Shown piece after piece: positions 1-38,746 of a stretch of 38,746 nucleotides of DNA. Under the pieces are notes generated by a model. That model saw only the letters and a program-made list of their open reading frames with translations, searched no databases and was not told the origin of the DNA. A program made the position numbers and the translations under genes. This DNA comes from a virus. The stretch lies in the IMG/VR virus record IMGVR_UViG_3300047310_000307, positions 1 to 38,746 of that record, one strand, 5' to 3'. Position 1 is the stretch's first letter; each line of letters opens with the position of its first letter.

Positions 1-75
1 CGGGGTGCCTTTCGTGAGGAACGCCAACACGGCGTTGAGCGGATACGGGACGAGCGCGGGGCGGTCGGTGGTCAT
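1..75 (-). CDS. Partial unknown gene, N-terminal 25 residues
   Basis: Only the first 25 codons are inside the window; the gene runs off the left edge. The product starts MTTDRPALVPYPL and then has a hydrophobic run (NAVLAFLT). The start at 75 is chosen because the leader CACTGGAGC (81-89, minus strand) sits just upstream, the same leader that precedes many other genes here. It is the last visible gene of the leftward early operon, after the ATPase gene and the GTGTGAC box region. No family is recognisable from so short a piece. Confidence 0.7.
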   Translation of the reverse strand, partial: MTTDRPALVPYPLNAVLAFLTKGTP

Positions 76-90
76 GCGATGCTCCAGTGG

Positions 91-188
91 GTGTGACGTG
101 ACTGCGACGACCGTCACACCCTCCCTTAAGGGAGGGAGGGTGGGTGTGACAGAACGGTTTGGTCACAGTGTGACGGTCACACTGTGAC
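91..188. repeat. Array of five GTGTGAC boxes in both orientations
   Basis: The heptamer GTGTGAC or its complement GTCACAC occurs at 91-97 (+), 113-119 (-), 144-150 (+), 168-174 (+) and 176-182 (-). The last two lie in a perfect inverted repeat with 12-base arms (162-173 and 177-188) around a CGG centre. This non-coding stretch lies between the ATPase gene (ends at 195) and the next leftward gene (starts at 75). Iteron-like origins and multi-operator control regions look like this; which one it is cannot be told from sequence. Confidence 0.7.
113..150. repeat. Nested palindrome, possible stem-loop
   Basis: An 18-base perfect palindrome at 119-136 (CCCTCCCTT and its complement AAGGGAGGG) is enclosed by complementary arms GTCACACC (113-120) and GGTGTGAC (143-150). 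As RNA this could act as a terminator or attenuator between two leftward genes. As DNA it could be a cruciform or the AT-containing centre of an origin. No U-run follows on either strand, which argues against a simple terminator. Confidence 0.55.
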
Positions 189-194
189 GGGGTC

Positions 195-1508
195 TTACTC
201 GTCATCGTGGCGACCCTCCAGCCGCCCCCAGCGGTGGACCCCGTCCCGGTCGCTGGTGATGAGGGTGAACTTGGTGCCCTTGTAGCGGTGGAGGTTCGCC
301 TTGACGGACGACGCTTTCGCGCCCGTCTGCTCGACCAGTTCGGCCTGCGTCATCTTGCCGGAGGCGAGGGCGGCGTAGATACGGGCCGGGATGGGCAGCG
401 TCGCGGCCAGTTCCGGCTCGTCGGCGAGGTTGGTGCGGCGCACGGTGATGTTGTCGAGGGTGCCGTCGCCCCGTTCGGTCAGGTCGAGCGCGAGGCCGTA
501 GGGCGGCGTGGTGCCCCGGAAGCTGGCCTTCGGGTTGTAGATCCCGTTGTTGATGTGGGCGAGGTCCGTCTCGGCGTTCACGCGTTTGACGAACCATGTG
601 GCGCGGGCGCTGTTGTGCCAGACGACGGAGCCGAAGGGGCGCTGCTGCTGCGGCTCGCGGGCGTTGCCGGGGTCTTCGGCGCGGGTGTGGGCGATCAGTT
701 GGGAGCCGCGCCCGATGCGGCGCAGGGCGGCGTGGAAGTCCTTGGCGACGATGCTGTCCTCGGGCTTGCCGTCGCACGCGAGGATGGCCGAGTCGATGAC
801 GAGGAACTGGATGTCGGCCTCGCTGCACCGCTGCTTCACGGCGTCGGCGATGACGGTCAGGGGCGCGGCGCAGCGCATATGGGCGATGGTCGGCGGCAGG
901 CCGAGCGCGTCGAAGCGGTCCTTGTGGACGCCGATCTCCATCTCCCAATCGAGGATGAGGCTCCTGATGCCGAGCCGCCCCAGTTCCCCGAGCATCGCCA
1001 GCGCGATCATGCTCTTGCCCGTGGCCGCTTGGCCGAAGAAGACCTGCGGGTGGTCGAGGTAGATCGGCATCCCGTAGACGGTGACGCAGCGGTCAGGCGG
1101 CGTGCGGGCGGCGGCGTGGATCCACGCGAGCGGCTCGCCCTCCTTCTCGGTGTCGATGACGCGCTGGACGAAGTCCTCGATGAGGTCTTCCCAGCGCACG
1201 TCGCGCGGGTTGGTCGCGGCGCGGATGGCGCAGTTACGGGCGAGGGACTGCTTGTCGCGGGCGAACATCAGGTTGACCCGCTCCGTGAACAGCGTCGTGC
1301 CGTCCTTGCCGAACGTGCGTGCGCCGGGCAGGCTGGTGCGGGCGGTGATCTCGCCGATGAGGTGCCCGCGCTCGCGGTGCAGCCCGGTGATCCGCAGTTC
1401 CACCGCGCCGTCGAGCGCCGTGTAGCGGTAGGTGTCCTCGACCACCCGGAAGGTGCGCGAGGGGTCGCGGCTGAAGAGGTCGTCGCCGGTCGGCAGCGGC
1501 TTGTTCAC
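195..1508 (-). CDS. AAA-family ATPase, RepA/RecA-like helicase or loader, with C-terminal winged helix
   Basis: A 437-residue P-loop ATPase. Walker A is GQAATGKS at about residues 159-166 and Walker B is FLVIDSA at about 235-241, followed by LIAHTRAE, which fits a RecA-fold sensor region. The pattern matches the AAA_25 / RepA-like group used as replicative helicases or ATPases by plasmids and phages. The last 60 residues (IYAALASGKMTQAELVEQTG) look like a winged helix-turn-helix that could bind DNA. The start is GTG at 1508 and overlaps the upstream stop as GTGA. The box array lies directly beyond the stop. Inferred role: replication initiation or helicase function. A recombination or transcription-related ATPase is an alternative. 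Confidence 0.75.
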   Translation of the reverse strand: MNKPLPTGDDLFSRDPSRTFRVVEDTYRYTALDGAVELRITGLHRERGHLIGEITARTSLPGARTFGKDGTTLFTERVNLMFARDKQSLARNCAIRAATNPRDVRWEDLIEDFVQRVIDTEKEGEPLAWIHAAARTPPDRCVTVYGMPIYLDHPQVFFGQAATGKSMIALAMLGELGRLGIRSLILDWEMEIGVHKDRFDALGLPPTIAHMRCAAPLTVIADAVKQRCSEADIQFLVIDSAILACDGKPEDSIVAKDFHAALRRIGRGSQLIAHTRAEDPGNAREPQQQRPFGSVVWHNSARATWFVKRVNAETDLAHINNGIYNPKASFRGTTPPYGLALDLTERGDGTLDNITVRRTNLADEPELAATLPIPARIYAALASGKMTQAELVEQTGAKASSVKANLHRYKGTKFTLITSDRDGVHRWGRLEGRHDDE

Positions 1509-1723
1509 GCCCGCGACTCGGCCCGCAGGGCGCGGTTCTCGGTCAGGAGGCGCTCGTAGCGCCCCTGCAGCGTGTCGAACGACTGGAGGGTGTCGTGCAG
1601 CAGGTCGAGGCTGCGGTAGAGCGCCTCGCGGTAGCGGGCGACCTCCTCGGCCAAGGTGTGCTCAGAGAGCGCGAGGTGTTCCCTCGCAAGCTCGGGCGCG
1701 GTCTGATAGGATTGTGCCGTCAT
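1505..1723 (-). CDS. Small alpha-helical protein, unknown function
   Basis: 72 residues, almost wholly predicted helix with a leucine-rich heptad pattern (LLHDTLQSFDTLQGRYERLL), so probably a short coiled coil. The start at 1723 is chosen over longer in-frame options because GAGGTGAG precedes it at good spacing. Its stop overlaps the GTG start of the ATPase gene by four bases, which suggests translational coupling. It could be an ATPase partner, but that rests only on position. Confidence 0.65.
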   Translation of the reverse strand: MTAQSYQTAPELAREHLALSEHTLAEEVARYREALYRSLDLLHDTLQSFDTLQGRYERLLTENRALRAESRA

Positions 1724-1755
1724 CGTGCTCACCTCACGTTGGCAACCGGGAAAGA

Positions 1756-1787
1756 CCCGACGCGCTGACCCCACTCGGCGCGTCGGG
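1756..1787 (-). terminator. Stem-loop between early genes, terminator or attenuator
   Basis: A perfect 10-base inverted repeat (CCCGACGCGC at 1756-1765 and GCGCGTCGGG at 1778-1787) encloses a 12-base loop. In the leftward direction it is followed by TCTTTC. It lies in the 108-base gap between the coiled-coil gene ending at 1832 and the gene starting at 1723. The tail is not a clean U-run, so partial termination or mRNA protection is as likely as full termination. Confidence 0.55.
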
Positions 1788-1831
1788 CACGATTCTCGGT
1801 CCTCGCGCCGGTCAGGCGCAAGCCACAAAAT

Positions 1832-2533
1832 CTAGGAACGCCCCGCGCGCGTGCTACGAACGGTGGGGGTCCGCATCACGCGCGTGACGCCGGGCACATT
1901 GAACCCCTCGCCCATCTGATCGACCAGCGCCTGCAGCCCCTTCAGGTTCGCCTGCACCAGCAGCGGACGCATCGCGCTGTCGCTCGCCGCCGCGAACTGC
2001 AGCAGCGCGTCGAAGTCCTCGACCACCGGCTCGTAGGTGACCGTCACCGCGACGCCCGAGGTCTTCTTCGTCGGGGGCACGACCACCGGGGCCATGAACT
2101 CCTCGACCGGGGCCGAGGCGATGGACGCCGCCAGCGCCGTGTTCCCGCGCAGCCGTGCGGCCTCGGCATCCGACGCCCGTGCGGCCTCCGCGTCGGCCAG
2201 TGCCGCCGCCTCCGCGTCGCGCCGGGCCTTCTCCTCGGCCCGCTGCCGCGCCACCTCGTAGCTGCCGATGGCCCGGTTCAGCGCGTCGAGCGCGACCGTG
2301 CAGGGCAGCAGGCGCAGGCGCAGTTCCTCGCAGAGCGCCTTGTGCGCGGCGTGGGCGCGGGCGACGTGCGGCTTGTAGCCCGCCTCGATCTCGCGGATGA
2401 GCGCCTTGACGCCCTCGCGATACTCGACGGCCAGTTCCGCCGTCTCGGGGCCGTCCACCACCCACGTCGCCACCTCGGCGAGGTCGATGTGCGTGGCGGG
2501 TTCAAACACGACGAGCGTCTCAGTCTTCGCCAT
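1832..2533 (-). CDS. Coiled-coil protein linked to the recombination genes, unknown function
   Basis: 233 residues. The central part (about 70-130) is Ala/Glu/Arg-rich and strongly helical (RQRAEEKARRDAEAAALAD), a probable coiled coil. The C-terminal third is mixed and includes TYEPVVEDFDALLQFAA. Phage proteins of this build are often found next to ERF or RecT annealing proteins, and that is the context here. The start at 2533 is fixed by CACTGGAGA at 2540-2548, which lies inside the end of the upstream nuclease gene; the two genes overlap by 14 bases. No catalytic motif seen. Confidence 0.7.
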   Translation of the reverse strand: MAKTETLVVFEPATHIDLAEVATWVVDGPETAELAVEYREGVKALIREIEAGYKPHVARAHAAHKALCEELRLRLLPCTVALDALNRAIGSYEVARQRAEEKARRDAEAAALADAEAARASDAEAARLRGNTALAASIASAPVEEFMAPVVVPPTKKTSGVAVTVTYEPVVEDFDALLQFAAASDSAMRPLLVQANLKGLQALVDQMGEGFNVPGVTRVMRTPTVRSTRAGRS

Positions 2534-3104
2534 CAGGGATCTCCAGTGCCAGTTGCAACTGCGCCACGGCGACGCAGGCGTTGAAGTGCCGCAGGTCGCC
2601 GCGATGCTCGCGGCAGACCGTCAGCTTCGGCGCTCCCGACGGGAGCAGTTCGATGAACGCCCGGTCGTGCGGCGTCGGCTGCGGGGCAGCATACGCGGCC
2701 AACTGGAGCGGCGTCCACGGCGCGGCGCGGCCCGTCTTGAAGTCGATGACCATCGGCAGGTCGCGCCCCCGGAGGCGGCAGCGCAGGTCCAGCCAGCCCG
2801 CGTAGCTGCCGCCGTCCACCAGTTCCTCGGCCCCGAGCACCTCGATGCCGAACGTGTCCAGCGCCCGCACGCCCGCCGCGTAGAACGGCAGGTCGCCCGC
2901 CAGCAGATGCGCGCGGGCCTCGGCGTCCCCGAGCGTCTGCAGGACGTGCAGCGCCTTGTGGACGCGCGTGCCCCGGTTGCGGGCCTCGACGGTCCAGTAG
3001 GGCGAGGTCAGGCGGCACCGCCGCAGGATCTCAGTGACGCCCAGCACCCGCTGGCCCTCGCGCCAGAAGGTGTGGGTTTCGTGGTCGAAGTGCAGCGTCG
3101 GCAT
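2520..3104 (-). CDS. PD-(D/E)XK exonuclease, RecB/Cas4-like
   Basis: 194 residues. The N-terminal half has GTRVHKALH, the usual helix before the active site in RecB-like nucleases. The core reads GWLDLRCRLRGRDLPMVIDFKTGRA, with Asp, then Asp-X-Lys, followed by QLAAYA, which is the D...DxK...QxxxY arrangement of the PD-(D/E)XK superfamily. The likely role is to chew DNA ends and give single strands to the ERF annealing protein two genes upstream. The start ATG at 3104 shares one base with the upstream stop (TGATG); a longer reading frame exists but has no better ribosome site. Confidence 0.85.
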   Translation of the reverse strand: MPTLHFDHETHTFWREGQRVLGVTEILRRCRLTSPYWTVEARNRGTRVHKALHVLQTLGDAEARAHLLAGDLPFYAAGVRALDTFGIEVLGAEELVDGGSYAGWLDLRCRLRGRDLPMVIDFKTGRAAPWTPLQLAAYAAPQPTPHDRAFIELLPSGAPKLTVCREHRGDLRHFNACVAVAQLQLALEIPDGED

Positions 3105-3355
3105 CACCAGTTTTGAAACAGCAGCACCGGGATGCCGCGCATCTCGTCGGTGCCCTGCCGCAGCAGCGCGTGGTCCTTGCTGCACCAGAGGTAGTCGTCG
3201 GTGTCGCGGACCCGCCAGCCTGCGCCCTCGGCCAGCGTGACGAGGTCAGGCCACGCCTGCTGCGCGGCCTCCTCCAGCATCGCCTTGGGCACCTCGATGA
3301 CCAACTGCTTGGCGTAGACCTTCGGCCCCGCACGGGGCGCGCGTGCCTTCGCCAT
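3104..3355 (-). CDS. Small protein between ERF and nuclease, unknown
   Basis: 83 residues beginning MAKARAPRAGPKVYAK, with a basic N-terminus and a compact mixed domain (WRVRDTDDYLWCSKDHALL). ATG at 3355 overlaps the ERF stop as TGATG, and GGGGGA lies seven bases upstream; a GTG one codon earlier is also possible. Its position between an annealing protein and a nuclease suggests a recombination accessory role, but no motif supports a specific function. Confidence 0.65.
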   Translation of the reverse strand: MAKARAPRAGPKVYAKQLVIEVPKAMLEEAAQQAWPDLVTLAEGAGWRVRDTDDYLWCSKDHALLRQGTDEMRGIPVLLFQNW

Positions 3356-4239
3356 CACAGTCCCCCGAGGTCAGGGTTGCCCGGCAGCGGGTTGGCGTCC
3401 TGCGCACGGTCGTAGGTCAGGTCGCCGTTGCCGATGGTGACGCCGTGGTCCTGCGGGTTCTCCATCGCCGAGAGCAGCTTGCCGAACTGCGCGCCCTGCA
3501 GGATGGCCCCGGTCGAGGTGTAGCCCCAGAGCGCGAAGATCAACTGCTTGACCTGCGTCTCGTTCAGCCCCTGCTCCTTCGCCACCTTGAAGAGCAAGCC
3601 CCGGTCCTTCGCGCTGATGCGGACCCCGTCCTCGCGCACCGGGTCGGCGATGACGCGCGGCTCGACGCGCTCCTCGGCAGGCGGCGTCGCGGGCACCGGC
3701 TTGGGCGCGGCCACCGGCTTGGCGGTCGCGGGCTGCGTCTTCGGCGGCGCAGGCGGGGCCGTGGGCTTCGGCGGCGCGGCCTGCTGGGCCTCCTTGCCGT
3801 CATCGTCCTCGGCAGCGACCCCGACCATCGCGAGCAGGGCATACCGACGAAGGTATGAAACCAGCGACCCAACCTTCTGCGGCGCGACCTCGCCGCTCGG
3901 GAGCTTCACGGTCGTCGCCAGCCACTCGCCCGACTGGTCGATCAGGCGCGTCTCGACCAGCACGATCAGCCCGCTGCTGCCCTGCGGGCGTTGCATGGCG
4001 ACGCCCTGCAACAGCGCGATGCCCGCTGCGTTCAGCGCCGGGCGCACCGCCGCGAGCACCGCCGCGAGGTCGGCGTACTTGTAGACGTACTTCTCGGCGT
4101 CAGCGACCTGCGACGCCTTCAGGTCGCCGTAGTTGGCCTGCGCCTTCGCGAGCGCGGCGGCGAGCTTGGCAAACGTGGGGGAGTGCGCGAACACCCCGCT
4201 CTCGACCGCCGGGGTGGGCGGCTGCTGTTCTTCGGTCAT
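3355..4239 (-). CDS. erf: ERF-family single-strand annealing protein
   Basis: 294 residues. The N-terminal domain carries the family hallmarks YKYADLAAVLAAVRPALN (about 50-70) and QKVGSLVSYLRRYALL followed by EDDDGKEAQ (about 125-150). ERF proteins anneal complementary single strands and recombine phage genomes without RecA. After the core comes a Pro/Ala/Lys-rich linker (PPKPTAPPAPPKTQPA) and a C-terminal helical domain (DRGLLFKVAKEQGLNETQVK), resembling the tails seen on some ERF proteins. The start at 4239 is fixed by CACTGGAGA (4246-4254); a longer frame starting at 4302 would put this leader inside the coding region. Confidence 0.9.
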   Translation of the reverse strand: MTEEQQPPTPAVESGVFAHSPTFAKLAAALAKAQANYGDLKASQVADAEKYVYKYADLAAVLAAVRPALNAAGIALLQGVAMQRPQGSSGLIVLVETRLIDQSGEWLATTVKLPSGEVAPQKVGSLVSYLRRYALLAMVGVAAEDDDGKEAQQAAPPKPTAPPAPPKTQPATAKPVAAPKPVPATPPAEERVEPRVIADPVREDGVRISAKDRGLLFKVAKEQGLNETQVKQLIFALWGYTSTGAILQGAQFGKLLSAMENPQDHGVTIGNGDLTYDRAQDANPLPGNPDLGGL

Positions 4240-4625
4240 CGGGCTTCTCCAGTGCGGCGTGCGCGAAAGGCACGCATCCGCGCGTTGTAGCAGGTTCGAC
4301 ACTGGCGGTGCTCGCGTCCGTCGCGAGCCGACCAGCGGCTGATGTTGTCGCCGTCGATGGCGTGGCCGTTCTTGCAGACGCTCCGGTGCGTGCGCTTGTG
4401 CGTGGAGTAGGTCAGCGCCTCAAGGTGCGCGGGGTTCACGCACGCCTTCACCCCGCAACGGTGATGCACTTCGTGCCCCGCCGGGATCGGCCCGACGTGC
4501 TGCTCGTAGACGAGGCGATGCGCGTAGACCTGCGGGCGCTCGCCTGCGAGATACCGGGCAGGGTCATACGCCTGCCCGTAGCCGTTGGGCATCACGTAGC
4601 CGGGCCAGAGCACACAGTCGGTCAC
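4236..4625 (-). CDS. HNH endonuclease (early-operon copy 1)
   Basis: 129 residues with an HNH fold: VGPIPAGHEVHHRCGVKACVNPAHLEALT contributes the His-His, Cys-X4-Cys-type and Asn-Pro-X-His elements, and a second Cys pair lies near the C-terminus (CKNGH, CRTCYNARMRAFR). The first 40 residues (WPGYVMPNGYGQ) fit phage free-standing HNH nucleases. It begins with GTG at 4625, overlapping the upstream stop, and ends by overlapping the ERF start as ATGA, so it is well built into the operon. A selfish homing-type gene or a phage DNA-processing nuclease are both possible. It resembles the HNH gene at 5178-5462. Confidence 0.85.
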   Translation of the reverse strand: MTDCVLWPGYVMPNGYGQAYDPARYLAGERPQVYAHRLVYEQHVGPIPAGHEVHHRCGVKACVNPAHLEALTYSTHKRTHRSVCKNGHAIDGDNISRWSARDGREHRQCRTCYNARMRAFRARRTGEAR

Positions 4626-4879
4626 TTGCCCTCAGCCGCATCGAGCAGCGGTGTCTCGGCAGGCGGCGCGGGTGCCGCCTGCACATCCAAGTCGATCTCG
4701 GTCTTCCCGACGTAGCGAATGACGCCCCACACCCGCGACCCCCGGCCCCGGCTGCGCGGGCGCGGCGGGTCGAGGTCGTCGGCCAGCACCCGCAGCGCGC
4801 TCGCCACGGCCAGCGCCTTGGCCGTCCGCTCGTAGAGCACGCCCCCGGCTTCCAGTTCGACCACGACCCTGACCCTCAC
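4622..4879 (-). CDS. Small unknown early protein
   Basis: 85 residues. A beta-rich N-terminus (MRVRVVVELEAGGVLYERTAKALAV) leads to an Arg/Pro-rich stretch (PPRPRSRGRGSR) and a short strand region (GVIRYVGKTEIDLDV). GTG start at 4879 overlaps the upstream stop as GTGA, and the stop overlaps the HNH start, so translation is probably coupled along the row. No family recognised. Confidence 0.6.
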   Translation of the reverse strand: MRVRVVVELEAGGVLYERTAKALAVASALRVLADDLDPPRPRSRGRGSRVWGVIRYVGKTEIDLDVQAAPAPPAETPLLDAAEGK

Positions 4880-5181
4880 AACGTCCCCGGCCTGACCAGC
4901 GTGATCGGGTGCTCGCTCACCGGCAGTGACGGCGGCACCTCCAGCAGCCCCTGACTCACGGCGGCGGTCAGGGCCATCCGCACGTTCTCCTCGGTCACGC
5001 CCAGCGCGGCGCTCACGTCGGTGACCAGCGGCCCGACGCGCACGAACTTGTCGTCGCCGACCTCGGCCACCGTCCCGGCCTCGGGCTTCGCCAGCGTCAG
5101 CGTCACGTCGCTGACCAGCGCGTTGATCACGCGCGCCTCCTGCAGCGTCCCGGTGTCGTCTACCTTGCTCTTCTTCGTCAT
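4876..5181 (-). CDS. Small protein with possible winged-helix segment
   Basis: 101 residues. After a Lys-rich start (MTKKSKVDD) the C-terminal half reads VTDVSAALGVTEENVRMALTAAVSQGLLEV, which looks like a helix-turn-helix followed by a wing, suggesting DNA binding. The start at 5181 has GGGAGAACC upstream and overlaps the stop of the preceding HNH gene as ATGA. The function is not known; a small regulator is one possibility. Confidence 0.6.
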   Translation of the reverse strand: MTKKSKVDDTGTLQEARVINALVSDVTLTLAKPEAGTVAEVGDDKFVRVGPLVTDVSAALGVTEENVRMALTAAVSQGLLEVPPSLPVSEHPITLVRPGTL

Positions 5182-5462
5182 TCTGGTTCTCCCGTGATGT
5201 GGTGGCGACTGTGTGCCGACGCGGTCAGCGCCCGAAGGTGCGACCGCTCGCAGCACCGCCCGTCGCGGCAGCGGTGATGCACGACGTGGCCGTCAGGGAT
5301 CGGCCCCACCGTCAGCGCGTAGACCCGTCGATGCACCGCGAGGAACCGCCCCCGGTGCATCACCCGCCGATACTTCCCCACCAGCATCGGCTTCCACAAC
5401 CGACAGCCCCGTGCCGTCGGCCTGATCGCGGCGACCGCCGCCACGAACTCCGCGTCGGTCAC
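5178..5462 (-). CDS. HNH endonuclease (early-operon copy 2)
   Basis: 94 residues. The C-terminal half, VGPIPDGHVVHHRCRDGRCCERSHLRALT, has the same arrangement as the HNH gene at 4236-4625: VGPIP, GH, VHHRC, two Cys, HL, ALT. The N-terminal part (RGCRLWKPMLVGKYRRVMHRGRFLAVHRRVY) fits the strand-rich entry to this fold. GTG start at 5462 overlaps the regulator stop as GTGA; a longer frame to 5675 would cross the promoter and the regulator gene and is rejected. It lacks the extra C-terminal Cys pair of its relative. Confidence 0.8.
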   Translation of the reverse strand: MTDAEFVAAVAAIRPTARGCRLWKPMLVGKYRRVMHRGRFLAVHRRVYALTVGPIPDGHVVHHRCRDGRCCERSHLRALTASAHSRHHITGEPE

Positions 5463-5632
5463 CGCCCCCGCTCCTGCACCTTCAACCACGCGTCGATGGC
5501 CCGCCGGATCTGCTCCGGCACGGGCACGCCGCTGCGCTGTTTCACCGCCGTCAGGCGCAGGAACTGTCCCGCCGCCAACTTCAAGCTGTAGGGCTTGTCG
5601 TTGTCGAGCGCCGCCTTCGGCATCTGCTTCAT
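5459..5632 (-). CDS. Ribbon-helix-helix regulator-like protein
   Basis: 57 residues. The segment PYSLKLAAGQFLRLTAVKQR, followed by GVPVPEQIRRAIDAWL, fits the ribbon-helix-helix fold: one strand, a helix, a turn with Ser-Gly-Val-Pro, then a second helix ending in AIDAWL. Such proteins are dimeric DNA binders, often phage repressors. It is the first gene of the leftward operon. The first ATG (5632) starts seven bases after the -10 element, so the mRNA would be nearly leaderless. Location at a divergent promoter pair supports a switch or autoregulatory role, by inference. Confidence 0.7.
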   Translation of the reverse strand: MKQMPKAALDNDKPYSLKLAAGQFLRLTAVKQRSGVPVPEQIRRAIDAWLKVQERGR

Positions 5633-5639
5633 GGTCGTA

Positions 5640-5668
5640 AGTGTATGTGTAGAAAGGAGTAGTGTCAA
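5640..5668 (-). promoter_or_regulatory. Leftward early promoter, sigma70-type
   Basis: On the minus strand, TTGACA (5668-5663) and TACACT (5645-5640) are 17 bases apart. The -35 box is perfect and is preceded by C, as in the other promoters of the window. The first ATG follows the -10 box by seven bases. Confidence 0.8.
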
Positions 5669-5683
5669 GTCGCAAAATAGTGC

Positions 5684-5714
5684 TTGACGGCCACCGCTAG
5701 GTTCCGAGTAAGAT
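5684..5714 (+). promoter_or_regulatory. Rightward early promoter, sigma70-type
   Basis: TTGACG (5684-5689) and TAAGAT (5709-5714) are 19 bases apart, longer than ideal. Its -35 box lies only 15 bases from the leftward one, so the two promoters are back to back and a bound regulator could cover both. Predicted transcripts start near 5721 with a small hairpin (GTCG 5721-5724, CGAC 5741-5744) before the leader CACTGGAGA. Confidence 0.6.
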
Positions 5715-5760
5715 GTGCAAGTCGTCGTTGATTTTGACGCCGACGCACTGGAGAACGACG

Positions 5761-5982
5761 ATGAACCTGAAGCCGCTCGACCGCCTCACGAACCGCATCA
5801 CCGAGAACTACCGCCTCGCCTCCGTCGTGGCCCTGCGCCGCAACGGTCGCACGCTCTCGATCACGACCTGCGACGACCACGCCGTCAGCGCCATCACGAC
5901 CCTCGCGCACCGCGAAGGGCTGTCGGCCACGACCTTCGACCTCGCGCCGGATGCGCGCGGCTTCCACGTCATCGTCAAGTAG
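5761..5982 (+). CDS. Small unknown protein, first rightward gene
   Basis: 73 residues with a simple alpha/beta look (ASVVALRRNGRTLSITTCDD, then HAVSAITTLAHREGLSATTF). The start at 5761 is preceded by CACTGGAGA (5746-5754); an in-frame ATG at 5713 would put this leader inside the gene. No family recognised. As the first gene behind the rightward promoter it is probably expressed very early. Confidence 0.7.
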   Translation: MNLKPLDRLTNRITENYRLASVVALRRNGRTLSITTCDDHAVSAITTLAHREGLSATTFDLAPDARGFHVIVK

Positions 5983-6014
5983 CTCGTCCACCTCACTCAC
6001 TGGAGATCAGACCA

Positions 6015-7025
6015 ATGGCACACAACATCGCGTCCATCAACGGCCAGTCGGCCATCGCTTACATCGGCAGCACCCCGTGGCACGGCCTCGGCACCCGCCT
6101 ACGCGGCGACGTGCGCTACTCCATCGAGGCCAGCCTCGCGGCGGCGCACCTCGACTGGACCGTCGGCCTTGAGCCGCTCTACGACAACAGCGGCTCGCTC
6201 ATCCCGCTCGGCCAGTTGGCCCGGCGCTCGTCCGACGGCGCGCAGTTGGCCGTCGTCGGCCCCTCCTATGTCGCGGTGCAGAACGCCGCCGCGATCTCCA
6301 TCCTCCAGACCGCCATCGAGGAACTGGGCGCGACCATCGAGGTCATCGGCGCGCTGGGCCGGGGCGAGCGCCTCTGGGCGCTGGTGCGCCTCGCGGGCGC
6401 GACGGTCGATGTCACCGGCAACGGCGACAGCGTGCAGGGCTACGCGCTCCTGACGTGGTCGCACGACGGCAGCGGCGCGGTGAAGGTCATCGCGACCGGC
6501 ACGCGCGCGGTCTGCCAGAACACTATCGCGCTGGCCCGCAGCGAGGCCCACGCGAACGTCGCGAGCATCCGCCACACCGCGTCGGCGGGCGACCGCGTCG
6601 AGCAGGCGCGCAAGCTCTTCACGGGCCTGACCAAGGCGCTCATCGCCACGGGCGAGAGCTTCAAGCAGTTGGCCGCGCGCGAACTGAACCAGCACGAAGT
6701 CATCGCCTACATCGAGTCGGTGTTCCCCGGCGAGATCGTCGGCGGCAAGCTGGTCGTCAACGACACGCTGGCGAAGCGCCGGGCGACGGTGTCGCGGCTG
6801 GTGTTCGAAGGCGTCGGCGTCGAGCAGGCGACGGCCCTGACCGGCGGCGCGCCGAACGCGTGGTCGGTCTACAACGCGGTCACCGAGTACTTCGACCACG
6901 TCCGTCCTGCCGAGGCGTCGAGCGTCTCGGGTCGCCAGCGCGCGAACGAGTCGGCCCTCTTCGGCGCGAACGCCGAGGTCAAGGTGCTCGCCCTCACGCA
7001 GGCCCGCCAGTTGGTGGCGGCGTAG
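6015..7025 (+). CDS. DUF932 phage/plasmid-like protein
   Basis: 336 residues. It opens with a signature of this family, TPWHGLGTRL (about 20-29), then continues with QLAVVGPSYVAVQN, RLWALVRLAG, and GTRAVCQNTIALA around a conserved Cys-Gln-Asn. The family (DUF932, phage/plasmid-related protein) is common in phages and mobile elements near replication and recombination genes; its biochemical role is not established. The length fits the family. Leader CACTGGAGA at 5998-6006 fixes the start. A strong terminator-like hairpin follows the stop. Confidence 0.85.
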   Translation: MAHNIASINGQSAIAYIGSTPWHGLGTRLRGDVRYSIEASLAAAHLDWTVGLEPLYDNSGSLIPLGQLARRSSDGAQLAVVGPSYVAVQNAAAISILQTAIEELGATIEVIGALGRGERLWALVRLAGATVDVTGNGDSVQGYALLTWSHDGSGAVKVIATGTRAVCQNTIALARSEAHANVASIRHTASAGDRVEQARKLFTGLTKALIATGESFKQLAARELNQHEVIAYIESVFPGEIVGGKLVVNDTLAKRRATVSRLVFEGVGVEQATALTGGAPNAWSVYNAVTEYFDHVRPAEASSVSGRQRANESALFGANAEVKVLALTQARQLVAA

Positions 7026-7034
7026 CATCCACCC

Positions 7035-7059
7035 GCCGGGGGCTTCGGCCCCCGGCTTT
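7035..7059 (+). terminator. Terminator-like hairpin with UUCG loop
   Basis: Stem arms GCCGGGGGC (7035-7043) and GCCCCCGGC (7048-7056) close a TTCG tetraloop, followed by TTT. It sits ten bases after the DUF932 stop and just before the leader of the next gene. It may end transcription partly or protect the 3' end. Confidence 0.7.
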
Positions 7060-7078
7060 CCCTCACTGGAGAACGACC

Positions 7079-7570
7079 GTGAACAGCTACCCGCTCATCC
7101 CGCGCCTCGTCGGCCAGCAGCCCGGCGAAACCGCCGAGAGCTTCGGCCTCCGCGCCTTCGCCTACCTCGTCACCGAGCGCGTCCCCGTCACCCTGCTCAC
7201 GCCCGAGCAGCAGGCGGCGGCGCTCCACTTCAGCCTCGTCGCGGTGACCGCGCCCGACGTGGCCGACGCCGTCCGCGCCCGCTACCACGACGTGCGCCTG
7301 CAACTGGTCGCCGCCGCCAGCCGCCCCGTCGTCGTGGATGCCCCTCCGGCGGCTCCTGCGGCCCGTCAGGCGTCGAGCCTGCCCGGCGGCGACAAGGTGG
7401 CCCGCCCGGTGCCCCCGACCCGTCCTACGCCCCCCAGCGCCGCCGTGAGCGTCGTCTCGGGGAACCCGCTGCCTGACGCAGCGACCGTCGCGGCCCGGTT
7501 GGCCGCAGCCCGGCGGCTGTCGCTGCACCGGGGCATGACCAACGCCAACACCGATGGAGACGCACTGTGA
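7079..7570 (+). CDS. Unknown early protein with Pro/Ala-rich C-terminus
   Basis: 163 residues. The first 80 residues look folded and helical (SFGLRAFAYLVTERVPVTLL, then EQQAAALHFSLVAV). The rest is Pro/Ala/Val-rich and probably flexible (DAPPAAPAARQASSLPGG, PVPPTRPTPPSAA). The start is GTG at 7079, chosen because CACTGGAGA (7064-7072) sits at the usual distance. The stop overlaps the next GTG start as GTGA, indicating coupling with the following gene. Confidence 0.65.
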   Translation: MNSYPLIPRLVGQQPGETAESFGLRAFAYLVTERVPVTLLTPEQQAAALHFSLVAVTAPDVADAVRARYHDVRLQLVAAASRPVVVDAPPAAPAARQASSLPGGDKVARPVPPTRPTPPSAAVSVVSGNPLPDAATVAARLAAARRLSLHRGMTNANTDGDAL

Positions 7571-8514
7571 GCACCCCCCTACGCGACCTGCTACCCCCGA
7601 ACGAACTGGTCGCCAACGCGATCCTCGACACCATCAACCATCAGCGCCGCATCCTGATCGTGGGCACGAAGTCGGGCAACCTGCCGCAGTGGGTGGCCGA
7701 CGACGCGCGCATCCTACTGTGGCCCTCGGACGGGCCGGAGATCGACAAAGCGCCGAACCTCAACGGGGCCATCGGCGTCGTGCTGTTCTTCAAGTGGATC
7801 GGCCATCGGCAACACAAGCGCATCTGCGACCTCGCGAAGGGCACGCAGACCTACGTCCACCAGCCGCTGCTCGGCACGGGCGAGGTGCGGCGGCTCCTGC
7901 AACCGCTCCATCCCGAGACACCGCAGCCGGAGGTGGTGACGCCCCCGGCTGGGCCGAAGTGGGAGGGGTCGCTGTTCGGCTTCGTGGAGGCGCACTACGA
8001 GCACGGCTCGGAGCGCGGCCACCAGACCCGCGAGGGCGAGCGCCTGCTGCGGCTGGCCTACAAGGCCGGGCTGACGACCACGCTGGCGTCGGTCACCAAC
8101 ACCGTCGGCACGGTCGCGCGCGGCATCGAGCGGGCGCGCGAAGACGAGCGCCTGCGCCAGACCCCGGTGCCGCCCGACGTGCCGGAGCTTCTCGCGAAGG
8201 TGCTCGACCCGGCCAACGTGCCGACCCTGACGGTCACGCCGGGGGCGCAGGCGGCGCTGGAGCGGGTCGCGGCGGCGCTGCCGACGGCCCCGGCCCAGAC
8301 GCCCTCTGTGGCCGCGCTGGTGGCCCAAGGCGCGACGACCGAGGCGACGGTGGACGCCTCGCTCACCGAACTGCTGCGGATGCTGGACGACGCCGTGGCG
8401 GTCCTCGGGCTGGCCCGCGAGCAACTGGTCGGCCTGAGCGCCCAGAACGCCGCGCTGCGGGGCAGTCGGCAGGCGCTCCGCGACAAGCTGATGGCCGCTT
8501 TTGAAGGGATTTGA
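7567..8514 (+). CDS. Unknown protein with DUF2325-like N-terminal domain
   Basis: 315 residues. The N-terminal 100 residues (RRILIVGTKSGNLPQWVADD, then NGAIGVVLFFKWIGHRQH, KRICDLAKGTQTYVH) resemble the DUF2325 pattern: a VG loop, a strand ending before a His, and a following Lys-rich helix. This is a memory-based, tentative match. The rest is helical, with a C-terminal coiled-coil-like segment (LSAQNAALRGSRQALRDKLM). It starts with GTG at 7567, overlapping the previous stop. A binding or regulatory role is possible but not shown. Confidence 0.6.
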   Translation: MSTPLRDLLPPNELVANAILDTINHQRRILIVGTKSGNLPQWVADDARILLWPSDGPEIDKAPNLNGAIGVVLFFKWIGHRQHKRICDLAKGTQTYVHQPLLGTGEVRRLLQPLHPETPQPEVVTPPAGPKWEGSLFGFVEAHYEHGSERGHQTREGERLLRLAYKAGLTTTLASVTNTVGTVARGIERAREDERLRQTPVPPDVPELLAKVLDPANVPTLTVTPGAQAALERVAAALPTAPAQTPSVAALVAQGATTEATVDASLTELLRMLDDAVAVLGLAREQLVGLSAQNAALRGSRQALRDKLMAAFEGI

Positions 8515-8521
8515 GGGGGGC

Positions 8522-8550
8522 TTGACAAGAACCTAGCGTTCGGCGACAAT
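8522..8550 (+). promoter_or_regulatory. Rightward promoter, sigma70-type
   Basis: TTGACA (8522-8527) and GACAAT (8545-8550) are 17 bases apart in the gap after the stop at 8514. The box context GCTTGACA and the inner ACCTA recur in the promoter at 9567. The predicted start of transcription is just before the hairpin at 8556-8582. Confidence 0.7.
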
Positions 8551-8555
8551 CATGG

Positions 8556-8582
8556 GGTGGTTCGGCGTTGGGCCGGGCCACC
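8556..8582 (+). other. 5'-end mRNA hairpin
   Basis: Outer arms GGTGG (8556-8560) and CCACC (8578-8582) and inner arms CGGC (8563-8566) and GCCG (8572-8575) form a stem with a small internal loop. It would be at or next to the 5' end of the transcript from the promoter at 8522-8550 and is followed directly by CACTGGAGA (8584-8592). A stabilising or translation-tuning role is inferred. Confidence 0.55.
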
Positions 8583-8599
8583 TCACTGGAGACAGACCG

Positions 8600-9043
8600 A
8601 TGAACAGCCCGAAGCTCTCGACCCGCCGCCTCGAAAACGGCCACTACCTCGTCAACGACCGCTTCGACCTCCGCCGCCGGTCGAACGGCGCGGGTGGCCT
8701 CTACGACCACGGCACGACGTGGTTCTGGTCCGACCGTCAGGGCGTCATCAAGGGCAGCTACTACAGCACCAAGGCCGAGGCGCTCGACGCCCTCGGCGCA
8801 CTCCTCGCGACCGCCGCGCCCAAGCCCCTCAACACCGTCTACGCCGTCAACCGTGAACTGAAGGCGCTCGGCGAGACGCCGCGCCTGCGCGCCGGGCGCG
8901 GCTACTACTACTTCGATGGCGACGCCATCGGCTGGCCCTCCAGCAGCGTCTACGTCTGCTACAGCGACGACCTGACGGTCGAGCAGTGGCTCGGCGAGTA
9001 CCGCGACCTCAAGGCGACCGCCGTCGCATGGGGGCGCGCGTAA
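8600..9043 (+). CDS. Unknown early protein, aromatic-rich
   Basis: 147 residues, rich in Tyr and Trp (GTTWFWSDRQGVIKGSYYST, then AGRGYYYFDGDAIGW, SSSVYVCYSDDLTVEQWL). It looks like a small globular beta-rich protein. The start at 8600 follows CACTGGAGA (8584-8592); the in-frame ATG at 8552 lies in the predicted 5' end of the mRNA and is rejected. The stop TAA overlaps the next ATG (TAATG). No known family recognised. Confidence 0.7.
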   Translation: MNSPKLSTRRLENGHYLVNDRFDLRRRSNGAGGLYDHGTTWFWSDRQGVIKGSYYSTKAEALDALGALLATAAPKPLNTVYAVNRELKALGETPRLRAGRGYYYFDGDAIGWPSSSVYVCYSDDLTVEQWLGEYRDLKATAVAWGRA

Positions 9044-9162
9044 TGGACCGCCAGACCGCCTCGACCCACCTCGCGAAGGTGTTCGCCTTCCTCGCCTGCG
9101 GCAAGCCCGCGCAGGCGCGCCCCCACGCCGCCGCGCTGATCGCGTGGCTGCAGAGCTTCTGA
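9043..9162 (+). CDS. 39-residue small protein, coupled to upstream gene
   Basis: A short open frame, MDRQTASTHLAKVFAFLACG onwards, ends in LIAWLQSF. It is helical and amphipathic (HAAALIAWLQSF). The ATG shares one base with the upstream stop (TAATG), the usual sign of translational reinitiation. Its stop is just before the next leader CACTGGAGA (9171-9179), so it fills the gap exactly. Its small size leaves some doubt. Confidence 0.55.
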   Translation: MDRQTASTHLAKVFAFLACGKPAQARPHAAALIAWLQSF

Positions 9163-9186
9163 TCCTCGACCACTGGAGACACGACC

Positions 9187-9537
9187 ATGAACAAGACCGC
9201 TGAAGTCGCCGCCCTCGACGCGTTCATCGCGAAGCTCGGCCCGCACACCTACCTCGGCCCGTGGCTGGCCGACCAGCGCGACGCCATCGTCCGCGACATC
9301 GCGACGGACATCCTGCCGTCGCCGATGCTGCCGAGCACGGCCCACCGGGTGGCCGCGCAGATCGTCGCCGACGCGAAGGAGGCCGCGACCGTCATCACCG
9401 ACCTCGCCCGCGACAAGGCCGACGTGCTGCGCCGCGAGACGGAGAAGGCGTGCGGCGAGCGCCGGGGCTACGTCGCCGCCATCATCGAACGCGCGGCCTC
9501 CGAGGCCGTCGGCGTCCTGAGCGGGAGGCGGGCGTAG
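9187..9537 (+). CDS. Helical unknown early protein
   Basis: 116 residues, nearly all predicted helix (AAQIVADAKEAATVITDLAR, then DKADVLRRETEKACGERRGY). The start at 9187 follows CACTGGAGA (9171-9179). It is the last gene before the promoter at 9567. No motif points to a function. Confidence 0.7.
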   Translation: MNKTAEVAALDAFIAKLGPHTYLGPWLADQRDAIVRDIATDILPSPMLPSTAHRVAAQIVADAKEAATVITDLARDKADVLRRETEKACGERRGYVAAIIERAASEAVGVLSGRRA

Positions 9538-9566
9538 GGCCGAAAAGCCCAAGGTTTGACGGGGGC

Positions 9567-9596
9567 TTGACAGCAACCTACCGCTGGGTGTCTAAT
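9567..9596 (+). promoter_or_regulatory. Rightward promoter, sigma70-type
   Basis: TTGACA (9567-9572) and TCTAAT (9591-9596) are 18 bases apart in an intergenic gap. The surrounding bases (GGGGGCTTGACA, then AACCTA) match the promoter at 8522. Transcription would start close to the hairpin at 9605-9625. Confidence 0.75.
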
Positions 9597-9604
9597 CATT
9601 GGGT

Positions 9605-9625
9605 GGGGCGGCGCTGGGTCGCCCC
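9605..9625 (+). other. 5'-end mRNA hairpin
   Basis: Arms GGGGCG (9605-9610) and CGCCCC (9620-9625) enclose a nine-base loop. It lies at the predicted 5' end of the transcript from the promoter at 9567-9596 and precedes CACTGGAGA (9630-9638) by four bases, the same arrangement as at 8556-8592. Confidence 0.55.
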
Positions 9626-9643
9626 GAGACACTGGAGACGACA

Positions 9644-10390
9644 ATGACCATCACTGCGAAGTTCGCCGGAACCTGCACCATCTGCAAGTCAGCCATCACC
9701 CCCGGCCAGAGCATCATCTGGGCACGCGGCGCTGGCTCCAAGCACGCCAACCTGAGCGACTGCCAAGCCGCGCAGGCGCTCGCCGCCGTCGCGGTGGCAG
9801 CGTCTGCGGTCGCCCCGGCCCCGCGCCCGGTCGTCAGCCTGAGCGGGCTGGTGGCCTTCCTGAAGGCGGCGCGTGAGCGCGGCCTCAAGTTCCCCAAGAC
9901 GCGCTTCGCGGCCCCCGGCAACGGCGAGCTTCTGCTCTCGCTGGCGGGCGACGACTCGCGCAACCCCGGCAGCGTCTACGTCAAGCTCAACGGCGAGTAC
10001 GTGGGCAAGGTGACGCGCGAGGGCGCGGCCTACGGCGTGGACGCCCTGCTGCCGACGCTGCAGGCCATCGAGGCCGACCCGGCGGCGGCTGGTGCCGCCT
10101 ACGGCGCGCTGACGGGCCGCTGCTCGTTCTGCGGCCTCGGCCTGACGGACGAGGGCAGCGTCGAGGTCGGCTACGGCCCGGTGTGCGCGAGCCGCTACGG
10201 CCTGCCGCACAAGGCCAAGGGCAGCGCCAAGGTCGTGCCGGTGGTCAACGTGGCCCCGGTCGCCGACAAGGTCGCCGCGTGGGTGAAGGTCGCCGAGGCC
10301 GCGTATGACGCGCAGCCCGGCTTCACGCCGCGCGAGGCGCGCCACGACGGGCGCGTGGTGGTGGAGCTTGCCGCCGACGACCGACTGTAG
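9644..10390 (+). CDS. Zinc-ribbon protein with DUF6011-like domain
   Basis: 248 residues. The N-terminus has CTICKSAITPGQSIIWARGA, a Cys-X2-Cys half of a zinc site. The middle has CSFCGLGLTDEGSVEVGYGP followed by VCASRYG (about 157-183), the Cys-X2-Cys, Leu-Thr-Asp, Gly-Tyr-Gly-Pro-X-Cys layout of DUF6011, a small zinc domain found in phage and mobile-element proteins. Between them is a domain with GSVYVKLNGEYVGKVTREG. The start at 9644 follows CACTGGAGA (9630-9638). Nucleic-acid or protein binding is likely from the zinc folds; no enzyme motif seen. Confidence 0.75.
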   Translation: MTITAKFAGTCTICKSAITPGQSIIWARGAGSKHANLSDCQAAQALAAVAVAASAVAPAPRPVVSLSGLVAFLKAARERGLKFPKTRFAAPGNGELLLSLAGDDSRNPGSVYVKLNGEYVGKVTREGAAYGVDALLPTLQAIEADPAAAGAAYGALTGRCSFCGLGLTDEGSVEVGYGPVCASRYGLPHKAKGSAKVVPVVNVAPVADKVAAWVKVAEAAYDAQPGFTPREARHDGRVVVELAADDRL

Positions 10391-10403
10391 ACGACGGACG
10401 ACT

Positions 10404-10428
10404 GGGCGCGGGCATGGTGCTCGCGCCC
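10404..10428 (+). terminator. Strong intergenic hairpin
   Basis: Arms GGGCGCGGGC (10404-10413) and GCTCGCGCCC (10419-10428) pair over ten positions with one G-T pair and a five-base loop. It lies between the zinc protein stop and the next leader CACTGGAGA (10429-10437), which it directly abuts. No U-run follows, so RNA processing or protection is as likely as termination. Confidence 0.5.
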
Positions 10429-10444
10429 CACTGGAGAGACGACG

Positions 10445-10885
10445 ATGACCAAAGCACTCCGACCGGCAGGCGACTCAGGGCAAGACAACTTCGACCACCA
10501 GCTTGGGCAACTGCACAAGCTGCCGGAGGCGGCGCAGACCCGCCCGGCGACCGTGCGCTCGACCGACATCGTGTCGAGCGAGACGTTCATCATCCAGACC
10601 GTGCGGTTCGACAAGGGCGACTACCTCTTCGTGGAGCACGTCGCGAAGAACCGCACGACGCGGATCGTGTTCCCGCCGCACGTCACCGAGGTCATCGCCC
10701 GGCAGCGCGACGCCGTGGCCTACCTCGCGAAGCGCAAGCAGGGCCAGCGGCTGGCCGAGGCGCAGCAGGACGCGCCGACGCGCCCGAACCCGCTGCTCGA
10801 CCCGAAGGTCCGCGAGAAGGCGCGGGTCGCGCGAGCGGCGAAGGCCGCAGCCCGACGTGCGCGGCGCGAGAAGCGCAGCAAGTAG
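10445..10885 (+). CDS. Basic unknown protein
   Basis: 146 residues. The middle is a beta-rich segment (SSETFIIQTVRFDKGDYLFV, then EHVAKNRTTRIVFPPHVTEV). The C-terminal 30 residues are very basic and helical (AKAAARRARREKRSK), suggesting nucleic-acid contact. Start at 10445 after CACTGGAGA (10429-10437). No known family recognised. Confidence 0.65.
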   Translation: MTKALRPAGDSGQDNFDHQLGQLHKLPEAAQTRPATVRSTDIVSSETFIIQTVRFDKGDYLFVEHVAKNRTTRIVFPPHVTEVIARQRDAVAYLAKRKQGQRLAEAQQDAPTRPNPLLDPKVREKARVARAAKAAARRARREKRSK

Positions 10886-10892
10886 TTCATCC

Positions 10893-10918
10893 GGGTGGGG
10901 GCTTCGGCCCCCGCCCTT
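10893..10918 (+). terminator. Terminator-like hairpin with UUCG loop
   Basis: Arms GGGTGGGGGC (10893-10902) and GCCCCCGCCC (10907-10916) enclose TTCG with one T-G pair, followed by TT. It closely resembles the hairpin at 7035-7059 and also directly precedes a CACTGGAGA leader (10919-10927). Confidence 0.65.
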
Positions 10919-10934
10919 CACTGGAGACACGACC

Positions 10935-11168
10935 ATGCCGAAGAAGACGATCACGGGACGCACGCAGGAGCAGCTGGAGCGGATCGCGATCATCCGCGCG
11001 ATCAACGACGAGGTCAGCGCCGGGCTGGAGATTCGCCACTACCGCTGGGAACGCGCCGTCGCCCACGCGCCCACGCAGGCGCTGCAGGCGGCGCTCACGC
11101 ATCTGCAGGAGGCGCGGAAGATCATCCAGACCGTCAGCGGCGGCGCGACGGAAGGCGGTGGCAAGTGA
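10935..11168 (+). CDS. Small helical unknown protein
   Basis: 77 residues, helical (TQEQLERIAIIRAINDEVSA, then ALQAALTHLQEARKIIQTVS) with a Gly-rich end. Leader CACTGGAGA (10919-10927) fixes the start at 10935. The stop overlaps a GTG that opens a tiny membrane-type frame. Confidence 0.65.
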   Translation: MPKKTITGRTQEQLERIAIIRAINDEVSAGLEIRHYRWERAVAHAPTQALQAALTHLQEARKIIQTVSGGATEGGGK

Positions 11169-11236
11169 TCGCCACCATCCTCTTCGTCATCGGCTTCGGC
11201 ATCCTCTGCGGCCTCTGCTGCGCGGGAGGGAACTGA
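11165..11236 (+). CDS. 23-residue hydrophobic mini-protein
   Basis: GTG at 11165 overlaps the upstream stop as GTGA and opens a frame of one hydrophobic segment rich in Ile, Leu, Phe, Gly and Cys (IATILFVIGFGILCGLCCAG). It ends two bases before the next ATG, whose ribosome site GGAGGG lies inside it. It could be a single-span membrane peptide or only a coupling spacer. Expression is uncertain. Confidence 0.4.
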   Translation: MIATILFVIGFGILCGLCCAGGN

Positions 11237-11238
11237 TC

Positions 11239-11523
11239 ATGCGCGACCCCAAGAGCATCGCTCGCGTGAGCGGCTACAGCTACGCGCAGGAGTATCACCT
11301 CGACTGGGAGACGCGCACCGCGATGTTCTGCCAGCAGGTCTGCACCGAGGCGCACTCGCTGTCGATGCCGACGACGAGCGCGATGCGCCACGACCGCACG
11401 CTGACGCTGCTGGGCGACCCGCCCGTGCGCGGCGTGACCTTCACCATCGTCGGCCCCGTCGGCGCGCCGGAGCGACACGCGCTCGGCAGCGGCTGGGTGC
11501 AGAAGCAGGAGAACCCGACGTGA
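11239..11523 (+). CDS. Small unknown protein
   Basis: 94 residues, with RTAMFCQQVCTEAHSLSMPT near the middle and VRGVTFTIVGPVGAPERHAL near the end. Start ATG at 11239 has GGAGGG upstream, a standard site rather than the CACTGGAGA leader. Its stop overlaps the next GTG start. No family recognised. Confidence 0.6.
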   Translation: MRDPKSIARVSGYSYAQEYHLDWETRTAMFCQQVCTEAHSLSMPTTSAMRHDRTLTLLGDPPVRGVTFTIVGPVGAPERHALGSGWVQKQENPT

Positions 11524-11708
11524 GGAACTACCCGACGTTGATGCACTACTACGACTTCAAGCGCCCCACCGCGCAGGGCGAGCGCGTCCTCTGCGGGCGC
11601 GACCTCGCCAGCGTGCGCTGGAAGTTCCCACCGGACGCTGCCAGCCTGACCACGTCGTCGGTCTGCCGAACGTGCGCCAAGCGGCATTGGAAACAGAAGA
11701 GGAACTAG
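11520..11708 (+). CDS. Small Cys-containing protein, possible zinc binder
   Basis: 62 residues. Cysteines occur in LCGRDLASVRW and VCRTCAKRHWK, giving Cys-X2-Cys plus a further Cys and a His, so a small zinc ribbon is possible. GTG start at 11520 overlaps the upstream stop as GTGA. Unknown role. Confidence 0.6.
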   Translation: MRNYPTLMHYYDFKRPTAQGERVLCGRDLASVRWKFPPDAASLTTSSVCRTCAKRHWKQKRN

Positions 11709-11711
11709 CCC

Positions 11712-12176
11712 ATGACCATCGACGTGACGATCCAGACCAACGGCACCGACTACCGGGAGCAGCGCACCACCGTGCGCCTGCCCCCGGAGGTGCATCAGGT
11801 CCGCTACAACCCCGCGACCTCGACGCGCACCGCCGAAGTGATCGGCGACCGGCGCAAGCTCGCCCGCACGCTGCGCGAGGCAGGCTACGTCGTGGAATGG
11901 GACGACCCGAACCCGGCGGTCGCGCTCGGCTCGCGCACCTCGCCCGCTCGCGCGGCGGCGTCGGCGCACAACGGCACGCTGTCGAAAGGACGCCCGCCGA
12001 GCACGGCGCTGATCTGTCCCGAGCCGCTGCTGACCTCGCTGCTGCGGCTCGACAAGGGCACGCTCGCCGACCTGCTCTTCATGCTGGCCGACGGCGATGG
12101 CGACGAGGTGCGCGTGGCGATGCGGGACACGGCAGCGGCGCGGCAGCGGCTGACGCCTGACGAGGTGACGCGATGA
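11712..12176 (+). CDS. Unknown early protein
   Basis: 154 residues. The N-terminal part is strand-rich (MTIDVTIQTNGTDYREQRTT), the C-terminal part helical and acidic (LDKGTLADLLFMLADGDGDE). Start at 11712 after AGAGGAA. The stop overlaps the next ATG as ATGA. No family recognised. Confidence 0.65.
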   Translation: MTIDVTIQTNGTDYREQRTTVRLPPEVHQVRYNPATSTRTAEVIGDRRKLARTLREAGYVVEWDDPNPAVALGSRTSPARAAASAHNGTLSKGRPPSTALICPEPLLTSLLRLDKGTLADLLFMLADGDGDEVRVAMRDTAAARQRLTPDEVTR

Positions 12177-12409
12177 CGAAGCCGACACCGGCTGACGTGT
12201 TCGCCGCGATCAACAGCGCACAAGCCGGGGTGCCCGTGCGCCCGGCCCCGCCGATACCGGAGGCGGCGCTGCGGCGCTGGCGACTCGACCTGCGCGCCCG
12301 GCACGAAACGCCCGCCGCGACCGGCGCACGGCTGGCGCGAGCCGCGCTTCAGAAGACCCTGCTGCGCGTGCTGCGACAGCGCGTGCGCGCCCTCACGCGC
12401 CGTCGGTAG
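12173..12409 (+). CDS. Small basic protein, last gene of the rightward arm
   Basis: 78 residues, with a very Arg-rich C-terminal half (RWRLDLRARHETPAATGARL, then LLRVLRQRVRALTRRR). Its last 17 bases overlap the end of the large leftward virion gene, so the two arms converge without a spacer. The basic helix could contact nucleic acid. ATG at 12173 overlaps the upstream stop. Confidence 0.6.
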   Translation: MTKPTPADVFAAINSAQAGVPVRPAPPIPEAALRRWRLDLRARHETPAATGARLARAALQKTLLRVLRQRVRALTRRR

Positions 12410-15400
12410 TGTCGTCGCTCGGCGGTGTTGCGCCCATCAAGCGCAGCGCCGCCGCCAGCAGCGTGACCGGCACGCCAAACTCCCGCGACAGCTTCTTCAT
12501 CCCCGCCCAGCCTTCGTTCGCCATCGTCTTGAGCAGGTATTCGTGGTTCTTGTCGAGCGAGAGCCGCCCGCCCGAGCGCCGCTTCAGTTCCGCGTCGATG
12601 CGGAGCTTGCGCTCGGCGAGGCCCGGCATCGCCACGTCGAACCCCAGCCCCGGCTTGATCCCCTCGGCCAGCGGCTCGATCTGTGGGTGATACCCCTGCC
12701 CGAACTCCGACCCGTGCAGGTTCCACTTGTTCGTGTCGTAGTAGCCCGACCAGACCTTCATCTCCAGCCCGCCCGGCTGGCCGTGCGCTTTGTTCACGTC
12801 CTTCGCCAGCTTCGCGAACGCCTTCGGGTCCATGCCGAGGTTCAGCAGCACCATCTCCTTGCCGGTGTAGCTCTGCGCGACCGTGTCGGCAGTGCCCCCG
12901 TGCGCGAGGATGCGCTGATGCGTGTCGAGCGTCTCGGCCCGCGTCGGCGGGCGTCCCAGCGTGATCACGGCGGTGGTGCGCGGCACGCCTGACCCGGCCT
13001 CCATCGCCTTGCCGCCCGCCGTGGCCGCTTGCCGGTTGAGCAGCGCCTGACTCGCGTCGGTCGCGCGCATGATCCGCAGCGACCCCTCATCGAGCGCGCG
13101 ACTGCCCGCCGCGTCGAGCACGCTGCCGGTGACGACGGGCTGCTGCAGGCCGGGCGCGGTGTCGCCCTTGAACATCCCGACGCCCTCGACCACCTTGCCC
13201 GGCATCCCGCCGTAGCTCGCGAGGATCTGGTCGCGGCCCTGCGCGTCGTACTGCCCGCTGTCGGAGAGCGTGAGGTCGTGCAGGTCTTGCTTCAACTGCG
13301 CGGCGTCGGCGTAGTTCGGGTCGTGCAGTTCCTTCATGTGCCCGCCGCCGCGCTGCTTCGCCGGGACCGTCTCGCGGCTCATGTGGCCGTAGTTGCGCTC
13401 GATGGCGTCGGCGAAGTTCGGCACGATGTGCGCCTTCGCGATCTGCGCGGCGGTGGTGGGACGCCCGGTCTTTTCTGCCCGCGCCGCCAGTTCGGCCAAC
13501 GCCACGCGCCGCTTCGCGCCGACCCACGCAGCGGCTTGCAGCCGCGACAGCGTCCACTCGCCCGCGTCTTTCGGGATGAGCGCCGCGAGCGCCGGGTCGC
13601 TCTTCGCAGCGGCGAGCGCCTTGTCGCTCATCCGGTCCATCCACTTGTGCTCTTCCGCCGTGAACCCGCGCCGCAGCGGCGTCCCGTCGGGGTTGATGTA
13701 GCCCCACGCCTCGCCCTGCCAGATGTCGTTGACCGGGCGCTCCGGCGTGTCGCCCGCCTTGAAGTCCCCACCCCGCGCAAGCGCGTCCCGAAACGGCCTG
13801 ACCTTCAGCCCCGATGCGCCGCTGCCCACCTCGGAGAATACGTCGCCGATCTCGCGGCTCATGCGCGCCGGGAACCGCCCCGTCTCTATCGGCACGCCCG
13901 CTCGCGCCTGATTCACGCCCTTGAAGCCGAAGCCACCGTTGACGAGCACCTCGGTCGCCGGAGAGGTGAACGCGAGCGCCTCGGAGATCTGCCGCGCGAA
14001 GGCCGGGTCGTCGTTCGCGTGGAACATCACCGCGCGCCCGCCCTTCTCGTACCAGTCCCACCCGTCCTTCCCCTCCTTGACTAGCTGCATGTACTCCTTC
14101 AGCCGCGTGTTCTCATGCGAGCGCGAGGTCACGTCGAACGGCGCACCGGGCAGCGTCTTGGCGTCAGGGTCTTTCGAGCGGTGCAGGTCGCGCACGGTGC
14201 GGTCGGGGACGTACTCGCGCCCGGTGATCAGCGCCTGCATCTCGGCGGGCGCGATCTTGTCGCCCTTCGCCAGCCCCGCGCGGAGCGTGCCCACGACCTG
14301 CTGCGCCTCGGGCGAGAGATCGGCGGCACGCTTCGCCAGCATCCGGTCGGTCAGGTGCGCGGTCGGCTTGTGGTAACCGTCGAGCACCGGGAACGCCTGC
14401 GCGACCTCGTCCACGACCGAGGCTTTCGTCGCCGGGTCGAGCGTGTCGAGGTGCTCGGTGACCGCCTTGAGCCGCCCCGCAGCGGCCTCCTCGCGCAGCC
14501 CCTTCATCCCCTTGCCCGCCGCCATGCCGAGGCCGACCACGCCTGCACCCATACCCGCCGCGTTGAACACGGCGTTGCGCGTCTCGTCGTCGGGGATCAG
14601 ACTCTTGGCGAGGTCGGTGTCCGCGAGCGCCGTGGACGCCAGCCCGATGGCCGGGCCGATGACCGCCGCCTTCCCCGCGCCCGCCAGCCCCTGCCCGACG
14701 CGGGTGGCGAACCCACCCGCCCGGCGGGCCGCAGGCGTCAGCGCCGCCGCCGCTTCCTCGGCAGCGCCCGCCACACCCCCGCCACGCAGCCCCAGCGCCC
14801 CTAGGGCGGTCTGGACGCCGCCGCCGATGACTTTGCCCGGTCGGCCCTCCTGCACGCCTTCTAGGCCCGTCTGGAGGCCCGCAGCGGCCATCGCCGCCGC
14901 CAGCCCCTTCCCGACCATCTCCGATGCCCCGGCGAGCTTCGTGCCCGCCGCCAGCGGGCGCAGCGCCTCGTCGCCGAGGAACGCGAGGTTGAGCGGCGAG
15001 GTCTGCTCGGCGATCAGGTTCGCCAGCTTCTGCAGATGCGGGTGCGTCGCGCCGAGGTCGGGCGCGTTCACCAGTTGCGTCTGCAGCCACTCCGGCAGGC
15101 GGCTCAGGCCCGCCGACGCGACCTGCGTGTTCGCGAGCTTGTCGTAGACGCGGCTCTCGGTCTGCGGGTCCAGCGGCGGCGCGGCCTCCTCGATGCTCTG
15201 GTCGATCTGATCCTGCTGCTGCAGCAGGCGCTGGTTGTGCTCGATGCCGGGGTCCACGCTGCCGCCAGCGCCGTAGACGGTGTCGGGGTTGGCCGACTCC
15301 AGCACGCCCGGCGTCACATCGCGCCCGTTGATGATGTTGTGGTGCTCGGCGTCGGCCTCGGTGGCGGTCAGGTCGGTGTGCCCGAGCGCGGACAGCCCGC

Positions 15401-17420
15401 CGTGGTTGAGCAGCGACAGTTCCAGCAGCGCCCGGCGCATCGCGGTCCCCAGCGCCGCGTTGGTGCCCTTCCGCAGGGCACTCGCCATCGCGAGCTTCGT
15501 CTTCGCCGACAGCAGGTTGTAGATCGGCGAGCGCATCACGCGCACCGTCACCGCCGCCGCTGCTGCGCCGCCCGCGCCGAGGCCGAGGCTTCCGACCAGC
15601 CCGTGGCCCGCTGCGTGCGCGGCATATTCGCCGCCGCCCACCCCGGCCAGCGTCGCCATCGAGCCGAACAGCCCGCCGCCCATGTGGCCGACGCGGCGCT
15701 CGGCGGTGCTCTCCGCCGCCTCGGAGAGGCGCTTCCAGAACGCAAGCTCGTTGCTCTGGTCGCGGACCTTAGTGCCCATCAGCGCGTCGCGCGTCGTCTC
15801 GACCTCGCCGCGTGCGGCCCGCATCGCGCCCTTCATCGACTCGTCGGCCATCGGGGAGAGGAACCCGCGCCCGTTCGCGCCCGAGACGATCTTGCCCCAG
15901 TCCTGCGCGAGGTTCCGCAGTTGCTGCGCGTTCATTTCCGGCCCGTACGATCGCACCGTCGCGGCGAGCTTCTCGATGCTGCTGCTGAACGCCGGGTCGG
16001 TCGAGACGAACTCGCCCGCCGCGTTGGTGTCGCCGAAGTTCATCCGCAGCTTGTCGATCCGTCGCGCGAGCGGCTCGGTCGCCATCCGCGTGCCGACGAG
16101 GTCGCCACTGATCACGTTGTCGATGTCGCCCATCGCTCGCGCGATGCCCTGCTCGGCGGTGCTCTGCGCCCCACGCGCGATGCCGCGCTGGATCAACTGG
16201 CCTTGGAACGCACGCGGGCTGGCCGTGCCGACCTGCGCCATCTCCGACCCGAGGCCGTTGGTCACCTCCTGCAGGCGGCTGGCCGCATCCTGCAGCACCG
16301 AGATATTCGTGTCCTTCGGGTTCAACGCGCCGCGCCCGGTGGCGAGCGACGCGCGGATCTCCTCCAGCGCCTGCTTCGACTCGGGCGCGAGGTTCACGAC
16401 GGCCATGCCGTGCGCCTGCAGCAGGTTGTCGGCGGTTGAACGGATCTGATCGCGGATGCCCTTCAGCTTCGGCGCGATGTCGGGCTGCAGCCGCTGCGCG
16501 TACGCGGCGTCGAGCGAGACGCCGATGTTGTCGGCCTGCTGCTGCGCGTAGTCCACGATGCCCTGCAGCCCGCCGCCCTCGCGCCACGGCGCAGCCGCCG
16601 ACAGCGGCACGTCGCGGATGATGTCCTGCGCGTTCTTGCCGACGAACTTCTTCCACGCCTCCTTGCCCGGCGCGATGACGCGCCCGAGGCTTTTCTCGGC
16701 GGCGCTCTCCAGAAACGGCGCAGCCCGCGACAGCACCGCCTCGCCGGAGCCGACCGCCGCGCCGCCGATGCCGCCTGCGACCGCGCCCGTCTCCGCGTCG
16801 TTGTCGAGCAGTTGCCCGTATAGCCCGCCCTTGCCGATGTTGGTGCCCGCCCAGTCCACGGTCTTCGCCAAGCCGGGCAGACCCTTGACCGCCGACGGCA
16901 GCGCCTCGGAGAGCGCAGGCAGGCCCGCCGCCTCGTCGCCCGCGACCATCGCCATGATGTCGGTGCCCGCCGCGCCAACGGACTGGCCGAAGTCACGCGG
17001 ACTGAGAGCGCCGGTCTTCGTGAGCGCGTCGATCTTCGCGCCGATGCTCTCGGGGTCGTCGCCGCTGAGATACTGCTCGGCGTTGGGGTCGGGCGAGAAC
17101 CGCGCGGCGAACCGCGTCGCGTTGAGCGGCACCTTCGCGGCGAGCGCGGGCACTTCCTTCGCCGCGCCGACGAGCAGGTTCAGCGGGTTCATCGGACGCG
17201 CGTACTTGTCGTACAACTGCGCCATCGTGCTGTCGGGGCCGTAGTTCGGATCCTCGGTCATCTTCGGCCCGGCCACCGACTCCAGCAGCCGGTCGAGCCA
17301 CGACGCACTGGTGTCGTCCGCAGGCACGGTGACCGAGTCGGCCATCGACGGGATCCCGCTGGCCCGCACGTCCGACGGCCCCATGCCGCCGAAGCCGACG
17401 CTGATGTCGCCCTTCGCCAT
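12393..17420 (-). CDS. Very large virion protein, probable ejected internal protein
   Basis: 1,675 residues, the longest gene in the window and the last of the structural operon. It is mostly helical, with several Gly/Ala-rich hydrophobic stretches (about 577-627, GLVGSLGLGAGGAAAAAVTV; and about 870-960). The segment near 1120-1170 (WYEKGGRAVMFHANDDPAFA, then LAFTSPATEVLVNGGFGFKG) resembles a domain I remember from large phage virion or polyvalent proteins (DUF7178 type); this is tentative. Position behind other Ala/Gln-rich structural genes fits an internal protein delivered with the DNA, as in T7-like and N4-like phages. No lysozyme or peptidase motif was recognised. Ribosome site AAGGAA precedes ATG at 17420. 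Confidence 0.7.
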   Translation of the reverse strand: MAKGDISVGFGGMGPSDVRASGIPSMADSVTVPADDTSASWLDRLLESVAGPKMTEDPNYGPDSTMAQLYDKYARPMNPLNLLVGAAKEVPALAAKVPLNATRFAARFSPDPNAEQYLSGDDPESIGAKIDALTKTGALSPRDFGQSVGAAGTDIMAMVAGDEAAGLPALSEALPSAVKGLPGLAKTVDWAGTNIGKGGLYGQLLDNDAETGAVAGGIGGAAVGSGEAVLSRAAPFLESAAEKSLGRVIAPGKEAWKKFVGKNAQDIIRDVPLSAAAPWREGGGLQGIVDYAQQQADNIGVSLDAAYAQRLQPDIAPKLKGIRDQIRSTADNLLQAHGMAVVNLAPESKQALEEIRASLATGRGALNPKDTNISVLQDAASRLQEVTNGLGSEMAQVGTASPRAFQGQLIQRGIARGAQSTAEQGIARAMGDIDNVISGDLVGTRMATEPLARRIDKLRMNFGDTNAAGEFVSTDPAFSSSIEKLAATVRSYGPEMNAQQLRNLAQDWGKIVSGANGRGFLSPMADESMKGAMRAARGEVETTRDALMGTKVRDQSNELAFWKRLSEAAESTAERRVGHMGGGLFGSMATLAGVGGGEYAAHAAGHGLVGSLGLGAGGAAAAAVTVRVMRSPIYNLLSAKTKLAMASALRKGTNAALGTAMRRALLELSLLNHGGLSALGHTDLTATEADAEHHNIINGRDVTPGVLESANPDTVYGAGGSVDPGIEHNQRLLQQQDQIDQSIEEAAPPLDPQTESRVYDKLANTQVASAGLSRLPEWLQTQLVNAPDLGATHPHLQKLANLIAEQTSPLNLAFLGDEALRPLAAGTKLAGASEMVGKGLAAAMAAAGLQTGLEGVQEGRPGKVIGGGVQTALGALGLRGGGVAGAAEEAAAALTPAARRAGGFATRVGQGLAGAGKAAVIGPAIGLASTALADTDLAKSLIPDDETRNAVFNAAGMGAGVVGLGMAAGKGMKGLREEAAAGRLKAVTEHLDTLDPATKASVVDEVAQAFPVLDGYHKPTAHLTDRMLAKRAADLSPEAQQVVGTLRAGLAKGDKIAPAEMQALITGREYVPDRTVRDLHRSKDPDAKTLPGAPFDVTSRSHENTRLKEYMQLVKEGKDGWDWYEKGGRAVMFHANDDPAFARQISEALAFTSPATEVLVNGGFGFKGVNQARAGVPIETGRFPARMSREIGDVFSEVGSGASGLKVRPFRDALARGGDFKAGDTPERPVNDIWQGEAWGYINPDGTPLRRGFTAEEHKWMDRMSDKALAAAKSDPALAALIPKDAGEWTLSRLQAAAWVGAKRRVALAELAARAEKTGRPTTAAQIAKAHIVPNFADAIERNYGHMSRETVPAKQRGGGHMKELHDPNYADAAQLKQDLHDLTLSDSGQYDAQGRDQILASYGGMPGKVVEGVGMFKGDTAPGLQQPVVTGSVLDAAGSRALDEGSLRIMRATDASQALLNRQAATAGGKAMEAGSGVPRTTAVITLGRPPTRAETLDTHQRILAHGGTADTVAQSYTGKEMVLLNLGMDPKAFAKLAKDVNKAHGQPGGLEMKVWSGYYDTNKWNLHGSEFGQGYHPQIEPLAEGIKPGLGFDVAMPGLAERKLRIDAELKRRSGGRLSLDKNHEYLLKTMANEGWAGMKKLSREFGVPVTLLAAALRLMGATPPSDDTTDGA

Positions 17421-19487
17421 CTACAGTTCCTTCTTCACGTACTGCCCCGCCGCGTTCTTCCCGAGGATCTGGTATCGCTTGCCGTCGTTGGGATCGGTGA
17501 TCACCATCCCCTTACCCTCGGGGTCCGTGACCACGCTCGACCCGGCCTGCGCGGGTGCCTTCCCCTGCGCGGCCTGCGCTCCGGGGATCAACGGACGCCC
17601 ACCGCTCGCGCGAATCTGCGCGGGCGTGCCCGCAGGCGCAGCGGCCCCGCCCTCAAACGCCTGCACGCTGCCGGGGCGGAACATCTGCGTCTGCTTCTGC
17701 GCGGCCTCCTCGGCGGCGTCCTTCGCGTCGAGGTCGCGCTGCCACTTCGGGCGAATCGGATCGTGGGTGGACCCGACCCCCGGCAGCAGATAGGGCTGGG
17801 GCGGGATCTGCCGCGCTTCCAGTTGCGACTGGTAGCCGTCCATCAGCATCTCGGCCCCCGCCCGCGACGCCTCGTAGGACCGCTTGAGCACGTCGGCCAT
17901 TTCCTGCCGCTGCTTCGGCAGCAGCGCCGTCCCGCTGAACAGTTGCGCCGCTATCGCCTGCGGGTTCGACACGCCCGCTCGCGCCAGTTCGATCCGCATA
18001 CTTTCCTGATCGCCGACCCGCGCCGAGCCGGGATGCTTCGCGCGGATAAACTCCGCGATCAGCGTCTGGTCGGTGATGCCGTTCGGGTGCGGGTCGTTCA
18101 TCGTCTGCAGGAACTGGTCGTAGAGGTTCCCCTGCGCCTGCGCCTGCACGAAGACCTTATTGCGCGACAGTTCGGCCATGCGGCTTCGCGCGAAGATGTC
18201 CTGCTGCGAGGTGATGCCGCCGCCCGCGTGCGCCTTCGCCAGCGCCTCTGCGGTCGTCGCGTCGAGGTAGCGGTTCGCCTTGCGTGCGTGCTCCAGTGCG
18301 AGCTTCTTCATCTCCTCCGACTGATCCTGCTCGGTGGCAACCTTGTTCCACTCGTCCTTGCGGATCTGCGACACCTCGGCGGTCAGCGGCTCGCGGCCCG
18401 TCCGCGCCCTGATGATCGCGATCTGATCCTGCACGTCGCTCTCGACCTTCTGCTCGATGGCCGAGGTCGTCGCGCCGCGCCCGGCAGACGGCGGCAACGC
18501 GTCGGCCAGTTCGCGCCACACCGACAGCGGCTTCGTCTCGCCGTCGATGCGGATCGCCATGTTGTCATCGAGCTTCGATTCATCGAACACCCGCCCGCTG
18601 TCCTTGGCCTGCTGGCGCATGGTGTCGATCACGGTCTTCAGCTTGCCCGCGAGGTAGTCCTTCCGCCGCGTGTCCGCGCCGACCTCGACGCCCTTCCACG
18701 CGTCCATCACGTTGACGCCCTGCTTGGCGTAGATCGCCTCCTGCGACTTCAGCCACGCGAGGCCGTCAGCCGGGTTCGCGAACGACTTCGCCTTCTCGGC
18801 GAGCGACGCGATGATCGACGTGTTGTGCTCCAGCCGCTGCTGCTCGTCCTGCCACAACTGGTGGTCCCGCGCGTAGCTCTGCTGCGCCTGCTGATACTTC
18901 CGCAGGCCGCGCTCCTTCAGGTCCGCGTTGTAGGCTTGGTTCCCCGCGTTCGCGCCCTGCAGCACCGCCGCTGCTGACTCCTTGCCGCCGGTCAGCCCGG
19001 CGATCAGCGCGGCGATGCCGGGCATGACGCCCTGCATGATGTTGCGCGTGCCGCTCGGGTGCAGCGTGCGTTCATCGAGCGGATCCGGGGGACGCGGCGG
19101 CGGTGTGTAGCCGGTGCTGACGGGCGTCACGCCCAGCGTGTATTGCCCCGCGTCCGCGTCGCCGCTGCCGGTCATCGCCGACGGTCCCGCGCCCAGCCCC
19201 AGCGACTGCTGCAGGTCAGGCCCGAGGCCCGCCGCCGCCGACCCCGCGTTGGGGCCGTCGTAGTTCGGCTCCTCGTCCATCGGCGCGGTGCCGCCCGCCC
19301 CGCCCGCGCTGATCGCCGACGCGATGGCGGCGAGCGGACTGGACGCGCCCGGCCCGGCAAGCTCCGACAGATCCGGCATCGCGGTCGGTTCCATCGAGGC
19401 CATGCCCGGCATCGCGTACGGCGACTGCGGCTGCAGGAGCGCCTGCAGCGGGTTCGGGTTGCCGAGCAGTTGCTGGAAGTTGTCCAT
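17421..19487 (-). CDS. Probable internal virion protein
   Basis: 688 residues. The first 140 residues are Pro/Gly/Ala-rich and likely disordered. A short hydrophobic stretch (GVMPGIAALIAGLTGG) is followed by long helices rich in Gln, Lys and Ala (about 190-560; LRKYQQAQQSYARDHQLWQD). The end is again Gly/Pro/Ala-rich with a short strand pair (GKGMVITDPNDGKRYQILGK). Its stop abuts the ATG of the 1,675-residue gene. The design fits a helical internal or ejection protein. No enzyme motif seen. Confidence 0.65.
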   Translation of the reverse strand: MDNFQQLLGNPNPLQALLQPQSPYAMPGMASMEPTAMPDLSELAGPGASSPLAAIASAISAGGAGGTAPMDEEPNYDGPNAGSAAAGLGPDLQQSLGLGAGPSAMTGSGDADAGQYTLGVTPVSTGYTPPPRPPDPLDERTLHPSGTRNIMQGVMPGIAALIAGLTGGKESAAAVLQGANAGNQAYNADLKERGLRKYQQAQQSYARDHQLWQDEQQRLEHNTSIIASLAEKAKSFANPADGLAWLKSQEAIYAKQGVNVMDAWKGVEVGADTRRKDYLAGKLKTVIDTMRQQAKDSGRVFDESKLDDNMAIRIDGETKPLSVWRELADALPPSAGRGATTSAIEQKVESDVQDQIAIIRARTGREPLTAEVSQIRKDEWNKVATEQDQSEEMKKLALEHARKANRYLDATTAEALAKAHAGGGITSQQDIFARSRMAELSRNKVFVQAQAQGNLYDQFLQTMNDPHPNGITDQTLIAEFIRAKHPGSARVGDQESMRIELARAGVSNPQAIAAQLFSGTALLPKQRQEMADVLKRSYEASRAGAEMLMDGYQSQLEARQIPPQPYLLPGVGSTHDPIRPKWQRDLDAKDAAEEAAQKQTQMFRPGSVQAFEGGAAAPAGTPAQIRASGGRPLIPGAQAAQGKAPAQAGSSVVTDPEGKGMVITDPNDGKRYQILGKNAAGQYVKKEL

Positions 19488-19496
19488 CGGTCGCGC

Positions 19497-20648
19497 CTAC
19501 GAGAAGACCTGACCCCAGTTGATGTTGTTCGCGACGCCCGCGCCGATCTGGCCCGCCGCGCCCCAGATGGCCGCGTTGCGCTGCGCGTTGGCCTGCGCCT
19601 GCGCGATCTGCTGCGCGTTCATCTGGCTGTACTGGCCGAAGAGCGACTGACTCGTCGGCCCGCCCGCCAGCGTCTGCTGCAGCGCCTGCATCCGCGCCTG
19701 CGTCAGCGCGTTCGGCAGCGCCGAGGTCTGCAGCAGGTCCGCGCCGCGCTGGTTGTCGTCCAGATACTGCTGCCGCCGCAGCGACGCCATCGTGGTCGCC
19801 GCGTTGAGGCCCAGCCCCTGCTGCCCTTGGATCGCCTGCAGCACGTTGCCGAGGATGCTCGCGCGGGTCGCCTGCCACTGGTTCGCCAGCGACGCGTTGC
19901 TCGTCAGTGCGCCCTGCTTCTCGGAGGTGTCGGCCAGCCCCGCCTGCTGCAGGTTGCCCGACATCCCGACCGCCGCGTCGCGCCGCCGGTTGCGCTCGTC
20001 GGTGACGTACTGCAGGAGCGCCTGCTGCTGCCCGGCTCGCGCCTTCTGGTAGCCCGCGCTCGTCTCCGCGCCGAGCGCCTGCGCGACGCCGCTCGATGGC
20101 GCGAGGCCACGCGACGCCATCTGCTGCGCGTTCTGCTTGTACGCGTCATCGCGCGAGAGCGCGAGCGAGTCGAAGAACCGCGCCTTCAGCGCCGCCTCGT
20201 CCGACGACGAGAACGGATCCTGATTCAGTTCCTTCATCCGGTTCTGCGTCGCCGTCGCGAACTGCGCGGTGTAGGGGTTGTCGAGCACCTTCGCTTGCGC
20301 GGCGCTGCCGCCCGCCGCGCCCGCGAGCGCCGCGAGGCCCGCGTTGAAGCGCGGGTCGGGCTGCAGGTAGCTGCCGAGCGTGCTGGTGATGTCACCGTAG
20401 CTGGGCGCGGCCTGATTCAACTGCGTCATCCGCTGGTTCCACGCGGTGTTGATCGGCTGCGAGGTCGGGTCGTCAAAGAAGTTCCCGAACGGACTGGTGT
20501 CCGGTTGGGCGCTGGCGCTGCTCGTTGACGGTGCGCCCCACCCCGCCATCGGCGACGGCGCGTAGCTCGGAGGCGTGTAGCTCGGCGACGACCCGCCGTA
20601 CTGCGCGGGCGGGCCTCCGGGGTTGTAGTAGGGCGAAGGGGACGCCAT
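19497..20648 (-). CDS. Ala/Gln-rich virion protein
   Basis: 383 residues. The N-terminus is Pro/Ser/Tyr-rich (YYNPGGPPAQYGGSSPSYTP), then comes a long helical body rich in Ala and Gln (QMNAQQIAQAQANAQRNAAI), ending in GQIGAGVANNINWGQVFS. A strong ribosome site TAGGAGG precedes ATG at 20648. It belongs to the cluster of internal virion protein candidates. No known family named with confidence. Confidence 0.65.
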   Translation of the reverse strand: MASPSPYYNPGGPPAQYGGSSPSYTPPSYAPSPMAGWGAPSTSSASAQPDTSPFGNFFDDPTSQPINTAWNQRMTQLNQAAPSYGDITSTLGSYLQPDPRFNAGLAALAGAAGGSAAQAKVLDNPYTAQFATATQNRMKELNQDPFSSSDEAALKARFFDSLALSRDDAYKQNAQQMASRGLAPSSGVAQALGAETSAGYQKARAGQQQALLQYVTDERNRRRDAAVGMSGNLQQAGLADTSEKQGALTSNASLANQWQATRASILGNVLQAIQGQQGLGLNAATTMASLRRQQYLDDNQRGADLLQTSALPNALTQARMQALQQTLAGGPTSQSLFGQYSQMNAQQIAQAQANAQRNAAIWGAAGQIGAGVANNINWGQVFS

Positions 20649-20657
20649 CGAAACCTC

Positions 20658-21881
20658 CTACGTGAGATACGGCGGGCGCTGCACCGCCGCGTTCATCGCG
20701 CTCTGCGCGGCGGGCGCGCTGTTCTGCAGCCACTGCTGGTACTGCGGATCCCGCTTCATGTAGCTCGGGAGCATCCCGGCCTGCTGCGACAGCAGCAACT
20801 TCCGCAGCGGCGACTCTTCCTGCATCTGATCCTGCTGCTGCTGCAGGAGCGCCGTGAGCGCCTGATTCATGTCCATCGACCCGCCTCCACTCCCGCCCCG
20901 CGTCGCAGCATACAGCCCGGCGACCGCAGGCGCGACGACGGCGCCCGCCTTCATCACCTTCTTCGCCGCCGTCTGCGCGCCGGTCTTGGCTGCTTGTTTT
21001 GCCAACGTCTCCCCCACCGTGGTTGCCGTGCCCGCGCCCGCCGTGCCCGCTGCGGCAGTGCCCGCCCCAAACGTGCCCGCTGGCACGCCGATGGTCGGGG
21101 CCGCGCCGAACCCGGATCCGAAGACGAGATCGCCCGTCGCCCCGAGGCCCGTGCTGCCGCCCGCCGACGCCGCCGAGGGCAGGAGGACGCCTTCCGGGGT
21201 CATCGCCAGCCCGGTGCCTGCGCCGCCGAGGCCCGCTGCCGCGCCGCCTGCGGCGGTGCCGCCGCCCCACGCCCCACCGCTGCCCATCGCCACGGGTGCC
21301 CAGCCCGCAGGCAGCGCCGCGCTGCCGCTCCCCGCTGCCGCCGCGCCGCCCCCGCCTGCTGCGGCCCCACCATACGCGCCCGCCGCGAGCGCGCCAAGCG
21401 CGAGGCCACCAGCGGCGATGCCGAGGCCCGCGCCGCCGTAGGCCGCTGCGTTGTTGAGGCCCGTGTCGAACTTCTCGGCGAACGTCGTGTTGACGATGTT
21501 GCCCTGCGAGTCGTACTTCTTCCCCGGCGGGAGTTTGCCCCGGATAATGTTCCAGATCGGGCCAGAAGTGTCTTGGGTTGGCGCACGTCGCGTGTCGGGC
21601 GCTTGCATCGCGGCGATGAACTTCGCCCGGCCCTCCGGCGTCCCGCTGGGCGAGCGGTCGTAGATCGCCCCCAGTTCCTCGGACGACTGCGGCGCGACGT
21701 GTTGCGTGGCCGGGTCGATCCACCCGACACCCGGTGTGATGTTTCGGTTCGGCCCATACGCGATGATTGGCGTGCTGCTCGATATGGGATGCGACTGGCC
21801 CGAGTGCGGGTCGAACGCCGTCGCCCCGCCGGGCTGGTCCACCCAGACAATCTGCCCTTGCGAGTTGTAGCCGTAGGCCAT
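20658..21881 (-). CDS. Gly/Ala-rich virion protein with hydrophobic centre
   Basis: 407 residues. The first 130 are a folded-looking domain (QIVWVDQPGGATAFDPHSGQ, then SGTPEGRAKFIAAMQAPDTR). From about 145 to 330 it is extremely Gly/Ala-rich and hydrophobic (GLGIAAGGLALGALAAGAYG), a composition seen in membrane-interacting ejection proteins. The end is Gln-rich (LLQQQQDQMQEESPLRKLLL). Start overlaps the upstream stop as TGATG. Role inferred from composition and position only. Confidence 0.65.
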   Translation of the reverse strand: MAYGYNSQGQIVWVDQPGGATAFDPHSGQSHPISSSTPIIAYGPNRNITPGVGWIDPATQHVAPQSSEELGAIYDRSPSGTPEGRAKFIAAMQAPDTRRAPTQDTSGPIWNIIRGKLPPGKKYDSQGNIVNTTFAEKFDTGLNNAAAYGGAGLGIAAGGLALGALAAGAYGGAAAGGGGAAAAGSGSAALPAGWAPVAMGSGGAWGGGTAAGGAAAGLGGAGTGLAMTPEGVLLPSAASAGGSTGLGATGDLVFGSGFGAAPTIGVPAGTFGAGTAAAGTAGAGTATTVGETLAKQAAKTGAQTAAKKVMKAGAVVAPAVAGLYAATRGGSGGGSMDMNQALTALLQQQQDQMQEESPLRKLLLSQQAGMLPSYMKRDPQYQQWLQNSAPAAQSAMNAAVQRPPYLT

Positions 21882-22246
21882 CAGACCTCCAGCGCGACCA
21901 TGAAGGGCGCGTTCGCGACCGACGACGCGAGGTAGATCCGGTTGTTGTCGGCGGCACGCGTCACGCGCAGCGGCACGATCTGCGCGCCGACGATTCTCAC
22001 CGGGAGCACTTGGATCATGTTGTAGGGCACCGCCGCCAGCCCATGCACCATCGAGAACTCCGTGTTCGCGACCGACGCCGTCACGCCGTCGAAATAGTAC
22101 AACTGCAGGTTCTCGGCGCGGCTCGATGGGTCCGGTCGCCCGAGCCGCAGGTTCGTGAGCACGTACTCAAACGCCAACTGCAGCGCCTTGCGCTGATCGG
22201 CGGGGAACCCCGCGAGCACCTGATTCACGTAGCTGGTCTGCGCCAT
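21881..22246 (-). CDS. Small structural protein with NTEF beta-domain
   Basis: 121 residues. After a helical start (FPADQRKALQLAFEYVLTNL) it has VANTEFSMVHGLAAVPYNMI, a phrase typical of small beta-sandwich domains at the ends of phage tail, fibre or spike proteins (pattern NTEF, HGL, P). It sits between the fibre-like gene and the Gly/Ala-rich gene. A tail accessory or fibre-tip role is likely but not proven. Confidence 0.65.
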   Translation of the reverse strand: MAQTSYVNQVLAGFPADQRKALQLAFEYVLTNLRLGRPDPSSRAENLQLYYFDGVTASVANTEFSMVHGLAAVPYNMIQVLPVRIVGAQIVPLRVTRAADNNRIYLASSVANAPFMVALEV

Positions 22247-22252
22247 CGCCTT

Positions 22253-23113
22253 TCACTGGATCTGAAACGCGAATGACCCGTTGACGCGCGGTGCGACGGC
22301 GAGCGTCCAGTTCGTGTTCGTCAGGGGCGTGCAATAGAAGTCGATCCGCGCGACGCCTCCGGTGATGACCACGATGCCGACTGCGCCGGTCGCCAAACTG
22401 GAGGCTTGCGTCTGGATCCACGCCGGGAGCACCAGTTGCTGCGCCCCGGTCCCGCCGGGCGTAATGGCGGCGGGCAGGGCCACCCGCAGCGCCGACGAGG
22501 CCGTGCCCCCCAGCACCGCGCCAGTGATGTCCATCTGCACGAAGGCCGTCTTCCCTGCAATGGCGTAGCGAAACAAAGCGACGTTGCCCGCGATCACCGG
22601 CCATGTCATCGAGCCGCTGCCGGTGTAGTCCGCCGCGTTGAACGGCACGTTGGTCCAGTCGCCCAGCGCCGCCGCCCGTCCGCGCTCGCGGATGCTGCCG
22701 TCGCTTTGCACTTGGAACAGCACGTTAAAGCTGCGCGGGTTCGGCCCGACGGGCGCGTTGTAAAAAACGAGGCGACCGGTCTGGGGCTGGAGTTGTAACA
22801 GCGCGGAGAGCGACGCCACGTCATCAGCCGTCCACACTCCACCGGGGTAGTCCGCGTTACTGGTGAGGTTGACGTTGCCGTTCACGTCGCTATTCAGCCG
22901 GACCTTCGAGAGTGCGCCGCCGCCTTGGTTGTCGTCCAGCACGAGCGTCGGGTTCGTGCCCACGATGCGCTGCGGGTTCGGCAGCGTGCCGCCGACCAGC
23001 GACGCCTCGATGGCCGCGATCTCGTCCTGCACCGCGTTCATGTGCTGCGCGAAGACGGTCTGCCCGTCGCTGCGGGCCGGGAAGACGACGGGGGCGGCAG
23101 GATAGCTCGCCAT
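22253..23113 (-). CDS. Tail fibre-like or tail appendage protein
   Basis: 286 residues. The N-terminal segment SDGQTVFAQHMNAVQDEIAA IEASL is the common anchor-like start of phage tail appendage proteins. The middle (GGGALSKVRLNSDVNGNVNL) and C-terminus (GDWTNVPFNAADYTGSGSMT) are beta-rich with repeated small turns, as in fibres and spikes. The position after the nozzle-like protein supports this. It is short for a main receptor-binding fibre, so it may be a short tail fibre. Start overlaps the upstream stop. Confidence 0.7.
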   Translation of the reverse strand: MASYPAAPVVFPARSDGQTVFAQHMNAVQDEIAAIEASLVGGTLPNPQRIVGTNPTLVLDDNQGGGALSKVRLNSDVNGNVNLTSNADYPGGVWTADDVASLSALLQLQPQTGRLVFYNAPVGPNPRSFNVLFQVQSDGSIRERGRAAALGDWTNVPFNAADYTGSGSMTWPVIAGNVALFRYAIAGKTAFVQMDITGAVLGGTASSALRVALPAAITPGGTGAQQLVLPAWIQTQASSLATGAVGIVVITGGVARIDFYCTPLTNTNWTLAVAPRVNGSFAFQIQ

Positions 23114-24993
23114 CAGTTGAACCCTCGCATTTGCGGCTCAGGCCGCACGCCTATGGCGTAGGTGAACCACTTGAACAGCCCGATGCCGACGTAGGTCGCG
23201 CGCAGCGTGATCGCGTTGCCCTCGGCGGTCAGCGGCAGCATCGACGTGAAGTACTTCCGTTGCCGCCCCGAGTAGCTGGCGACACCATACACTCCCAGCC
23301 CGTAGAGCGAGACGCCCGCGCCGGTCACGTCAATCGGCAGCACCGTGATCGACTGGTCGTCCACCATCACCTCGATGTTGAACGTGCCCGAGGTCGGACG
23401 GTACTCGCCGAACATCTCGATGAAGCGCGCCCAGCGCCGCGCGGCAGGCAGCAGCGCCGGGCCTTCGTAGTAGCACGTCATGTCCGCGCCGTCTTCGCCC
23501 GCGCCGGGGATCGACTCTTCCGCCAGTTCGCCCGAGGCCAGCTTCCACGACCAGAGCCGCCCCGAGTCGCCTGCGCTCGCCTCGCGCCCGTCCCACGGGA
23601 GGTAGCCGCCGATGGTGCGCGTCGTGCTCGTCCACGCCGACGTGCCCTCTGCGGCCTTCGTGCGCGAGAGGTCGAGCACCCACTCGCCCGGCACCGAGAT
23701 GTCGTAGAGGCGCGGCACCGCGATCCGCACCTCCTTGCGCTGCGGGTGATACACGAGGGCGATCCGCTGAATGTCCGTCGGCGCGACGTGGGTCATCATG
23801 TCCTGCCACGCCGTCCAGATGTCGTCCGAGAGCAGCGAGTCGCTTGCGCCGTCGAAGAGGTAGACGCCGCCGTCGCTGCCGTGCAGCACGCCCGCTTCGA
23901 TCTGGTAGACCGCGCGAGGCCCGACCGCCCCGGCCACCGCGCCCGCGCTGGGGCGCACTTCAAAGTCGAGCGAGGTCTGCCCGATGATCAGGTAGACCCC
24001 GGTGTTGCCGAAGACGATGAGCGTGTCGCCGAGCGCGATGAGCGCCGTGATCCGGTCGCCGCGTTCAAACGGGATGTCGAGGTAGTACAGGCCCGGCCAC
24101 GCCTGCGGCAGGAAGATCTCCGAGAACCAGATCCGGTTCGTGATCGCCGCGTCGCGCGCCCACCAGCGGTTGCGCCAGACGACGCCGAAGCTGAACGCGC
24201 CCGGCACCGTGTTCTTCGTCGGCATCTCCACGCCGTCGGGGAAGAAGCTGCCGGGCGTCGAGATGTCGAGGAACGTCGTGGTGTTCGGGCTGGACCCCGC
24301 GCGGCGCAGCACCGACTCGCCCGCCGTCACGTTCCGGCAGTAGTAGTACTTCGTCGTGACCTGCGGGTCGGCGCTCCCGGCGATGTTCGCGTGGATCGTC
24401 AGGTTGCCCGCCGTCGGCGTGATCGTCGCGACCGGCGACGCGCTGCTTTCGAACGTGCCGTCGCTGTAGGTGACCGCCACCTCGTAGACGTTGCCCGCGA
24501 CGAGCGACCCGCCTGCGAGCAGCGACAAGACCGGCGCGGCAGCAGGCGGCGTGATGCCCATCTGCGTCCACGTCGCGCCGTCGGTGCTCTTCTTCATCGC
24601 GCCGAGGCCGTCGAACAGCGCGACGAGGTTGCGGTCGTAGACGAAGTAGTGCTCGTTGACGGTCGAGCGCGCCGACAGCACCGCTGCGCCCCAGACGCCC
24701 GCGTCGGTCGGCTTGAAGACCTGCCCGTTGTAGCTGGCGAGCAGGAACGTGCCCGTGACCATGTAGATGCGCCGCCCGCCCTGCGGACGCAACGCCCCGA
24801 GGCTGGTCGTGCTGCGCGTCTGCCAGCCGGGGAACGGTTGCCACGCGCCGGGTTCTTGCAGCGAGACGTTGCGGAGGAAGCGGGCACGCTCCGGCTGGAT
24901 CAACGTCGGCGAGTGCCGAAGATCGACACCCGCCGTCAGGTCGTTGATCGGGACAAGCTGATAGGGCTTCTCTCCGAGCGCGGTCGTTGCCAT
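23113..24993 (-). CDS. Tail nozzle / DNA-stabilisation beta-propeller protein
   Basis: 626 residues, almost all beta. The opening PINDLTAGVDLRHSPTLIQP followed by ERARFLRNVSLQEPGAWQP is the typical N-terminus of podophage tail tubular proteins (T7 gp12 or P22 gp10 type), where a propeller forms the tail tip channel. Repeated strand blocks follow (VFGNTGVYLIIGQTSLDFEV, then GGVYLFDGASDSLLSDDIW). The length fits. AAGGTGG precedes ATG at 24993. The connector candidate at 27730-28497 would be its partner in the tail. Confidence 0.8.
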   Translation of the reverse strand: MATTALGEKPYQLVPINDLTAGVDLRHSPTLIQPERARFLRNVSLQEPGAWQPFPGWQTRSTTSLGALRPQGGRRIYMVTGTFLLASYNGQVFKPTDAGVWGAAVLSARSTVNEHYFVYDRNLVALFDGLGAMKKSTDGATWTQMGITPPAAAPVLSLLAGGSLVAGNVYEVAVTYSDGTFESSASPVATITPTAGNLTIHANIAGSADPQVTTKYYYCRNVTAGESVLRRAGSSPNTTTFLDISTPGSFFPDGVEMPTKNTVPGAFSFGVVWRNRWWARDAAITNRIWFSEIFLPQAWPGLYYLDIPFERGDRITALIALGDTLIVFGNTGVYLIIGQTSLDFEVRPSAGAVAGAVGPRAVYQIEAGVLHGSDGGVYLFDGASDSLLSDDIWTAWQDMMTHVAPTDIQRIALVYHPQRKEVRIAVPRLYDISVPGEWVLDLSRTKAAEGTSAWTSTTRTIGGYLPWDGREASAGDSGRLWSWKLASGELAEESIPGAGEDGADMTCYYEGPALLPAARRWARFIEMFGEYRPTSGTFNIEVMVDDQSITVLPIDVTGAGVSLYGLGVYGVASYSGRQRKYFTSMLPLTAEGNAITLRATYVGIGLFKWFTYAIGVRPEPQMRGFN

Positions 24994-25002
24994 CGAGCCA
25001 CC

Positions 25003-25977
25003 TTAGTACGGGCGACCCGAGTAGCCCGAGGGCGGGCCGTACGACCCGGCGGCGGCGACCGGCGCGTTGTTGTTGTACGTGCCCCCGCCCGGCGCGGCCT
25101 GCCCGGCGTGTGCCGCATACCAGTTCTGCTGCGCCTGCCAGTCCGTCCCGCCGTTGGGCAGGCGGAACGACGGCGGCGTCACGGGCTGCGGCCCCTGCGC
25201 CTGCGGCCCGGTGTAGACGTTGCCGTTTGGTCCCGCCGCGCCAATCGGCACGACGGTCGGCGCGGGCGGCGGTGGGGCTTGCGGCCCGACCTGCGCGATG
25301 GGCGAATTGAACCGCACGTCGCTGCTGCCCCGGTTGAAGTTCACGGGCGGCGCGACGGGCCGCGACACGGTGTGGTCGAGCAGCCCCCCGCCGGGGATGT
25401 TCGGGTTGATCGGCGGGATCTTCGACGCCAGCGCGGGCGGCAACTTCGGCACGCCCGGCAGCTTCGGCATCATGCCCGGCTTGCCGCCGCCGGGAATAAG
25501 CCCCTGCAGCCCTCCGCCGCCGCTGGGGAGCTTTCCGCCGGGCAACCACGGCGCAGCCCCGCCCCCGCCCGGTCGCCCGCCACCGCCCCCTGCAGGGGCC
25601 ATCGGGGGCTTCCCGCCGCCGCCGCTGACGGTTTGTGCGCCGCCCGAGTCGCCGAAGCCGCCGCCGCCGAAGCCGCCGCCGTAGCGCGTGGCGCGGCCCT
25701 GCCCGGTGCCCTCGCCCTGCTTGCCGGTGGACGCGCCCGACATCATCGCGTTCAGGAGCGCCTGCGTGCGCGGCACGCCCGCCGCCTGCCGCACGACGCC
25801 GCCCGTGCGCCCCGACAGCAGGTCGCTCGACACGGCGTTGCCGCCCGAGTACGCGGGCAACTGCAGGTTCATCGTCTGCAGCGCCTGCTGGACCGGCGTG
25901 CGCCGACGCCGCAGGTTGGGGTCGGCGCTCTGCGCGGCTTGATCCGCAGGCGAGAACGACTGGCCGAGGTCAGGCAT
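25003..25977 (-). CDS. Gly/Pro-rich low-complexity structural protein
   Basis: 324 residues. About residues 95-190 are dominated by Gly and Pro runs (GGGFGGGGFGDSGGAQTVSG), with no clear fold. The C-terminal part holds SFRLPNGGTDWQAQQNWYAA, a motif also present in the next gene upstream. The start at 25977 is preceded by GGGAGC. A longer frame is possible but has no better site. It lies between the tail genes, so a virion or assembly role is likely. Confidence 0.65.
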   Translation of the reverse strand: MPDLGQSFSPADQAAQSADPNLRRRRTPVQQALQTMNLQLPAYSGGNAVSSDLLSGRTGGVVRQAAGVPRTQALLNAMMSGASTGKQGEGTGQGRATRYGGGFGGGGFGDSGGAQTVSGGGGKPPMAPAGGGGGRPGGGGAAPWLPGGKLPSGGGGLQGLIPGGGKPGMMPKLPGVPKLPPALASKIPPINPNIPGGGLLDHTVSRPVAPPVNFNRGSSDVRFNSPIAQVGPQAPPPPAPTVVPIGAAGPNGNVYTGPQAQGPQPVTPPSFRLPNGGTDWQAQQNWYAAHAGQAAPGGGTYNNNAPVAAAGSYGPPSGYSGRPY

Positions 25978-25987
25978 CGGAAGCTCC

Positions 25988-27256
25988 CTAGTAGTACGCG
26001 AACGACGGGTTGTTGGCGCGGCCACGACCGGCGGCGGTCTGCTCGGTCTGGTAGGTCTGCTGCTGCGTCTGCAGTTGCGCCAGTTGCTGCTGCATCGCCA
26101 CGAACCTCGGATCCTTTGTGATGTCGAAGGTCTGCTGCGGCGCGGCCTGCTGCTGCGGCTGCGCGTAGCCCGCCGGGGGCTGCGGCGATGTCAGCATCTG
26201 CATCAACTGCGCGTAGGGATCCCCGCCCGCCCCTTGCGCGGGCGACTTCGCCTGCGGCGCACCGCCGCCCGCCTGCCCTGCGCCCCACCACCAGCCGCGC
26301 CCGCCCGCGCCTGCGCCCATCAGGATGTCGATGACGCCGACGCCGGGGATACTGATGTCGCCGTTGCCGACCTGCTGCGTGCCGGGATACGCGGCTTGGA
26401 TCCGCTGCACCGCCGCGCCCATCTGGTCGGTGCGGCCCGGCAGGTTGCTCAGGATGCGCCCGACGACGTATTTGGGATCCTGATTGTTCAGGTCGTTCCA
26501 CTTCGCGTTGTCCCAGCCCGGCATCGCGTAACGCGAGGCAGGCGCTTGCACGACCTGCGGCGACTGGTAGCCGTTCGTGTCGTGGTTCGGCGGCGGTGCG
26601 CCCATGCCGCCCGGCTGCTGCGACTGCTGCGGCCCCGGCTGGCCCGGCTGCTGCCCCGGCTGCTGCTGCACGTATCCGCCGCCCGACACCCACTGCTGCG
26701 AGCGCCAGTCGTAGTACTGCTGCTCGCCCGTGCGGATATTTCGGCGTGAGACGGACCCCGCCAACCCCCCGCTCGTCACGTCCCAGTCGCCCTGCCGCTC
26801 GGTGTGAATCATGTCGCCGCCGCCCTGATTCTGGGGCAGCAGCGGGTAGCCGGTCTGCGGCGGCGGGTTGCTCGGGTTCTGGTAGCCCTGCGGCTGCGAG
26901 TAGTAGTTCGTCATCGCCTGCTGGTCGGTCCCGCCACCGGGCAGGCGGAACGACGGCGGCGCTTGCTGCTGCGTCTGCTGCGGGTAGTTGTAGCCCTGCT
27001 GCTGCGGCGCGTTGTAGGTCGGGTAGCCCGTCGGCGCACGGTAGCCCTGCACTTGCTGCCCTTGCTGCTGCTTCTGCTGCCCGTACGTCGGCGCGGGGGT
27101 GCCGTAGGCACCCGCCTGAGCACCGCCACTACTGCCGTAGCTGCCCGACGGGTTGCCCGCCGAACTGTTCGTCATGTAGGGCGACAGCAGCTTCGACTGG
27201 TTGTCCTGCCGCTGCTGGGTCTGGTAGTTCTGCGCCGCGTCGTAGTAGGGAGGCAT
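25988..27256 (-). CDS. Gln/Pro/Gly-rich protein with one folded domain
   Basis: 422 residues, with prion-like composition in the first 150 and the last 100 residues (QQKQQQGQQVQGYRAPTGYP). One folded-looking block remains at about 245-325: WDNAKWNDLNNQDPKYVVGR, then NGDISIPGVGVIDILMGAGA, ending GGRGWWWG. It shares SFRLPGGGTDQQAMTNYYSQ with the downstream gene. Such Q-rich segments suggest flexible assembly or adhesion. No known family named. The gene sits inside the tail cluster. Confidence 0.65.
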   Translation of the reverse strand: MPPYYDAAQNYQTQQRQDNQSKLLSPYMTNSSAGNPSGSYGSSGGAQAGAYGTPAPTYGQQKQQQGQQVQGYRAPTGYPTYNAPQQQGYNYPQQTQQQAPPSFRLPGGGTDQQAMTNYYSQPQGYQNPSNPPPQTGYPLLPQNQGGGDMIHTERQGDWDVTSGGLAGSVSRRNIRTGEQQYYDWRSQQWVSGGGYVQQQPGQQPGQPGPQQSQQPGGMGAPPPNHDTNGYQSPQVVQAPASRYAMPGWDNAKWNDLNNQDPKYVVGRILSNLPGRTDQMGAAVQRIQAAYPGTQQVGNGDISIPGVGVIDILMGAGAGGRGWWWGAGQAGGGAPQAKSPAQGAGGDPYAQLMQMLTSPQPPAGYAQPQQQAAPQQTFDITKDPRFVAMQQQLAQLQTQQQTYQTEQTAAGRGRANNPSFAYY

Positions 27257-27260
27257 CGGC

Positions 27261-27548
27261 CTACTTCTTCACCGCCGCCACGGCCACGGCCTTCTTCCCG
27301 TTGCCGTTCTTCGCCGTCGCGACGGGCGCGTCGGGCACCTCGACCGGCGCGTTCTTGATCACGCGCACGACCTCGGTGTTGTCGTGGACCGCGCAGTGCG
27401 CGCCCTCGGCGTCGTAGGTCGCGGCGTCCATGATGATGCGGCACCCGCAGCCCATGATCGCTTCGCGCGTCTCGTAGGTCGCCTTCGGTTCGGCCTTCGG
27501 CTCGGGCTTCGGCTCGGCCATCTTCGGCGCTGCGTGTTCGGTCGTCAT
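27261..27548 (-). CDS. Cys-Gly-Cys small protein, copy 1
   Basis: 95 residues. After a Lys/Pro/Glu repeat stretch (PKMAEPKPEPKAEPKATYET) comes MGCGCRIIMDAATYDAEGAH followed by CAVHDNTEVVRVIKNAP: a CGC pair, then HCxxHD about 17 residues later, which looks like a zinc site. It closely parallels its upstream neighbour. GGAG precedes ATG at 27548, which overlaps the upstream stop as ATGA. Confidence 0.65.
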   Translation of the reverse strand: MTTEHAAPKMAEPKPEPKAEPKATYETREAIMGCGCRIIMDAATYDAEGAHCAVHDNTEVVRVIKNAPVEVPDAPVATAKNGNGKKAVAVAAVKK

Positions 27549-27733
27549 CGCTTGATCTCCTCGACCAGTGGGCCGGTCACGCCCGGCGCTCCGTGAAACC
27601 TCGGCGGCGGCGCGTTCACGCGCGACACCACCCAGCAGTCGTGCTCGACGCAGTGCGGCTCGGCGCTGCCCGACTCGCTCACGTCGAGCGACTGCTGACA
27701 CCCGCACTTGAACGTCAGCGTGATCTTGCTCAT
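27545..27733 (-). CDS. Cys-Gly-Cys small protein, copy 2
   Basis: 62 residues: FKCGCQQSLDVSESGSAEPH followed by CVEHDCWVVSRVNAPPP repeats the layout of the gene at 27261-27548 (CGC, Asp, HCxxHD, VVxRV, AP), so the two are probably paralogues. The likely structure is a small zinc-binding hairpin domain. ATG at 27733 overlaps the stop of the connector gene. Function unknown. Confidence 0.65.
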   Translation of the reverse strand: MSKITLTFKCGCQQSLDVSESGSAEPHCVEHDCWVVSRVNAPPPRFHGAPGVTGPLVEEIKR

Positions 27734-28497
27734 CGCCGTGGGTCGTCCTGCACCGTGATGCCGCCGCGTGCCCGGCTCACCTCGCCGAGGTAGTCGCGCT
27801 GCATCAGCACGCGCTTGTGCGCCCCCGGCGGGCGCGTGCTCTTCGCCGTCCAGTCTTCCACGTACGCGCCAAACTTCGTCACCTGATTCTTCTCGGCGTC
27901 GGGATCCTTTCGCAGCCGCTCCAAGATCGCCGCCGCGAAATGCGCGATCCCCCAGTGGAACGGCTCGATGTCCGGTCGCCCGTCGAAGGGCACCTCGGTG
28001 TCGAGCACCATGTCGGCGGCGTTGGCCGCGATGGGCACGACCAGTTCCCACGTCTCGCTCGCCGGGATGTCCGGGATCGGCGTGAAGCGCAGGTTGTTGA
28101 CGCCGTCCACCGGGTCGTGCGCGATGGCCTGCGGGAACCCCGTGGACGCCGTGTCGCGCCAGCCCGGCATCGCTTCATCGAGATACGCCGTCGAGCGCAC
28201 GACGAGCGAGGTCACCGCCTTCGCGCCGGTCGCCGTCGTGATCTGCCGCACCCGCAGCGGCGGGCGACCGAACGCCACGAAGCGGTTCGCGCTCGCCGTG
28301 TCGAGGTTGTAGGTGGTCGTGCCCGAGACGACGGGGATGACGATCTCTTTCGACAGCGAGATCTTCCCGAGCCGCGCGAACTCCTTCACGGCGCGGTTGA
28401 TCGCGGCCTTGCGTCGCACCGTCGTGAACAACTGGGTCGTGTCGTACGACCCCAGTTCGTGGTTGAGCGCCTCGCCGTAGAGGTCGGCGAACGTCAT
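27730..28497 (-). CDS. Head-tail connector / adaptor protein
   Basis: 255 residues. The N-terminus (FADLYGEALNHELGSYDTTQ, then LFTTVRRKAAINRAVKEFAR) matches the helical start of podophage head-tail adaptors that sit below the portal (P22 gp4 or T7 gp11-like). A beta-rich middle (IVIPVVSGTTTYNLDTASAN) and a helical end (FHWGIAHFAAAILERLRKDP) follow. The location between head genes and the tail nozzle-like gene supports the call. Exact family not established. Confidence 0.7.
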   Translation of the reverse strand: MTFADLYGEALNHELGSYDTTQLFTTVRRKAAINRAVKEFARLGKISLSKEIVIPVVSGTTTYNLDTASANRFVAFGRPPLRVRQITTATGAKAVTSLVVRSTAYLDEAMPGWRDTASTGFPQAIAHDPVDGVNNLRFTPIPDIPASETWELVVPIAANAADMVLDTEVPFDGRPDIEPFHWGIAHFAAAILERLRKDPDAEKNQVTKFGAYVEDWTAKSTRPPGAHKRVLMQRDYLGEVSRARGGITVQDDPRR

Positions 28498-28500
28498 CGC

Positions 28501-28833
28501 CTACCGCCCGACGATGTAGACGCTGCCCGTGCCCCCGACGAGCGGCGTGGTGATGCGCGCCCGCACCGCCTTCACGGTGCCCGCGATCCGCACCGGCACC
28601 GCGACGCCGACGATGAAGGTGATCGCCGCGCCGATGGGCGTCCACGCGCCCGCGTAGGCGATGTCGTGGCTCTCCTCGATGATCACCGCGCCCGCGCTCA
28701 CGCCTGCCGCGCCGACCGCGTAGAAGCAGAGGTTCGCGCAGCCCGCGACATCCACGCCGGGCGAGGTGGGCGATGCGCCCGCCGCCACGTCCTTCAGCAG
28801 CGGACGGTCGATCAGCGGCACCGTGAGGCCCAT
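28501..28833 (-). CDS. Small beta-rich structural protein
   Basis: 110 residues, rich in Val, Ala and Gly with alternating strands (ANLCFYAVGAAGVSAGAVII, then TFIVGVAVPVRIAGTVKAVR). It resembles capsid accessory or small tail proteins. GGAG lies upstream of ATG at 28833. It follows another beta-rich small protein in the same operon. Role inferred. Confidence 0.6.
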   Translation of the reverse strand: MGLTVPLIDRPLLKDVAAGASPTSPGVDVAGCANLCFYAVGAAGVSAGAVIIEESHDIAYAGAWTPIGAAITFIVGVAVPVRIAGTVKAVRARITTPLVGGTGSVYIVGR

Positions 28834-28835
28834 GA

Positions 28836-29273
28836 CTAGAACGCTCCACCCGCCAGCGAGTAGATCGTGACCGTCGGCGTCGCGCCGGGGTTGTTGACGA
28901 CGACCATGAAGGCCCGCGCGTTGTTCTGCGTGACCGTGATCGCGGCAGGCGACAGCGTGACGCCCGTGCCCGCGACCAGCGTGATCGCGAACGCCGCCGC
29001 GCTGCTGTTGCGGATGACGAACTCAAACGTGTGCCCGGCCACCGGAGGCCGTCCCATGACCGTCAGCGCGTCGATGATCTGCTGCGCCGTCGGCGTCACG
29101 TCCGAGCGCGCCGCGCCGTTGCAGTCGCGCAGGACGAGGCGCTGCAGCAGGTCGCTCGCGAGGAACGTGACGGGACCGGCGGTGTTGTAGCTGGGCAGGC
29201 CCGCCTGATCGAGTGGACGGAAGCAGTAGTCCACGATCTTCCTGCCCATTGCGAATAGCCCGGTGTGGTGCAT
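28836..29273 (-). CDS. Small beta-rich structural protein, possible decoration or spike
   Basis: 145 residues. The N-terminal 50 residues are mixed; the rest is strand-rich (FEFVIRNSSAAAFAITLVAG, then AITVTQNNARAFMVVVNNPG), typical of a beta-sandwich virion protein. AGGAG precedes ATG at 29273; the ATG 8 codons later is less likely. In the transcript it follows the capsid gene, from which it is separated by the opposite-strand HNH gene. Confidence 0.6.
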   Translation of the reverse strand: MHHTGLFAMGRKIVDYCFRPLDQAGLPSYNTAGPVTFLASDLLQRLVLRDCNGAARSDVTPTAQQIIDALTVMGRPPVAGHTFEFVIRNSSAAAFAITLVAGTGVTLSPAAITVTQNNARAFMVVVNNPGATPTVTIYSLAGGAF

Positions 29274-29317
29274 GACCCGCTCCTCGTCTGAACTGCGTGA
29301 TATTCTCTCCAGCGAAA

Positions 29318-29683
29318 ATGCCGACGTGCTCTCGCTGTGGTGGCCTACGCGACCGGCCCGGCTGGTGCTCGACCTGCACTCGCGCTTATCTGCGCGACTA
29401 CCGGAAGAGCTACGTGCGCGTGAAGCCGCGCCTCGTCCGTCCGTGGACCGACTGGCCCGCCCGCCAGCGTGCAGCGCACCATCGCAACAAGCGCACGCGC
29501 TATCGACAGCGGCTGGGTCGGTTACCCGCAGGCCCGTGCGAGGGCTGCGGTGCGACGGAGAACGTGCAGAACCATCACCACTGGGGCGACAACCACGACT
29601 GGTTCGTGCGCCTCTGTAAGGGGTGTCACGCGGCCCTGCACGTCACCTTGTTGCTAACCCCTTACGCTCCAGCAGTTCCGTAG
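29318..29683 (+). CDS. HNH endonuclease inserted opposite the structural operon
   Basis: 121 residues. Zinc-binding Cys pairs at the N-terminus (CSRCGG, WCSTC) are followed by CEGCGATENVQNHHHWGDNH and DWFVRLCKGCHAALHV, a clear HNH core. It is the only rightward gene in the structural region, between the capsid gene and the next structural gene, and its last 22 bases overlap the capsid 3' end. The start at 29318 gives the first zinc pair; a GTG at 29297 is possible. This is the usual setting of a free-standing homing-type nuclease. Its promoter is unclear. Confidence 0.8.
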   Translation: MPTCSRCGGLRDRPGWCSTCTRAYLRDYRKSYVRVKPRLVRPWTDWPARQRAAHHRNKRTRYRQRLGRLPAGPCEGCGATENVQNHHHWGDNHDWFVRLCKGCHAALHVTLLLTPYAPAVP

Positions 29684-30579
29684 ATATTCTGCCAGAGAAA
29701 AGCGTCCCACGCCTGCCGGAAGCGGACCTTGTAGATCCGGTTGCCGGTGCGGGCGTCCTGCATCGCGGGCGCGGCGGTGATGCCGACGCGGTCCACGCAG
29801 ACGAGGCCGTGCGTTTCCTTCGCGTCGGCGACGAGGTACCACGCGTCGGCGTCGGTGAGGTAGGGGTTGGTGAGGATGCGGATGTTCCGACGCCGCTTGA
29901 TCGGGTTCACGTCGTTGTCCACCGAGCCGGGCAGCAGCGTGCTGTTCAGCAGGCGGTCAGCGAGCATTTCCAACTGGGGCGGCACGTAGAGGATCCAGTT
30001 CATCACGGGCGCGACCAACTGCCCGCTCTCCAGCTTCGTGTCCGTCTGCACGTCGATGATCGCCTGATTGAGCGAGTCGTAGCTCAGGTCGGCATCGGTC
30101 GCCGGGCGGTTGCGGGCCGTGCCGCCGCCCGCGAGCACATGGGCGGTATTGAACAGCGAGACGCCGTCGGGCGCAAGCTGCGTCGAGAAGCCGAGGTTGA
30201 ACGGGATCGCCGCGTACTTCTCCTGCACGACGCGGGCGCTGAACGCCAGCCACGACGCCTGCCGCTGCAGCACGTCGAACTGGTCGTCTTCCATCGCCGT
30301 CTCGGTGACCTCAAAGCCGAGGCCGAACTCGACCGGGGTCACGTCCTTGCTGTAGCCGGGACGGATCAGGTCGAAGGCGTAGACGCTGCCCTCGGGCTTC
30401 TCGGGCACGTCGCCGAACGGCGTGACCGTCTGGAACCGCTCAAACTTGCGCGAGGAACTCTTGCGCGAGTAGATGTCGGTCCAGATCGGGGGAAGCTCCT
30501 TCAACTGCTTGCCGAGCAGCGCGTACACCGTCTTATCGACGTTGTCGTACAGCGCCGCAAAAGTTCCACGTACTTGCAT
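29662..30579 (-). CDS. Major capsid protein, Mu gpT-like / HK97 fold
   Basis: 305 residues. The region FERFQTVTPFGDVPEKPEGS followed by VYAFDLIRPGYSK, and FGLGFEVTETAMEDDQFDVL, matches the Mu-like major head subunit (gpT) pattern, a variant of the HK97 capsid fold. The C-terminus (RFRQAWDAFLWQNIYGTAGA) fits the family. AGGAG precedes ATG at 30579. Location between a decoration-like gene and the connectors, downstream of scaffold and portal, is canonical for the main capsid gene. The exact family should be confirmed by profile search. Confidence 0.85.
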   Translation of the reverse strand: MQVRGTFAALYDNVDKTVYALLGKQLKELPPIWTDIYSRKSSSRKFERFQTVTPFGDVPEKPEGSVYAFDLIRPGYSKDVTPVEFGLGFEVTETAMEDDQFDVLQRQASWLAFSARVVQEKYAAIPFNLGFSTQLAPDGVSLFNTAHVLAGGGTARNRPATDADLSYDSLNQAIIDVQTDTKLESGQLVAPVMNWILYVPPQLEMLADRLLNSTLLPGSVDNDVNPIKRRRNIRILTNPYLTDADAWYLVADAKETHGLVCVDRVGITAAPAMQDARTGNRIYKVRFRQAWDAFLWQNIYGTAGA

Positions 30580-30610
30580 GGCTGGCTCCTAGTGGGACTG
30601 ATGAGCGCGA

Positions 30611-31081
30611 CTACGACTGCTGCGGCGTCCGCACCGCGTTGAGGAACTTGAACGCGACCCGCCCGTTCACGTCGCCGACCGCGTCGATCAGTTCGGTGAT
30701 GACGACGGCCTTGTTGGTCGTGTCCGCGATGTTCACGCGGAAGATGTCCTTGCCGCCCACGGCGTCGAGGACGAGGCCGAACTGCCCGCCGACCAGCGCC
30801 AGCGCGAGCACGCCCGTGTCCTGCACGCGGCCTTGGAACTCGCTGTTCTCGTCGGCGACGAGCACGCCGATCTTCCGGTCGGTGACGCCGCTGGCCGCTT
30901 CGGCGGCGATGCCGAGGATGGTCGCGACCGCAGCGGTTGCGCCCTTCACGGCCTTCCCGGCGGTGAGGATCACCACCGCGCCCGTCTTGAAGGTCTGCGC
31001 CGCCCCTTCAAGGAAATACATGATCCGCGTCTGACGCAGTTCGCGGAAGCCGTCACCGGCTCCGACCGTGAAAGTCACCAT
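30611..31081 (-). CDS. Capsid decoration-like protein
   Basis: 156 residues, beta-rich, starting MVTFTVGAGDGFRELRQTRI and continuing QTFKTGAVVILTAGKAVKGA and VTDRKIGVLVADENSEFQGR, the alternating Gly/Val pattern of small head-decoration or head-fibre-base proteins that precede capsid genes. GAGGG upstream supports ATG at 31081, so the longer frame is rejected. It is the first gene after the structured leader and its promoter, so it is probably made together with the capsid protein. Confidence 0.65.
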   Translation of the reverse strand: MVTFTVGAGDGFRELRQTRIMYFLEGAAQTFKTGAVVILTAGKAVKGATAAVATILGIAAEAASGVTDRKIGVLVADENSEFQGRVQDTGVLALALVGGQFGLVLDAVGGKDIFRVNIADTTNKAVVITELIDAVGDVNGRVAFKFLNAVRTPQQS

Positions 31082-31365
31082 GAGAAAACCCTCGCCCTGA
31101 GAGTCCGCGCGGGGAGCGCAGACGAATGTCTTCGGGGTTGCGGGTTGGCCTCGACGCAGTCGCCAGCGGCCAACCGGGCCAGCGAGCAGCAGCACGCACT
31201 GCAGGTCACACCGTGTGCCCCGACGCGCGTGACATCGGGGAGGCGAAAACTAGCAGGGGCGAGAGTGCCCTGCGCGGTCGGAACCCACTGGAGTAAGTCC
31301 CTTGGCGCGAGAGCCGTCTGCCCCTGCCGGTCGGCGATGAGGTTACGGCTGCGTGGCCTCGACTG
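31082..31365 (-). ncRNA. Structured non-coding leader, candidate RNA element
   Basis: The longest gene-free stretch in the window (284 bases). It holds a nested hairpin at 31143-31175 (arms GGTTGGCC and GGCCAACC, with CGAC and GTCG inside), a hairpin at 31218-31240 (CCCCGA and TCGGGG), a short palindrome at 31207-31217, and long-range arms GCAGGGGC (31253-31260) and GCCCCTGC (31320-31327). From the promoter at 31340-31369 most of it would form a 5' leader of about 250 bases before the decoration and capsid genes. No convincing gene was found in it, and no tRNA. Function unknown; regulation, a small RNA or a DNA signal are all possible. Confidence 0.5.
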
Positions 31366-31369
31366 TCAA
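31340..31369 (-). promoter_or_regulatory. Leftward promoter before the capsid genes
   Basis: Minus-strand TTGACA (31369-31364) preceded by C, as in the early promoters, with TAACCT (31345-31340) 18 bases downstream. The -10 match is weak (three of six). The -35 overlaps the stop of the small membrane protein gene. Confidence 0.5.
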
Positions 31370-31563
31370 GGCCGGAGGTGTCCGTAGGTCGGGAGCGGCG
31401 CGCCGAGATACCCGAGGATGATCAGCACGCCGAGGATCACGACGACGACCCAGATCACAGTGCGGAGCGGGTCGGCGATGCCGAAGGCGGTCAGCAGCGC
31501 CTGCGAGGCCCAGACGAGCAGGCAGAACAGCAGCAGCGCAACGAGCAGGCCGATGATCGACAT
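31366..31563 (-). CDS. Small two-span membrane protein, holin-like candidate
   Basis: 65 residues with two hydrophobic segments: IIGLLVALLLFCLLVWASQA (about 3-22) and TVIWVVVVILGVLIILGYLG (about 35-54), separated by a short linker. The size and two spans fit small holins, but no lysis enzyme is next to it and it lies among head genes, so it may instead be a head or membrane accessory protein. AGGAG precedes ATG at 31563. Confidence 0.6.
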   Translation of the reverse strand: MSIIGLLVALLLFCLLVWASQALLTAFGIADPLRTVIWVVVVILGVLIILGYLGAPLPTYGHLRP

Positions 31564-31571
31564 GGCGTCTC

Positions 31572-32240
31572 CTAGGGCTGGGGGTCTTCGTTTGCCGCCG
31601 CATCGAGCGGGTTCGCGTCGGGCGAGACGAGCCGGTCGCGCCCGACCTTGATCGAGCCGACCACCTCTCCGACGGCCTCGGTGTCCTCCGGGGACAACCC
31701 CCGCGCGACAGCGGCGGCGATGGCCGACTCTTTCAACGCACGGCCCGTCATCGTCCGCGCGTGCCGCTCATGCTGCTTCGCCTTGATGCGCCGGTAGAGC
31801 GCCATCGGCATCTTCATCAGGGCTTCCTTGCCGCCCTCGCTCCGGCGCACGAACTCGTCGGTCTTCGACGGGTTGCTGATCACGTCGGCGGTCTGCAGTT
31901 CGTCCCAGCGCACGGGCGCGTAGCCGAGCGACTGCTGCGCGATGTGGTGCCGGTTCGGCATCGCGAGGTTGATCCAGCGCAGGTACCACTTGCGCCGGAT
32001 GCCACGCGGGTCTTCGTGCTCCTCCGGCTCGTCCTTCAGGCGGATCGGCAGCGCGTTGGGCAGGTTCGGATCCGTCAACCGCCGCCCGGCGACCTCGATG
32101 TTCGCGAAGTCCTTGAACGCCTCGACCAGATCGTCGTCGGCGACCTTGCGCTGCGACGCGACGGTTTCCTTCAGGCGCTGCTTCACGCCGCGCTGCAGCT
32201 TCTCGGTTTCGATCTCCAGCCGCGACTTCACTCGGGACAT
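31572..32240 (-). CDS. Unknown head-region protein
   Basis: 222 residues, mostly helical and charged. The start (SRLEIETEKLQRGVKQRLKE) is coiled-coil-like. The middle has KWYLRWINLAMPNRHHIAQQ and LGYAPVRWDELQ, and the following part is helical and basic (MALYRRIKAKQHERHARTMT). GGAG precedes ATG at 32240. It follows the scaffold-like gene closely. It may be a head assembly or DNA-binding protein; no family is recognised. Confidence 0.6.
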   Translation of the reverse strand: MSRVKSRLEIETEKLQRGVKQRLKETVASQRKVADDDLVEAFKDFANIEVAGRRLTDPNLPNALPIRLKDEPEEHEDPRGIRRKWYLRWINLAMPNRHHIAQQSLGYAPVRWDELQTADVISNPSKTDEFVRRSEGGKEALMKMPMALYRRIKAKQHERHARTMTGRALKESAIAAAVARGLSPEDTEAVGEVVGSIKVGRDRLVSPDANPLDAAANEDPQP

Positions 32241-32243
32241 GGG

Positions 32244-33203
32244 CTACTCCAAGCGGTTCGGTGCGCCGGGCACGAAGTTCGCCAGCGACGCGTTGATCGT
32301 TTCGTCCTTCATGCCCGTCGAGCGCAGCCGCTCGCGGAACACGTCGTCCAGTTGCGCCGACGCCCTCGGCCTGCCGCCGGGCGCTTCGGTGAAGATCGGG
32401 GGCCGTGCGCCCATGCGCTGCAGCGGCATCCCGCGCGGCTGCTGCCCGCCCGTGCCGGTGGCCCGCGACTGGTTCGACTGCAACATCGTCTGCGTGCCGA
32501 GCGCCATCATCAGCACCGCCTGCTGCACTTCCGGGTTGTTGAGGTGCTCGGGCGGCGTCGCCTGCAGCCCCTGCCAGACGAGGTTCTTGTCGATGCCGAA
32601 CTGCTCCGCGACGCCGAGCACGCGGTTGATCACCGGCTGCGCGGCCAGCGACAGCGTCTGCTGCTGCAGCGGCCCGAGCGCCTGCCGCAGCATCGTCTCG
32701 GTGCGCTTGCGGTCGCGGATGACGATCCGCGCGGCGGTCTTCAGGTCGGGCTGGCCCTGCGCGTCGTAGAGGCCCAGATCCTGCGCGACCTCGGTCGCTT
32801 CCTGCACCAGCGCCTGATCGTCGGCGCTCATCTCGCCGGGACGGCGCGGCAGCGGCTGGCCGGTCGTCGCGGCCTGCAGCAGTTCCATCCCGCCGGGCAG
32901 CGACATGACCTGCCGCAGCAGTTCCTGCGACTGCTGCAGGTTGTTCTCGACGGTCTGCCGCCGCTCGCGCTCGCGCACCAGATCGCCGACGACGCTGCGT
33001 CGGCCCTGCGGTTGCGGCTCTTCGCCCTCGGGCAGGTCGTCGTCGCCGGGCGCAGGCGGCTCCTCGGCGTCGTCGGGGTCGGCCAGCGGCTGCGTCAGGT
33101 CAGGCGGCGGCGGCTCGACTGGCGGCTGCGGGGCTTGCGGCAGGGTCTGTGCGGTCGCGGGCGGCATCCCGCCTGCGGCGTCTTCAAGGACTACGTCGGC
33201 CAT
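32244..33203 (-). CDS. Scaffolding protein candidate
   Basis: 319 residues. An acidic, Pro-rich start (PPPPDLTQPLADPDDAEEPP) is followed by long helical segments (RERERRQTVENNLQQSQELL, then LKTAARIVIRDRKRTETMLR). This build, flexible acidic N-terminus and coiled coils, and the position between portal and capsid genes, is that of phage internal scaffolds. The C-terminal helical tail could contact the capsid. The ATG overlaps the stop of the GroES-like gene as TGATG. Confidence 0.7.
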   Translation of the reverse strand: MADVVLEDAAGGMPPATAQTLPQAPQPPVEPPPPDLTQPLADPDDAEEPPAPGDDDLPEGEEPQPQGRRSVVGDLVRERERRQTVENNLQQSQELLRQVMSLPGGMELLQAATTGQPLPRRPGEMSADDQALVQEATEVAQDLGLYDAQGQPDLKTAARIVIRDRKRTETMLRQALGPLQQQTLSLAAQPVINRVLGVAEQFGIDKNLVWQGLQATPPEHLNNPEVQQAVLMMALGTQTMLQSNQSRATGTGGQQPRGMPLQRMGARPPIFTEAPGGRPRASAQLDDVFRERLRSTGMKDETINASLANFVPGAPNRLE

Positions 33204-33505
33204 CAGTCACTCTCCACGACGGCGTCGAGCGCCGCCTCCGGCACCAGCACGCACGGCCACTCGTCCACCGTCACCTCTTCAGCGGCGAAGCTGTCGAAGA
33301 TGACGTGGTCGAAGAACTGCACGGCGGTCACCGCGTCTCCGGTTTTCAGCACCAGCCCGCGCCGGTCGCGGCCCTCGGTGTGCAACATGATCAGCCCGCC
33401 CCGGAAGCTCTCCGCGTGGCGGGGCGGCAGCGCGAGCAGGACGAGGTCGGGCCGCAGCGTCAGCGGCATCGACACGCTCGGGATGAGGTCAGTGCGCGTC
33501 TGCAT
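33203..33505 (-). CDS. GroES-like co-chaperonin
   Basis: About 100 residues. From the second ATG (33469) the line LTLRPDLVLLALPP fits the IRPLxDRVxV opening of GroES. ESFRGGLIML matches the mobile loop Gly-Gly-Ile-Val-Leu. RGLVLKTGDAV fits the GxVLAVGxG strand. FFDHVIFDSFAAEEVTVDEW and VLVPEAALDAVVE match the end of GroES. The roof-hairpin part is shortened. Phages such as T4 (gp31) carry a co-chaperonin that fits host GroEL for capsid folding. Here it lies between portal and scaffold genes. The match is by eye. The start could be 33505 or 33469. Confidence 0.7.
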   Translation of the reverse strand: MQTRTDLIPSVSMPLTLRPDLVLLALPPRHAESFRGGLIMLHTEGRDRRGLVLKTGDAVTAVQFFDHVIFDSFAAEEVTVDEWPCVLVPEAALDAVVESD

Positions 33506-33857
33506 CCCCACGGGACACCTCGACGTTGGCTCCGAGGCCGGGCGACGGCGCATCGCCCTGCTGCGTCGCGAGCTTGCGCTTCAGGTCCGCGAGCGTCTCA
33601 CCCGGAAGGTTGATGAGCGCCCCTGCGGCCATCCGCGCGGCGGTCAGCGAGATCGTGCGGGCCGCGATGGCCTCGCTGGTCCCGCCCACGCGCACGACCT
33701 GCTCGACTTGCTCCACGAACGTGCGCTGGCCGTAGAGCTTGTTCGCCTCGACACAGAGCCACGCCCAGCCCGGCGAGACGAGCAGCGCCTCCAGATCGTT
33801 GGCCCGCTGCAGCACCGCATCAGGGTCGGCCACGACGGGCAGGCGGCGACGCGGCAC
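33489..33857 (-). CDS. Unknown protein after the portal
   Basis: 122 residues. GTG start at 33857 shares a base with the portal stop (TAGTG). Helical, with PDAVLQRANDLEALLVSPGW, then YGQRTFVEQVEQVVRVGGTS, and an acidic end. It could be a head-closure or accessory protein by position. No family recognised. Its 3' end overlaps the longer version of the GroES-like gene by 17 bases. Confidence 0.6.
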   Translation of the reverse strand: MPRRRLPVVADPDAVLQRANDLEALLVSPGWAWLCVEANKLYGQRTFVEQVEQVVRVGGTSEAIAARTISLTAARMAAGALINLPGETLADLKRKLATQQGDAPSPGLGANVEVSRGDADAH

Positions 33858-36130
33858 TACTGCACCCCGCCCGGCGCGGACATCGCCAGCGACATCTGCG
33901 CCAGCAGGTCAGGCGGCACTTGCGGCATCTGCCCCATCCCCGGCACCACGTCGGGCTGGTCCGGGGGCGGCGGCGGCATCCCGCCCATCATCGGCGGCGG
34001 CGGTCCACCCGGCGGTGGCCCCTGCGGCGGCGCAGGAGGCCCGCCTTGCGGCGGCGGTCCCGGTGGCGGGGCACCCGGCCCTCCCGGCGGTGGGGGTGCC
34101 CCAGCGCCCGCTGGAGGCCCGCCGGGAGGCGGTGGAGCGCCGGGCTGGGCACCGGGCGGTCCCGGTGGCGGCTGCTGCGCGGCCATCTGCGCCTGCTGCT
34201 CGGTCTGCACTTGCCACTGCCGCAGCGAGCGCATCATCTGCCCCTTGTTCGGCGAGTCGTAGAGCGAGAGCGCCTGCTCAAACAGCGGGATGATCACGTC
34301 GGGGCTGGCGAAGACCTGCTGCAGCGTCGGGTTCATCTGCGCGAACCCGCCCATGACCTGCATGAACCCGTTGTAGTTGGACCGCTGCTTCGACTTGTCC
34401 GCGCTCTCGACGCTGCCGTGCGGCTTGCCGTGGAACGTCCCCGCGAGCGCCTGCCCGTCGATGCCGCCCTCGGCCATGTCGATGGAGCGGAACTGCAACT
34501 GCTGCATGAACCGCTCGCTCGGTTCCAGCGGCGCTTCGTCGGCGGCACGCCGCCACAGTTCGTGGCGGATCTTGAACAAGTCCTCCATCGTCTCCTGCAG
34601 GTTGCGGACCTGCTCTTCGATGCGGACGAAGCTCTGCTCGGTGACCATCTGCACTTCGCCGAGCGTGCGCGACTCTTGCGGCGCGCTGCCGAGCGTCACG
34701 TCGTTCAGCCCCGACAGCCGCTCGGCGGCGTCGATCACCGCCTGCTCGCGCCCCGCCATCGAGCCGGGCACGTCGGGCAGCGTCACCGGCTGCACGTCCT
34801 GCATATCCTGCACGGTGATGACCGCGCCGACGCCCCACGGCTCCTCGTCCATGTCCCAGCCGCTGTTCCGCAGGCGCTTGATCGGCGCGTTGTTGACGAG
34901 GTTGCTGCGGTCGGCGATGGCGTTGCGCGTGCCCATGTGCTCTTCGCCGATACTCGCGAGCTTATCGACGTGGCTGTCGCCGTAGACGTTGAGCGGGTTG
35001 GGCGCGGGACGGAACAGCAGGTAGCGCGGCATCCCCATGTCGTCCAGTTGCACGCGCAGGATCTGCCGGTGGATCGCGGAGAGCGTGATGATGTACCACT
35101 CCTCGCTGCCGTCGTTGTCGAGGTCGAGCAGGACGTGCAGTTCCCACAGTTCCTTTTCGATGGTCGTCTCACTCGACTGCGCGGCCACGTCGATGCCTGC
35201 GGCCTGCACGCTCTGCGGCAGTTCGCTGCGCGTACGATCGCTGGTGGCACTCAGCCCCTCGACGGCGTCCTTGTCGTAGAGGCCGCTCTTCGCGCGGCTC
35301 TTCAGTTCCTTCAGCCGCCGCCAGAACCGCTTGGCGTAGCACCACACCTCGCTGTCGTCCTGCGCGTGCGCCGGGAGGATCAGGAAGTCGCGCAGCGACA
35401 CGTTGCGGTAGCTCGGGCCGCGCCGCACCGGCACGAACTCGTCCACGGGCGCAGTGACCGCGCCCGTCTCGTCGGGGTTCTCCGCGTCCATCACCGCGCC
35501 CTGCGCGTCGAGCGCGGGCGCGACGACGCCCCGGTCATCGGCCACGATCAGGTCGGGGTCGCCGTCCTGCGCCCCCGGCGTCGTCTCGGGCAGCAGTTGC
35601 CGCACCTTCCGGCGCTTGATCATGTCGGCCTTCTCGGAGCACTCCAGCACGCCCGTGCCCTCGATCAGCGCCAACTGCAGCGTGCGCTGCAACCAGCCCT
35701 GCAGCCGCTCCTCTTCCTGCTTCCACTGGTGGAACTCTTCGACCAGCGACGCGCGCGGCGCGGCTGCGCCCCACCCGTCCACGACCCACACCGGCTCGAC
35801 AAAGATCGTCTTGCAGAACCGCGCCCGCATCGCATCGACCTTCTCCGCGATGATCCACGTCGAGAGGTCGGCGGCACCGGGGAACGGCAGGTCTTTCACG
35901 TTCCGCTTGCCCTGCTTGTAGAGCCAGTGCCAGTAGTCGAGGTCGCCGCCGGGGTTGATGATCGGCCCCCGCGCGGCAAGCGCCCGGTCGATCTCCTCGG
36001 CGAGCATCTGCACCAGTTCGGTCTTCTGCTCGGCGGTGAGCTTTACGTCGAACGGCGACTTGCCCAGCGTGGGCGGCGTCAGCTTGCGGCGGTTCGGACG
36101 CGGGTAGACGGTGGGCGGCGGGGCAGGCAC
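33857..36130 (-). CDS. Portal protein, podophage type, with long Pro/Gly tail
   Basis: 757 residues. The N-terminal half has PFPGAADLSTWIIAEKVDAM and ARFCKTIFVEPVWVVDGWG, as in P22-like portals. The middle includes WYIITLSAIHRQILRVQLDD and GDSHVDKLASIGEEHMGTRN, part of the family core. The last 110 residues are almost only Pro, Gly, Ala and Met (PPPGPPGAQPGAPPPPGGPP), an unusual tail. A GTG start at 36130 is chosen because the gene of 28 residues upstream ends five bases earlier and a longer frame would cross it. It directs DNA packaging with the terminase. Confidence 0.85.
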   Translation of the reverse strand: MPAPPPTVYPRPNRRKLTPPTLGKSPFDVKLTAEQKTELVQMLAEEIDRALAARGPIINPGGDLDYWHWLYKQGKRNVKDLPFPGAADLSTWIIAEKVDAMRARFCKTIFVEPVWVVDGWGAAAPRASLVEEFHQWKQEEERLQGWLQRTLQLALIEGTGVLECSEKADMIKRRKVRQLLPETTPGAQDGDPDLIVADDRGVVAPALDAQGAVMDAENPDETGAVTAPVDEFVPVRRGPSYRNVSLRDFLILPAHAQDDSEVWCYAKRFWRRLKELKSRAKSGLYDKDAVEGLSATSDRTRSELPQSVQAAGIDVAAQSSETTIEKELWELHVLLDLDNDGSEEWYIITLSAIHRQILRVQLDDMGMPRYLLFRPAPNPLNVYGDSHVDKLASIGEEHMGTRNAIADRSNLVNNAPIKRLRNSGWDMDEEPWGVGAVITVQDMQDVQPVTLPDVPGSMAGREQAVIDAAERLSGLNDVTLGSAPQESRTLGEVQMVTEQSFVRIEEQVRNLQETMEDLFKIRHELWRRAADEAPLEPSERFMQQLQFRSIDMAEGGIDGQALAGTFHGKPHGSVESADKSKQRSNYNGFMQVMGGFAQMNPTLQQVFASPDVIIPLFEQALSLYDSPNKGQMMRSLRQWQVQTEQQAQMAAQQPPPGPPGAQPGAPPPPGGPPAGAGAPPPPGGPGAPPPGPPPQGGPPAPPQGPPPGGPPPPMMGGMPPPPPDQPDVVPGMGQMPQVPPDLLAQMSLAMSAPGGVQ

Positions 36131-36399
36131 GGGCTTACTTCTTCGACGGCTTGCTGACCTTGGGCTTGCGCGAGGGCTTGCGCGGCTGGTTGAGCGCGGG
36201 GAACGTGCCGGATGTTTGCATGGGTCGCTCCTTGACGTTGTGGCAGCGGGTAACAGTCGCCGACCGAGACGTGCAGCACGCCGGGCACCGCCGCCACCCG
36301 GTAGCCGTGCCCGCAGCGACGGCACTGCGCCCACGTCTGGTTGTCCGACATGGGCGCAGTGATCGGAGCCGTCAGGTCGCGCCGGTTGACGGGGCGCAC
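36079..36399 (-). CDS. Overlapping open frame with zinc-ribbon start, uncertain
   Basis: A 106-codon frame starting GTG at 36399 or ATG at 36351. It has QTWAQCRRCGHGYRVAAVPG followed by VLHVSVGDCYPLP, a plausible small zinc ribbon (Cys-X2-Cys and a later Cys), downstream of a strong TAGGAGG at the end of the previous gene. Its second half overlaps the 28-residue gene and the portal start in other frames. Either a true overlapping gene, or a shorter real protein ending early through an error. Low certainty. Confidence 0.4.
   Translation of the reverse strand: MRPVNRRDLTAPITAPMSDNQTWAQCRRCGHGYRVAAVPGVLHVSVGDCYPLPQRQGATHANIRHVPRAQPAAQALAQAQGQQAVEEVSPCLPRRPPSTRVRTAAS
36135..36221 (-). CDS. 28-residue basic mini-protein before the portal
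   Basis: ATG at 36221 follows the strong site AAGGAG at seven bases. The product starts MQTSGTFPALNQPRKPSRKP and is Lys/Arg/Pro-rich, probably unstructured. It ends five bases before the portal GTG start, so it may help start portal translation. Too short for family assignment; the good ribosome site is the main support. Confidence 0.5.
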   Translation of the reverse strand: MQTSGTFPALNQPRKPSRKPKVSKPSKK

Positions 36400-36417
36400 G
36401 ACGCCGTGGGAAGCCTC

Positions 36418-36591
36418 CTACTTGTCATCGAGACGGCTCACCTCGACCGCGAACCACGCGGTGTCGGCGTAAATCAGGATGTCGTCGCCCGCCTCATTCC
36501 TGAAGACGAGCGACCCGTTATGGACGAGCACTTCGTGCGCGGTGACATCGCGCTCTTTGCCGTCGCTGAGAACGACGTGGTAGACGCGCAT
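36418..36591 (-). CDS. Small unknown beta-rich protein
   Basis: 57 residues, MRVYHVVLSDGKERDVTAHE onwards, with alternating strands (VLVHNGSLVFRNEAGDDILI) that look like a small beta-barrel or clamp. No clear ribosome site is visible before ATG at 36591. The stop codon is part of TAGGAGG. Function unknown. Confidence 0.6.
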   Translation of the reverse strand: MRVYHVVLSDGKERDVTAHEVLVHNGSLVFRNEAGDDILIYADTAWFAVEVSRLDDK

Positions 36592-36596
36592 CGCCG

Positions 36597-37118
36597 TCAG
36601 AGCGGATTGATCTCGGGCGTCTCGCCCTCGACCGGCGGCGTCGGCAGCGTGTTGTCAGGCCGCGCGTCGCTGGGCTTGTAGGCCCAGACCCAGCCCACGC
36701 CGGGCACGAACGCGTAGACCCAGCCACCGTCTGGATTCTGCGACGGCAGGTTCACTGGGTGGCCGGGCTGCGCGGGCGGCGTCGGCAGCGTGTTGTCGGG
36801 ATACGGGAACCCCGGTCCCCAGATGCCCAGCGGCGGCTGCGGGATGCCGGGCGGCAGCACGATGGGGTGCGACGGGAACGGCGGCAAGCCCTGCGACGGA
36901 TACGGCGGCTGACCCGGCAGGCTGTTGTCGGGGAACGGCGGCAACCCCTGCGACGGGTACGGGGGCCGATAGATCGGGTGCGACGGATACACGGGCGGCT
37001 GAGTGCCCGGTCCCCCCGGCCCGCCCGCCCACGGCGGTTTCGGCTGTGGCGAGGGCAGCGTGTTGTCGGGATACGGTGCCTCGCCGAGGAACGTGATGAG
37101 CGCAACGACTGATCGCAT
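36597..37118 (-). CDS. Pro-rich repeat protein
   Basis: 173 residues built from Pro/Tyr-rich repeats: PYPSQGLPPFP occurs twice, YPDNTLP twice and PDNSLP once, plus a final PDNTLPTPP. One non-repeat segment (GGWVYAFVPGVGWVWAYKPS) may be folded. Start at 37118 follows an ACTGGAGC variant of the early leader (plus strand 37127-37134). Its place between terminase and portal suggests a virion-associated role. No known family named. Confidence 0.65.
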   Translation of the reverse strand: MRSVVALITFLGEAPYPDNTLPSPQPKPPWAGGPGGPGTQPPVYPSHPIYRPPYPSQGLPPFPDNSLPGQPPYPSQGLPPFPSHPIVLPPGIPQPPLGIWGPGFPYPDNTLPTPPAQPGHPVNLPSQNPDGGWVYAFVPGVGWVWAYKPSDARPDNTLPTPPVEGETPEINPL

Positions 37119-37147
37119 GGGTTCGGTGCTCCAGTTTGAGGGACGAG

Positions 37148-37261
37148 TTACTTGCGTTCGGCCTTCTCTTCGGCCTTGCTCTGCTTGCCCTTCGGCTCGG
37201 CCCGCTCTTCAGCGGCTTCACGCTTCGCGGCGCTCTTCGACGGGGCGGAACTCTTCGCCAT
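37148..37261 (-). CDS. 37-residue Lys/Glu-rich small protein
   Basis: MAKSSAPSKSAAKREAAEER onwards: highly charged, probably a single helix or unstructured. GAGG lies eight bases upstream of ATG at 37261. It lies between the terminase stop and the Pro-rich repeat gene in the same transcript. No family recognised. Confidence 0.55.
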   Translation of the reverse strand: MAKSSAPSKSAAKREAAEERAEPKGKQSKAEEKAERK

Positions 37262-37299
37262 GATGATGACCTCGCAGGCGGCGCTCACGATAGCACGAC

Positions 37300-38746
37300 T
37301 CAGCGGCGGCGACTATTCGACCCGCCCCAGCGCCCACCCACACGGTGCGCCACTTTCACATCCGCCGGGTCGCGGTCCTGCTGCATCTGCCGCTGCGCCC
37401 GCTGCTGCTCCTTGTCGGCGTCCACCTTCGTCGGCTGCGCCGGGCCGTAGGCCAGCACGATGTACTCGACCGCGTTCATCGCGTGGTCGTAGAACCCGTC
37501 CTTGAACGCGCGGCGCGTGTTCGGCGACACCGAGTGCGCGATCTTCCGCGCGTCCCAGATGTAGCCCGCCTCCAGCGCGTCGATGAAGTGCGTGCTCTCG
37601 ATGACGCCCTCCGGCGCGACGACGAGCCAGCGGTCGGGGTCCACCGTGAACGCCGCGCCCTGCCGCGTCAGCCGCTTCATGTAGCCCGCGAGGTGCTGGA
37701 TGCAGCGGTCCCGCGCGTCGGGATGGTTCGCCCCGCCGATGGTGTAGAGCATCACGCCATACTCGCGCAGCACGTCGGCGGCGCTGACCCGGGTGCCCTG
37801 CGAATTGTTCTGGTCGCCCGCCGGGTCGCCCGTGCTCCACACCTCGCACGGCAGCTTCCGCTCGCCATCGACATCCGGCGTCCCGCCGAACCAGAGCGCC
37901 CGCTGCGCCACCGCCATCGGCGCGAAGTCCTCGATGAACTGGTCCGTGCCGAGGATGCCGCCGAGCACCCGCAGTTCGCCCCACGGCAGGATCTGCGCCC
38001 ACACCACCGCCGGGTGCGAGTGCCCGAAGTCCCACCCCTCCAGCAGCGGCACGTTGCCGTTCAGGCGCAGCCGCTGCGCGTGGATCCGCGCGTTGAAGCA
38101 GCCCGCATACACCGGCTTGCCCACGATGCTCAGGCCGCGCTTGCCCTCGATGAAGCGCCGCCGCAGCGCGTGCCCCTCGGGATACGCCTCCTCCAGCTTC
38201 GCGATGTAGTCGTCGCCGAGGTTGTGCCGGTTGTCGTAGACGCTGGTCCGCAGGTAGAGGTAGCCCGCCTTGCCGTTGCGCTCGGGGAAGTCCTGCGCGA
38301 TCCAGTGCGTCAGCCCCGGCGGGTTCGGCGTGAGCAGCACCTGATGCGGGTAGCCCGGCTGCGACAGCCGCGCGGGCACGTAGTGCCGATACACGTCCTC
38401 GGGCACCTCCTCGGGCTGGTCGATGCCGAGAAACGCCAGCGTCAGGCCCGCCAGCTTGCCGTAGCGGCTCGTCTCCTCGGCGCTCTTCAGCGCCCGCAGG
38501 TAGACCCGCGACCCGGTCCCGAGGATCTCGTCGTACTCCTCGTCGCCGTGCCACTGCAGCCGGATGCCGTGCGTCGCGCACCAGTCACGCCAGCGCGGCT
38601 TCAGTTGCGCGTCGAGCGCGTCCTGCGTCCACCGGCAGAGCGCGCCGTGGATGCCGTGGTAGTCCACGCAGTAGGCCGCGCTCTTCGCCACCAGCGGCGT
38701 CGTCTTCCCGGCGCGGACGGCTCCCTCCAAGTCCACGTAGGGCCAC
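37300..38746 (-). CDS. terL: Large terminase subunit, N-terminus cut by the window edge
   Basis: At least 481 residues remain; the frame stays open to the right edge, so the true start lies outside. Walker A is GAVRAGKTT (38698-38724), Walker B LAFLGIDQPEE with Asp and Glu. The C-terminal nuclease has acidic motifs in GWDFGHSHPAVVW, in STGDPAGDQNNSQG and in KDGFYDHAMNAVEY, as in RNase H-like terminases. It drives DNA packaging into heads through the portal. It leads the structural operon. No small terminase is visible here. Confidence 0.9.
   Translation of the reverse strand, partial: WPYVDLEGAVRAGKTTPLVAKSAAYCVDYHGIHGALCRWTQDALDAQLKPRWRDWCATHGIRLQWHGDEEYDEILGTGSRVYLRALKSAEETSRYGKLAGLTLAFLGIDQPEEVPEDVYRHYVPARLSQPGYPHQVLLTPNPPGLTHWIAQDFPERNGKAGYLYLRTSVYDNRHNLGDDYIAKLEEAYPEGHALRRRFIEGKRGLSIVGKPVYAGCFNARIHAQRLRLNGNVPLLEGWDFGHSHPAVVWAQILPWGELRVLGGILGTDQFIEDFAPMAVAQRALWFGGTPDVDGERKLPCEVWSTGDPAGDQNNSQGTRVSAADVLREYGVMLYTIGGANHPDARDRCIQHLAGYMKRLTRQGAAFTVDPDRWLVVAPEGVIESTHFIDALEAGYIWDARKIAHSVSPNTRRAFKDGFYDHAMNAVEYIVLAYGPAQPTKVDADKEQQRAQRQMQQDRDPADVKVAHRVGGRWGGSNSRRR

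Follow-up and report, generated by a model that had tools for sequence, protein, structure and literature searches.

In Cluster K mycobacteriophages, Pope et al. described the Start Associated Sequences (SAS), a conserved Shine-Dalgarno box that is reiterated before non-structural genes and of which a single copy, in opposite orientation, is not followed by a gene; the function of the SAS was left open, with an RNA or a protein considered as partner (PMC3203893). We found no proposal of an antisense partner for the SAS in the open-licence literature. Phages P1 and P7 have a structured antisense RNA, c4, whose loops show complementarity to a ribosome-binding region (PMC12197685), and in mycobacteria the C-rich loops of the 6C (B11) sRNA pair with ribosome-binding sites and repress many mRNAs (PMC10470900). 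In phage T4, RegA competes with the ribosome and, at a late stage, shuts off the translation of about 30 early mRNAs (PMC3014915).

Here we analysed a 38.7-kb phage contig (IMG/VR record IMGVR_UViG_3300047310_000307, all 38,746 nucleotides, hereafter the window), the structural genes of which are encoded on the minus strand. We consider it likely that the capsid-gene leader is a trans-acting antisense RNA, which blocks translation of the early genes as soon as transcription of the capsid operon sets in.

Structure and conservation of the capsid-gene leader

An earlier, sequence-only reading had pointed to 284 non-coding bases ahead of the genes for the decoration and capsid proteins, and to a CTTGACA promoter at their upstream end and inverted repeats at 31143-31175, 31218-31240 and 31253-31327. 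The region was confirmed as a 284-nt non-coding leader on the minus strand (31365-31082), positioned between the stop codon of its upstream neighbour, a 65-aa membrane-protein-like ORF (31563-31366, minus strand), and the ATG (31081) of the decoration-like gene (30611-31081, minus strand, 156 aa), which owes its name to that reading and gave no family match. The major capsid gene (PF25209 Phage_capsid_4, 305 aa) is located at 29662-30579 on the minus strand. The leader promoter, TTGACA-N18-TAACCT on the minus strand, consists of a -35 element (31369-31364) that shares bases with the 65-aa ORF's stop codon and is invariant in seven relatives, and of a -10 element (31345-31340) that reads TANNNT in the relatives at a spacing of 17-18 nt. 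Throughout the window, TTGACA-N16-18-TANNNT occurs at two sites only, with none expected from shuffles. The second of these promoters, TTGACA-N17-TACACT (5640-5668, minus strand), is located where the leftward and rightward early operons diverge. Since the leader promoter and this early promoter (5668-5640) belong to the same host-type class, late expression of the leader is assumed here.

All three inverted repeats exist on the minus strand, to which the following positions refer. The 5' stem-loop domain (31253-31327) has the outer stem GCAGGGGC/GCCCCUGC, with a perfect 8-bp pairing of 31253-31260 with 31320-31327, and the apical hairpin GGGACUUAC-UCCA-GUGGGUUCC (31280-31301), which covaries in alignment A3 and contains the anti-Shine-Dalgarno loop CUCCAGUG (31286-31293). 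Half of this loop sits in a weak U-G/A-U/C-G stem, which has to open for pairing. On the 3' side of the domain follow a U-rich linker UAGUUUUCGCC (31252-31242), with a UUCG core kept in relatives and possibly a processing site or weak terminator, hairpin P2 CCCCGAUGUCACGCGCGUCGGGG (31218-31240, an inverted repeat), the 15-mer GCGUGCUGCUGCUCG (31183-31197), hairpin P3 GGUUGGCC...GGCCAACC (31143-31175), whose arms pair perfectly over 8 bp, and hairpin P4 (31103-31123), which precedes the decoration-gene ribosome-binding region GGGCGAGGG (31089-31097). The latter is not complementary to the loop, the longest match being 3 nt. The coding strand folds only moderately better than chance (z -2.44, 5 of 200 shuffles equally good), so that the case depends on the comparison with relatives; folding of the plus strand showed no excess over shuffles (z -0.70). 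An Rfam search at both thresholds gave no family at gathering score, c4 and 6C included, and the only match was PreQ1-III on the other strand, with 14.6 bits against a cut-off of 63.

A capsid-protein scan of viral contigs yielded 40 loci, which include a near group (the window with L006, L007, L009, L011, L013 and L029) and a distant group (L015-L018, L020 and L027). The leader is retained in every relative with a capsid protein at least 81% identical. In the near group its order is TTGACA, 17-18 nt, TANNNT, a hairpin with the 12-mer UUACUCCAGUGG, a second hairpin, the 15-mer and P3, mostly with a fourth hairpin ahead of the ribosome-binding site. The 12-mer at the apex of the 5' hairpin is invariant in this group, and its flanks vary between phages with the pairing maintained (12 alignment cells changed on both sides). 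Covariation in relatives had been proposed earlier as a check on the structure, and the loop-flanking stem does covary, with 94% of cells paired versus 72% in shuffles and a covariation of 0.607 versus 0.179 in shuffles (0 of 500 as high) and at most 0.200 in slid controls. P3 and the 15-mer (31143-31197) are likewise invariant across the near group. Members of the distant group lack the 65-aa ORF and retain the leader (239-284 nt) and P3, the latter with a compensatory U-A to C-G change. A conserved protein frame is absent, as most indels are not multiples of three; substitutions are spread over the three phases, with the exception of a mild third-position excess in L006 (12/11/22).

Beyond these groups, the P3 hairpin model gave nothing convincing in relatives with 42-61% identical capsid proteins, DNA comparison of positions 30900-31800 with GenBank phages returned no match, and a search for capsid relatives in the genome collection found two distant, uninformative matches. 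Locus L061, obtained from a pattern scan, was unrelated. The distant relative L028 carries a probable tRNA gene (CAT anticodon, assigned by eye) in the gap before its decoration-like gene, the position which the leader occupies in other relatives.

The early-gene box and the leader loop

The word CACTGGAG occurs 13 times in the window versus 1.4 times expected, and 11 of the 13 copies are positioned 6-9 nt before the start codon of a non-structural gene. On the plus strand the box lies at 5746-5753 (7 nt before ATG 5761), 5998-6005 (9 nt before the DUF932 gene at 6015), 7064-7071 (7 nt before GTG 7079), 8584-8591 (8 nt before ATG 8600), 9171-9178 (8 nt before ATG 9187), 9630-9637 (6 nt before the DUF6011 gene at 9644), 10429-10436 (8 nt before ATG 10445) and 10919-10926 (8 nt before ATG 10935). 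On the minus strand it lies at 4247-4254 (7 nt before the ERF ssDNA-annealing gene, ATG 4239), 2541-2548 (7 nt before the exonuclease-like gene phrog_10477, ATG 2533) and 82-89 (6 nt before ATG 75 of a gene that runs off the window). The genes with a box thus encode ERF, exonuclease-like, DUF932 and DUF6011 proteins as well as small proteins without a named function, and the decoration and capsid genes have no box. One of the two remaining copies lies within a gene and the other is at 31286-31293, where a plus-strand copy without a gene behind it had been noticed as an orphan; it has indeed no gene behind it, but instead of a separate oddity it is the complement of the recognition loop of the leader RNA, CUCCAGUG, which lies within the invariant 12-mer. 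The loop is thus exactly complementary to the box that precedes eleven genes, which points to antisense pairing. The upstream half of the box (CACU) is unable to pair with 16S rRNA, and rRNA pairing therefore does not explain its conservation.

In the distant-group genomes CACTGGAG is not in excess, and these genomes have start-associated words of their own, namely TCCGAGGA in G008, CGAGGGAG in G009 and G010, GAGGGAGA in G014 and CTGGAGGA in G011. Their leader hairpins carry UCCUCGGA (G008), CUCCCUCG (G009, G010), CUCCCUCA (G014) and UCCUCCAG (G011), the loops that match the boxes TCCGAGGA, CGAGGGAG and CTGGAGGA being TCCUCGGA, CUCCCUCG and UCCUCCAG, respectively. Boxes of orthologous genes change accordingly: the orthologues of the gene at 9187 have CACTGGAG in the near group, GTCCGAGGA in G008 and CCGAGGGAG in G010, and in the orthologues of the DUF6011 gene, the gene at 10935 and the ERF gene the box swaps with the loop likewise, with the capsid gene never preceded by a box. 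No decoration-gene ribosome-binding site matches the loop of its own phage over more than 5 nt.

An unbiased scan of the 1,300 nt upstream of the capsid gene for complements of start-associated words was performed on 12 genomes with a capsid protein at least 81% identical and the early region included. In 10 of the 12, the best complement fell on the loop of the leader hairpin, 703-763 nt ahead of the capsid gene, and the loop sequences found differ by genome (CTCCAGTG, TTCCTCGG, CTCCCTCG, TCCTCCAG). The same 1,300-nt scan gave no comparable loop-box pair in relatives with 42-61% identical capsid proteins. When all genome positions were ranked, with the trivial antisense positions opposite the boxes excluded, 0-5 of about 71,000-89,000 positions outscored the loop in 9 of the 12 genomes, placing it in the top six. 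Of the other three genomes, G008 has 22 higher-scoring positions, G006 is a 30-kb fragment with a weak signal, and in G014 most targets match over just 7 nt. A matrix of loops against genomes is nearly block-diagonal, each loop having 8-nt matches at 4-13 starts in its own near-group genomes and usually at 0-3 in foreign genomes, and its overlaps are understandable because G011 and the near group share ACTGGAGG and G009, G010 and G014 share GAGGGAG. This co-variation in the compared sequences strongly supports a predicted loop-box pairing. On the same grounds, the loop of L017 (IMGVR_UViG_3300037119_006656) predicts an early-gene box containing CTGAGGGAG.

Two further observations concern individual genomes. 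The leader of G003 (L009) has a second exact CUCCAGUG 629 nt upstream of the capsid gene, and degenerate versions (CUGCAGUG, CCCCAGCG) are found at the same spot in other relatives, which suggests a second antisense site that may have been gained or decayed. In G014 (L027), the early-gene targets (contig 35114-39119, minus strand) share a longer repeat, approximately GTCTAA...GAGGGAGACAGACACATG.

Proposed mechanism and alternatives

We propose that the leader's own promoter, which heads the decoration-capsid segment, would drive its transcription and that the 5' hairpin of the leader would display the short C-rich loop, which would base-pair in trans with the Shine-Dalgarno box CACUGGAG before about eleven non-structural genes, hiding the Shine-Dalgarno in competition with the anti-Shine-Dalgarno of 16S rRNA. 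Because this RNA leads the decoration-capsid segment, it should become more abundant as capsid transcription increases; translation of the early genes of the recombination and replication type would then be turned off and late genes, which have no box, would escape. The RNA is presumably made, and its pairing would repress rather than activate and would do so late, with either the intact 5' UTR or a processed fragment as the acting form.

The best of the alternatives, still an unlikely one, is that the hairpins act solely in cis, on how the decoration and capsid message is translated, stabilised or processed. The leader lies directly ahead of the decoration gene, and no targets are known for the conserved P3, P4 and 15-mer, the search for other targets of the rest of the leader having returned only AGCAGCAGC-type codon repeats, which were judged low complexity. 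However, the variable loop tracks the early-gene boxes and not the ribosome-binding sites of the decoration and capsid genes, and a purely cis role leaves the joint change unexplained; a dual role is possible. The sequence-only reading is therefore supported in its suggestion of a promoter-bearing regulatory leader or small RNA, but the evidence points to action in trans on the early genes, whose boxes the loop follows, instead of the expected control of the most highly made proteins in cis. Considerably less probable is a DNA site, CACTGGAG being bound by a phage protein and the leader copy representing another such site in reverse. A short motif reiterated with one reversed copy would fit this, and stoperator-type DNA sites exist in other phages, but the copies here are found at Shine-Dalgarno spacing and not at promoters, their core is always Shine-Dalgarno, and the leader copy lies within the loop of a covarying RNA hairpin.

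Base pairing is by itself directionless, and early mRNAs could also act as a sponge for the leader and so influence capsid expression, or early genes could be activated by the leader. We regard this as equally improbable as the DNA site, since it is the early-gene Shine-Dalgarno that is covered by the pairing and the loop is about 200 nt away from the decoration start. The antisense reading is also consistent with predicted pairing energies, which average -15 to -23 kcal/mol for the loop with its targets versus -8 to -12 kcal/mol for the loop with other Shine-Dalgarno-bearing starts and -6 to -11 kcal/mol for the targets with the 16S anti-Shine-Dalgarno. The ribosome-binding site of the capsid gene, CCCACTAGGAG (30579-30600, minus strand), resembles the early box with one inserted A, and in G000, G016 and G001 the loop is predicted to pair with it around a one-base bulge at -13.5 to -16.8 kcal/mol; this resemblance is not kept in all relatives. 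A chance match of a C-rich loop with G-rich Shine-Dalgarno sequences, any of which the CUCC core alone would fit, is very hard to credit, as the match continues for at least 4 nt past the core and several lineages show coordinated changes of loop and box, and the genome-wide ranking of the loop largely refutes it.

The Cluster K parallel and other known systems

In the Cluster K phage Anaya, the opposite-strand SAS forms the loop of the hairpin GCGCGG-CCUCCUAUCC-CCGCGC in the 385-nt gap between gp96 and gp97, and the single opposite-strand SAS of Adephagia is a hairpin loop too. According to RNA-seq, late transcription of Adephagia starts between genes 92 and 93, in the gap with the hairpin (PMC11373665). 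A 48-nt query containing the Anaya/Adephagia hairpin matches 155 mycobacteriophages. Kratio, Omnicron, OkiRoe, Thyatira, Rando14 and SoSeph have the same loop, but on another stem of 15-16 bp, which lies ahead of the terminase genes and shows a compensatory G-C to A-U change. The annotated gene 4 of Kratio (L213, 736-1095) spans the anti-SAS hairpin, after which the gene begins in relatives, and its annotated start is probably too early. In the parts examined, Pixie, Unicorn and ZoeJ have boxes and no exact anti-box in the late leader, and Boilgate, which has no SAS boxes, gave no anti-box. The reverse SAS of ZoeJ was rejected as an anti-box, being the ordinary box of a leftward gene. Microbacterium phage AnnaSerena (L211/L212) was not counted; its box GGGAAAGGACCCC is present at 10 sites and has its sole reverse match in a terminator-like stem. 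The parallel with Cluster K is strong for two subgroups only.

If the proposed mechanism is true, late transcription itself would silence the early regulon, which offers a testable mechanism for early-gene shutoff without a repressor protein. It may also answer what the SAS box does, a question that dates from 2011 and concerns phages amenable to growth and engineering in M. smegmatis. The mechanism would further provide a rule for finding phage RNA regulons from sequence alone, i.e. a box together with its complement in a hairpin loop of the late transcript. We give about an even chance to the broader idea that tailed phages repeatedly evolved an RNA-only early-to-late switch, in which a loop in the late or capsid leader is antisense to an early-gene box, and which would explain the SAS.

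Like the SAS phages, the window has a reiterated Shine-Dalgarno box at the starts of non-structural genes and an opposite-orientation copy in a hairpin loop of the late-transcript region, as in Anaya, Adephagia and the Kratio type, whereas the boxes differ (GGGATAGGAGCCC in Cluster K, CACTGGAG in the window) and the phages are unrelated. The likeness to c4 is a functional resemblance only, given by a loop complementary to a ribosome-binding region; c4 is directed at one antirepressor gene and serves immunity, whereas the window leader would address about eleven early genes sharing one box. With 6C it has in common a C-rich loop matching several Shine-Dalgarno sequences, which in the window is complementarity only. 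However, 6C is a chromosomal, stand-alone sRNA with generic C-tract loops, and the window element, which gave no 6C family match and is located in a phage operon leader instead of a stand-alone actinobacterial gene, is the leader of phage capsid genes with a phage-specific loop that changes with its target box. The proposed outcome, translational shutoff of early genes, would be analogous to that of RegA, but RegA is a protein, whereas the agent in the window would be the leader RNA of a late message. What is new in comparison with these systems is a single leader RNA that would address a whole early regulon via a reiterated box, with the joint evolution of the two visible.
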